Positions 1 through 38,792 of a DNA stretch of 38,792 nt are shown here, piece by piece. The translations under genes and the position numbers were made by a program. The stretch is from Phycisphaerae bacterium (lineage in GTDB: Bacteria > Planctomycetota > Phycisphaerae > Phycisphaerales > SM1A02). The stretch lies in contig PKCS01000065.1 in the NCBI GenBank assembly GCA_002862305.1, positions 1 through 38,792 of the forward strand, in the 5' to 3' direction. The notes under the pieces were generated by a model that had not been told where the DNA came from, did no database searches, and worked only from the letters and a program-made list of their open reading frames with translations. Positions within the stretch are counted from its first letter, which is position 1. Each line of letters starts with the position of its first letter.

Positions 1-213
1 CGCGGTCGGCCCCTTCAGGCACCCGCGGATGGTCTTGACCTCCGAGATCGAGGCGTACCGCACCACCTGGGCGGTGGAGGGCTTGCTCCCGCTGTCCTGG
101 TTGCAGTCGCCGTCCCAGTCGGGTCCCAGCGTCGCGCCGGCCCCCGGGAGCGCAAGGGTGATCGCCACGATCGGCAGCAGGCCGAACACGGTTCCGAGTC
201 GATGATGGATCAT
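1..213 (-). CDS. secreted protein, N-terminal part (cut by window edge)
   Basis: The first 71 codons of a minus-strand gene are visible; the rest lies beyond base 1. The ATG at 213 is preceded by GGAG at 5-base spacing. The N-terminus looks like a Sec signal peptide: MIHHRLG, a hydrophobic run around VFGLLPIVAITLALPGAGA, then a polar stretch GPDWDGDCNQDSGSKPSTAQ and VKTIRGCLKGP. The DSGSKPSTAQ ... IRGCLKG pattern recalls the start of planctomycete surface proteins of the kind 'DAG-LPxTAQ ... I-G-L', but this is a memory-based inference. In the 146-base gap upstream (214-359) I see only a short inverted repeat, CCTCA-TTC-TGAGG at 239-251. Function unknown. Confidence 0.6.
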   Translation of the reverse strand, partial: MIHHRLGTVFGLLPIVAITLALPGAGATLGPDWDGDCNQDSGSKPSTAQVVRYASISEVKTIRGCLKGPTA

Positions 214-359
214 GATTTCTCCAGCGTCAGTTGGCCGTCCTCATTCTGAGGCTGGCTTCCGTCGATTCCCAGTCGAATCTTGCAACTCCCGGGAAAACCA
301 CGACCACGCACCCCCCAGCGGGGTCAAATCGCCTCCGCGGGTGGACTATCGGCCGGTGC

Positions 360-1010
360 TCAGCGCGCCTCGACCACGCGGGTCAGCGCCTCGACCCGTC
401 GCGAGATCGCCCGCGACGCCTCCGGCACCGATGCGGTCGGACCGGATCGCGCCAGCCGTTCGCGCAGCTCGCGGACCCGTTCCTCGAGTTCCGGCAGGGT
501 CGCCCGGATCGCCTCCAGCTCGCGGACCCGCTCGGTCCGCCCCGCGGCCGCGGCGGCCGCGAGGGCCTCGGGCAGTGCCCGGGATGCGAGCAGGCCGAGC
601 CCGGTCGACGCGTCGTCGAGGAGGATCCCGGCCTCCCCCGCGGCGGCTCCCTGGTTGAAGACGATGCGGGGTGCGTCCGTCGGCGCGGCGCCGCGCCTCC
701 CGTCGCCCGCCCCCGCCAGCCACGCGACCGTCCCCCCGACGACCAGCAGTCCGGGGACCAGGAACCAGCCCGGTCGGGTCGTGCGGGCCCCCGCCGGGCG
801 CCGCCAGGGAAGCATCAGGAGCAGGGACCCCGCGCCCACCACCAGTGCGGGGACCGGACGGCCCTCGCGCAGCAGGAGCAGGCCGCCCACCGCCAGCAGG
901 CAGGTCGCCACCCACCGCATCAGGGTGGGGGGGGACGCGGGCGTCCGGTCGGTGGCGGCGGCGACCACCAGGAAGCAGCCGCCGGCCAGGCAGGAGATCG
1001 TCCAGATCAT
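360..1010 (-). CDS. hypothetical membrane protein with C-terminal coiled coil
   Basis: 216 residues, not recognised as a known family. There are about four hydrophobic segments in the first 125 residues: a signal-like first helix, MRWVATCLLAVGGLLLL, VPALVVGAGSLLLMLPW and a PGWFLVPGLLVVGGTVAWL segment. The rest is soluble, with Ala/Glu/Arg heptad-like sequence from about residue 155 (ELEAIRATLPELEERVRELR), predicting a coiled coil. The ATG at 1010 follows a GGAGC ribosome site at 7-base spacing. It starts 12 bases after the ClC gene stops, so it is the last gene of the DUF308-ClC operon. A partner role for the ClC protein is only an inference from position. Confidence 0.75.
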   Translation of the reverse strand: MIWTISCLAGGCFLVVAAATDRTPASPPTLMRWVATCLLAVGGLLLLREGRPVPALVVGAGSLLLMLPWRRPAGARTTRPGWFLVPGLLVVGGTVAWLAGAGDGRRGAAPTDAPRIVFNQGAAAGEAGILLDDASTGLGLLASRALPEALAAAAAAGRTERVRELEAIRATLPELEERVRELRERLARSGPTASVPEASRAISRRVEALTRVVEAR

Positions 1011-1022
1011 CGATCGCTCCGG

Positions 1023-2453
1023 TCAGTCACCCTCGGGGGGCGCCAGCTTCCGGAGTCCCTTGGCCTCCAGGAACTGGCAGGCGAGGGCCTCGTAGATCGA
1101 GGGCTTGCAGATCATGTTCGCGATCCACGCGGCGATCAGTGCCGCGAACATGAGGGGGAGGATCATCCCGTACGCGCCGGTCATCTCGAACATGATGGTG
1201 AACACCGTGATCGGGCTCTGCACCACCCCGGTGAAGTACGCGCACATGAAGATCATCATCACCTCCGGCAGGCCGATCCCGGGGGCGATGTATCCGTTGA
1301 GGATCGGGTAGCACAGCTGCCCGAGGCCCGCGCCGGTGGCGAGGCTGGGGTCGAAGAGCCCGCCGGGGATCGCGCTGATCAGGCTGACGAAGCTCGCCGA
1401 GGCCTTGGCCAGCGGGTAGTACCACTTCGCGGTGGGTTCGCCGACCTCGTGCGCCTCCAGCAGCATCGCCTTCGCCTGCGTGTAGCCCCCGGTGTAGCTC
1501 TCCCCGAAGGAGCAGATCGCGATCACCGCCAGCGCCAGGCCGAGCACCGCGCCCGTCTTCCAGGGATGCTTCACCAGGAAGGGGCTGGTGAACTTGCTGG
1601 CCAGGACCACCAGGCGGCCGAACCAGCCGCCGAGGAAGCCCGCGAACACCGCGATCACCGGCACCGCGATCCACTGGCGCAGGTCGCCGAGGAAGGTGTC
1701 CCCCGGTCCCGGGGAATCGGTGCCGAGCGGCAGCATCGATCCGGCGTTGACCGCGCCGTAGAAGTAGTAGTTCCCCATGAAGAACACGCACACCCCGCAG
1801 GCGAGGGCGGTGGTCCGGATGATGCAGACCACGCTCTTCTTGTCGAAGAGGTGCCCGACCTCCTCGAAGCAGAAGATGATCCCCGCGATGGGGGTGTTGA
1901 AGGCCGCGGCGATCCCGGCCGCGGAGCCGGCGAGGATCAGTCCCCGCTCGACCAGGAACGACGGAAGCCTGAAGAACCGGCTGCACAGGTACATGTAGCA
2001 GGCACCCACGTGGACCGAGGGCCCCTCGCGACCCACGGTGATCCCGCTGAAGAGCGCCCCGGTGAGCAGCAGGATCTTGCCGATCGAGATCTTGATCGAG
2101 AGCATCATCGAGCGCTGGGGGCATTCCCCGATCTTGAGGGCCGCCATCGCCTGGGGGATGCCGGTGCCCTCGGTGCCCGCGAACCACTTCCTCTGGACGA
2201 CGACGATCAGCATCATCATCGTGGCCATGAAGCCCGCGGGGATGATCGTGGCCCAGATCCCCGAGATCCTGGTCCCGAGGATCGGCTCCTCTCCCTGCAG
2301 CATCTTCATGAAGGTGCCGCCCCAGGTCTCCGCCTGGATGAAGTAGTAGGCCGCGAAGCCGGTCATCAGCGCGGCCACCGAAGTGACCACCCAGACCTTC
2401 CAGTTGCTGCCGCGGTCACCTCGGTCCTGCGTCTCGCTCTGCTGGTCGGCCAT
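1023..2453 (-). CDS. ClC-family chloride channel / H+-coupled anion transporter
   Basis: 476-residue polytopic membrane protein with all the ClC signature stretches. GTGIP lies at 96-100 (usual GSGIP), GREGP at 141-145 with the gating glutamate E143, AAFNTPIAGIIFCFEE ends with the glutamate pair 197-198 that in exchangers includes the internal proton glutamate, and GGLFDPSL takes the place of GIFAPSL. A tyrosine in CKPSIYEAL near the C-terminus fits the inner-gate tyrosine. Gating and proton glutamates are both present, so an exchanger is more likely than a passive channel. No CBS domains follow. Thr97 instead of Ser in the first selectivity motif is unusual and could alter anion preference. 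Start: ATG 2453 with GAGGA 8 bases upstream. Second gene of the operon, 66 bases after the DUF308 gene. Confidence 0.92.
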   Translation of the reverse strand: MADQQSETQDRGDRGSNWKVWVVTSVAALMTGFAAYYFIQAETWGGTFMKMLQGEEPILGTRISGIWATIIPAGFMATMMMLIVVVQRKWFAGTEGTGIPQAMAALKIGECPQRSMMLSIKISIGKILLLTGALFSGITVGREGPSVHVGACYMYLCSRFFRLPSFLVERGLILAGSAAGIAAAFNTPIAGIIFCFEEVGHLFDKKSVVCIIRTTALACGVCVFFMGNYYFYGAVNAGSMLPLGTDSPGPGDTFLGDLRQWIAVPVIAVFAGFLGGWFGRLVVLASKFTSPFLVKHPWKTGAVLGLALAVIAICSFGESYTGGYTQAKAMLLEAHEVGEPTAKWYYPLAKASASFVSLISAIPGGLFDPSLATGAGLGQLCYPILNGYIAPGIGLPEVMMIFMCAYFTGVVQSPITVFTIMFEMTGAYGMILPLMFAALIAAWIANMICKPSIYEALACQFLEAKGLRKLAPPEGD

Positions 2454-2493
2454 CGTTCGGTCCTCGATAGGTCGCTGGTCGGTCCCGGGGCAG

Positions 2494-2535
2494 CGGGGCG
2501 TCCGGCCCCGGAGCCTGCGTCAGTGCCGCAGGCTC
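2494..2535 (-). terminator. two adjacent hairpins between DUF308 and ClC genes
   Basis: Two back-to-back perfect inverted repeats. The arms GAGCCTGCG / CGCAGGCTC (2511-2519 and 2527-2535) enclose a 7-base loop that contains the DUF308 stop codon (2520-2522). The arms CGGGGC / GCCCCG (2494-2499 and 2505-2510) have a 5-base loop. There is no U-tract, so this is not a classic intrinsic terminator. It may act as an attenuator, an RNA-stability element or a weak terminator that lowers ClC expression relative to DUF308. Confidence 0.45.
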
Positions 2536-3071
2536 CGCAGTCGGTTGGAGGCCGCGATCTGGTACACGCCGGCGAAGATGAACTGCACCCCGAAGAAGAT
2601 GCTCAGCACCAGGATCATCAGGCCCGGCACCAGGAGCATGAAGATCCCGGCGACGAAACTGGCGATCCCCATGGCGATCAGCATTCCCCGCGCCTGGTGG
2701 CCGGAGAGCCCGATCCCCGCCGCGACCTGCATCGCCCCCACCAGCAGGGTCGCGATCCCCAGCAGGGTGACCATGATGTCCAGCGACTGCCCGGGGTCGA
2801 GGATCAGCACCAGGCCGATCCCGGCCGCGATCACCGGCATGAACCACCGGATCGCGGACGCGGCCCCCGCACTCGATTCCTGGCCCGCGGCGAAGATCCC
2901 GATGATCGCCCCCAGGATCAGGAGGTACCCGACGATGGTCACGAACGCCGCCGGCATCTCGTACGGCGCGATCAGCAGCAGGATCCCCATCAGCAGCATG
3001 AGGCATCCGTCGATCAGGAAGATCCACCACTTGGCGGAGAGGTTCTGTCGGGCTTTGATGGCGATGGCCAT
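2520..3071 (-). CDS. DUF308 / HdeD-like membrane protein
   Basis: 183 residues, nearly all membrane: about six helices with short loops, beginning MAIAIKARQNLSAKWW and including the paired helical units typical of the DUF308 (HdeD) family (LIDGCLMLLMGILLLIAPY, then LGIATLLVGAMQVAAGI). HdeD in enterobacteria is linked to acid resistance, but the biochemical role of the family is unknown. The start at 3071 has AGGAG about 10 bases upstream; the reading frame stays open further upstream, but that extension is polar and lies opposite the methyltransferase gene, so it was discarded. First gene of a probable operon with the ClC transporter, which suggests an ion/pH homeostasis unit. It is divergent from the methyltransferase gene across only 52 bases. 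Confidence 0.85.
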   Translation of the reverse strand: MAIAIKARQNLSAKWWIFLIDGCLMLLMGILLLIAPYEMPAAFVTIVGYLLILGAIIGIFAAGQESSAGAASAIRWFMPVIAAGIGLVLILDPGQSLDIMVTLLGIATLLVGAMQVAAGIGLSGHQARGMLIAMGIASFVAGIFMLLVPGLMILVLSIFFGVQFIFAGVYQIAASNRLRSLRH

Positions 3072-3123
3072 GGTCGGGTGGCTCCTCTCGGGGGCGGGTA
3101 GCATGGAGATGGGAGCACCCCGC

Positions 3124-4317
3124 ATGACCGCCGGACATGATGATACTTCGGTCACGCTCGACGCGTGGCACCAGCTGCATTCACCACGAACCCGGGACCT
3201 GCTGCTCGCGGTGGAGGCGATCGAGACCCCCGGGCCCTCGGAACTGGGCCGATTGCGGCGGGAATGGCCGGCCCCGGTGGTGTCCGCGGCCCTTGAACTC
3301 AGCCGGGCCCGTCGCAAGGCCCGGGCCAAGTTCGAGCACGCCTCCGAGCTCTGGTGCGACGTCCCCGGTGTGGAACAGGCGAGTTCCGAGCAGGTCGCGG
3401 GGTGGAAGGCCGGACGCTTCCGCGAGGCGGGCGCGGAGTCCGTCCTGGACCTCTGCTGCGGGATCGGCGGGGACACTCGATCGCTGGCCGCGGTGGCCGC
3501 GGTGCACGCGATCGACCTGGACCCGATTCGCTGCTGGATGGCCGGGCTGAACGCGGGGTGCACCACCGAGGTCGCGGACGCCGCCGAGGTCGGGGTCGTG
3601 GACCGGTACCTGCACGTCGATCCCGCTCGGCGGGACGAGCGAAGCGGGCGGCGCCGCTGGAACCCCGAGGACCATCGCCCGCCGTGGTCGGTGCTCGGCG
3701 GGATGCTGGCCCGCGCGCGCGGCGCGGCCTGCAAGCTGGGCCCCGGGCTGCCGCTTCCCCTGGATGGCGCGCCGGACGGAACCGAATACGAGGTGATCCA
3801 GGAACGTGGCCAGCTGGTCCAGGGCGTGCTCTGGTGCGGTGCACTGGCCCGGGAACCCGGCCGGCGGCGTGCGACGCTGCTTCCCGAGGCCGCCACGGTC
3901 TGCGGGAACCCCGGCCGGATCGTGGCGCCGGCACGGCCCCCGGTCCCCGGCGAGTACCTGGTCGAGGCCGCCCCCGCCCTCGAACGCACCGAACTGGTCG
4001 CCCACCTGCTCGGGGACCGTGACGACGTGGGGGAGCTCGCGCCCGGCCTGGGCCTCCTCGGTTCGCCGTCGCCCCTCGACCCCCCGTGGTTCACCAGCTG
4101 GCTGGTCGAGGAGGTCCTTCCCATGCGCGAACGGCCGCTTCGCCGGTGGCTGCGGGACCACGACACCGGGGAGGTGGTGGTGCGCACCCGGGGCGGTGCG
4201 GTCCCGGTCGATGAGTGGGCGAAGTCGCTGCGTGGCGAGGGCTCGACTCGCCGGGTGCTCTTCGCGCTTCGCCTGGGGGATTCGCTCCGGGCGGTGGTGG
4301 TTCAGTCCACCGACTGA
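3124..4317 (+). CDS. class I SAM-dependent methyltransferase with THUMP-like C-terminus
   Basis: 397 residues. The SAM-binding motif is VLDLCCGIGGDTRSLA (about 107-122), followed by the acidic strand end AIDLDP (129-134) and the family hallmark HVDPARRD (165-171) with PEDHRPPWS just after. This matches a widespread bacterial group annotated as class I methyltransferases with a THUMP-like ferredoxin domain, distantly related to the trimethylguanosine-synthase (TGS1) fold; the substrate is probably an RNA but has not been shown for these. The last ~90 residues, ending LRLGDSLRAVVVQSTD, fit the THUMP-like part. An in-frame ATG at 3103 is an alternative start; 3124 is preferred because a GGGAG lies about 8-12 bases upstream. 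The 3' end overlaps the opposing lipoprotein gene by 16 bases. Confidence 0.85.
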   Translation: MTAGHDDTSVTLDAWHQLHSPRTRDLLLAVEAIETPGPSELGRLRREWPAPVVSAALELSRARRKARAKFEHASELWCDVPGVEQASSEQVAGWKAGRFREAGAESVLDLCCGIGGDTRSLAAVAAVHAIDLDPIRCWMAGLNAGCTTEVADAAEVGVVDRYLHVDPARRDERSGRRRWNPEDHRPPWSVLGGMLARARGAACKLGPGLPLPLDGAPDGTEYEVIQERGQLVQGVLWCGALAREPGRRRATLLPEAATVCGNPGRIVAPARPPVPGEYLVEAAPALERTELVAHLLGDRDDVGELAPGLGLLGSPSPLDPPWFTSWLVEEVLPMRERPLRRWLRDHDTGEVVVRTRGGAVPVDEWAKSLRGEGSTRRVLFALRLGDSLRAVVVQSTD

Positions 4318-5279
4318 CCGGGGGCCAGGGCCTGCAGCTGGTCGAGGTTCCGCCCCATGAGGGTGGTGAACGTCTCGGTCCCGTCCGGGGTGGGGGGGTT
4401 GGCGAGGGGCATGACCAGCACCGGCTCCAGCCCGAGTTCCCGCAGGACCTCGAGTCGCTCCGCGGTGGGGGCGGACGGCACCAGCAGGTGCCGCGCCCCG
4501 GTGGCGAGCACCAGGTTGCGCAGGCTCTCCATCCCGTCGTGGGGGGTGGGCTCGTTCCAGTGCCAGTCCGCCTCGTGCAGGTCGAGCCCGCAGGCGGAGG
4601 CCAGGTACTCGTAGACGGGTTCACTGCCGATGATCGGCGGCAGCTCGAGGCCGCGGATGAGGGCGGCCTGGTCGGCCAGTGCGCCGAGTTCCGCCATGAG
4701 GTCCTCGGCCCGGGCGCGGATCCCGACGGTGCTCACCCCGGGCAGCCGGTTCTGCATCCCCGCCGCGGCGGCCGCCGCCTGCTCCCGCGCGAGGTTCGGG
4801 TCCAGCCAGGTGTGGGAGGCCCAGTGGGCGTGGTCGTGGACCCCCTCGCCCTCCGGACCGTGCTGGTGGTCGTGGTCGTGGTGGTGGTGGTGCGTGGACT
4901 CGAGCCACTGGTCCCGGAAGGCGTTCGCGGTGATGATCGTCCGGGACCCGGGCAGGCTGGCGTTCGCGGTCCAGTTCGCGAACTCGGCGCCGTTGAGCAG
5001 GATCAGCGAGGCGTCCTGGATCTCGATGATCTGTTCCGGCGTCGGGCGGTAGTCGACCGCCGACTCCCCCTCGAGGCACGGGGAGTTGACCTCCACCTCG
5101 GTCCCGCCCATGACCTGCGCGAAGGATTGCAGCGGGAAGTTGTCCGCGAAGACGGTCGGGGGTCCCGAGGCCTCGGGGGCCGCGCCGCGGGGCTCCCCGG
5201 AGGTGCCGTCGCAGCCGGTCGCGGCGAGGAGGAGTGCCCCGGCGACCAGGCCGAGGAGGGGTGCGTGGTTCGTGGTCAT
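4302..5279 (-). CDS. ZnuA-like substrate-binding lipoprotein with degenerate metal site
   Basis: 325 residues. The signal sequence ends in LLLAATGC, with Cys23 as the likely lipidated residue. The body follows the cluster A-I (ZnuA/TroA) fold: FADNFPLQSFAQVMGG, VDYRPTPEQ, a His-rich loop (HHHHHDHDHQH near 130-140, HDHAH at 148-152), SHTWLDP and EPVYEYLASACGL. In ZnuA the metal is held mainly by three histidines. Here the one before YxP is Val75 (AVDYRP instead of PHxYEP), H156 is kept, and the third is Glu220 (SEPVYEYL). So it may bind a metal differently, or something else. It follows an ATPase and an FtsX-type permease rather than ZnuB/ZnuC. Start ATG 5279 with AAGGAA 8 bases upstream. Substrate uncertain. 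Confidence 0.83.
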   Translation of the reverse strand: MTTNHAPLLGLVAGALLLAATGCDGTSGEPRGAAPEASGPPTVFADNFPLQSFAQVMGGTEVEVNSPCLEGESAVDYRPTPEQIIEIQDASLILLNGAEFANWTANASLPGSRTIITANAFRDQWLESTHHHHHDHDHQHGPEGEGVHDHAHWASHTWLDPNLAREQAAAAAAGMQNRLPGVSTVGIRARAEDLMAELGALADQAALIRGLELPPIIGSEPVYEYLASACGLDLHEADWHWNEPTPHDGMESLRNLVLATGARHLLVPSAPTAERLEVLRELGLEPVLVMPLANPPTPDGTETFTTLMGRNLDQLQALAPGQSVD

Positions 5280-5310
5280 GGTCGGGTTCCTTGTCCGGGG
5301 GATGCGGGGT

Positions 5311-6507
5311 TCAGTTGGCGAGTCGGAGCACGAGGTCGTCGGGAAGCGAGAACGAGCAGGCGAGGACCAGCAGCGCGAAGAGCGCGGCCCCTCCGGCGAG
5401 GATCACCACCTCCGAGAGCAGCAGGGTCGCGATGGTGGCCCGACCCGCACCGATCCTCGAGAGGGTATCCAGCTCGTCGCGGCGGAGTCGGATCGAGAGC
5501 GCCAGCACCAGGGCCACCACCGCGAGGGTGGCCACCCCGGTCGCGACCAGGATCCCCGCCAGCAGGGCCCCGATCTTGAACACGCGCTCGAGGACCTCCG
5601 CGATGACCACGCTCGGCCGGGCGAGCTGGATCTCCCCCCGCCGCTCGAGCCTCGCGCTGAGGATGGTCGAGGACTTCGCGTCCCTCGGCACCACCACCAG
5701 TCCCTCGATCGGGAGGTCCTCGGGGTTCCCGTGGAAGTGCAGGGTCTCCAGTCGTTCCGGGGTGAGTTCGGTGTAGGGGGTGATCGCCGCGCTGGCGATC
5801 GAGCGGCCCTCCTCGGAGGTTCCCATCAGGACCTCCGGTTCGTCCTTGACCTCCTCGAGGTCGATGTGGACGTGGCCGTGCCCCGCGATGATCCAGCTGG
5901 TCCGCAGGTCGCAGAAGACCGCCCCGTCGTCCGGGGAGCGGGCGGGGGCCAGGACCCCGGTGATCCGCAGTCGCAGGGGGTACCCGCCTCCGATGTCGAG
6001 CAATCCTTCGGGATCGGTGAGGATCGTGTCCCCCGGCCCGAGGCCGCGTTTCGCGGCCAGGTCCGCTCCCAGCACGCACTCGCCCGGCACCGCGAAGGAG
6101 CGTCCCTCGGCGATCCGGAGGTCCCGGAAGTCGAGGTAGCCCACGTCGGTCCCCACGACCGGTGCACCCCCGGCCCGGGCGCTGAGGGAGAGCGGCAGGG
6201 CGTCGGCGAGGCCCGAATCGGTGATCTCCCCCACGGTCCGCGAGGGGATCGAGCCGAGGGGCTCCGGGAGGAACCACAACGCCCCCAGCACCAGGTCGAT
6301 GCCCCCGCCGGGTGCCCCGACCACCAGCGGGGTCCGGTCCGCCCGGGCCATGGTCGCGGTCTCGCCGCGTTCGATCAGCGACTGGATCACCAGCGGCAGC
6401 GCGGCGGAGATGCCCAGCGCCAGCACCAGGATCGAACTGCGCACCCCGTGGAACGCGAGGTGTCGCCAGGCGAGGTTGATCGCGTTGAGCAGGCCGCGGA
6501 GGTTCAT
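5311..6507 (-). CDS. FtsX/MacB-type ABC transporter permease
   Basis: 398 residues with the four-helix FtsX/MacB plan: one helix near the N-terminus (SILVLALGISAALPLVIQ), a large extracytoplasmic domain of about 230 residues, then three C-terminal helices (ALLAGILVATGVATLAVVAL; ATLLLSEVVILAGGAALFALL). The cytoplasmic loop between the last helices carries LRRDELDTLSRIGAGR, the usual ATPase-contact region of FtsX-like permeases (compare RRREIGVLRALG). The periplasmic domain includes AGHGHVHIDLEE, a His cluster that could touch metal. The start overlaps the ATPase stop (ATGA, 6504-6507), so translation is coupled. Systems of this type usually move lipoproteins, peptides or signals by mechanotransmission rather than import solutes, which makes the neighbouring ZnuA-like protein notable. 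Confidence 0.87.
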   Translation of the reverse strand: MNLRGLLNAINLAWRHLAFHGVRSSILVLALGISAALPLVIQSLIERGETATMARADRTPLVVGAPGGGIDLVLGALWFLPEPLGSIPSRTVGEITDSGLADALPLSLSARAGGAPVVGTDVGYLDFRDLRIAEGRSFAVPGECVLGADLAAKRGLGPGDTILTDPEGLLDIGGGYPLRLRITGVLAPARSPDDGAVFCDLRTSWIIAGHGHVHIDLEEVKDEPEVLMGTSEEGRSIASAAITPYTELTPERLETLHFHGNPEDLPIEGLVVVPRDAKSSTILSARLERRGEIQLARPSVVIAEVLERVFKIGALLAGILVATGVATLAVVALVLALSIRLRRDELDTLSRIGAGRATIATLLLSEVVILAGGAALFALLVLACSFSLPDDLVLRLAN

Positions 6508-7190
6508 GCGCTCGCCTCCGTCGCCGCCCGGTTCTCGGTGGTGAGGTCCACCACCCGGTCGAAGCGGGGGAGGATGACGTGGTCGTGGGTCACGACCAGC
6601 AGCGCGGCACCTGCGGTCGCCACCTCCTCGAAGAGCAGGTCGAGCACCGCCTCCCCGGTGTCGGGGTCGAGGTTGCCGGTGGGCTCGTCGGCGAGGACCA
6701 GCTGGGGGGAGCTCACCAGGGCCCGGCAGATCGCCGCCCGCTGTCGTTCACCCTGCGAGAGCCGGTGGGGCCGTCGCCGCAGCAGGTGCTCGATGCCCGC
6801 CCGGCTGGCGAGCTCGCGGGCCCGGTCGCGAAGCGCCCGGGTCACCGGTCGTCCGGCGAGGCGCACGGGCAGCAGGATCGAGTCCAGCACCGTGAGGTAC
6901 TCGAGCAGTCGGAACTCCTGGAACACCAGCCCGATCGAGTCCAGTCGGGTGCGTCGGCGCTCGAGCTCGCCCCGGCCCGAGAGGTCCGCCCCGTTGAAGC
7001 GAACCGTACCGCGCGCGGGACGCTTGATGCCGCAGGCGAGGTCCAGGAGGGTCGACTTGCCGCATCCACTGCGTCCGATCAGCGCGACCCGCTCCCGGGC
7101 CGCCACCTCGAAGCCCGGGAGCTCGAGCTGGAAGGTGGTCCCCCGGTAGGAGAACAGGAGGTCCCTGAATTCGACGACGAGCTCGCTCAT
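6504..7190 (-). CDS. ABC transporter ATP-binding protein (LolD/MacB-type)
   Basis: 228 residues with a complete nucleotide-binding domain: Walker A GRSGCGKS (39-46), Q-loop Gln91 in VFQEFRLLEYLTV, signature LSQGE (144-148, a common variant of LSGGQ), Walker B LVLADEPTGNLD with catalytic E169, and H-loop His202 in VVTHDH. The DEPTGNLD wording is typical of the LolD/MacB/FtsE subfamily, in line with the FtsX-type permease encoded next and overlapping by 4 bases. First gene of the three-gene operon. The start at 7190 sits inside a 16-base palindrome. Confidence 0.92.
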   Translation of the reverse strand: MSELVVEFRDLLFSYRGTTFQLELPGFEVAARERVALIGRSGCGKSTLLDLACGIKRPARGTVRFNGADLSGRGELERRRTRLDSIGLVFQEFRLLEYLTVLDSILLPVRLAGRPVTRALRDRARELASRAGIEHLLRRRPHRLSQGERQRAAICRALVSSPQLVLADEPTGNLDPDTGEAVLDLLFEEVATAGAALLVVTHDHVILPRFDRVVDLTTENRAATEASA

Positions 7191-7202
7191 GTTCCAACAT
7201 GA
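7187..7202. promoter_or_regulatory. palindrome over ATPase start, possible operator
   Basis: TCATGTT-CC-AACATGA is a perfect 7-2-7 inverted repeat that contains the start codon of the ABC ATPase gene (7188-7190). A dyad at this place could be a repressor site or an RNA hairpin hiding the start. The 7-2-7 layout resembles Fur/Zur-like dyads only loosely, so no regulator is assigned. Confidence 0.35.
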
Positions 7203-7329
7203 TAGTTCGGGCGGACCCCCTCGGTCGCGCTCGCTCGCGGGAACCGGATTCCCGGCCGCCGGTCAACATCCCGGGGCCAGTGCTGGTAGCGTGGGTCGAC
7301 CCGAATCCGGATTCCAGGGCCACTGCTGC

Positions 7330-8742
7330 ATGAAGTCGCTGAACCACAACCACGAGGACCTCTTCGACCTGATGCACCTGCGACGGGGCGGCGCGCCCCG
7401 GGCGGCCCCCGGCGATCCCTCCGAGGCGGAGGGCGCCCAGACCGGGATCATGGAGGTCCTGCCCGCCGCCCTCATGGCCATCGTGAACTACCTGGTCTTC
7501 TCCCTGGCGCTGATGCTGCTCGCTCGATACGTCGTGGACCAGAAGCTCTTCGGGGTCTACAGCGCGGCGGTGGCCGCGATCACCGTGGCCGCCACCGCCG
7601 CCACCCTGGGCATGGAGAAGTACCTGCTGAAGATCGTGCCGAAGTACCGCGCGGAGCAGCGCATGCCGCTGGTCCGGGGCTTTCGCCGCTTCGCCCCGCT
7701 GGTGGTGGTGGTGGTGACCATCCTGGTGATGGGCGTGCTGCTGCTGGTCCACCGGCTGAGTCCCCCGTCCTCCGCGCTCTCCACCCCGACCTTCCTCCTC
7801 GCGATCTGGTTCCTCCCCGCGGTGGTCCTGGTCTGCTGGCTGGTGGAGGTGGTGACCACCGACGGCGCCTTCGTGGCCTCGATCGCGCTCTACCGGATCG
7901 TGCTGCCGATCCTGTTCCTGGGCGGGGTGCTGGGGCTGGGCTACCACTACGGAAGCCGGCACGTCACCGCGAGCCAGGGCGTGCTGGTCTGGTCCCTGAG
8001 CTGGACGGTGGTGCTGCTTCTGCTCTACGCGGTCTCGCGTGCGGTGCGGCCCCGCAACGAGGGGGCCGGCGACCGGAGCTTCAAGCGGATCCAGTGGCTG
8101 CGCCACTCGACCTCCTACCTGACCTTCAGCCTGCTGATGAGCCTGGTCACGAACCTCGGGGTGCTGGTCCTGGGGTTCATCCCCGACGCCAGGCAGGACA
8201 CCGCGATCTTCGCGGCCGCCGCCCAGCTCGCGGGCCTGATCGTGGTGATCTCCACCGCGACCTCACGCTGGTACGGGCCCCGGCTCTCCGCCTGCCTCGC
8301 CCTCGGGGACGCCGCGGGGCAGAGCGCGTTCCTGCGTTCTCGCCAGCTGATGATGGGGGCGTTCGCGCTCGGGTTCATGGCCTTCCTCTGGTTCGGGGGG
8401 GAATGGGCCCTGGGCCTCTTCGGGCCGAAGTATCGCGCGGGATGGACCGCCCTGGTCATCATGGGGGTCGGGTCCTCCTTCAACTGCCTGCACTCGCTCT
8501 CGCCGTTGTACCTGCTCTACGAGGGACGCGAGCGCGTGGTGCCGTTGATGCTGGGCGGCGCGGTGGTGCTGCTGCTGGGTTCGGCGATCCCCCTGGGCCT
8601 GCTGATGGGCACCACCGGGGTCGCGATCGCGTACTCCGGGACCCTGGTCCTGGTCTACGGGGTCTTCACGCTGTTCGCCCGGCGTGACCGCCGGCGAATG
8701 CTCGCGAAACAGGGCCGGGGCGACCAGTTCACCTGGCTGTGA
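7330..8742 (+). CDS. polysaccharide/oligosaccharide flippase (Wzx/MATE-like)
   Basis: 470 residues, with about 12 membrane helices after a soluble N-terminal stretch of ~45 residues. The first helices (LPAALMAIVNYLVFSLALMLLARY, then VYSAAVAAITVAATAATLGMEKYLLKIVPKY) follow the pattern of polysaccharide-biosynthesis flippases, in which the second helix ends with a small, charged 'xxKxxPxxR' turn. The likely role is to turn a lipid-linked sugar across the inner membrane, or a related export step. ATG 7330 was chosen; an ATG at 7189 in the same frame would add 47 low-complexity residues overlapping the divergent ATPase start. No glycosyltransferase is adjacent, so the substrate cannot be inferred. 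A weak -10-like TAGCGT lies at 7287-7292. Confidence 0.82.
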   Translation: MKSLNHNHEDLFDLMHLRRGGAPRAAPGDPSEAEGAQTGIMEVLPAALMAIVNYLVFSLALMLLARYVVDQKLFGVYSAAVAAITVAATAATLGMEKYLLKIVPKYRAEQRMPLVRGFRRFAPLVVVVVTILVMGVLLLVHRLSPPSSALSTPTFLLAIWFLPAVVLVCWLVEVVTTDGAFVASIALYRIVLPILFLGGVLGLGYHYGSRHVTASQGVLVWSLSWTVVLLLLYAVSRAVRPRNEGAGDRSFKRIQWLRHSTSYLTFSLLMSLVTNLGVLVLGFIPDARQDTAIFAAAAQLAGLIVVISTATSRWYGPRLSACLALGDAAGQSAFLRSRQLMMGAFALGFMAFLWFGGEWALGLFGPKYRAGWTALVIMGVGSSFNCLHSLSPLYLLYEGRERVVPLMLGGAVVLLLGSAIPLGLLMGTTGVAIAYSGTLVLVYGVFTLFARRDRRRMLAKQGRGDQFTWL

Positions 8743-8794
8743 CCGGTCCATCGCCATCGGTGACGCGAGCGGGGAACGGTCGTGCCCGGTTCGC

Positions 8795-10165
8795 TCAGGT
8801 GCTCAGGCCGTCGACCGCCCAGCCCTCGCGGTAGTCGGTCCTGACGAACTTGTCCGCCTCGGGGAAGTCGGGGAAGCTCATCTTCTTCGCGTCGTAGGCG
8901 AGCATCTGGTTCGGGAACCGCGAGGCCAGGGAGCCCAGGCAGAGGGTCTCGCACATGCGGCCCGCGAACCCGAAGCTCGACTGGGTCGGGTTGCCGTAGA
9001 ACGCGGCATCGACCCACTGGTGCCAGTGGTTCTGCTTGGGCACGTCGGGGAGCTTGAGGTCGTCGACGGGATCACCGTCCCGGAAGAGCAGGGGGGTGCC
9101 GGCCTCCGGCTGGATCAGGAGCGTCGCCTTGCTGCCGATCACCGCCACGGTGTTCTGCTTGAGCGAGTAGTCGGCGCGGATGTTCAGTTCCTGGGGCGTG
9201 GGCATCCGGCCGCCGTCGGTCCAGTAGAGCTTGACCGGCTTGTTGCCGCTCGCCTTCACGCCCTTGAACTCGATGACCACCCGTTCCTTGCTGGGGAACA
9301 TGTCCTCGGTGGCGTCGGTCGCCTCGCAGATCGCGGAGGTCGGGGTGTAGAGCTTGAACGCCTGGATGGGGGTGTCGCAGATGTGGCAGGCCATGTCGCC
9401 GAGGGCGCCGCAGCCGAAGGCGCGGATCCCGCGCCACTTGAACGGTGCGTAGGCGTCCGCCTTGTAGGGGCGCATCGGCGCCACGCCGACCCAGCCGTCC
9501 CAGTCGAGGTAGTCGGGGACCGGACTGCTGCCCGCGGGACGGTCCTGGCCCTGCGGCCACCAGCCCGCCGGGCGATCGCTCCATCCATGGATCGCCTGCA
9601 GCTCGCCGATCGCGCCGGCCTTCAGCATCGCCAGCGCCTGGAGCTTGCCGTCCCGGGAGGCGTTCTGGGTCCCCATCTGGGTGGCGACGATCGGCTTGCG
9701 GCTCGCCACCTCCCGCAGTCGACGCGACTCGTAGATCGTGTGGGTCAGGGGCTTCTGGCAGTAGACGCTCTTGTTGGCCATCAGCGCGGTCATCGCGATC
9801 GGCGCGTGCATGTGGTCCGGGGTCGAGATGGTCACGGCATCGAAGGAGTTGCCGTGCTTGTCGAAGAGCTCGCGCCAGTCCCGGAACGGCTCCGCATCGG
9901 GGAAGAGTTCCTCCGCACGGCCCAGGTTGTTGCTGTCCACGTCGCACAGGCCCGCGATCTCGACCGCGGGGTGGGAGGCCACCTGCCGGAGGTCGGTCCA
10001 GCCCATGCCGCCCACGCCGATCGCGGCGACCCGGAGGATCTCCGCCCGGCCCCCTCGTCCGGTGTAGGGCTTCCAGGCCATGCCGGCGAGCGGGCCCACG
10101 GCCGCGGCGCCCAGGGAGGTCCGAAGGAAGGTACGTCGATTCACGGGGCGCTTGGAGTGCTTCAC
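8795..10165 (-). CDS. Tat-exported GFO/IDH/MocA-family oxidoreductase
   Basis: 456 residues. The N-terminus is a twin-arginine signal, VNRRTFLRTSLGAAAVGPLA, with Arg10-Arg11. After it come a Rossmann NAD(P) motif GVGGMG (50-55), CDVDSN (the acidic end of strand 2), the family Lys motif as CQKPLTHT (usual EKP, here QKP), and GDMACHICDTP with the conserved histidine. These fit exported glucose-fructose-oxidoreductase-like dehydrogenases, several of which oxidise the C3 hydroxyl of sugars. Start: GTG 10165 overlaps the DUF1080 stop (GTGA), with AGGA about 8 bases upstream; a second in-frame GTG at 10144 (VNRR) is less likely. Third gene of an MFS-DUF1080-GFO/IDH operon, which points to glycoside 3-oxidation or 3-keto-sugar handling; the substrate is unknown. 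Confidence 0.9.
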   Translation of the reverse strand: MKHSKRPVNRRTFLRTSLGAAAVGPLAGMAWKPYTGRGGRAEILRVAAIGVGGMGWTDLRQVASHPAVEIAGLCDVDSNNLGRAEELFPDAEPFRDWRELFDKHGNSFDAVTISTPDHMHAPIAMTALMANKSVYCQKPLTHTIYESRRLREVASRKPIVATQMGTQNASRDGKLQALAMLKAGAIGELQAIHGWSDRPAGWWPQGQDRPAGSSPVPDYLDWDGWVGVAPMRPYKADAYAPFKWRGIRAFGCGALGDMACHICDTPIQAFKLYTPTSAICEATDATEDMFPSKERVVIEFKGVKASGNKPVKLYWTDGGRMPTPQELNIRADYSLKQNTVAVIGSKATLLIQPEAGTPLLFRDGDPVDDLKLPDVPKQNHWHQWVDAAFYGNPTQSSFGFAGRMCETLCLGSLASRFPNQMLAYDAKKMSFPDFPEADKFVRTDYREGWAVDGLST

Positions 10166-11355
10166 GGGGTGGTCCTGTCTGAAAGGGGGCGGTCTGTTGG
10201 AGCGAGTTCGAGGAGGCGGATGTTCCGGAAGGACACGGGGTCCCCGTGGCCGCAGAACCCGACGTGGCCGGTGCGCCTGCGGAGTCCGGGGTGCTCCCGC
10301 CCTGATAGCGTACCCGCCTCGACCGCCAAGTCGAGGTCCACGTCCAGAATGGTCGCCCCATTGAGGATGACCTGGACGTTTCGCCCCGCCACGCGGATCG
10401 TCTGGCGGTTCCACTGGCCGGTGGGCCGGTGGAACCCACGCCTGGCGGGGGCCACCCCGTAGATCGACCCGTGGGTCTGCCAGGGCTTGATGGTGAGGTA
10501 CCCGGGGTGGATGGTGTCCAGCACCTGGGCCTCCAGTCCCGCGTAGGCGGGGTCGCCCTCCAGGGGAGCGCGAAGCGCGATGCCGTTGTTGCCCCCCGGG
10601 GGCAGCCGGAACTCGAGGTGCAGGACGAAGTCCTCGTACTGGTCCTCCGTGAAGAGGTTCGACCCGAAGGTCGCGCCCGGGTTGCAGTGGATCGCGCCGT
10701 CGCGAACCACGAAGGCCTCCTGTTCACCGCCTCGCGAGCCGATCCACCCCTCGAGGGTGCGGCCGTCGAAGAGCGTCCGGACCCCGGCCCCGTCCGGCAC
10801 CACCTCCGCGAGGACGAGGTTGTCGAGGTGGAGCGCGTCGGTCCCCGACCCGGCGTGGCGGACGTGGAACTCCACCCCGTCCAGCAGGGAGGGACCGGCG
10901 TCCCCGGGGATCGTGAAGCGCGCGTGGTCCCGGCGCCACCGACCCTCGGGGGGATCGGTCCCGGTCGCGGGCCGTTCCCAGAGGATGCGCCGGTCGCGAA
11001 CCGACCTCACGGCCAGGTCGACCGCGGGGCGGGTCCCCGGCGCGGGGGTGCCGCAGGCCCAGGAGCATTCGTAGGTCCCGCCCGGCCGCAGCCGGATCGG
11101 TCCCCCGGTCCCCCGGAGCGGGAGCCGGACCGATCGGCCGGGTTCCACCACCACCACCCGCTCGTCGCGGAGTTCCCGTTCGCGGGCGAGTTCGACCAGG
11201 GCCCCGGGCTCCGCGGCACCGCCCTCGGGGAGGGGGACCGTGGTCTCCGTGACCGCCGCGCCCCACCCGTCGAGGGGGATCGGGACCAGGTGCTCCGCCA
11301 CCGGGGGGGACTGGAGGGCGAGGACGCAGCAGGCGAGGTCGATCAGCACGGGCAT
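10162..11355 (-). CDS. DUF1080 (3-keto-disaccharide hydrolase-like) protein
   Basis: 397 residues. The C-terminal half is a DUF1080 jelly-roll: RTLFDGRTLEGWIG, FVVRDGAIHC, LHLEFRLPPGGNNGIALRAP, YAGLEAQVLD, WQTHGSIYGVAPA, WNRQTIRVAGRNVQVILNG and VGFCGHGDPVSFRNIRLLEL appear in the usual order. The N-terminal ~190 residues look like a separate beta-sandwich (ending AGSGTDALHLDNLVLAEV), possibly carbohydrate-binding. The family includes hydrolases and lyases acting on 3-keto-glycosides. A short hydrophobic N-terminus (MPVLIDLACCVLALQ) may be a signal peptide but lacks a basic n-region. It starts 3 bases after the MFS stop and overlaps the GFO/IDH start by 4 bases. The arrangement fits an oxidise-then-cleave sugar pathway. 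Confidence 0.87.
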   Translation of the reverse strand: MPVLIDLACCVLALQSPPVAEHLVPIPLDGWGAAVTETTVPLPEGGAAEPGALVELARERELRDERVVVVEPGRSVRLPLRGTGGPIRLRPGGTYECSWACGTPAPGTRPAVDLAVRSVRDRRILWERPATGTDPPEGRWRRDHARFTIPGDAGPSLLDGVEFHVRHAGSGTDALHLDNLVLAEVVPDGAGVRTLFDGRTLEGWIGSRGGEQEAFVVRDGAIHCNPGATFGSNLFTEDQYEDFVLHLEFRLPPGGNNGIALRAPLEGDPAYAGLEAQVLDTIHPGYLTIKPWQTHGSIYGVAPARRGFHRPTGQWNRQTIRVAGRNVQVILNGATILDVDLDLAVEAGTLSGREHPGLRRRTGHVGFCGHGDPVSFRNIRLLELAPTDRPLSDRTTP

Positions 11356-11358
11356 CGG

Positions 11359-12708
11359 CTAACTGTCCCCAGACGGGGGGGGATCGTCAAGCACCGCGAG
11401 CCCGGACTCCGGTGACGGGCTGCAGAACGGCAGCACCGGGAGCACCAGCACCTGGACCGCGGCGGCCAGCAGGAACACCTGCCAGTAGTCGAGCCCCCAG
11501 CCCTCGATCGTCCCCGCGAGCATCGTCCCCCCCGAGTAGCTGAGGTTCAGCATCGCCATGTAGGCGGTGAACTGGGTCGCGGCCACGATCTTCCAGCTCA
11601 CCGACATGAAGATCGCGAAGAGCGAGACGGTCAGGGTCCCCTGGACCAGCTCGGTGACGATGAGGTAGGCACCGGCGAAGGTCCGGTCCTCCAGCCACGC
11701 GAGGGGGCAGGCCCCCGGCACGCAGAAGAGCGCGGTGTAGGCGCACGCGGCGATCGTCGCCAGCCGCCGCGGGCCGATGGTGTCGGCGACGAAGCCGCCG
11801 GCCACGGACCCCAGCAGGGCGGCGCCGATCCCCCAGGTCCCGGTGAGGGTGGTGTACTCGACCTGCTCCCAGCCCAGCTGGTCCATGAAGAGCACCAGGC
11901 CCACCGGGTAGGTCATCCCGTTGGGCAGCCAGACCAGCAGCGCGAGCACCACCGCCAGCAGGGTGTTCCGGTGCCCGAAGGACCGGAAGAGCCGGAGGAA
12001 GAGGTTCAGGAAGGACTGGTTCGCCGAGCGTTCGCCGACCTCCCCCGGCGCCTCGACCAACCGCCCGCTGGCGCGGTCCCCCAGCGGCAGGATCCGTTCC
12101 CCCGGGCGTTCGCGCACCGAGAGCGGGACCAGCATGATCGCGCCCAGCAGGCCGCACATCGCGAGGACCGCGACCTCGAATCCCTGGGTGCCGAGCAGCC
12201 ATCCGAGCCCCGCTCCCCCGATGGAGGTCCCGAGGTACTTCGATCCGTACATCAGTCCGTTGGCGCGCCCGCGTTCCCGGGGGGCCAGCAGGTCCACCGC
12301 GAGGGCGTCGACCGAGACGTCCTGCAGTCCGCTGAAGAGGTTGTGGACGAAGACGATGGCGGCGATCGACCCCACCTGGGCCGCGGGGTCGTCGACCCCC
12401 AGCAGGCAGAGCGCGCTGAGGATCATCAGCGACTGCGCGAAGAGGATCCACGGCCGCCGGCGGCCGTACCGCCGGATCTGGTACCGATCCACCACCGGGC
12501 CCCACGCCCACTTGAACGACCAGGGCAGGACCGAGGCGGTGGCGAGGGTCGCGATGCCCTCCACGTCCACCCCCTGGGTGACGAACCAGACGCCGAGGGC
12601 GATGGTGACGAACCCGTGGGGGATCCCCTGCGCGAGGTACAGCACGCAGAGGACGATGATCCTGAGCAGCGGGTTGCCGGTGAGGGTGGTGTCGGTGGTG
12701 GTTCGCAT
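11359..12708 (-). CDS. MFS transporter (AmpG/sugar-type)
   Basis: 449 residues with about 12 helices. The loop after helices 2-3 carries the MFS signature as WGPVVDRYQIRRYGRRRPWI, matching the D-R-x-x-R-R-G-R-R-R-P pattern of AmpG-like and glycoside/cation-type MFS carriers, and FSGLQDVSVDALAVDLL is a typical AmpG-subfamily helix 4. The start ATG 12708 is favoured by topology (MRTTTDTTLTGNPLLR, then helix 1); the frame continues to 12822, but that extension is Pro/Arg-rich and crosses the opposite promoter. First gene of the operon with DUF1080 and GFO/IDH, so it probably imports a glycoside or cleavage product. The ligand cannot be read from sequence. Confidence 0.87.
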   Translation of the reverse strand: MRTTTDTTLTGNPLLRIIVLCVLYLAQGIPHGFVTIALGVWFVTQGVDVEGIATLATASVLPWSFKWAWGPVVDRYQIRRYGRRRPWILFAQSLMILSALCLLGVDDPAAQVGSIAAIVFVHNLFSGLQDVSVDALAVDLLAPRERGRANGLMYGSKYLGTSIGGAGLGWLLGTQGFEVAVLAMCGLLGAIMLVPLSVRERPGERILPLGDRASGRLVEAPGEVGERSANQSFLNLFLRLFRSFGHRNTLLAVVLALLVWLPNGMTYPVGLVLFMDQLGWEQVEYTTLTGTWGIGAALLGSVAGGFVADTIGPRRLATIAACAYTALFCVPGACPLAWLEDRTFAGAYLIVTELVQGTLTVSLFAIFMSVSWKIVAATQFTAYMAMLNLSYSGGTMLAGTIEGWGLDYWQVFLLAAAVQVLVLPVLPFCSPSPESGLAVLDDPPPSGDS

Positions 12709-12782
12709 CTCGATCCCGGGGTGCGGCCCCAGCCTACCCGGTCCCCGCGATCCCGGTGCCTGCCGGGGGATGGGTGAGCCGA

Positions 12783-12788
12783 TACACT
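12783..12788 (+). promoter_or_regulatory. candidate -10 element TACACT
   Basis: GATACACTGG lies 24 bases before the ATG of the 313-residue protein gene. It matches a -10 box at 4 of 6 positions and recurs before other plus-strand genes in this window. The -35 region (about CTGCCG) is weak. Confidence 0.4.
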
Positions 12789-12812
12789 GGACCCCTCGAA
12801 CGGAGCGACTCC

Positions 12813-13754
12813 ATGCTTTCACTGCAGGCCCTGATGGACGGGATCATCGACTACGCCGGGCTCTTCCCCCCGGCCCGGCTCGAGATGCAGCCGACCATGC
12901 GGAACTACCGAACCTACCGCGACGGGGACCACCACTGGATGCTCGGTCGCCTGGTGGTCCCGGTCGCCCGGTTCGAGGAGTTCGAGTCCCACGCCGGGTC
13001 GCTGCTTCCGGAGTCCCGGGACCCGGTGAGCGACGACTGCTGGGTGATCAGCGCCCTGACCGCCCCGGTCGGCGACGAGGGCTTCCGCCGCGACCTCGAG
13101 GCGATCGAGTCCTTCAACGAGCGCCACCTCGAGCGGGGCAGCCGCGCGGTCGCGGTGGACACCATCGAGGTCCGGGCCGACGACGCCGCGGAGATCGACC
13201 ACGCGCTGGACGTGATCCCCGAGTTCATCTTCCCCTACTTCGAGCTCGACCATCGCTCGGACGTCCGGGGACCGATCGCGGCGATCGCCGGGATGGACGC
13301 GGGCGCGAAGATCCGCTCCGGCGGCATCACCCCCGACCTGCATCCCACCCCCGCGGAGTTCGCGCGCTTCATCACCGCCTGCGGCGACGCCGAGATCCCC
13401 TTCAAGGCGACCGCGGGACTGCACCACCCCCTCCGCCACCACGCCGAGGCGGTGGGCTGCGACCAGTACGGGTTCCTCAACGTCTTCGTGGCGGCCTGCC
13501 TCGCCTGGTGGGAGTCGGACCTCGAACCGGACTTCATCCAGCGGGTGCTGGAGGCGCGCACCCTCGAGCCGTTCACCTTCGAGCCGGACCGGCTCGGGTT
13601 CGAGGGCCACCTGCTCACCTGCGAGCACGTGGAGCAGGCCCGGGAGCGGTTCTGCCACGCCTACGGATCATGCAGCTTCCTCGAGCCCCTCGAGGACCTC
13701 GTCGAGCTCGGTCTCCTCTCCGCATCACCAACCACCCCCCGGGAGGTCTCATGA
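12813..13754 (+). CDS. conserved protein of unknown function coupled to fumarylacetoacetase
   Basis: 313 residues, no signal or membrane segment; family not recognised by name. Eye-catching stretches are IIDYAGLFPPARLEM near the N-terminus, FIFPYFELD, AKIRSGGITPDLHPTP (165-180) and IPFKATAGLHHPLRHH (195-210), then YGFLNVFVAACLAWW. Alternating beta-like and amphipathic stretches with Lys/Arg and His at strand ends (K166, K198, H204, H205) suggest a TIM-barrel-like enzyme binding an anionic substrate; this is inference. Its stop overlaps the fumarylacetoacetase start (ATGA, 13751-13754), so the two are made together. No maleylacetoacetate isomerase is seen here, so one possibility is a role in that step or in a side reaction. 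ATG 12813 was chosen; no upstream in-frame start is better. Confidence 0.8.
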   Translation: MLSLQALMDGIIDYAGLFPPARLEMQPTMRNYRTYRDGDHHWMLGRLVVPVARFEEFESHAGSLLPESRDPVSDDCWVISALTAPVGDEGFRRDLEAIESFNERHLERGSRAVAVDTIEVRADDAAEIDHALDVIPEFIFPYFELDHRSDVRGPIAAIAGMDAGAKIRSGGITPDLHPTPAEFARFITACGDAEIPFKATAGLHHPLRHHAEAVGCDQYGFLNVFVAACLAWWESDLEPDFIQRVLEARTLEPFTFEPDRLGFEGHLLTCEHVEQARERFCHAYGSCSFLEPLEDLVELGLLSASPTTPREVS

Positions 13755-15076
13755 ACACCACCAACGATCCCGCACGACGCAGCTGGGTCGAGTCCGCCAA
13801 CGACCCCGGCACCGACTTCCCGATCCAGAACCTCCCCTTCGGGCTCTTCACCCGCGGGGAGGGGGACACCCCCCGCATCGGGGTCGCGATCGGCGACCAG
13901 GTCCTCGACTGCCACGAGCTCGTGGCCCGGGGGCTGCTGGGCTCGGACGCCCCCGCCCGGGTCCGCGACGCCCTCGGCGCCCCCCGGCTCAACGACTTCC
14001 TCGCGCTCGGTCGGGACCACTGGCACGAGGTCCGCGTCGAGCTCTCCGCGATCCTCCACGAGGACACGCCCGGGCTCCGGGACGACGCGGGGGCCCGCGC
14101 CGCCTGCCTGGTGCCCAGGGAACTCGCCACCATGCACCTGCCCATGGAGGTGGGGGACTACACCGACTTCTACGCCTCCCTGCACCACGCGACCAACATC
14201 GGCTCGATGTTCCGACCCGACAACCCGCTGCTGCCCAACTGGAAGAACCTGCCGGTCGGCTACCACGGTCGCGCCTCGAGCCTGGTGGTGAGCGGCGCCC
14301 CGATCACGCGTCCCATGGGGCAGACGGTCCCCGCGGACGGGGCCGATCCGGTCTTCGGCCCGGTGAAGCTGCTCGACTACGAGCTGGAGGTGGCCTTCGT
14401 GGTGGGGCCCGGCAACGAGCTGGGCCGCCGCATCCCGATCGAGGAGGCGCGCACCCACCTCTTCGGCGTGATGCTCATGAACGACTGGTCCGCGCGGGAC
14501 GTCCAGAAGTGGGAGTACCAGCCGCTGGGTCCCTTCAACGCCAAGAACTTCGCGACCACCCTCAGTCCGTGGGTGGTGCCGCTGGAGGCCCTGGAGCCCT
14601 TCATGATCCCCGGCCCGCGGCGCGCCGACGACGACCCCGCGAACCTCGACTACCTGACCTGGGCGGACGACTTCGGGGTGGACCTCACCCTGACGGTCGA
14701 GATCAGCTCCGCGCGCATGCGGGAGACCGGCACCGCCCCGACCCTGGTGAGTACCGGCAACTATTCCGACATGTACTGGACGATGTCCCAGATGCTCGCG
14801 CACCACACCTCCACCGGCTGTCCCATGAACCCCGGCGACGTCTTCGCCTCCGGCACCGTCTCCGGGGTGGAGGAGTCCACCCGGGGCTGCCTGCTGGAAC
14901 GCACCTGGCGCGGGCAGAACCCGATCACCCTCGCCGACGGCACCGAACGCAAGTTCCTCCAGGACGGGGACGAGGTGCTGATCAGCGGGTGCTGCGAACG
15001 GGAGGGTGCCCGACGGATCGGCTTCGGTCCCTGCAACGGCGTGGTCCTGCCCGTGCACGAGACGGTGCCCGCCTGA
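13751..15076 (+). CDS. fahA: fumarylacetoacetase
   Basis: 441 residues, close to the usual ~420-440. It splits fumarylacetoacetate into fumarate and acetoacetate, the last step of tyrosine/homogentisate catabolism, in the cytoplasm. Catalytic and metal residues known from mammalian FAH are all found: D139 and the general base H146 in DYTDFYASLHHATNIG, E211 and E213 in DYELEVAFVVGPGNE, D245 and R249 in NDWSARD, and K265 in GPFNAKNF. The N-terminal SH3-like domain and the C-terminal FAH domain are both complete. GGGAGG sits about 6 bases before the ATG, inside the end of the upstream gene, and the start overlaps that gene's stop. It runs convergent to the homogentisate dioxygenase operon, with a bidirectional hairpin between them. 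Confidence 0.96.
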   Translation: MNTTNDPARRSWVESANDPGTDFPIQNLPFGLFTRGEGDTPRIGVAIGDQVLDCHELVARGLLGSDAPARVRDALGAPRLNDFLALGRDHWHEVRVELSAILHEDTPGLRDDAGARAACLVPRELATMHLPMEVGDYTDFYASLHHATNIGSMFRPDNPLLPNWKNLPVGYHGRASSLVVSGAPITRPMGQTVPADGADPVFGPVKLLDYELEVAFVVGPGNELGRRIPIEEARTHLFGVMLMNDWSARDVQKWEYQPLGPFNAKNFATTLSPWVVPLEALEPFMIPGPRRADDDPANLDYLTWADDFGVDLTLTVEISSARMRETGTAPTLVSTGNYSDMYWTMSQMLAHHTSTGCPMNPGDVFASGTVSGVEESTRGCLLERTWRGQNPITLADGTERKFLQDGDEVLISGCCEREGARRIGFGPCNGVVLPVHETVPA

Positions 15077-15088
15077 GTCGGGCCGACC

Positions 15089-15108
15089 CCGGGCCTCAGC
15101 GGGCCCGG
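15089..15108. terminator. hairpin between convergent fahA and DUF192 genes
   Basis: CCGGGCC-TCAGCG-GGCCCGG is a perfect 7-bp stem. The loop contains the DUF192 stop codon (15096-15098). It lies 13 bases after the fahA stop. There is no U-tract; it probably serves both directions as a GC-rich terminator or 3'-end stabiliser. Confidence 0.5.
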
Positions 15109-15722
15109 TCGATCATCGCCTGCCGGTCGAACACCACCTCGTCGCCCAGTCGCAGCCGGTACCGGTCGATGGTGCCCGGGCCGAACTCCATCGCGAACTG
15201 GACGAGGTGGACGCTCGGGTAGCGGGGCAGCCGCGATTCGTAGTCCGCCCGCGACTCGTCCCCGCGACGCGGGGGTTCCGCCACCATTCGGTGCATCGAC
15301 CGGATCCGGCCACGATCGTCGAGGTAGACGATGTCCAGGTCGGTGAGGCAGTCGTTCATCCAGAACCCCAGTCGCCGGGGTTCCGGGTAGACGAAGAGCA
15401 TCCCGGTGCCGGGCGGGACCCCGCGTCGTCCGGAGAGCCCGCGCCCGCGGGCGCCGGGGTCGTCGGCGACCTCGAAGACCACCGGCACGCCCGCGACCTC
15501 CATCCTGGTCCGGGGGAGTCCGGAGCCCGGGTGCGGGACGAGCGGAGGTTCATCGGGGGTGGCCTGGATCGGGGTGGGGGCGGTGCTCGCGATCGGGGGT
15601 GCGGGCGCGGGCACCTCGGTCGGTCCGGGTGCGCCGGGGCCTGCGCAGCCGAGGAGTCCCGGCGCGAGGCCGAGGCCGAGGCAGCGCAGCCAGCCGGGGC
15701 GCGGGCCGGGCCGTCGGCTCAA
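15096..15722 (-). CDS. DUF192 lipoprotein
   Basis: 208 residues. The N-terminus is a lipoprotein signal (RRPGPRP, hydrophobic LGLGLAPGLLGC with a good lipobox LLGC), followed by a Pro/Ala-rich spacer to about residue 65. The DUF192 domain then follows: MEVAGVPVVFEVADDP, GRGLSGRRGVPPGTGMLFVY, LGFWMNDCLTDLDIVYLD and IDRYRLRLGDEVVFD. DUF192 proteins are small beta-rich envelope proteins of unknown function. The start codon is TTG at 15722, overlapping the homogentisate dioxygenase stop (TTGA), with no clear ribosome site, so expression depends on coupling. Its link to tyrosine degradation is by position only. Confidence 0.83.
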   Translation of the reverse strand: MSRRPGPRPGWLRCLGLGLAPGLLGCAGPGAPGPTEVPAPAPPIASTAPTPIQATPDEPPLVPHPGSGLPRTRMEVAGVPVVFEVADDPGARGRGLSGRRGVPPGTGMLFVYPEPRRLGFWMNDCLTDLDIVYLDDRGRIRSMHRMVAEPPRRGDESRADYESRLPRYPSVHLVQFAMEFGPGTIDRYRLRLGDEVVFDRQAMIDRAR

Positions 15723-16990
15723 CGACCGGCGTCCGCGGTGCGCGGCGTGCCCGCCGAGCCGTTGACGTGGGAGCCGTCCGGCTGGTGGGTGCCCGAGGTC
15801 TGGGGGAAGTGCTCGCCCTCCCAGCTGGCCGGATACGCGGAATCATCGAGTTCCAGCGCGGCCCGGGTGGGGTGCAGGGGGCGGAAGGTGTCGCACATCA
15901 CCGCCAGCTCGTTGGTGAATTCGGCCCCGATCGACTTCTCGACCGTCCCGGGATGCGGCCCGTGGGGAATGCCCTGCGGGTGCAGGGTGAGCGAGCCGAC
16001 CTCGATGCCCTTGCGCGCCTTGTAGTCGCCCTCGACGTAGTAGAGGACCTCGTCGGAGTCGAGGTTCGAGTGGTTGTAGGGGACGGGGATCGCCTCCGGG
16101 TGCCAGTCGAGGGTCCGCGGGCAGAACGAGCAGATCACGAAGTTGTGCGCCTCGAAGGTCTGGTGCGTCGGCGGCGGCATGTGGTGCTTGCCGGTGATCG
16201 GGCTGAAGTCGTCGATGTTGAAGCAGTAGGGGTAGTAGCAGCCGTCCCAGCCGACCACGTCCAGGGGGTGGTAGTCGTAGGTGTAGGTGTGCACGCAGTC
16301 CCGGGCCTTGATCCGGACCTCGAAGGAACCCGCCTCGTCGAAGGTCAGCGGCAGCTCGGGGCCGCGCAGGTCGCGCTCGCAGTAGGGGGCGTGCTCGAGG
16401 AACTGGGAGGTGGTCTTCGAGACGTAGCGGGGGGGTGGCCCGATGTGCGAGTGGTTGCAGGTCTCGATCACCAGGAACTTGACGGGGGGTTCATCCGCCG
16501 GCTGCTCGTCGAAGACCAGCTTGTAGATCGTCCCCTTCGGGATGATGATGTAGTCCTTGGTGCGGAACTTCAGGGTGCCGAACTGGGTGTGGCAGGTGCC
16601 GGAGCCGAAGTGGATGAACAGGCACTCGTCGCCCTGGCCGTTCTTGTAGTGGTAGTCCATCGGCTCCGCGGGGCAGCAGACGCTCATCTCGCAGTCGGCG
16701 TTCCCGAAGAGCACCACTCGACCGGTGACCGGGTCGCCCTTCTGCGGCATCGGGGCGCTCTTGAGGTGGCGCATCCGCATGGTGTCGGTCTCGACGTACT
16801 CCGCCTTGGTGGAATAGAGGGTCTTCCAGCCGGTGACCTGCGTCGGGGGGTGGATGTGGTAGATCGTCGAGGTCGGCCCCACGAAGCCCTCGGTCCCGAA
16901 GACCTCCTCCGAGTACAGCGCCCCGTCGGGGCGGCGGAACTGGATGTGTCGCTTGGGGGGGATCTGGCCGAGGGTGCTGTAGTAGGGCAT
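15719..16990 (-). CDS. hmgA: homogentisate 1,2-dioxygenase
   Basis: 423 residues. This non-haem Fe(II) enzyme opens the homogentisate ring to maleylacetoacetate. It begins MPYYSTLGQIPPKRHIQFR and has the cupin-core iron region YNHSNLDSDEVLYYVEGDY, then HPQGIPHGPHPG, which supply the His-Glu-His ligands. GWDGCYYPYCFNIDDFSPI and NFVICSFCPRTLDWHPEAIPVPY are further hallmark stretches of the bacterial enzyme. The last ~35 residues (SWEGEHFPQTSGTHQPDG onward) are a polar tail beyond the catalytic core. First gene of a two-gene operon with the DUF192 lipoprotein, facing fahA. No 4-hydroxyphenylpyruvate dioxygenase or isomerase gene is present. Confidence 0.95.
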   Translation of the reverse strand: MPYYSTLGQIPPKRHIQFRRPDGALYSEEVFGTEGFVGPTSTIYHIHPPTQVTGWKTLYSTKAEYVETDTMRMRHLKSAPMPQKGDPVTGRVVLFGNADCEMSVCCPAEPMDYHYKNGQGDECLFIHFGSGTCHTQFGTLKFRTKDYIIIPKGTIYKLVFDEQPADEPPVKFLVIETCNHSHIGPPPRYVSKTTSQFLEHAPYCERDLRGPELPLTFDEAGSFEVRIKARDCVHTYTYDYHPLDVVGWDGCYYPYCFNIDDFSPITGKHHMPPPTHQTFEAHNFVICSFCPRTLDWHPEAIPVPYNHSNLDSDEVLYYVEGDYKARKGIEVGSLTLHPQGIPHGPHPGTVEKSIGAEFTNELAVMCDTFRPLHPTRAALELDDSAYPASWEGEHFPQTSGTHQPDGSHVNGSAGTPRTADAGR

Positions 16991-17014
16991 GGCGGGTCTC
17001 CTGGCGTTTGCCTG

Positions 17015-17020
17015 ATTGTA
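17015..17020 (-). promoter_or_regulatory. candidate -10 element TACAAT of hmgA
   Basis: On the minus strand GCGTACAATCAGG lies 24 bases upstream of the hmgA ATG and matches the -10 consensus at 5 of 6 positions. No convincing -35 box is seen at 16-18 bases. Confidence 0.45.
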
Positions 17021-17139
17021 CGCAACTGGGCGTTTCGCGGGCCTCGGAATCGCAAACTCCCGACCACCGGGGTGCCGCTCGGGTGCGCCGGGCCCCCGGC
17101 GCCCGGGGGCCGTCCCGTTCCCGGGTGGTCCCGAGCGTC

Positions 17140-17145
17140 TACACT
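17140..17145 (+). promoter_or_regulatory. candidate -10 element TACACT
   Basis: TCTACACTGTC lies about 70 bases before the small membrane protein gene at 17216 and matches the recurrent TACA(C/G)T motif of this window. The -35 region is weak (GTTCCC). Confidence 0.35.
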
Positions 17146-17215
17146 GTCGACGTCAATCCCGTCCCTCGTTCCCCGACCACCCACCCGGCCCACCGGTCGA
17201 ACCAAGGAGCCCACC

Positions 17216-17608
17216 ATGAGCATGCCCTTCCCCATCGTCGCCCGCCTCATCGGAGGCGTGCTGGTGCTGCTCGGGCTGGTCGCCTTCTTCGGGTTCGCGC
17301 AGGGGCAGGAGAAGGGCTGGACGGCGTTGATCCCCGCCTTCGCGGGGGTCCCGATCGTCCTGTGCTCGCTGATCGCGATGATCTCCCACGGCGCCCGTCG
17401 CCACTCGATGCACCTGGTCGCGGTGATCGCGCTGCTCGGGATCCTCGCCCCCCTGGGACGACTGATCCCCAAGAGCATCAAGGAAGGGTTCGTGCTGGAC
17501 TACGCGAGCTTCACCCAGATCGCGATGGCCGCGCTCTGCGCGCTGCTGCTCTTCTTCGCGATCCGCTCCTTCGTCGAGGCGCGTCGGGCCCGCCAGGCCA
17601 CCAGGTGA
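17216..17608 (+). CDS. small hypothetical four-helix membrane protein
   Basis: 130 residues, no recognised family. It has about four hydrophobic segments: ARLIGGVLVLLGLVAFFGFA, ALIPAFAGVPIVLCSLIAMI, MHLVAVIALLGILAPLGRL and ASFTQIAMAALCALLLFFAI. A basic tail (RSFVEARRARQATR) predicts a cytoplasmic C-terminus. ATG 17216 has AAGGAG 8 bases upstream. It is the first gene of a coupled trio: its stop overlaps the GTG start of the pseudouridine synthase gene. A link to either downstream product is not evident. Confidence 0.8.
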   Translation: MSMPFPIVARLIGGVLVLLGLVAFFGFAQGQEKGWTALIPAFAGVPIVLCSLIAMISHGARRHSMHLVAVIALLGILAPLGRLIPKSIKEGFVLDYASFTQIAMAALCALLLFFAIRSFVEARRARQATR

Positions 17609-18258
17609 CCGAACCCCGGGTGCTCGAACGCGGTCCGGACTGGATGGTCCTCGAGAAACCCTCCGGTTGGCACACCCTCCTCGGGGGTGGCGATCCCTCC
17701 GGCTCGACCAGCGTCGAGGGGTGGCTGGCCGCGGCCCATCCGGAACTCGCCTCGCTCGAGGAGTGCGGACTCGTCCACCGGCTCGACCAGGGCACCAGCG
17801 GCTGCCTGCTGGTGGCGACCGAGCCCGCCTCGCTCCCGCGACTGCGTGCGGGGATGGCGGACGGGTCGATCCGCAAGCACTACCGTGCGCTGCTCCCGGC
17901 CGCCCCCCCGTGGGGTGGACGGTTCGAGCTCTGGTTCACCAGCCGCTACAAGCGTTCGAGCAAGGTGACGGTGCGCGAGCAGGGGGAACCCCGCCACCGC
18001 GGGGTCTGCACCTGGGAGCTGCTGGAACGCGGTCCGGACCGCGTGCTGGTCGACGTGGAACTGGTCGGTCCCGGCCGGCGCCACCAGATCCGCGCGGGCT
18101 TCGCCCACCTCGGGGTGCCGCTCCTGGGCGACGTGCTCTACGGCGGCGTGCCCTGGTCACTCGAGGCCCCGGCCCTGCACGCGTTCTCGCTGGAGCTTCC
18201 CGGGGCCCGGATCGAGAGTGCCGACCCGCTTCGCCAGCGGCTACGATCCCCCTCCTGA
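17605..18258 (+). CDS. RluA-family pseudouridine synthase
   Basis: 217 residues. The catalytic aspartate motif HRLDQGTSGCLLVA is complete (D61), preceded by WMVLEKPSGWHTL (the 'KPxG' strand) and followed by KHYRALL and the substrate-contact strand VELVGPGRRHQIRAGFAHLGVPLLGDVLYGG, here split as VELVGPGRRHQIRAGF and HLGVPLLGDVLYGG. These are hallmarks of RluA/RluC/RluD-type enzymes that isomerise uridine in rRNA or tRNA. No S4 domain is present, so it is the short type (RluA/TruC-like). Start is GTG 17605 in a GTGA overlap with the preceding gene. The exact RNA site cannot be told. Confidence 0.9.
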   Translation: MTEPRVLERGPDWMVLEKPSGWHTLLGGGDPSGSTSVEGWLAAAHPELASLEECGLVHRLDQGTSGCLLVATEPASLPRLRAGMADGSIRKHYRALLPAAPPWGGRFELWFTSRYKRSSKVTVREQGEPRHRGVCTWELLERGPDRVLVDVELVGPGRRHQIRAGFAHLGVPLLGDVLYGGVPWSLEAPALHAFSLELPGARIESADPLRQRLRSPS

Positions 18259-19607
18259 TGCCACGACCGAACCTCCATGGACGCGCGGTCGCCCTTCGGC
18301 GCGACCTGAGGCTGCTCACCGCCGACGGTGCGCTGTGGGCGATCATGACCGGCACCGGGGAGTGGCAGTTCGTGCTCTTCGCGCTCGCGATCGGGCTCTC
18401 CGAGGTGCGGGCGGGGCTGGTCAGCACCGTGCCGCTCTTCATCGGGGCGATCCTGCAGCTCCTGACCCCGTGGGGGGTCCGGCGCACCGGGTCGCTGAGG
18501 CGATGGGTGTGGGTGTGCGCGGGGCTCCAGGGGTGTTCCCTGCTGCCGCTCGCGATCGGGGCGATCCTCGCCTGGACCCTCGACCCCGGCTTCGGCGCCA
18601 CCCGGCCGGACCTCGCCACCGTGCTGCTCTTCGGCTGCATCATCGGCTACTGGGGCGCGGGCTTCGCGACCGCCCCGCCCTGGCAGGCGTGGTTCACCTC
18701 GCTGGTCCCGGGTTCGATCCGCCCGACCTTCGTCGGGGCGCGCGACCGGTTCGTCCAGCTCGGGCTCGCCTGCGGGATCCTCGCGGGGCTGTTCCTCGAG
18801 TTCGGGGACCGCGGCGGCTGGCAGCTCCCGGCGTTCGCGGGGGTGTTCCTGGTCGCCTTCCTCGCGCGGGCGGGGTCCACCTGGTGCCTCGCCCGGCAGT
18901 CCGACGCCCCCGCGGCCCTGGCCACCGGGGTCCGTCCGCTCTCGCTCGCGGTGATCCGGAGCGACTTCGCGGACCGTCGCACCCGGCAGCTGCTGCTCTA
19001 CATGCTCGCGTTCCTGATGAGCGTGATGGTGGTGGGGCCCTACTTCGCGGTGTACATGCGCTCCGAACTGGAGTTCTCCTACCTCGAGATCACCACCGGC
19101 CTCTTCGTGATGATGTTCGTGAAGGCGCTGATCCTGCCCTTCGTGGGTCGGCTCGCCAAGCGGATCGGCCCGGGCCGGGTGCTCTGGATCGGGGCGGTGA
19201 TGGTGACCCCCGCGGCCGCGTTGTGGGCGGTCCACGACCAGTTCTGGTGGATCATCCTGGTGCAGGTCTACGCCGCCTGCGGCTGGGCGTGCTGGGAGAC
19301 CGCGACCTTCCTCCTGATCTTCGACACCATCCCCGCGGAACGGCGGACCACCGCCCTGACCGTCTACCAGTTCGCCCGCTCCTCCGCGTTCCTGGTGGGG
19401 TCGTTCCTCGGCGCCCTGGTCCTCGAGGGCTTCGGGGTGGGCCCGACCGGCTACGTGGCGCTGTTCGTGCTCAGCAGCCTGATGCGGGGGATGACCCTCT
19501 TCATGCTCTCGGTGCTCGAACCCACCGGACTGCGCCTGCGCCATCGCGCGGGACGCACCGTGTCCCGCGTGATGAGCTTCCTGCCCGGCAGCACCCTGCC
19601 CGACTGA
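18258..19607 (+). CDS. MFS transporter
   Basis: 449 residues, about 12 helices. It begins MPRPNLHGRAVALRRDLR and the first helix region reads LWAIMTGTGEWQFVLFALAIG. MFS-like turns are GVRRTGSLRRWV between helices 2 and 3 and VGRLAKRIGPGRVLWIG in the second half. The stop of the pseudouridine synthase and this ATG share one base (TGATG, 18256-18260). Not clearly AmpG-like or a drug efflux pump; the substrate is unknown. It ends 7 bases from the convergent end of the secreted-protein array. Confidence 0.83.
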   Translation: MPRPNLHGRAVALRRDLRLLTADGALWAIMTGTGEWQFVLFALAIGLSEVRAGLVSTVPLFIGAILQLLTPWGVRRTGSLRRWVWVCAGLQGCSLLPLAIGAILAWTLDPGFGATRPDLATVLLFGCIIGYWGAGFATAPPWQAWFTSLVPGSIRPTFVGARDRFVQLGLACGILAGLFLEFGDRGGWQLPAFAGVFLVAFLARAGSTWCLARQSDAPAALATGVRPLSLAVIRSDFADRRTRQLLLYMLAFLMSVMVVGPYFAVYMRSELEFSYLEITTGLFVMMFVKALILPFVGRLAKRIGPGRVLWIGAVMVTPAAALWAVHDQFWWIILVQVYAACGWACWETATFLLIFDTIPAERRTTALTVYQFARSSAFLVGSFLGALVLEGFGVGPTGYVALFVLSSLMRGMTLFMLSVLEPTGLRLRHRAGRTVSRVMSFLPGSTLPD

Positions 19608-19614
19608 GTGGACC

Positions 19615-19691
19615 TCAGCCGGCTCGCCGCCGCCGGAACCCGCCGAGTCCGCCCGCCAGCAGCGCGAGGGTCGCGGGGGCGGGGATGGTGA
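19615..19691 (-). repeat. array 3' repeat, copy A (77 bp)
   Basis: Codes for the PAP-CTERM tail. Identical by eye to copy C over all 77 bases, including third-codon positions, which indicates recent duplication or gene conversion. Confidence 0.85.
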
Positions 19692-20250
19692 GGCTTGCGG
19701 ATCCCTCGAGTGGACCGATGGTCGTCCAGTTCTCCCACCCGGGCTCGAAGCCCTGGATGAAATCGAGGATGTTTGCCATCCCATCCTGGTTGAGGTCGGT
19801 CTCGAAGGCCGCCCGGAAGTTCCCGATCGTCAACGCGGACTCCCCGGAGGAGGGATCGGGAAGGACGAACGACAGGTTGGCCAGGGTCTGCCAGCTGGAC
19901 GTCGCCTCGAAGGCGTCCTCGTCGGCCAGGGCCGCGAAGCCGATGGTCGTGACCACGGAACCGTCGGTTTCCACCTGATTGGCCATGAGGTACCCACCAT
20001 CGCCGATGTCGCCGTACCCGACGTCACTGGTCGCCAGCGGCGTCCCCGAAATCGACGCATCGAACCACAGGTACGAGATGCCGGGCATCGGTTCGCTGGC
20101 TTGCACCTGAAGGTCGACGGACCAGGTGTCGCCTTCGGTCTGGGCGAGGTTCGTGAGCTGGAACTGGAACTCGGCCTGGCTGGTGCCGGCGCAGAACATC
20201 GCCAGGGAGGCGGCGAGACAGATGGGGGTGGTCCGGTGCATGGGAATCAT
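19615..20250 (-). CDS. secreted PEP-CTERM-like protein with dockerin-like repeat (array copy A)
   Basis: 211 residues. Signal peptide MIPMHRTTPICLAASLAMFCAGTSQA. The body has GDTWSVDLQVQASEPMPG and FDASISG, reminiscent of the 'FSVDVQV' start of the other array proteins. Near residue 160 is DLNQDGMANILDF, which matches one Ca-binding dockerin-type repeat (D-x-N-x-D-G-x-x-N-I-x-D). It ends with the sorting-signal-like tail IPAPAT, a Leu/Ala/Gly helix and FRRRRAG; canonical PEP-CTERM has VPEP, here PAP. Such tails are cut by exosortases; none is encoded here. It differs from copies B-F in leader and core but shares the identical 77-base 3' end with copy C. Two ATGs nine bases apart (20250, 20241) are possible starts. 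Confidence 0.85.
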   Translation of the reverse strand: MIPMHRTTPICLAASLAMFCAGTSQAEFQFQLTNLAQTEGDTWSVDLQVQASEPMPGISYLWFDASISGTPLATSDVGYGDIGDGGYLMANQVETDGSVVTTIGFAALADEDAFEATSSWQTLANLSFVLPDPSSGESALTIGNFRAAFETDLNQDGMANILDFIQGFEPGWENWTTIGPLEGSASLTIPAPATLALLAGGLGGFRRRRAG

Positions 20251-20310
20251 CTCTTTCGGTTCGTGTGTCGTCGGGTTGCCGTCACGGGCTCGCGGCGGGT
20301 GGAGGATTGA

Positions 20311-20340
20311 CCCGCATCCCCTCCGTGGCGGGGAGGCGGG
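20311..20340. terminator. hairpin between array copies B and A
   Basis: CCCGCATCCCC (20311-20321) pairs with GGGGAGGCGGG (20330-20340) with one mismatch and an 8-base loop. It lies about 20 bases after the copy B stop on the minus strand. Without a U-tract, it may be a terminator that separates copy A from the rest of the array. Confidence 0.5.
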
Positions 20341-20361
20341 TGGGTGCGTCCAGCGCAGGGG

Positions 20362-20438
20362 TCACCCGGCTCGCCGCCGCCGGAACCCGCCGAGTCCACC
20401 CGCCAGAAGCGCGAGGGTCGCGGGGGCGGGGATGGTGA
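20362..20438 (-). repeat. array 3' repeat, copy B
   Basis: Three differences by eye from the A/C sequence, in the 77 bases that code for the sorting tail. Confidence 0.85.
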
Positions 20439-20943
20439 AGGTGTAGGAGTCCTCCTGGACCGAGAGTGGATTGCCAAAAAAATTCGTCATCAGGATTTCG
20501 CTGAGCGTGATCGACAGCGGACCACTGAACTCGGTGATCTCGAGGTTCATCCGGAACAGCCCGACGGGTTCCACCGTGGGTACGATGCCAGAATTACCAA
20601 ATGCATCGATCCCTGCCAGCTCCGATTCACCGTATGTGAAGGGCCACGACATCAAGGGGTCCAGCCGCTCGATCGACTGCAACGCGAGGCCGTCCAGGGC
20701 GTAGTCCATCTGGAATCCCGCGATCCACAGGCTGGGATCCGATGGGATGTACCCCGCGGTTTCCGGATTGGCCGTCACCTGGATGTCCACCGAGAAGGTG
20801 TTGTCACCGAGTTCGACGGACGTCAGGTTCCCGAACTGGAGGTTGTAGTTGGAGAGCTGGGCGACGCCACCCGCGTGCGCGAGGGACGCCCCGCCGCAGG
20901 TGAGCAGGAGCACGGAGAACGACAGGGCTGCACGGCGATGCAT
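20362..20943 (-). CDS. secreted PEP-CTERM-like array protein (copy B)
   Basis: 193 residues. Signal peptide MHRRAALSFSVLLLTCGGASLAHA, then NLQFGNLTSVELGDNTFSVD, WIAGFQMDYALDGLALQSIE and VGLFRMNLEITEFSGPLS, ending in the shared PAP-CTERM tail. The layout GDxTFSVDVQV ... GFQMDxxLDGLxLxSI ... LFRMNLEI ... suggests an all-beta sandwich, perhaps cohesin-like; this is inference. ATG 20943 is the start because the same position is forced in copy E. The 5' half contains a seven-T tract in the coding strand (20476-20482), unusual in this GC-rich region. Located between copies A and C; a good candidate promoter lies just upstream. Confidence 0.85.
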   Translation of the reverse strand: MHRRAALSFSVLLLTCGGASLAHAGGVAQLSNYNLQFGNLTSVELGDNTFSVDIQVTANPETAGYIPSDPSLWIAGFQMDYALDGLALQSIERLDPLMSWPFTYGESELAGIDAFGNSGIVPTVEPVGLFRMNLEITEFSGPLSITLSEILMTNFFGNPLSVQEDSYTFTIPAPATLALLAGGLGGFRRRRAG

Positions 20944-20979
20944 GGGTCGGTTCGCTTTCTCCCTTTTCCGAGGTGTGTG
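20941..20979 (-). repeat. array leader repeat, copy B
   Basis: 39 bases ending at the start codon, identical to copy F. The mRNA strand carries CGGAAAAGGGAG, then AAAGCGAACCGACCC before ATG; the only SD-like GGGAG is 15 bases from the start, much further than usual. Confidence 0.8.
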
Positions 20980-20987
20980 TTCGGAAG

Positions 20988-21016
20988 AAGCTATCTGCCC
21001 TGCCTGGTCGAAGCAA
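20988..21016 (-). promoter_or_regulatory. candidate sigma-70 promoter for array copy B
   Basis: On the minus strand TTGCTT (21016-21011), a 17-base spacer and TAGCTT (20993-20988). The predicted transcript would start at about 20981, the upstream edge of the repeated leader. Confidence 0.45.
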
Positions 21017-21047
21017 GGACGAATCCCGGGATTGCCGCGCACGGGCT

Positions 21048-21124
21048 TCAGCCGGCTCGCCGCCGCCGGAACCCGCCGAGTCCGCCCGCCAGCAGCGCGA
21101 GGGTCGCGGGGGCGGGGATGGTGA
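21048..21124 (-). repeat. array 3' repeat, copy C
   Basis: Same 77 bases as copy A; taken as the reference for counting differences in the other copies. Confidence 0.85.
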
Positions 21125-21599
21125 GGGTGTAGGACTCCTGTACCGGCACCAGCCAGTCCTCGTCGTAGTTCGTCACCAGGAGGTCGCTGAGCGTGAGCGA
21201 GGCGGGGCGAGTGGAGTCGGTGACCGCGAGGTTCATCCTGAACAGCCCGACCGGTGCCGGCGCAGCCACGATGGGGGAACTGCCTGCCAGATCGAAGCTG
21301 AGCAGGGTGGCGTCACCATGGCCGGTGGACCACAGGGCTCCGGTCCACAGCCAGTCGATCGACTGCAACTCGAGCCCGTCCAGGGCGAAGTCCATCTGGT
21401 ATCCCATGACCCCGATGCCGGGTTCAACCGTCATCTGGACGTCCACCGAGAAGGTGTCGTCGGCGGGATCCACCGCGGTCAGGTTCCCGAACTGGAGGTC
21501 GAAGTCGGCGAAGGCAGGGAGGTGGTCCGCGTGGACGAGGGACGTCCCGCTGGCGGCGAGCAGGAGCAGGGAGCACGACAGGGCGGTGCATCGGGTCAT
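21048..21599 (-). CDS. secreted PEP-CTERM-like array protein (copy C)
   Basis: 183 residues. Signal peptide MTRCTALSCSLLLLAASGTSLVHA, then FDLQFGNLTAVDPADDTFSVD, shown here as FDLQFGNLTAV and PADDTFSVDVQM, GYQMDFALDGLELQSID and VGLFRMNLAVTDSTRP, with the PAP-CTERM tail. It is one of the closest relatives of copies B and F in layout. The core between the signal and the tail differs strongly from its neighbours, while its 3' 77 bases equal copy A. The array leader precedes it with two changes; no clear -10/-35 pair is seen, so it may depend on read-through from upstream copies. Confidence 0.85.
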   Translation of the reverse strand: MTRCTALSCSLLLLAASGTSLVHADHLPAFADFDLQFGNLTAVDPADDTFSVDVQMTVEPGIGVMGYQMDFALDGLELQSIDWLWTGALWSTGHGDATLLSFDLAGSSPIVAAPAPVGLFRMNLAVTDSTRPASLTLSDLLVTNYDEDWLVPVQESYTLTIPAPATLALLAGGLGGFRRRRAG

Positions 21600-21637
21600 G
21601 GGTCGGTTCGCTTTCTCCCTTTTCCGTGGTGTGCGTG
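21597..21637 (-). repeat. array leader repeat, copy C
   Basis: Matches copies B and F except for two base changes near its upstream end (CCACGG instead of CCTCGG, and GCACAC). Confidence 0.75.
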
Positions 21638-21691
21638 TACGCGAGGTCCAGGCGGTACGAGCAGCCGGGCGGGGCGATTCCCGCGCCGGGA

Positions 21692-21768
21692 TCAGCCGGT
21701 CCGGCGCCGCCGGAACCCGCCGAGTCCGCCCGCCAGCAGCACGAGGGCCGCGGGGGCGGGGATGGTGA
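21692..21768 (-). repeat. array 3' repeat, copy D
   Basis: About five differences by eye from the A/C sequence; the most diverged 3' copy, ending FRRRRTG instead of FRRRRAG. Confidence 0.8.
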
Positions 21769-22258
21769 GGGCGTAGGCGTCCTGGTGGGTCGTGAAGTGG
21801 TCGCCGAGGGCGTTGACCAGGACGATCTCGTCGAGCGTGATCGACCAGGGGCCGCCGGACCCGGTGAGCTCGAGGTCCATCCTGAAGAGACCGACCCACG
21901 GCACGGGCAGGACGTAGTCCGTCGAGGACAGGTCCAGTCCCGTCACGGTCGAACCGACGTGCTGGGTCACCCACGGCGGGTCCTGCAGGGCGTCGATCGA
22001 CCGCAACTCGAGGCCCTCGAGGGCGACGTCCACCTGGTACCCCATGACCCACAGGTCGGGGCTGGTCGGCGCGATCTCGGCGTAGTCCGCCCGCACCGCC
22101 ACCCGGACGTCCACCGAGAAGGTGGTGTCGCCGGGTTCCACGGCGGTCAGGTTCCCGAACTGGAGTTCGAACGCCTCGGTGTGGTACCCCTGCGCGACGG
22201 ACACGCCACCGGTGGCGAGCAGGAGCACGGACAACGACAGGGCGGGACGTCGGGTCAT
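21692..22258 (-). CDS. secreted PEP-CTERM-like array protein (copy D)
   Basis: 188 residues. Signal peptide MTRRPALSLSVLLLATGGVSVAQG, then FELQFGNLTAVEPGDTTFSV, GYQVDVALEGLELRSID, VGLFRMDLELTGSGGPWS and ITLDEIVLVNALGDHF, ending in PAPAALVLL plus the basic FRRRRTG. It has the most GC-rich core and the most diverged leader, including a one-base length change, and its 3' repeat has about five changes. That length change would break a longer reading frame through the leader, which supports the ATG at 22258 as the start. Confidence 0.85.
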   Translation of the reverse strand: MTRRPALSLSVLLLATGGVSVAQGYHTEAFELQFGNLTAVEPGDTTFSVDVRVAVRADYAEIAPTSPDLWVMGYQVDVALEGLELRSIDALQDPPWVTQHVGSTVTGLDLSSTDYVLPVPWVGLFRMDLELTGSGGPWSITLDEIVLVNALGDHFTTHQDAYALTIPAPAALVLLAGGLGGFRRRRTG

Positions 22259-22295
22259 GGGTCGGTTCGCTCTCTTCCCGTTCCCGGGCGCGTGC
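22256..22295 (-). repeat. array leader repeat, copy D (diverged)
   Basis: The 16 bases next to the start codon are conserved; further upstream AAAAGGGAGAAAG is replaced by GAACGGGAAGAGAG, with one extra base. Confidence 0.65.
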
Positions 22296-22331
22296 ATGCA
22301 AGGAGGCACGGGGCGGGGACGATTCCCGGGT

Positions 22332-22345
22332 CCCCGTGCACGGGG
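22332..22345. terminator. palindromic hairpin next to stop of copy E
   Basis: CCCCGTGCACGGGG is a perfect 14-base palindrome directly adjoining the stop codon of copy E. The matching place in copy F (22985-22998) has CCCCG-CGCA-CGGGG. These probably fold as short 3'-end hairpins; no U-tract. Confidence 0.45.
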
Positions 22346-22422
22346 TCAGCCGGCTCGCCGCCGCCGGAACCCGCCGAGTCCACCCGCCAGCAGCACGAGG
22401 GTCGCGGGGGCGGGGATGGTGA
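22346..22422 (-). repeat. array 3' repeat, copy E
   Basis: Two differences by eye from the A/C sequence, although the core of this gene is the most diverged. Confidence 0.85.
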
Positions 22423-22897
22423 GGGAGTAGTCTTCGTTCGAGAAGGCGATGATGTCGAATCCATCGTCGTAGAAGAACGGTGCCCCGAGCGTGATCGAGG
22501 GGGCCACCGAGGTGGTCTCGTCCGCCGTGATGGCGACTTCCAGGGTGAACAGCCCGAGCGGTTCCGACTGCAGGACGATGGGAGCGCCCAGTGAGAACAG
22601 TCCGAGGACCCCCGTTCCGGACCCGTCGATCGCCTGCCACTCGGGAAGCAGTGTCGTGACCGAGACCAATTCGACCCCGCTGAAGGTGTACAGCATGTCG
22701 ACTGAACTGAACTCCAGTTCAAGGGCGTCGAGGTCGCCCGCGGTCCAGGTTGCCTGGACGTCCACCGAGTAGAGGTTCTGCTCAGGGGCGATCGAGGTCA
22801 GGTTCCCGAACTGGAGGTCGACCTCCGCGTGCGCGAGGGAGGCACCACCGCTGGCGATCAGGAGCAGGGCCAGCGACAGGGATGCACGTCCAGGCAT
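22346..22897 (-). CDS. secreted PEP-CTERM-like array protein (copy E)
   Basis: 183 residues. Signal peptide MPGRASLSLALLLIASGGASLAHA, then VDLQFGNLTSIAPEQNLYSV, ELEFSSVDMLYTFSGVELVS and LGLFTLEVAITADETTS, with the standard tail. The core is the most divergent of copies B-F (LFTLEVAI instead of LFRMNLEI; no GFQMD block). An in-frame TGA lies two codons before the ATG at 22897, so this start is certain, and it fixes the homologous start in the other copies. The leader is conserved with a few changes; a TTGCCC -35-like box sits in the same place as in B, but the -10 equivalent is CGCCTC, so the promoter looks decayed. Confidence 0.86.
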   Translation of the reverse strand: MPGRASLSLALLLIASGGASLAHAEVDLQFGNLTSIAPEQNLYSVDVQATWTAGDLDALELEFSSVDMLYTFSGVELVSVTTLLPEWQAIDGSGTGVLGLFSLGAPIVLQSEPLGLFTLEVAITADETTSVAPSITLGAPFFYDDGFDIIAFSNEDYSLTIPAPATLVLLAGGLGGFRRRRAG

Positions 22898-22933
22898 GGG
22901 TCATTCACTTTCTCCCTTTTCCGAGGAGTGTGT
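22895..22933 (-). repeat. array leader repeat, copy E
   Basis: Conserved AAAAGGGAGAAAG with changes close to the start (TGAATGACCC for CGAACCGACCC) that create a TGA in frame before the ATG. This shows that the leader is not coding. Confidence 0.75.
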
Positions 22934-22984
22934 CCGGTCGAGGCGCTCCGCGGGACCTGGCCGGGCAAGGCGGGATCCCGAGTT

Positions 22985-22998
22985 CCCCGCGCACGGGG
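22985..22998. terminator. hairpin next to stop of copy F
   Basis: CCCCG-CGCA-CGGGG directly adjoins the copy F stop codon, at the same place as the copy E palindrome. Confidence 0.4.
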
Positions 22999-23075
22999 TC
23001 AGCCGGCTCGCCGCCGCCGGAACCCGCCGAGTCCGCCCGCCAGCAGCGCGAGTCCCGCGGGGGCGGGGATGGCGA
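22999..23075 (-). repeat. array 3' repeat, copy F
   Basis: About four differences by eye; a nine-base insertion just upstream in the gene adds residues before IPAPAG. Confidence 0.8.
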
Positions 23076-23577
23076 TGCTGAGGCTGTAGGCCTCCTCGTT
23101 GGTCGGGAATGGAATCCCGAAGTGAGTGGAGATGAAAATCTCACTGAGCGTGATCGACCAGGGGCCGCTGGACTCGGTGATCTCGAGGTTCATCCTCAAC
23201 AGTCCGACCGGTTGTGCCGCGGGCAGGATCGGGTAGGCACCCGTCGTGTCGAATCCAGTCGCCGTTTCATCGGTCGACGAGGTCGCCCACGAGGGTCCGG
23301 GGGCCAGCGAATCGATCGACTGCAACGCAAGGCCGTTCAGTTCGACGTCCATCTCGAAGTTCGTGATCCAAAAACCCGGTGACCACATCACGTCGCCCGC
23401 GGTCACGGGGTCGGTGATCACCTGGACGTCCACCGAGAAGGTGCTGCCACCAGGTTCGATGGCGGTCGGGTCCCCGAACAGGAGGTCCAGTTTCCCGAGG
23501 TGGTCCGCGCTCGCGAGGGACGCGCCGCCAGCGGCGAGCAGGAACACGGACAACGACAGGGCTGCACGTCGATGCAT
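22999..23577 (-). CDS. secreted PEP-CTERM-like array protein (copy F, first of the array)
   Basis: 192 residues. Signal peptide MHRRAALSLSVFLLAAGGASLASA, then LDLLFGDPTAIEPGGSTFSV, WITNFEMDVELNGLALQSID and VGLLRMNLEITESSGPWS, ending IPAPAGLALLAGG and FRRRRAG. The signal peptide and leader are nearly the same as in copy B at the DNA level, so F and B are probably the most recent pair at the 5' end, while the cores differ. It is the first gene in transcription order and has the best promoter. It lies 175 bases downstream of nothing else on this strand: the carotenoid operon ends further upstream at 23753, also reading this way. Confidence 0.86.
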   Translation of the reverse strand: MHRRAALSLSVFLLAAGGASLASADHLGKLDLLFGDPTAIEPGGSTFSVDVQVITDPVTAGDVMWSPGFWITNFEMDVELNGLALQSIDSLAPGPSWATSSTDETATGFDTTGAYPILPAAQPVGLLRMNLEITESSGPWSITLSEIFISTHFGIPFPTNEEAYSLSIAIPAPAGLALLAGGLGGFRRRRAG

Positions 23578-23613
23578 GGGTCGGTTCGCTTTCTCCCTTT
23601 TCCGAGGTGTGTG
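23575..23613 (-). repeat. array leader repeat, copy F
   Basis: Identical over 39 bases to copy B. The predicted transcription start from the promoter at 23621-23649 falls at its upstream edge, so the leader is close to the whole 5' untranslated region. Confidence 0.8.
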
Positions 23614-23620
23614 TGTCCCC

Positions 23621-23649
23621 ACCCTAGGGCCTGCCGGCGGGCCCGACAA
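23621..23649 (-). promoter_or_regulatory. candidate sigma-70 promoter for the array (copy F)
   Basis: On the minus strand TTGTCG (23649-23644), a 17-base spacer and TAGGGT (23626-23621). The distance to the ATG gives a leader of about 37 bases. The same spacing as in copy B supports it. Confidence 0.5.
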
Positions 23650-23752
23650 GGGTGGAGGGTGGTCTTCGGGGGAATCGCCTGCGGTCCGTCCCCGGGGGGG
23701 CGATCCCGGGGACTACTCGGACCTCGAGGCCCCGGTCGCCCGGGGATCGCGC

Positions 23753-24904
23753 TCATCCACCCGAGGGTGAGGTGGTCCGCCCCCGCCAGCTGCGGGTGCC
23801 GCGGAGGTGCAGCCGCAGGCTCCACCACTGCATGACCGTGGTGGCCAGCACCGCGATCGGGTGCAGCGGTACCCCGATCGGCGCCTGCCGGTAGCGGACC
23901 GCCAGCACCGTCCGCAGTCCGAGCATCATCACCACCGAGGCGATCGAGATCGGGGTCGCCACCTCCAGCCAGGTGCCGGTGGCCAGGCACCACGCCAGCA
24001 CCCCGAACGGCAGCAGGTGCCCGACCAGGTGGATGACGGTGATCAGGAGGAGGATCCAGATCGAACCCAGTCCCTCGTAGCCGTTCTTGGCGAAGCCGCG
24101 GAAACTCTCCATGAACCCGTGGTACATCCGGCAGCGGCAGAGGTCGGTGCCGTCGACGAGGTCGCTCTGCCAGCCGGCGGTCCGGATCGATCGCGGCAGC
24201 TTGATCCCGTCATGCATCGAGTCCTTGAAGGCGGCGTGGCCACCGGACTCCGTCCAGGCCTCGCGGCGAGCGAAGAGGAACTGCCCGCAGCCCGCGGAGG
24301 CCGCGGGCTGGAGGGTGGTGCGCATCCCGCCCATCGGGAGGTAGCCCAGCAGCAGCACGTGGATCATGGGGACGAAGAGCGCCTCCCCGATCGAGCCGGT
24401 GAGTTCGTGCGGGAATGCCGAGAGCAGGCCGAGCCGCGGGCGGTCGCGGGTCTCCGAGAGGGTGCGCCGAAGCCAGCCTCGCTCGAAGCGCACGTCCGCG
24501 TCGGTGAAGAGCAGCCAGCTGCCCTCGGCGGCCTCGCCCATCCGCTGGCAGGCGTGCTGCTTCCCGTTCCACCCCTCGGGCAGCGGCCGGGTCCCGACCG
24601 CACGGACCCGGGAATCCTCCTCGCCCAGGCGGGCGAGGATCTCGGGGGTCTCGTCGGTGCTCTCGTCGTCGTAGACCAGGACCTCGATCCGCTCGTGGCC
24701 GCCGTCCAGCAGCGAGCGGACGCAGGCCTCGAGGTTCCCCGCCTCGTCGCGGGCGGGGATGCAGCAGCTCACCAGCGCCTCGGAGTCCGGGCAGTCGGCG
24801 GCGGGGGCGGCCCGCTTCAGCCGGCCGACGTTCACCAGCGCGATGGTGGTCGGGATCGCCACCATCGCGAGGCCGATGATCGAGAGGATCCCGATCGCGC
24901 TCAC
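23753..24904 (-). CDS. GT2 glycosyltransferase, probable carotenoid glycosylation (CrtQ-like)
   Basis: 383 residues, close to the ~375 of staphylococcal CrtQ. One N-terminal helix (AIGILSIIGLAMVAIPTTIA) precedes a GT-A domain: VSCCIPARDEAGNLEACV, VLVYDDESTDETPEIL, WNGKQHACQ and the metal-binding DAD at 135-137 (LLFTDADVRFERGW), then GCGQFLFARREAW. Two or three C-terminal helices follow (ILLLITVIHLVGHLLPFGVL and others). Start is GTG 24904, overlapping the acyltransferase stop (GTGA). In staphyloxanthin synthesis such an enzyme adds glucose to the carotenoid carboxyl group; this role is inferred from the neighbours. It is the last gene of the operon. Confidence 0.85.
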   Translation of the reverse strand: MSAIGILSIIGLAMVAIPTTIALVNVGRLKRAAPAADCPDSEALVSCCIPARDEAGNLEACVRSLLDGGHERIEVLVYDDESTDETPEILARLGEEDSRVRAVGTRPLPEGWNGKQHACQRMGEAAEGSWLLFTDADVRFERGWLRRTLSETRDRPRLGLLSAFPHELTGSIGEALFVPMIHVLLLGYLPMGGMRTTLQPAASAGCGQFLFARREAWTESGGHAAFKDSMHDGIKLPRSIRTAGWQSDLVDGTDLCRCRMYHGFMESFRGFAKNGYEGLGSIWILLLITVIHLVGHLLPFGVLAWCLATGTWLEVATPISIASVVMMLGLRTVLAVRYRQAPIGVPLHPIAVLATTVMQWWSLRLHLRGTRSWRGRTTSPSGG

Positions 24905-25719
24905 GTCCGCTGCTCCGTTCGATGGGCGACCTCGAGGTCGCCCCGCCGGCCACGGACCTTCAGCCAGAGGTCGTAGACGGGGTTGGTGCGGTTGGCGGCG
25001 GGGGGGACCAGTGGATCGAACCGGTCCTCGTCGCGGGTCCGGACCAGTTCGGCGAGGGCGTCGGTCTCGGCCTGCATCGATTCCTTGACCCGGCGGTGCC
25101 ATCGGGAGGTGGTCGCCCGCTCCGGTGGCTCGACGTGCCGGGCGTGGAGGCAGAGCTCGGGGCGGCTGTCCTTCCAGAAGGTGTACTCCATGAGAAAGGT
25201 CAGCACCCGGGCCTCGGGGTTCGAGACCGCGTTGGTCGCGATCCCCGGGCGGGTGCGGATCGGGTCCCGCACGTCGGTGAACCGACCCTGCGGCATGATC
25301 CAGAAGGCGACCCGGCGATGCTCGTGGAAGAGCCCGGTGATCCAGTCGTTCATCCGGGTCAGGGTCCCGGGGTCGTCGGGATCGATCCCGAAGATCCCGA
25401 GCTTCCGGAAGAAGCCGAACTTCACCAGCTGGGTGGAGTCCATCGGCGCGGTGAGCTGGTGGCGGGGAAGGAACCGCTCGTGGACCAGGATCCCCACCAG
25501 GGGGTCCCACCAGGAGACGTGGTTCATCGCGATGATCAGCGGGCCGTCCACGTCCTCGAGGCCTTCCAGCACCTCGCGGGTGCCGGGGGTCATCCAGACC
25601 GCGTGGAAGCCGCCGCGGATCTTCCTCCGAACCACGAACGAGAACAGGCGGAACACCCTCGGGCTGAACCGGGCCGGCAGGAAACCGGGGTGCTCCGCTC
25701 CCGAGGCTGCGTCCGTCAT
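24901..25719 (-). CDS. PlsC-like acyltransferase of the carotenoid operon
   Basis: 272 residues. The acyltransferase motif I is NHVSWWDP, with H67 and D72 of the HxxxxD pair, and IMPQGRFTD stands where PlsC enzymes have the EGTR block. There is no strong membrane helix; hydrophobic patches such as PLIIAMNHVSWW and RVFRLFSFVV suggest membrane association. In the operon it most likely acylates the carotenoid or its sugar, the job of CrtO in Staphylococcus; CrtO is a different, shorter protein family, so this would be a non-homologous replacement. It could instead act in glycerolipid synthesis. ATGA overlaps with the desaturase stop before it (25716-25719) and the GT start after it. Confidence 0.83.
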   Translation of the reverse strand: MTDAASGAEHPGFLPARFSPRVFRLFSFVVRRKIRGGFHAVWMTPGTREVLEGLEDVDGPLIIAMNHVSWWDPLVGILVHERFLPRHQLTAPMDSTQLVKFGFFRKLGIFGIDPDDPGTLTRMNDWITGLFHEHRRVAFWIMPQGRFTDVRDPIRTRPGIATNAVSNPEARVLTFLMEYTFWKDSRPELCLHARHVEPPERATTSRWHRRVKESMQAETDALAELVRTRDEDRFDPLVPPAANRTNPVYDLWLKVRGRRGDLEVAHRTEQRT

Positions 25720-27293
25720 GATCCCGCCATCATCTCCATGGGTTCGGGGGCGTCGTCGTGGATGCCGAGGTCCTCCCGGGCGACCTTGGCGGCGGTGACC
25801 CCGCTCATGAGCACCATCGGGACCCCGGGGCCCGGGTTGGTGCTGCCCCCGGTGAGGTAGAGGTTCTCGTAGACCTGGCTCCGGTTGCGCGGCTTGAATC
25901 CGCCCAGGAAGCGGCCGTGGGAGGCGAGTCCGTAGATCGCGCCCCCCTCGGCGTTGTACATCTGCTCGATGCCGGACGGGGTCAGGGATCGCTCGACCAC
26001 GATGTGGTCCTCGATGTCGGGCATGCCGCCGCAGCGCTTGAGCTTGTCGATGATCGTGTCGCGGTACTGCTCGAGCAGCCCCCCCGGTCCGTCCCACTGC
26101 TGGTCCGGCCGCCGCCACGCGGTATGGGTGAGGATGTAGAGCGACTCGCAGCCCTCCGGTGCCTGGCTGGGGTCGGTGCGGGAGGGCACCGCGAGGTAGA
26201 GGGACGGGTCCCGGGCGGGCACTCCCTTGGTGTAGATGTCGTCGAACTCCTCCTGGGGGCTGCGACTGAAGATGAAGTCGTGGTGGAGGAGGTGGTCGTA
26301 CTGGCGATCGAGCCCGAGGTAGAGGACCACCCCGCTGCAGGCCGGCGTGTACCGGGAACCGATCGCCTTCTGCGCCCGGACCGCGCGGTCGCTGCCGTCC
26401 AGGTCGCGGTAGCTCCGCTGCACGTCGCAGTTGGAGACCACCGCGTCGGCCATGATCGTCTCGCCGTCGTCGAGTTCCACCCCGCTCACCCGGTTCCCGT
26501 CGGTGAGGAAGCGCTTCACCCCGTTGCCGAGCACGATCTCGACCCCCATCTCCCGCAGGATCCGCTCCAGGGTCTGGGCGATCTTGCGGGTGCCGCCCAT
26601 CGGGTACCAGCAGCCGTGGTCGACCTGCGCCGAGGCGATGAGCGCGAGGATCGCGGGGGCCATGAAGGGGCTCGATCCCACGTACTGCAGGAAGTGCTCG
26701 ACCAGCTGGCGGGCGTGGGGGTCGGGGATGTGCTTCTTGACCGTGGCCCCGACGGTGCTGTGCAGGCGCATCGCCATCACGTCCTTCAGCAGGTTGAAGT
26801 CGTTCATCGGGACCGCCTTCATCACGTCGCGGACCGAACCCACGTCCCGGTAGAAGAAGACCCGCTCGCTGAGGTGGTACATGCGGCGCGAGTAGTTCAC
26901 GAAGTCCGCGTAGCCGTCGGCGGTGCCGGTGCCGGGGAAGAGCGACTCCAGCTCCTGGCGCATCCGGTGGACGTCCTTGTGGAGGTCGAGCACCGTCCCG
27001 TCCTCGTAGAAGCAGCGCCACTGCGGGTCGAGGTCCACCAGCTCGCAGTAGTCCTCGGGCCGGCGCCCGGATCGCTCGACGATCCCGCGGAAGACCGCGG
27101 GCATGGTGATGATGGTGGGGCCCATGTCGAAGGTGAACCCGTCGACCTCCATCACGTTCATCTTGCCCCCGAGGTGCTGGTTCCGTTCCACCAGGGTGAC
27201 CGAGCATCCGGTCCGGGCGAGTTCCACGGCGCTGGCGAGGCCCGCGAGGCCGCCACCCACCACCACGATCCTGTTCTTGACTGATTCGATCAC
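25716..27293 (-). CDS. CrtI/CrtN-type carotenoid desaturase (operon copy)
   Basis: 525 residues, the family's usual size. The N-terminal FAD motif is IVVVGGGLAGLASAVELA, followed by VTLVERNQHLGGKMNV and FDMGPTIITMP. The C-terminal signature of bacterial phytoene desaturases appears as NLYLTGGSTNPGPGVPMVLM. It inserts double bonds in a C30 or C40 polyene at the membrane, using FAD. Start is GTG 27293 (VIESVKNRIVVVGG), overlapping the aldehyde dehydrogenase stop (GTGA). The next gene starts in its stop (ATGA). Whether it is a desaturase (CrtN/CrtI) or a terminal oxidase (CrtP-like) cannot be settled by eye. Confidence 0.92.
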   Translation of the reverse strand: MIESVKNRIVVVGGGLAGLASAVELARTGCSVTLVERNQHLGGKMNVMEVDGFTFDMGPTIITMPAVFRGIVERSGRRPEDYCELVDLDPQWRCFYEDGTVLDLHKDVHRMRQELESLFPGTGTADGYADFVNYSRRMYHLSERVFFYRDVGSVRDVMKAVPMNDFNLLKDVMAMRLHSTVGATVKKHIPDPHARQLVEHFLQYVGSSPFMAPAILALIASAQVDHGCWYPMGGTRKIAQTLERILREMGVEIVLGNGVKRFLTDGNRVSGVELDDGETIMADAVVSNCDVQRSYRDLDGSDRAVRAQKAIGSRYTPACSGVVLYLGLDRQYDHLLHHDFIFSRSPQEEFDDIYTKGVPARDPSLYLAVPSRTDPSQAPEGCESLYILTHTAWRRPDQQWDGPGGLLEQYRDTIIDKLKRCGGMPDIEDHIVVERSLTPSGIEQMYNAEGGAIYGLASHGRFLGGFKPRNRSQVYENLYLTGGSTNPGPGVPMVLMSGVTAAKVAREDLGIHDDAPEPMEMMAGS

Positions 27294-28702
27294 TGCGTGT
27301 GCTCCGGGAGTTGGTCGTGCTTCCTGAGGGTAGGGTCCGGCGCGGGGGCGTGGGCGGATCCCCTCGAGATTCCGGACATTCGTTCGAGCATCGCCAGCTG
27401 CGAGTCGCTCGGTGGTTCGGGGGGGATCCGGAGCCTGGCGGAGGTCCGGCTGAGGTGGACGGGCCGGCTCATCGCGAGCAGTCCCTCCCGCCCGCGGCTG
27501 CCGCCCCATCCGCTCTCCCGCGTGCCGCGGATCGAGGCCGCGGGGTGTGCGGTGGGGACCAGGACGTCGTTGACCAGCACCGTCGCGCTGCCGAGGGACG
27601 GCATCAGCGCCCGGGCCCGGTGCGGGGTACGGGTCCACACCGAGGTGGCGAGGTGCTGGGGAATGGATCGGTGCAGCTCGAGGGCCTCCTCGAGGGTCTC
27701 GACCGGGACCACCGCCAGCGCGGGACCGAAGTGGTCGCCCTGGACCAGTTCCGCGTCCGCGGGGCAGTCCAGGACCGCGACCGGCCGGATCGGGTCCTCC
27801 GGGGACTCCTCCTCCACGATCCCCGAGGCGAGCCGGCCCCCGGCGGCGACCGCCGCGCGGACCTGGGCCCGGATCCTCGTGGCCTCGCCCGGCAGGACCA
27901 GCCGCCGCCGCTGGCCGGAGGCCGCCAGCGGAACCAGTTCCGAACAGAAGCGCGCGTAGGCGCCGCGCAGGACCAGCGCCCGGCGAGGTGCCATGCAGGT
28001 CTGTCCCGCGTTGGTGGAGACCGCGTTCCAGAGGCAGCGGGCGGCGAGGGCGGGGTCCGCGTCCTCCAGCACGATCGCGGAGTCGCGTCCGCTGAGTTCG
28101 AGGGTCGAGGGGGTCAGGGTCCTCGCGCACTGCTGGGCGATCGCCCGGCCGACCGCGGTGGATCCGGTGAAGACCACGTGGTCGAAGTCGTGCTCGGCCA
28201 GCAGGGCCTCGCCCGCGGACCGCGTCGCCTCGGTCACCGTCAGCTCCTCCGGCGAGAGCCCGGCCTCCCGGGCCAGCTCGAGGAGCCGACCCTGGGTCCG
28301 CGGGGCGTGCTCGGAAGGCTTCACGGTGACGTGGTTTCCCGCCACCGCGGCCTGCACCAGCTGGATGCCGAGCAGCTGGATCGGGTAGTTCCAGGTGGCG
28401 ATGATCGCCACGCGCCCCAGGGGGGCTCGTTCGATCCGGTGCCGCTGGCCCCAGAGCCACCAGGGCGCCCCGCCCAGTCGGCGGCCCCCGAGGAGGCGTC
28501 GCGCGTGCCGGCGGTGCCAGCGGCAGGCGCTGACCAGCGGCATCAGTTCCGCGGTGATCGTCTCGTACCTCGGCTTGCCGACCTCGAGGTCGGTCAGTGC
28601 CGCCAGCTCGTCGGCGGACGCCAGCACCAGGTCCGCGAAGCGCCCCGCCCAGCGGAGTCGTTGGGTGACCAGGTGGTCGAACTGGGGAGAAAGCGTCGTC
28701 AT
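27290..28702 (-). CDS. aldehyde dehydrogenase, probable carotenoid aldehyde oxidation
   Basis: 470 residues. The catalytic set is complete: oxyanion N105 in IATWNYPIQLL, cofactor-contact K128 in VTVKPSEHAP, FTGSTAVGR, general base E202 in TLELSGRDSAIV and nucleophile C236 in NAGQTCMAPR. It resembles the short group-3 aldehyde dehydrogenases, the group that includes AldH of staphyloxanthin synthesis, which oxidises a diapocarotenal to the acid. First gene of the four-gene carotenoid operon and divergent from the second desaturase. The last ~45 residues (PPEPPSDSQLAMLERM onward) form a polar tail. No clear ribosome site precedes the ATG at 28702. Confidence 0.87.
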   Translation of the reverse strand: MTTLSPQFDHLVTQRLRWAGRFADLVLASADELAALTDLEVGKPRYETITAELMPLVSACRWHRRHARRLLGGRRLGGAPWWLWGQRHRIERAPLGRVAIIATWNYPIQLLGIQLVQAAVAGNHVTVKPSEHAPRTQGRLLELAREAGLSPEELTVTEATRSAGEALLAEHDFDHVVFTGSTAVGRAIAQQCARTLTPSTLELSGRDSAIVLEDADPALAARCLWNAVSTNAGQTCMAPRRALVLRGAYARFCSELVPLAASGQRRRLVLPGEATRIRAQVRAAVAAGGRLASGIVEEESPEDPIRPVAVLDCPADAELVQGDHFGPALAVVPVETLEEALELHRSIPQHLATSVWTRTPHRARALMPSLGSATVLVNDVLVPTAHPAASIRGTRESGWGGSRGREGLLAMSRPVHLSRTSARLRIPPEPPSDSQLAMLERMSGISRGSAHAPAPDPTLRKHDQLPEHTQ

Positions 28703-28728
28703 TCGTGGAGGGCACTGCCCGGGTGAGG

Positions 28729-28735
28729 TATGGTA
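28729..28735. promoter_or_regulatory. overlapping divergent -10 elements of the carotenoid locus
   Basis: The plus strand has TATGGT at 28729-28734 and the minus strand TACCAT at 28735-28730, inside GGTATGGTACC. Both could serve as -10 boxes, with the minus direction having a weak -35 CCGACG 18 bases upstream. This would let one site drive the operon and the divergent desaturase. An 11-base palindrome, GGGCA-C-TGCCC, lies at 28710-28720 in the minus-strand leader. Confidence 0.4.
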
Positions 28736-28790
28736 CCCAAAGAGGAACCGGCCCGTCGGACTTCGGGAGGACCTCGCTGGAGACTTTTCG

Positions 28791-30371
28791 ATGGCTTCGC
28801 CCCCCAACGTCAGCGTGATCGGAGCCGGCCCCGGCGGACTCACCGCCGCGATGCTCCTGGCCGCCAGCGGTGCGGACGTCACGATCTGGGAAGCGGAGGA
28901 TCGCCCGGGCGGTCGCTCCCGGCGGATCAGCTTCGACGGCCACCACTTCGACTGCGGCGCCACCTTCTTCATGATGCCCTGGGTGCTCGACGAGATCACC
29001 CGGGCCTGCGGCCTCCGCCTCTCGGACGTGGTGCCGATGCACCGGCTGGACCCGATGTACCGGCTGGTCTTCCGCGGCAACCTCGACGAACTCCAGCTGG
29101 ACACCACCCAGGACCTGGACCTGATGGCGGCCCGGCTCAACCAGGTGCACCCCGGCGACGGGGAGGCGTTCCTGGCGTTCATGCGGGAGAACCGCGCGAA
29201 GCTCAAGGCGATGACGCCCATCCTCCGCCAGGCGATCCGCAGCCCGCTGGACCTCGTCTCCGGGTCCACCCTCAACGCGGCCCGCTACATCAAGCCGTGG
29301 GAATCGGTCTACGGCAACCTGTCGCGCCGGTTCACCGACGAGCGTTCACGCCTCGCGATGTGCTTCCAGAGCAAGTACCTGGGGATGAGCCCGTTCGAGT
29401 GCCCCTCGCTCTTCACGATCCTCCCCTTCATCGAGTACGAGTACGGGGTCTGGCACCCCGAGGGCGGGATCAACGCGCTCCTGCAGGGACTGTGCGACGC
29501 CTGCGAGCAGATGGGGGTCACCGTCCGCACCGGGGCGCCGGTGGACTCGATCACCTACCGCGGCCGCAAGGCCACCGGGGTGGTGGTGGACGGTCGCGAG
29601 CACCCCTGCGACCACGTGGTGATCAACGCCGACGCCACCTGGGCGATGCAGAACCTGATCCCGGACTCGCTTCGTCCCTCGGGGTGGACCGATCGCAAGA
29701 TCGAGCGCAAGCGGTACTCCTGCAGCACCTGGATGAGCTACATGGCGATCGACGGCGAGCTCGACCTCCCGCACCACACCATCTGCTTCTCCGCGGACTA
29801 CCGTCGGAACCTCGAGGACATCACCACCAACCTGACCGCCAGCGACGATCCCTCGATGTACTTCTGCAACCCCTGCCCGCTGGATCCCGGCATGGCCCCG
29901 CCCGGGAAGTCGAGCCTCTACTGCCTGGTCCCCACCCCGAACCAGCGCGGCCGCGTCGACTGGAAGGCGGAGACGCCCCGGATGCGCACCGCGGTGGTCG
30001 AGCAGCTGGAGCGACTCGGGGTGGAGGACGCCCGGGAGCGCATCCTCGGCGAGCGGATCATCACCCCCGCCGACTGGGAGGCCTCGCGGATCCACCTCGG
30101 CGCGACGTTCAACATCGCGCACAACCTCGGCCAGATGCTCCACCGTCGTCCCCAGAACCGTCTCCAGGGACTCGACGGCACCTGGATGGTGGGGGGCGGG
30201 ACGCACCCCGGTTCCGGGCTCCCGGTGATCTTCCTCGCCTCCCAGACCACCGCCCGGATGCTCTGCCAGGAGAGCGGGCTCACCTGCGTCCTCGACGAGG
30301 ACCGGCTCCCGCCGCTTCGTTCCTCCGCGGAGGTCGCGGTCGGCGACCGGGCCCGCGCCTACGCACGCTGA
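28791..30371 (+). CDS. CrtI/CrtN-type carotenoid desaturase/oxidase (divergent copy)
   Basis: 526 residues. N-terminal FAD motif VSVIGAGPGGLTAAMLLAA, then VTIWEAEDRPGGRSRR and FDCGATFFMMP; C-terminal signature GTWMVGGGTHPGSGLPVIFL. It is complete and clearly paralogous, not identical, to the operon desaturase. In the staphyloxanthin route two such paralogues act in turn (CrtN desaturates, CrtP oxidises the end methyl), so the pair here may divide the work in the same way; the order is not known. ATG 28791 has GGAG 8 bases upstream. It ends 34 bases before the convergent DUF6159 gene. Confidence 0.92.
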   Translation: MASPPNVSVIGAGPGGLTAAMLLAASGADVTIWEAEDRPGGRSRRISFDGHHFDCGATFFMMPWVLDEITRACGLRLSDVVPMHRLDPMYRLVFRGNLDELQLDTTQDLDLMAARLNQVHPGDGEAFLAFMRENRAKLKAMTPILRQAIRSPLDLVSGSTLNAARYIKPWESVYGNLSRRFTDERSRLAMCFQSKYLGMSPFECPSLFTILPFIEYEYGVWHPEGGINALLQGLCDACEQMGVTVRTGAPVDSITYRGRKATGVVVDGREHPCDHVVINADATWAMQNLIPDSLRPSGWTDRKIERKRYSCSTWMSYMAIDGELDLPHHTICFSADYRRNLEDITTNLTASDDPSMYFCNPCPLDPGMAPPGKSSLYCLVPTPNQRGRVDWKAETPRMRTAVVEQLERLGVEDARERILGERIITPADWEASRIHLGATFNIAHNLGQMLHRRPQNRLQGLDGTWMVGGGTHPGSGLPVIFLASQTTARMLCQESGLTCVLDEDRLPPLRSSAEVAVGDRARAYAR

Positions 30372-30405
30372 TCCACCGAACGCCCCGCCGCCGGCTCGCT
30401 CGCGC

Positions 30406-31401
30406 CTACCGGTGGTCCCGTGGCCGTCGCTCGACGAAGGCGCCGGCCAGGGCGGGCTTCGTGAACCCGTCGGGCACCAGTCCGTCCACCGCGAATCGAT
30501 AGAGCGCGGTCCGGGTGATCGCCATCAGCGTCGAGGAGACCACCGACCAGAGCACCAGGATCCCCACGCCCACCGAACACACCAGGCCCCCGAGCCCGAC
30601 CCCCGCCAGCGGGTGGTTCGCCCCCGCGAGCCCGGCGAGGATCGCCACCCCGGCGACGATGGTCAGGACCCCCGCGACGGAGACCAGCGCCCCGAGGCAG
30701 CCGAACCCGATCGCGATCACCAGGCCCTCGCCCCAGGTCCGGGTGATCGCCCCCACCGAGTTGCGGATCGCCTTGACGGGACCCACGCCCTCGATCACCA
30801 GGGTCGGGACCGCGAAGTAGACCGCGATGCTCCAGGCCACCCCGACCAGGGCGATCACGATCCGGCCGAGCCACCCGAGGTTCTCCTCGAGCACGCGAAG
30901 CAGGGTGCCCACCACCGCGTTGACCAGGCTCCAGGCGATGATCTGCGGGAGGCGCGACCACGCGACCCCGAGCCCCGCGCGCAGCCCGGTGGGCCGGCCG
31001 TCGAAGGCCAGGTTCGCGGCGCCGATCAGGGCGGCGTTGAAGAAGACCACCACGAACGAGCAGGCGAGGAAGAACGTGAAGCCGTAGAGGAGGAACCCCA
31101 CGTCGAGGACGGTCAGCTGCGGGGCGGGGGCGCGCTGGCCCGCCGGGACGGGGTCCTCGCCCGGGGCCGCGGCGGGGTCCGCCGCGGGGGCCGGCGACGG
31201 CACCCCGCCCACGTCCTCCGCGATCGTCCCCAGCTCCGCACGGAGGGGGGAGATGGCCAGGACCGGGGCGAGGAACGCCGCCGCCATCAGCAGGGTGCAC
31301 GCCGCGCTCAGCACCGGGAAGAGGACGAGGCGCTTGTCGGCGCGAAGCACGTTCCACGAGCACCTGAACAGTTCACCGGATCGCTTGACTCTCGCTCGCA
31401 T
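30406..31401 (-). CDS. DUF6159-like membrane protein
   Basis: 331 residues. It starts MRARVKRSGELFRCSWNVLR and continues DKRLVLFPVLSAACTLLMAAAF, split here as DKRLVLFPVLSA and CTLLMAAAFLAPV. Then come a Pro/Ala-rich extracytoplasmic loop (about residues 65-95), a cluster of helices around FLLYGFTFFLACSFVVVFF, a charged WSRLPQIIAWSLVNAVVG and several more helices. The 'SW-VLRxDKxL-FPxLS' opening is characteristic of a bacterial membrane family (DUF6159) with no known function. A strong GGGAGG lies 7 bases before the ATG at 31401, so this start is preferred over one 13 codons upstream. Confidence 0.8.
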   Translation of the reverse strand: MRARVKRSGELFRCSWNVLRADKRLVLFPVLSAACTLLMAAAFLAPVLAISPLRAELGTIAEDVGGVPSPAPAADPAAAPGEDPVPAGQRAPAPQLTVLDVGFLLYGFTFFLACSFVVVFFNAALIGAANLAFDGRPTGLRAGLGVAWSRLPQIIAWSLVNAVVGTLLRVLEENLGWLGRIVIALVGVAWSIAVYFAVPTLVIEGVGPVKAIRNSVGAITRTWGEGLVIAIGFGCLGALVSVAGVLTIVAGVAILAGLAGANHPLAGVGLGGLVCSVGVGILVLWSVVSSTLMAITRTALYRFAVDGLVPDGFTKPALAGAFVERRPRDHR

Positions 31402-31490
31402 GCGTGCCTCCCGGGCGTTGATCGCCCCCTCCCGGTCCACTCGTGGCGGGTCATCCTACCGTCCGGACTGGCGTGGATGCCCGCCCCTGA

Positions 31491-31496
31491 TACAGT
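31491..31496 (+). promoter_or_regulatory. candidate -10 element TACAGT of the kinase gene
   Basis: GATACAGTTGG lies 51 bases before the kinase ATG and matches the recurrent TACA(C/G)T motif. The -35 region (about CTGGCG, 17-base spacing) is weak. Confidence 0.4.
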
Positions 31497-31547
31497 TGGG
31501 GTCCGTCGCCTGGTCCCTTGATCACGAAGCCGTCCCGGAGCCGCCGC

Positions 31548-34403
31548 ATGGCCGAAGAACCGACCGACCGTTCCGGGACCGACCTCGGTCCCTACCACCT
31601 GGTGCGCGAGCTCGGTCGCGGGGGGATGGGCGTGGTCTACGAGGCGCACGACACCCGGCTCGGCCGCACCGTGGCCCTCAAGATCCTCCGCCCGGAGGTG
31701 GTGGGGGACGCGGAACGTCGCGCCCGGTTCGAGCGCGAGGCCAAGGCCCTCGCCGCGCTCCGGCATCCGGGGATCGTCACCATCCACTCCTTCGAGACCG
31801 TCGGGGCGGACACCTTCTTCACCATGGAACTGGTCTCGGGGCGGACCCTCACCGAGGTCATGCGGTCCGAGGAGGCGATGTCGGTGTCCCGGATCCTCGA
31901 GATCGGGATCCCGGTGGCCGACGCCCTCTCCGCCGCGCACAAGCGAGGCATCGCCCACCGCGACGTGAAGCCCGACAACATCATCATCGGCTCGGACGGC
32001 GGGGTGACGGTCCTGGACTTCGGGCTCGCCAAGCTGGCGGGTCCCGCGGTCGAGCCGACCGCCGGGCTGCAGGCGATGACCGCCAGCATGGACGCCACCA
32101 TCGAGGGGCGGATCATCGGCACCATCCACTACATGGCCCCCGAGCAGACCCAGGGTGGGGAGACCACCCCGACCACCGACGTCTTCGCCCTCGGGGTGGT
32201 GCTCTACGAGATGGCCACCGGTGCCAACCCCTTCCCCGGGGAGAGCACGGTCTCCAAGCTCTCGAGCATCCTCAAGGACGATCCGGCCCCGATCCGCGCC
32301 CGCAACCGGGCGGTCCCCCCGGAACTCGAGCGGATCGTGCGGCGCTGCCTCGAGAAGGACCCGGACCGTCGCTGGCAGAACGCCCTGGACGTGCGCAACG
32401 AACTCCAGCTGCTGGAAACCGACCTGGCGGACCCCGACCGGGTGCCCACGGACGCCGAGTCCTCCCCGGCGGTGGGGGGGCGCCTGGTCATCGTCACCCT
32501 GCTCCTGGTGGTCCTCGGCGTCGGCGCGGGGTTCCTGGTGGGGGTGCTCCTGATGGACCTCGGCAGCGACCTGCAGCAGGAGCAGCTGGCCGCCAGCACC
32601 GCGGGTCGACCGCAGTGCGTCTCCGTGACCGGCCCCGAGGGGTACGAGCTGGAGGAGGCCCAGATCTCCCCCGACGGTCGGCTGATCGCGATGGTCACCC
32701 GGACCCTCGGTCCCGACGGCGAGCCCCTCCCGGAGTCCGTCCCGGGGGAGCATCGTTCGCTGCACCTCCGCGCCGTCGATTCCTTCGAGACGCGACTGGT
32801 CCCCGACTCCGACCGGATCCTCTGCGGGGAGTTCTCCCCCGACGGACGTTCCTACACCTTCGTCCGGCTGCCCCTGGAGGCCAACCTCTCCGCCCGCCTG
32901 ATGCGGCTGGAACTCGGCACCGGGCTGCCCCCGGTGCAGGTGGGCGCGATCCCCCTCAGCCTGGTCGGCTTCCAGACGATCGAGGAGGTCAACCGCGGCT
33001 TCGCGTGGCTCGACAAGGGGACCCTCGCCTTCATCACCCAGGCCCCCTTCAAGGTGCTCACCCTCGACTCCAAGACCGGCGACGAGATCGCGCGGGTCGA
33101 CTTCCAGTCGGACACCGAGATCCAGCCCACGCTGATCCACGGTGCGCTCGACGAGGACCACTTCATCGTGGGCGTCAACTTCTACGACGAGCGCGGCTAC
33201 CTGCAGGACGCCTACTGGGTCAACGCGCGGACCGGGGAGTCGGGCCTGCTGGTCGACTCCGCCCCGATCGCCCGGGTGGTCGGCGGGGACCAGCTGCTCT
33301 TCACCAAGGGACAGACCCTCTACCGCGCCGGCTACGACCCCGCGACCCGTTCGGTCACCGGCGCCGCGGAGCCGGTCTTCACCGGACTGCGCACCGCCAA
33401 CTCCTGGAGCTCCGGGAACTTCGACGTGGCCGCGAACGGGACCGTGGTGCACCTGCCCGGCGGGCTCCAGGGCGGCAGCCGATCGCTGTGGACCTCCGAG
33501 GGGCCGGAGGACGAGCCCCGCCCGCTCGAGCACCCGAGCCGACCGTTCGAGGAGTGGGTCTCGGTCAACGCCGACGGAAGCGAGCTGCTGGTGACCCACA
33601 CCAACGACGCCAACGACATGTGGGACCTCTGGGGCGGCACCACCGACCCGCCGCGCATCCGACGCCTCCAGTCGTTCCCGGACCGCGACATCCATGCCCC
33701 GGTCCTCTCGCGCGACGGCCGGCTCGCCGCCGCCCAGATCACCACCACCCAGCCCAGTCGCCGCAGCGAACTCGTGGTGCTCGATCCCCGGTCCCCCGGC
33801 CGGGAACTCACGGTGCTGGACGTCCGGGAGGGCGGGCGATGGCTCACCCCCTACGACATCACCCCCGGCAACGACCGGGTGGTCTACGGCGACCGGGACG
33901 AGGGCGGGACCACCGAGGCCCTCTACGTGGTGGGGGTCGAGGAGGACGCGCGGCCCAAGCGGATCGCCGGCGGCCGGGCCCTCCAGCAGAACGCCCGCTG
34001 GAGCCCGGACGGGGCGCTCCTGGCCTGGACCAGCAACGAGTCCGGGCGCTCCGAGGCGCTGGTCGCCACCTACGACGACACCGGGCTGGGACGGGTGGTC
34101 CCCGCCTCCGACGGCCTGGCCCACACGCTGGGCTGGTCGGTCTCGCCGGATGGGACGACGACCCTGCACTGCTTCGCGAACAACCTCGAGACGGTGCGCG
34201 AGGTCTCGGTGGAGGACGGGCGGGTGGTGCTCGGGCCGATCCGACCCGGTCGCTCGCTGGGGGCGGACACCTTCTACAACGTGGTCGACGAGGACGGCGG
34301 CCTCGCCCTGATCCGTCGCGGTGCCAACGAGGCGCCCGCCACCCGGCTGGAGCTGATCAGCGGGTTCTTCGCCCCCGGGACGGACCCGACCCCCGCCGAC
34401 TGA
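31548..34403 (+). CDS. transmembrane Ser/Thr protein kinase with beta-propeller sensor domain
   Basis: 951 residues. The Hanks-type kinase domain (about 16-289) is complete: ELGRGGMGVVYEAHD (P-loop), K45 in VALKIL, E64, HRDVKPDN with D139, DFGLAK with D157 and GTIHYMAPEQ. One membrane helix (about 312-337, LVIVTLLLVVLGVGAGFLVG) follows. The remaining ~600 residues are repeated WD40-like/TolB-like blades: QISPDGRLIAMV, GEFSPDGRSYTFVR, ARWSPDGALLAWTS and VSPDGTTTLHCF. The propeller should lie outside the cytoplasm and may sense a ligand. The activation loop has several Thr/Ser (TAGLQAMTASMDAT), likely autophosphorylation sites. ATG 31548 with CGGAG 9 bases upstream was chosen over a TTG at 31518. 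It ends 3 bases from the convergent dehydrogenase gene. Confidence 0.93.
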   Translation: MAEEPTDRSGTDLGPYHLVRELGRGGMGVVYEAHDTRLGRTVALKILRPEVVGDAERRARFEREAKALAALRHPGIVTIHSFETVGADTFFTMELVSGRTLTEVMRSEEAMSVSRILEIGIPVADALSAAHKRGIAHRDVKPDNIIIGSDGGVTVLDFGLAKLAGPAVEPTAGLQAMTASMDATIEGRIIGTIHYMAPEQTQGGETTPTTDVFALGVVLYEMATGANPFPGESTVSKLSSILKDDPAPIRARNRAVPPELERIVRRCLEKDPDRRWQNALDVRNELQLLETDLADPDRVPTDAESSPAVGGRLVIVTLLLVVLGVGAGFLVGVLLMDLGSDLQQEQLAASTAGRPQCVSVTGPEGYELEEAQISPDGRLIAMVTRTLGPDGEPLPESVPGEHRSLHLRAVDSFETRLVPDSDRILCGEFSPDGRSYTFVRLPLEANLSARLMRLELGTGLPPVQVGAIPLSLVGFQTIEEVNRGFAWLDKGTLAFITQAPFKVLTLDSKTGDEIARVDFQSDTEIQPTLIHGALDEDHFIVGVNFYDERGYLQDAYWVNARTGESGLLVDSAPIARVVGGDQLLFTKGQTLYRAGYDPATRSVTGAAEPVFTGLRTANSWSSGNFDVAANGTVVHLPGGLQGGSRSLWTSEGPEDEPRPLEHPSRPFEEWVSVNADGSELLVTHTNDANDMWDLWGGTTDPPRIRRLQSFPDRDIHAPVLSRDGRLAAAQITTTQPSRRSELVVLDPRSPGRELTVLDVREGGRWLTPYDITPGNDRVVYGDRDEGGTTEALYVVGVEEDARPKRIAGGRALQQNARWSPDGALLAWTSNESGRSEALVATYDDTGLGRVVPASDGLAHTLGWSVSPDGTTTLHCFANNLETVREVSVEDGRVVLGPIRPGRSLGADTFYNVVDEDGGLALIRRGANEAPATRLELISGFFAPGTDPTPAD

Positions 34404-34406
34404 TCC

Positions 34407-35420
34407 CTACAGGTCCAGGACCGCCCGGTAGCGGACGTCGCCGTCCTTCAGCCGGGTCATCGCCTGGTTGATCTTCGAGATCGGGAAGTGCTCGGTCATG
34501 GGCGCGATCCGGTGTCGCGACGCGAAGTCGACCATCCGCCGGGTGTTCGTCGGGCTCGCCACCGGCGAACCGGAGATCGATCGCTGCGCCATGATCAGGT
34601 CGAAGGCATGGAAGGGGATCGGTTCGAGGGTGGCCCCGACCAGGTGCAGTCGTCCCTCGGGCTTGAGCATCGCGAGGTAGCTCGCCCAGTCCAGCGGGAC
34701 GTTGACGGTGGAGACCAGGAGGTCGAACCGCCCTTCGTGCGCCTCGAGTTCGGCGGGGTCGCGACCCAGCACCACCTCGTGGGCCCCGAGGGCCCGGGCC
34801 TCGTCCGCCTTGGCCTCCGTCGAGGTGATCGCGGTGACGTGGCAGCCCCAGGCGTTCGCGAACCGGATCGCCAGGTGGCCCAGCCCGCCGATCCCCACCA
34901 CCGCGACCCGGTGGGTGGGGTGGGCGTACTCCATCATCGGGGTGAAGACCGTACCGCCCCCGCAGAACAACGGACCGGCCTCGCCGGCGGGGATCCCGTC
35001 GGGGATGGGGAAGGTCCAGAGCGCCTGGGCGCGCACCCGATCCGCGAATCCCCCGTGCCGTCCCACGATGGTCCCCTCGGTCTTCGGGGAGAGGTTGTGC
35101 TTGCCGGCCTGGCACATCGGGCAGTCGAGGTCCGACCGCGCGAACCACCCCACGCCGACGCGGTCCCCGACCGAGAGGTTGGTGACCGAGTCCCCGATCC
35201 TCGCCACCCGGCCCTCCACTTCGTGTCCCCCCACGAAGGGGTACTCGGTGAGCCCCCAGTCGTTGTTGGCCATGCTCAGGTCGCTGTGGCAGATCCCGCA
35301 GTGCGCGACCTCGATCTCCACCTCGTCCTCCCCGATCGGACCCAGCTCGTACTCGAACGGGCTGAATGGCTGGTCCGGCCCCGTGGTCGCGTAGGCGTGG
35401 ACGGTGGTGGTGTCGGGCAT
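34407..35420 (-). CDS. zinc-dependent alcohol dehydrogenase (YahK/CAD-like) with altered structural zinc site
   Basis: 337 residues, medium-chain dehydrogenase. Catalytic zinc ligands are present: C41 in HCGICHSDL, H66-E67 in GGHEVEG and C151 in GPLFCGGGTVF. The NAD(P) motif is VAVVGIGGLGHLAIRFA, with GCHVTAITSTEAKADEA after it (S/T at the end of strand 2 favours NADP). The structural zinc loop is degenerate: the usual C-x2-C-x2-C-x7-C reads D97, C100, C103, S111. The likely role is aldehyde reduction. ATG 35420 has AAGG 6 bases upstream. It is a single gene, convergent with the kinase. Confidence 0.9.
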   Translation of the reverse strand: MPDTTTVHAYATTGPDQPFSPFEYELGPIGEDEVEIEVAHCGICHSDLSMANNDWGLTEYPFVGGHEVEGRVARIGDSVTNLSVGDRVGVGWFARSDLDCPMCQAGKHNLSPKTEGTIVGRHGGFADRVRAQALWTFPIPDGIPAGEAGPLFCGGGTVFTPMMEYAHPTHRVAVVGIGGLGHLAIRFANAWGCHVTAITSTEAKADEARALGAHEVVLGRDPAELEAHEGRFDLLVSTVNVPLDWASYLAMLKPEGRLHLVGATLEPIPFHAFDLIMAQRSISGSPVASPTNTRRMVDFASRHRIAPMTEHFPISKINQAMTRLKDGDVRYRAVLDL

Positions 35421-35556
35421 GGACGGCCTTTCTGGTGGTGGTCGGGGTCTCGCGCCGGTTCCTCCGGTGATCGACCCCGATCGAGCACCCGGTTGGCCCG
35501 AGGGTAGTCGATCGTGGTGCTGGACGCTCCCCTCGTCCCTCCCCGGCCGTCGTCGG

Positions 35557-35562
35557 TACACT
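35557..35562 (+). promoter_or_regulatory. candidate -10 element TACACT upstream of GT87 gene
   Basis: GGTACACTCGG lies 105 bases before the GT87 start and only 9 bases before an ATG at 35572 that opens a 31-codon frame ending in the GT87 start (TGATG). Otherwise the 246-base gap 35421-35666 shows nothing. Confidence 0.35.
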
Positions 35563-35666
35563 CGGGCGGCCATGAACGTCGCGTCCCCCCCGAGCCGGAT
35601 GCCCCCGCGACCAACGACCCACCCCGGCCGCGTGCCGGGGTTCCGGCGACAGGAGGTGGCGACCTG

Positions 35667-36863
35667 ATGCCGCCGACCCTCACCCGTCCGGTCGACGTGC
35701 GCAACGCCTGGCTGATCTGGCTCGGCTTCGCGATCGGGGTGGTCCTCTTCGCCTGGAGCGAGGGGTTCAGCCACACCGTGACCAGCGCCTACCGCGGGGG
35801 CGCGGAGCCCTGGCTCGCCCATCAGCCGATCTACACGGTCTCGCAGTGGGGGGGCTTCCTCTACCCGCCGGTGAGCGCGATGCTGTTCGCCCCGTTCACC
35901 CTCCTGCCGCATGACCTGGGGGAGGTGCTCTGGCGGCTGACCAACCTCGGGGTGCTGGCCTGGGGGGTGCGTCAAGCGTCGGCCGCCGCCTCGCGACTGG
36001 GCGGGGTCGAGCTCTTCCCCCTCTCGACCCTGCTCTGCCTGGCCGCGCTGCTGCCCGCGGCCCGCAACGGCCAGGCGACGCTGCTGATCACGGGGCTGCT
36101 GCTGGTCGCGGTCGAGGCCACGGTCCGCCGTCGGTGGTGGACCGCGGGGGCGATGCTCGCGCTGGCCACCGTGATCAAGCCGATCGCGGTGGTGCTGCTG
36201 CTGCTCTACGCCGCCCTCCGGCCGCGCGTGGTGGTGCCGGTGGTGGTCGCCCTGCTGGTGCTGTGCTCCCTGCCCGCCCTCCACGACGGGGTCGCCAAGG
36301 CGACGACCGACCTCGGCCAGTGGGTCGAGAAGCTGCGGTCGGTGTCGCTGCCCCCGGAGTCCCTGCGGGTCTCCGACGTCTTCGGGGGGTTGACCGCCTT
36401 CGGGATCCGGGTGCCGCCGGGGATCGCCTACGGGATCCGCGCGGCGGCGGCGCTGCTGACCCTCGGGCTCTGCTTCGTGGCGTTCCGGCGGTTCGGGCAC
36501 GCGCCGGGGGTGCTGCTCACCGGCGCGCTCGGCCTGAGCTACATGCTGCTCTTCAACGCGCGCACCGAGAACAACACCTACGGCGCACTCGCTCCCGCCC
36601 AGGCGATCCTCGCCTCGTGGTTGATCCTCGCCCAGTCCCGGATGCTGCTGGGGGTGGTGGTGGCGTCGCTGCCGTTCATCGGGCTCTCGGGCTACGAACT
36701 CGGCAAGTTCATCACCCCCGGACGCGAGACGTGGATCGCGCCGCTCTCGGGAACGGTGTTCCTGGTGGTGCTCTGCCTGCTGGTGTTCATGGCCCGTCCG
36801 ATCCGGACGCGCGGGACGTCCGGTGCCGCGACGGGGTCCGGGGCGTCATCCGCCCCGGGGTGA
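35667..36863 (+). CDS. GT87-family (DUF2029) membrane glycosyltransferase
   Basis: 398 residues, about 10 helices. The stretch FLYPPVSAMLFAPFTLLP, preceded by a large loop after the first helix, is the hallmark of GT87/DUF2029 mannosyl- or arabinosyl-transferase-like proteins, which use polyprenyl-phosphate sugars on the outer face of the inner membrane. Other features are RNGQATLLITGLLLV and AMLALATVIKPIAVVLLLLY, also family-like. It lacks the aspartate-rich motif of GT39 proteins. ATG 35667 has a perfect AGGAGGT 9 bases upstream. Its C-terminus is a short Gly/Ser/Ala tail. The acceptor is unknown. Confidence 0.86.
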   Translation: MPPTLTRPVDVRNAWLIWLGFAIGVVLFAWSEGFSHTVTSAYRGGAEPWLAHQPIYTVSQWGGFLYPPVSAMLFAPFTLLPHDLGEVLWRLTNLGVLAWGVRQASAAASRLGGVELFPLSTLLCLAALLPAARNGQATLLITGLLLVAVEATVRRRWWTAGAMLALATVIKPIAVVLLLLYAALRPRVVVPVVVALLVLCSLPALHDGVAKATTDLGQWVEKLRSVSLPPESLRVSDVFGGLTAFGIRVPPGIAYGIRAAAALLTLGLCFVAFRRFGHAPGVLLTGALGLSYMLLFNARTENNTYGALAPAQAILASWLILAQSRMLLGVVVASLPFIGLSGYELGKFITPGRETWIAPLSGTVFLVVLCLLVFMARPIRTRGTSGAATGSGASSAPG

Positions 36864-36883
36864 GGTGCATCGCCCGACGCACC
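36864..36883. terminator. hairpin at convergent ends of GT87 and the 41-residue gene
   Basis: GGTGCATCG-CC-CGACGCACC forms a 9-bp stem with one mismatch, beginning at the base after the GT87 stop and 15 bases from the convergent stop of the small gene. No U-tract. Confidence 0.5.
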
Positions 36884-36898
36884 ACGGGTCGCGGTCGT

Positions 36899-37024
36899 TC
36901 AGTGGCCCTGCCGGTACCACCAGTTCCACCCCAGTCCGACGGACAGGAGCACCACCACCGTGGCCAGGAACTGGTACCACTCGGCCGAGGGATTGCCGAT
37001 GAAGCCTTGTGCGAATTCGATCAT
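36899..37024 (-). CDS. 41-residue single-pass membrane protein
   Basis: Short gene with convincing signals: ATG 37024 preceded by GGGAGG at 6-base spacing, then MIEFAQGFIGNPSAEWYQFL, a hydrophobic core ATVVVLLSVGLGW and NWWYRQGH before the stop. The aromatic-rich ends (WYQF, WNWWY) and the membrane-length core are typical of small one-helix proteins of unknown function. It is alone in its unit, with its own hairpin at the end. The 161-base gap to LemA upstream contains no other gene. Confidence 0.7.
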   Translation of the reverse strand: MIEFAQGFIGNPSAEWYQFLATVVVLLSVGLGWNWWYRQGH

Positions 37025-37158
37025 GAGAAACCTCCCGTGTTCAAGCCCACTTTACGGGTGACTTGAGCGGCTTTCAGCAAATCGGGGATGGTTCGCGGGA
37101 GAGCCCCCAACTTCATCGATCTTCCCGGACCCTCGGCCGGATCATGGGCCGGGGTGGA

Positions 37159-37181
37159 GGCCGCCGTTGCGCGCCGCGGCC
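37159..37181. terminator. hairpin after lemA
   Basis: GGCCGC (37159-37164) and GCGGCC (37176-37181) with an 11-base loop, 5 bases past the lemA stop on the minus strand. GC-rich without U-tract; moderate evidence. Confidence 0.35.
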
Positions 37182-37185
37182 CCGG

Positions 37186-37836
37186 TCACGACCCCGGCGT
37201 GGGGGGGGACGCCTCGAAGTCGACCGGCACCGGCGCCGCCTCGCCCGGATCATCGAGGGTGAAGAAGTCGAATTCCGCCGATCGGAACCCGCCCATCCCG
37301 GCGACCAGCGAGGACGGGAACACCTCGCAGCCGTTGCGGAACGAACGGGTGTTGGCGTTGTAGAAGCGCCTCGCCCGTTCGATCCTGGTCTCGGTCTCGG
37401 CGAGTTCGGTCTGAAGCTGGATGAAGTTCGCGGAGGCCTTGAGGTCCGGGTAGGCCTCGGCCCGCGCGAGCAGTCGGCCGATGCCCGCGCCGAGCTTCGA
37501 TTCCGTACGGGATCGTTCACCCTGCGGGCCCGATTCCCCGGCCACCGCCGCCTCGCGGAGGCTGGTCACCTCCGAGAGCACCCCGGACTCGTGCGCCGCG
37601 TAGCCCTTGACCGCCCCCACCAGGTTCGGGATCAGGTCGTGTCGCCGGCGCAGTTCCGCATCGATGTCCGCCCACGACTCCCGGCAGCTCTGCCGACGCC
37701 GGACCAGGCTGTTGTAGGTGGCGAGGGCCCAGCCCCCGACCAGGACCACGAAGAGTCCGATCGCGATCGCGAGGTTCGCGCCCGCCGAGAGCCCGAGCAG
37801 GAGGGGGGTGGACTGGATGGGTTCGAAATCGATCAT
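37186..37836 (-). CDS. lemA: LemA family protein
   Basis: 216 residues. An N-terminal helix (about LGLSAGANLAIAIGLFVVLVGGW) precedes the LemA coiled-coil bundle: ATYNSLVRRRQSCRESWADIDA is shown here as YNSLVRRRQSC and ESWADIDAELRRRHDLIPNL, followed by VKGYAAHESGVL, AYPDLKASANFIQLQTELAE and RRFYNANTRSFRN. The conserved 'W-x-DI-x-x-x-x-x-R-x-DLIPNLV' and 'YPxLKAxxxFxxLQ' patterns are clear. LemA proteins are membrane-anchored helical proteins of uncertain function. The acidic, Pro-rich C-terminus (DDPGEAAPVPVDFEASPP) is extra. A 33-base imperfect hairpin, 37864-37896, lies in the 5' leader. Confidence 0.92.
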   Translation of the reverse strand: MIDFEPIQSTPLLLGLSAGANLAIAIGLFVVLVGGWALATYNSLVRRRQSCRESWADIDAELRRRHDLIPNLVGAVKGYAAHESGVLSEVTSLREAAVAGESGPQGERSRTESKLGAGIGRLLARAEAYPDLKASANFIQLQTELAETETRIERARRFYNANTRSFRNGCEVFPSSLVAGMGGFRSAEFDFFTLDDPGEAAPVPVDFEASPPTPGS

Positions 37837-37991
37837 GGTGCGTTCGGGTCCTTTCCACCTGGCGTCCGGTCTCCACTCCCGTGGTGGGACCCGGACGGGG
37901 CTGAGGAGACCTTACCGAACGGATCGTGCCGGGGGGTGCCCGACTCATGGCACGAGCGGGCCATTTTCCGACTCGGGATGGGAAATTGCCC

Positions 37992-38021
37992 TTGGTCGAC
38001 CCGTGACCCTCGTGCTAGGCT
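37992..38021 (+). promoter_or_regulatory. candidate sigma-70 promoter of the esterase gene
   Basis: TTGGTC (37992-37997), an 18-base spacer and TAGGCT (38016-38021), 34 bases before the ATG. Each box matches at 3 of 6 positions, but the position and spacing are good. Confidence 0.4.
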
Positions 38022-38055
38022 CTCAGAGTCAACCCCCCCAGCGAAGGACCTCACC

Positions 38056-38792
38056 ATGAAACCAATCCTCCCTGCGACCCTCCTCCTCGCCGTCCTCGGC
38101 ACCACCGCCGGCACCGCCAGCGCCCAGAGCGTGCGCCAGCTCAACGTCGACGGCCTGCAACGCGAATACCTCCTTTACCTGCCCACCAACTTCAACCCCG
38201 CGGAGAACCTCCCGGTGATGATGTGGCACCACGGTGGCGGCGGGACCAGCGACGGCGGGCTCTTCGAGGCCGACTTCCGGTCCCTCGCCAACTCGGAGCG
38301 CTTCATCGTGGCCTACGCCCAGGCCTACCCCGACGTCCTGGAAGGCTGCAACTGCTGGGGCTACGAGGAGGCCGGGGGGTACACCAACGGCAACTACGAG
38401 ATCGACCTCGCCTACACCAGCGCGATGATCGACGACCTCGTCGAGACCTACAACGCCGACCGCTCCCGCATCTACGCCGGGGGCTACTCGATGGGCGGCA
38501 GCTACGTCTGGGACCTGGCCTGCGCCAAGAGCGACGAGATCGCCGCGGTCGCCCCGGTGGCCGCGAACTGCTACCCCTGGACGTTCGCCGCCTGCGATTC
38601 GGCGGCACCGATCGCGATCTGCCACATCCTCGGCACCAACGACTTCTACGCCCCGTACAACTCCGGCGGCTGGACGCCCTCCGTCGCCGAGCAGTACGAC
38701 TACTGGGTCGCCAAGAACGGCGCCCAGACTCCTCCGGAGATCGTCAACCTCGGTGGCGGCGTGACCCGCTACACCTGGTTCGCCGGTGAGAA
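38056..38792 (+). CDS. secreted PHB-depolymerase / feruloyl-esterase-like hydrolase (cut by window edge)
   Basis: 245 codons are visible; the gene continues past the window. A Sec signal peptide, MKPILPATLLLAVLGTTAGTASA, split here as MKPILPATLLLAVLG and TTAGTASA, is followed by REYLLYLPTNF, LPVMMWHHGGGGT (oxyanion region), the nucleophile elbow GGYSMGGSYVWD (GxSxG) and GTNDFYAPYNSGGW, with the probable acid D in GTND. This is the order seen in the LpqC/PHB-depolymerase (CE1-like) alpha/beta-hydrolases that cut polyester or feruloyl ester bonds outside the cell. Several cysteines (CNCWGYEE, LACAK, NCYPW) suggest disulfides. ATG 38056 has AAGGA 8 bases upstream. The catalytic histidine is not yet reached. 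Confidence 0.86.
   Translation, partial: MKPILPATLLLAVLGTTAGTASAQSVRQLNVDGLQREYLLYLPTNFNPAENLPVMMWHHGGGGTSDGGLFEADFRSLANSERFIVAYAQAYPDVLEGCNCWGYEEAGGYTNGNYEIDLAYTSAMIDDLVETYNADRSRIYAGGYSMGGSYVWDLACAKSDEIAAVAPVAANCYPWTFAACDSAAPIAICHILGTNDFYAPYNSGGWTPSVAEQYDYWVAKNGAQTPPEIVNLGGGVTRYTWFAGE

Follow-up and report, generated by a model that had tools for sequence, protein, structure and literature searches.

Paralogous genes with nearly identical ends and divergent middles have been described in Helicobacter pylori. In one report, the 3′ segment of homA and homB is nearly identical within a strain by concerted evolution, while the middle is more divergent (PMC2795765); another describes conversion between the bab loci babA and babB in their 5′ and 3′ regions (PMC4552749). 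The homogenised 3′ segment analysed in H. pylori is about 1 kb long, and the systems involve at least two loci, phase variation and many strains. The tails of PEP-CTERM proteins are more alike within than between species, as noted in a 2006 account that took this for the expansion of a modular domain (PMC1569441).

Here we analyzed a tandem array of six genes in a window of 38,792 nt, the whole stretch of DNA under study, from a marine planctomycete, a Phycisphaerae bacterium. The source genome (G000) is a draft of 103 contigs, and the congener used for comparison (G003) is also a draft. Like homA/homB, the array combines homogenised 3′ ends with divergent middles. Unlike the H. pylori systems, its homogenised segment is about 75 nt long, consists essentially of the sorting tail and belongs to a six-gene tandem in which no switching was seen. 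The proteins resemble the PEP-CTERM/exosortase (EpsH) system in their short C-terminal tail with PxP, a hydrophobic helix and a basic cluster, in their many copies per genome and in the presence of exosortases. They differ in that PAP replaces PEP, and the copying of tails at the nucleotide level exceeds what the available part of PMC1569441 describes. Literature searches joining PEP-CTERM with tandem and gene conversion, or cohesin with PEP-CTERM and dockerin, found no reports.

Gene arrangement of the array

The six minus-strand genes reported in the initial annotation were recovered as complete ORFs in tandem, called A to F (Table 1). Their N-termini are hydrophobic and signal-peptide-like, judged by sequence character rather than by a predictor, and all six ORFs share the ending IPAPA.L.LLAGGLGGFRRRR.G. 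The proteins are probably secreted and may be located at the surface. The upstream glycosyltransferase gene was matched in 22 other genomes, and its neighborhood was examined in 11 of these. No sigma-70-like promoters or terminator-like sites were found between positions 19400 and 24000. The GC-rich hairpins proposed downstream of the stop codons could not be substantiated: none of the six stretches folded clearly better than dinucleotide shuffles (z from +0.82 to −1.67), and their predicted structures were unlike one another.

Table 1 Features of the array and its flanking genes.
Feature	Position	Strand	Remarks
Glycosyltransferase family 2, upstream flank	23753..25510	-	same site in G002 and G003
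Gene F	22999..23577	-	192 aa; transcribed first in the array; signal-like N-terminus, predicted cohesin-fold core, PAP-CTERM tail
F leader block	23505..23614	-	91% to B reference
F tail block	22999..23070	-	codons IPAP to stop; 2 extra codons before
Gene E	22346..22897	-	183 aa; core most diverged among B–F
E leader block	22825..22934	-	67% to B reference, ungapped register
E tail block	22346..22422	-	77 nt
Gene D	21692..22258	-	188 aa
D leader block	22186..22295	-	76% to B reference
D tail block	21692..21768	-	77 nt
Gene C	21048..21599	-	183 aa; 79-nt tail identity with A
C leader block	21527..21636	-	83% to B reference
C tail block	21048..21126	-	79 nt
Gene B	20362..20943	-	193 aa
B leader block	20871..20980	-	reference copy among 5, 110 nt
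B tail block	20362..20438	-	77 nt
Gene A	19615..20241	-	208 aa; own leader and core, ortholog is G003 gene A3; B-type tail; carries DLNQDGMANILD
A tract with B-type tail sequence	19615..19693	-	79-nt exact match to C
MFS transporter, convergent flank	18183..19607	+	same site in G002 and G003; G003 copy partial, contig end

The tails are near-identical as first described, but over 77 nt they differ by 0–8 rather than 0–5 positions: 11 of the 15 pairs differ by at most 5, and the pairs EF, BF, DF and BD by 6–8. Tail DNA of A and C is indeed the same, over 79 nt including the stop codon. The leader common to B–F was likewise found in all five copies; in a genome search with a composite query of the window leaders, the five array hits had E-values of at most 5e-19 and the next hit 0.72. 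The cores had been called only distantly similar, which applies to A, whose core is much further off, whereas those of B–F are less remote, with a mean nucleotide identity of 60% (52–67%), compared to 77% for leaders and 93% for tails. Strong-scoring tail and leader DNA was confined to the array in the genome search. When gene B was used as query, 7 of 61 genomes matched; the match went beyond the tail end only in the source genome and in G010, and the other five matched in the tail or its neighborhood alone.

Sorting tail and predicted fold of the proteins

In the genome search, the C-termini of all six proteins scored above the 16-bit cut-off of TIGR02595, F only together with its neighbors in frame. 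With hmmscan the scores were borderline: A, B and C passed 16, E reached 15.8 and D 12.5, and F gave no hit. The same loose search yielded matches in 12 of 14 control genomes, above the cut-off in two. The source genome encodes EpsH-type exosortases, with PF09721 above cut-off on contigs C30 (20020–20808) and C4 (11995–12750).

For F, we obtained a structure model (pLDDT 72.7, pTM 0.68) for which Foldseek ranks 1–26 were all cohesins. The best cohesin in the VIA comparison aligned over 118 residues (Z 10.2, rmsd 2.9), with sequence identities of 8–19% across the top 13 VIA rows. The fold assignment comes solely from this model, that of A (44.5) being too poor for use. The predicted fold of F is thus like that of cellulosomal and non-cellulosomal cohesins, but the proteins are unlike them in this low identity and in giving no Pfam cohesin match in any of six core sequences (B–F and G010) at E-values up to 10. 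A core profile searched against PDB sequences returned a single match, with an E-value of 1.3. B–F are probably exosortase substrates with a cohesin fold. Both A and its ortholog A3 hold one D.N.DG..[ND]..D motif, in A represented by DLNQDGMANILD, which we take to be a dockerin/EF-like motif; Pfam dockerin gave no hit in A or A3.

Synonymous divergence along the genes

Synonymous divergence was estimated with a codon-bias-aware model over pooled B–F pairs, which are not independent, with column bootstrap intervals in parentheses. The dS was 0.44 (0.25–0.75) in the leader, 0.86 (0.39–1.52) in the first core third, 2.0 (lower limit 1.1) in the second and 2.5 (lower limit 1.6) in the last, and 0.19 (0.06–0.34) in the tail, whose 25 codons make the intervals wide. 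In the separate pairwise estimates, three of the four pairs with E (B-E, C-E and E-F) ran to the boundary, with dS above 90, where dS is uninformative. Divergence is low in the tail and high in the core (p = 1e-4, column permutation within B–F); uniform divergence along the genes, which had been named beforehand as speaking against recombination, was not observed. The tail alignment also rejected the rescaled core tree in a branch-length test (2ΔlnL = 133, df = 10), while the AU topology test on the tails gave p = 0.33, with A3 entering as one long branch. Recombination at both ends had been proposed; it is strongly supported for the tail and weakly for the leader, where the permutation p was 0.03 and the dS interval overlaps that of the first core third.

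Tail replacement in gene A

Gene A provides the best evidence, as it shows the contrast between tail and core against an ortholog, a comparison that involves one ortholog in one congener (A3 in G003). Between A and B–F, leader and core are synonymously saturated, whereas the tail dS is 0.10; between A and A3, the core dS is 1.02 and the tail is saturated. A and A3 use the same codons in 69 of 87 cases in leader and core versus 7 of 20 in the tail (Fisher p = 2e-4), and A3-type and B-type tails differ at 23 of 66 nt. In its tail, A is closer to its paralogs than to its ortholog, the segment-limited pattern by which concerted evolution is recognized, and in its core the opposite applies. G003 A3 also contains a 53-nt tuf-like patch; with the patch excluded, the shared codons are 63 of 80 versus 7 of 20.

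On its upstream side, the tract copied into A ends inside the 5′-most 7 nt of the 79-nt run, and further upstream A follows A3. Downstream of the tail, both A and A3 reach the MFS gene about 7–13 nt past the stop codon. In this one gene, the recipient's own sequence flanks the tail patch on both sides. G003 further keeps a decayed remnant of a B-type leader and tail. The tail of this relic resembles all six array tails, from which it differs at 11–15 of 66 nt (dS 0.87–1.29, about the level of the A-A3 core). From the reversed relationships of A to A3 and to B–F, together with the relic, we infer that A received a copied tract of ~70–80 nt and that this tract has been kept the same in all six genes, gene conversion being the most likely mechanism. 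The replaced tail may instead be that of A3, in which case the array would still have to be homogenized within G000.

Core evolution and alternative explanations

By Nei-Gojobori counts, the cores appeared accelerated, with dN/dS of ~0.9 among B–F and 0.97 between A and A3 versus 0.11–0.54 in a G000–G003 comparison of three flanking genes. For B–F this acceleration was gone once codon bias was modelled, whether pairwise, on a tree or by pooling; plain dN/dS counting in a GC-rich genome can give a false appearance of diversifying selection. The pooled core dN/dS, using every codon present in each pair, was 0.29. Pairwise and tree estimates were made on 123 gap-free B–F core codons, with the indel-rich loops left out: IQ-TREE gave 0.29 versus 0.34 for the neighboring glycosyltransferase, and dN/dS = 1 was rejected in all ten pairs (likelihood-ratio statistic at least 5.2). 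The view that the exposed part diversifies thus finds no backing in these values, which are near the 0.31–0.34 of the glycosyltransferase.

A scenario without conversion, in which the array arose by recent tandem duplication, selection then rapidly diversified the exposed cores, and the tails are alike through youth and constraint, would agree with the Nei-Gojobori values and with the A-A3 dN/dS, which in the codon-bias-aware model still slightly exceeds that of the glycosyltransferase (0.40–0.43 versus 0.31–0.34). We regard it as quite improbable, since the B–F contrast vanishes in that model and one duplication date cannot give both the tail dS and the far higher core dS; A, moreover, has the tail in common although it did not arise by recent duplication. 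The unequal synonymous divergence along the genes largely refutes it. Improbable as well is a surface-variation system, as suggested initially, in which the ends serve as recombination handles for shuffling or switching cores in antigenic or receptor variation. Different cores flanked by homologous ends and the loss of core sequence in the G003 relic would fit, but all six ORFs are complete, B–F each carry the shared leader, the core dN/dS is ordinary, and neither a silent cassette nor an expression site or switch was seen at the array. Core donors elsewhere in the genome were not seen in the core search. A scan of the Genome_contigs set with the core alignment gave 200 pattern matches, none of them confirmed. 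A run-length test for core exchange in the ten B–F pairs had a best raw p of 0.0098, not significant after correction.

Selection on the tail DNA or RNA through codon or structure constraint, without recombination, would accord with the strongly conserved amino acids of the tail. We compared 18 of the 20 non-array matches of the TIGR02595 search. Of these, 11 score above the family cut-off, and the other 7, though below, end in PxP...RRR; L047 and L048, whose frame lacks this end, were excluded, and L045, a fragment at a contig start, was kept. The same tail DNA, which would have pointed to codon constraint, was absent from these 18 unlinked tails. Unlinked PAP/PEP-type tails shared 480 of 1449 synonymous codons (33%), array tails 245 of 268 (91%), so codon constraint fails as an explanation. 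Expectations from codon usage in family-match stretches and array genes were 0.43–0.50 for B–F tails, 0.52–0.64 for cores and 0.38–0.43 for unlinked tails. The observed sharing was 0.331 for unlinked tails and 0.35 for the A-A3 tail, at or below expectation, and 0.90–0.95 for array tails, far above it. Tails in clusters on contigs C16, C10 and C29 were not homogenised. With the divergence of the G003 relic tail and the unremarkable hairpins also against it, this explanation is refuted in the source genome as far as the compared tails go, and we consider it extremely improbable. Highly improbable, too, is an artefact from the merging of the six tails, either in short-read assembly or through read correction. 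The number of contigs and the identity of A and C would allow it, but 14 of the 15 pairs differ by 2–8 nt, hence no collapse to one consensus, and the sequence of A directly next to the tail matches its ortholog on the upstream side and runs into the MFS gene on the downstream side, as in G003.

Proposed evolution of the array

We consider it very likely that an old tandem family had its sorting-tail ends overwritten by short gene conversion while the cores kept their older divergence. B–F would represent this family, five probably secreted proteins with a signal peptide, one cohesin-like domain and a PAP/PEP-CTERM exosortase sorting tail, and the adjoining A a more distant sixth member. Gene conversion between neighbors would have overwritten the ~75-nt 3′ end, where the sorting tail is encoded, and with less certainty the leader at the 5′ end, such that the ends look young, and the cores, presumably too diverged for recombination, would retain older divergence. 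Gene A most likely lost a different ancestral tail to the B-type one once its lineage had separated from that of G003.

Tails as unlike as the A3 and B types are a poor substrate for RecA-dependent exchange, and short-patch template switching may therefore be the route instead. In short-patch double illegitimate recombination, tens of bases are copied from elsewhere in the genome, which by analogy would fit both the tail tract and the tuf-like patch; a literature search under this full phrase found nothing. In a wider and rather doubtful reading, the lineage copies ~50–80-nt patches between genes without long homology, one process giving the A tail and the A3 tuf patch and placing a uniform sorting tag beside an old and diverse set of cohesin-like binding domains, for which the dockerin-like motif of A may be a partner.

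Following the preferred reading of short gene conversion, all six proteins would likely show one tail to the exosortase, with differing presumed binding domains, and this uniformity may be useful. The locus represents a delimited example of apparent gene-to-gene copying confined to the tail; among the unlinked tails compared in the same genome, no such copying was seen. Tail uniformity thus seems to be governed by linkage rather than by selection on the tail.

Organization of the array and its shared ends

The array-bearing contig, all 38,792 bases of which form the window, belongs to a draft genome (G000) of 2.67 Mb in 103 contigs (the array contig is C20). On the minus strand, six head-to-tail ORFs of 183–208 amino acids are flanked by a family 2 glycosyltransferase gene and an MFS transporter gene, transcribed in the order F, E, D, C, B, A and spaced by 87–120 nt. 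All six have a hydrophobic N-terminus and the C-terminal ending IPAPA.L.LLAGGLGGFRRRR.G. The initial annotation gave 0–5 base differences between the PAP-CTERM-coding 3′ ends (tails). The likeness of all six holds, but this range was slightly low: the final 77 nt differ at 0 to 8 bases, with more than five in 4 of the 15 pairs. The identity of the A and C tails (79 nt) was confirmed, as was a leader common to B–F, a 110-nt block in five copies matching the reference at 67–100%. GC-rich hairpins after the stop codons, also reported there, found no support in fold and terminator checks. The GC3 of the array genes is 0.87, compared with 0.95–0.96 in three flanking coding stretches.

Features in the array contig and in related genomes
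Feature	Location	Strand	Remark
Array genes A–F	window 19615-23577	minus	GC3 stretch
Gene A	window 19615-20241	minus	contains DLNQDGMANILD
Tail of A	window 19615-19693		identical to tail of C
5′ leader motif	window 20941-20963, 21597-21619, 22256-22278, 23575-23597	minus
Congener G003	NHEC01000056		'Planctomycetes bacterium TMED75'
Decayed remnant, G003	L108:14882-14990 (G003:C114)		B-type leader-tail fusion
tuf-like patch of A3, G003	L108:15209-15261 (G003:C114)		in frame, VNVGTIGHIDHGKTTLT
tuf start, G003	L122 (G003:C19:29295-29350)
Gene convergent with the G010 homologue	L024:3825-5525	minus

Synonymous divergence was not uniform along the genes. By Nei-Gojobori counting it was 0.61 in the cores of B–F and 0.11 in their tails (column permutation p = 1e-4), with 0.27 in the leaders (p = 0.03). 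The codon-bias-aware dS was 0.44 in the leader (column-bootstrap interval 0.25–0.75), 0.86 (0.39–1.52), 2.0 (above 1.1) and 2.5 (above 1.6) in the successive core thirds, the upper limits of the last two being saturated, and 0.19 (0.06–0.34) in the tail. This pattern, increasing from the 5′ side through the core and dropping suddenly at the tail, is consistent with exchange anchored at the two gene ends; its 5′ part is a weak signal, since the intervals of the leader and the first core third overlap.

Tail similarity is specific to the array

Codon constraint does not explain the tail likeness. In genome-wide searches, tail DNA scored strongly for the six array copies only (E at most 4e-31, the following hit at 6.7e-5) and leader DNA for five array copies only (next best E 0.72), so equal conservation of the tail DNA in unlinked genes was not found. 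A TIGR02595 search gave 26 matches, 6 of them in the array; 18 of the other 20 served as unlinked tails, of which 11 passed the family cut-off and 7 fell short of it, and the remaining two had no PxP...RRR end. At identical residues, 480 of 1449 comparisons among these tails showed matching codons (0.331), no higher than the 0.38–0.43 expected from codon usage, whereas among the array tails 245 of 268 did so (0.914); comparing array tails with unlinked ones gave 236 of 968. Three small PAP/PEP-CTERM clusters of the same genome (C16, C10, C29) showed no tail homogenisation, their closest pair sharing 9 of 18 codons.

Gene A and its ortholog in a congener

Compared with B–F, gene A is saturated in leader and core, with a tail dS of 0.10. 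The site in the congener G003 is syntenic (glycosyltransferase, remnant, A3 as the ortholog of A, MFS), and in both genomes the MFS gene is reached a few bases past the stop of A or A3. Synonymous codons are alike in A and A3 at 69 of 87 positions of leader and core (63 of 80 without the tuf-like patch) versus 7 of the 20 tail positions (Fisher p = 2e-4), the likeness resuming directly upstream of the tail.

In the G003 remnant, a leader of the B–F type is joined, a few codons past the start, to an out-of-frame B-type tail, and the core is lost; by eye, the junction has a possible 3-base CGA overlap. Against the six G000 tails, the remnant tail shows 11–15 differences in 66 nt (dS 0.87–1.29, about the level of the A–A3 core dS of 1.02), and against the A3 tail it shows 23 (dS saturated). 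The A and B types of tail thus probably already differed when the two species diverged, and A of G000 now carries a B-type tail. The core tree, scaled by a single common factor, was rejected by the tail alignment (2ΔlnL 133, 10 df); an AU topology test on the tails did not separate the alternatives, as expected with A3 as one long branch. The opposite polarity, with replacement in A3 and not in A, is possible, and homogenisation within G000 is required under either.

The best-supported mechanism is that linked genes copy a short 3′ tract non-reciprocally from one another. The tract copied into A spans about 70–80 nt. Roughly a third of positions differ between tails of the A3 and B types, a divergence that makes them a poor substrate for ordinary homologous exchange. 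A3 also carries 53 nt that agree at 51 positions with the start of the tuf (EF-Tu) gene from the same genome, the exceptions being a single mismatch and a single N; this patch hints at either short-patch copying or a chimeric assembly.

Distribution among relatives

Of 400 genomes sampled from the order, two had the core family, G000 (5 copies) and G010 of another genus (1 copy, JAQWMQ010000016); gene A occurred in 2 of 61 genomes searched, G000 and G003. Among 11 other genomes examined around the glycosyltransferase gene (of 22 with a match; four stretches, in G020, G028, G031 and G033, end at a contig end), array-type genes lay beside it in G003 alone and the MFS gene in G003 and the congener G002 alone. 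A TM2-domain gene fills the gap between the two flanking genes in G002. Neither flanking gene had a match in the congeners G001 (54% complete) and G004 (75%). The site thus varies among the three congeners in which it is visible.

The leader motif, built from the array, G003 and the single-copy homologue in G010, matched only two records in a contig scan, those of G003 and G010, both by construction. G010 has a similar stretch even though its signal-peptide codons are nearly saturated, and the stretch may be a conserved translation or regulatory element.

Cores are old rather than fast

Accelerated cores were suggested by simple Nei-Gojobori dN/dS (about 0.9 in B–F, 0.97 for A–A3; 0.11–0.54 in three flanking genes between G000 and G003), an effect largely of codon bias that the codon model removed for B–F. 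Pooled core dN/dS under this model was 0.29, and IQ-TREE gave 0.29 and, for the glycosyltransferase, 0.34. Pairwise values were 0.16–0.47 for B–F (seven pairs not at the boundary), 0.43 for A–A3 and 0.31–0.34 for the glycosyltransferase, which is slightly exceeded by A–A3 and not by B–F. A dN/dS of 1 was rejected for all 10 B–F pairs and for A–A3, and the proposal in the initial annotation that the exposed part diversifies is not supported. A run-length test detected no exchange inside the cores after correction. Since codon-model dN/dS is ordinary and the pooled core dS of 1.8 exceeds that of the A–A3 core (1.0), the cores are old, not fast.

Predicted proteins

For an AlphaFold2 model of F (8 rows; pLDDT 72.7, pTM 0.68), Foldseek rows 1–26 were all cohesins (best E 3.9e-6) and cohesins made up most of the VIA-align list (top Z 10.2; 118 residues aligned at rmsd 2.9), whose first 20 rows also included two from a pneumococcal adhesin; no cohesin profile matched at the sequence level. 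Given this model and two EpsH-type exosortase genes in the genome, B–F are best read as putative exosortase substrates with one cohesin-like domain each, F being the one modelled. Gene A carries DLNQDGMANILD and A3 the counterpart DLNNDGSADIAD, which we take to be a dockerin/EF-hand-like motif; Pfam gave no match for it, and the model of A was too poor for use. The motif is kept in A and A3 and absent from B–F. Together with the predicted cohesin-like F, it makes a cohesin-dockerin pair within one array possible. In G010, the gene convergent with the single homologue seems, from its DNA by eye, to end in planctomycete dockerin-like repeats.

Relation to known systems

The Helicobacter pylori homA/homB genes follow the same pattern as the array, their 3′ segment being homogenised and their middle divergent (PMC2795765). 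Among the papers searched, none joined PEP-CTERM, tandem and gene conversion. The 2006 PEP-CTERM/EpsH paper (PMC1569441) noted greater similarity among the PEP-CTERM tails of one species than across species, and interpreted it as modular domain expansion; the array adds nucleotide-level, bounded replacement of the PEP-CTERM-type tail itself.
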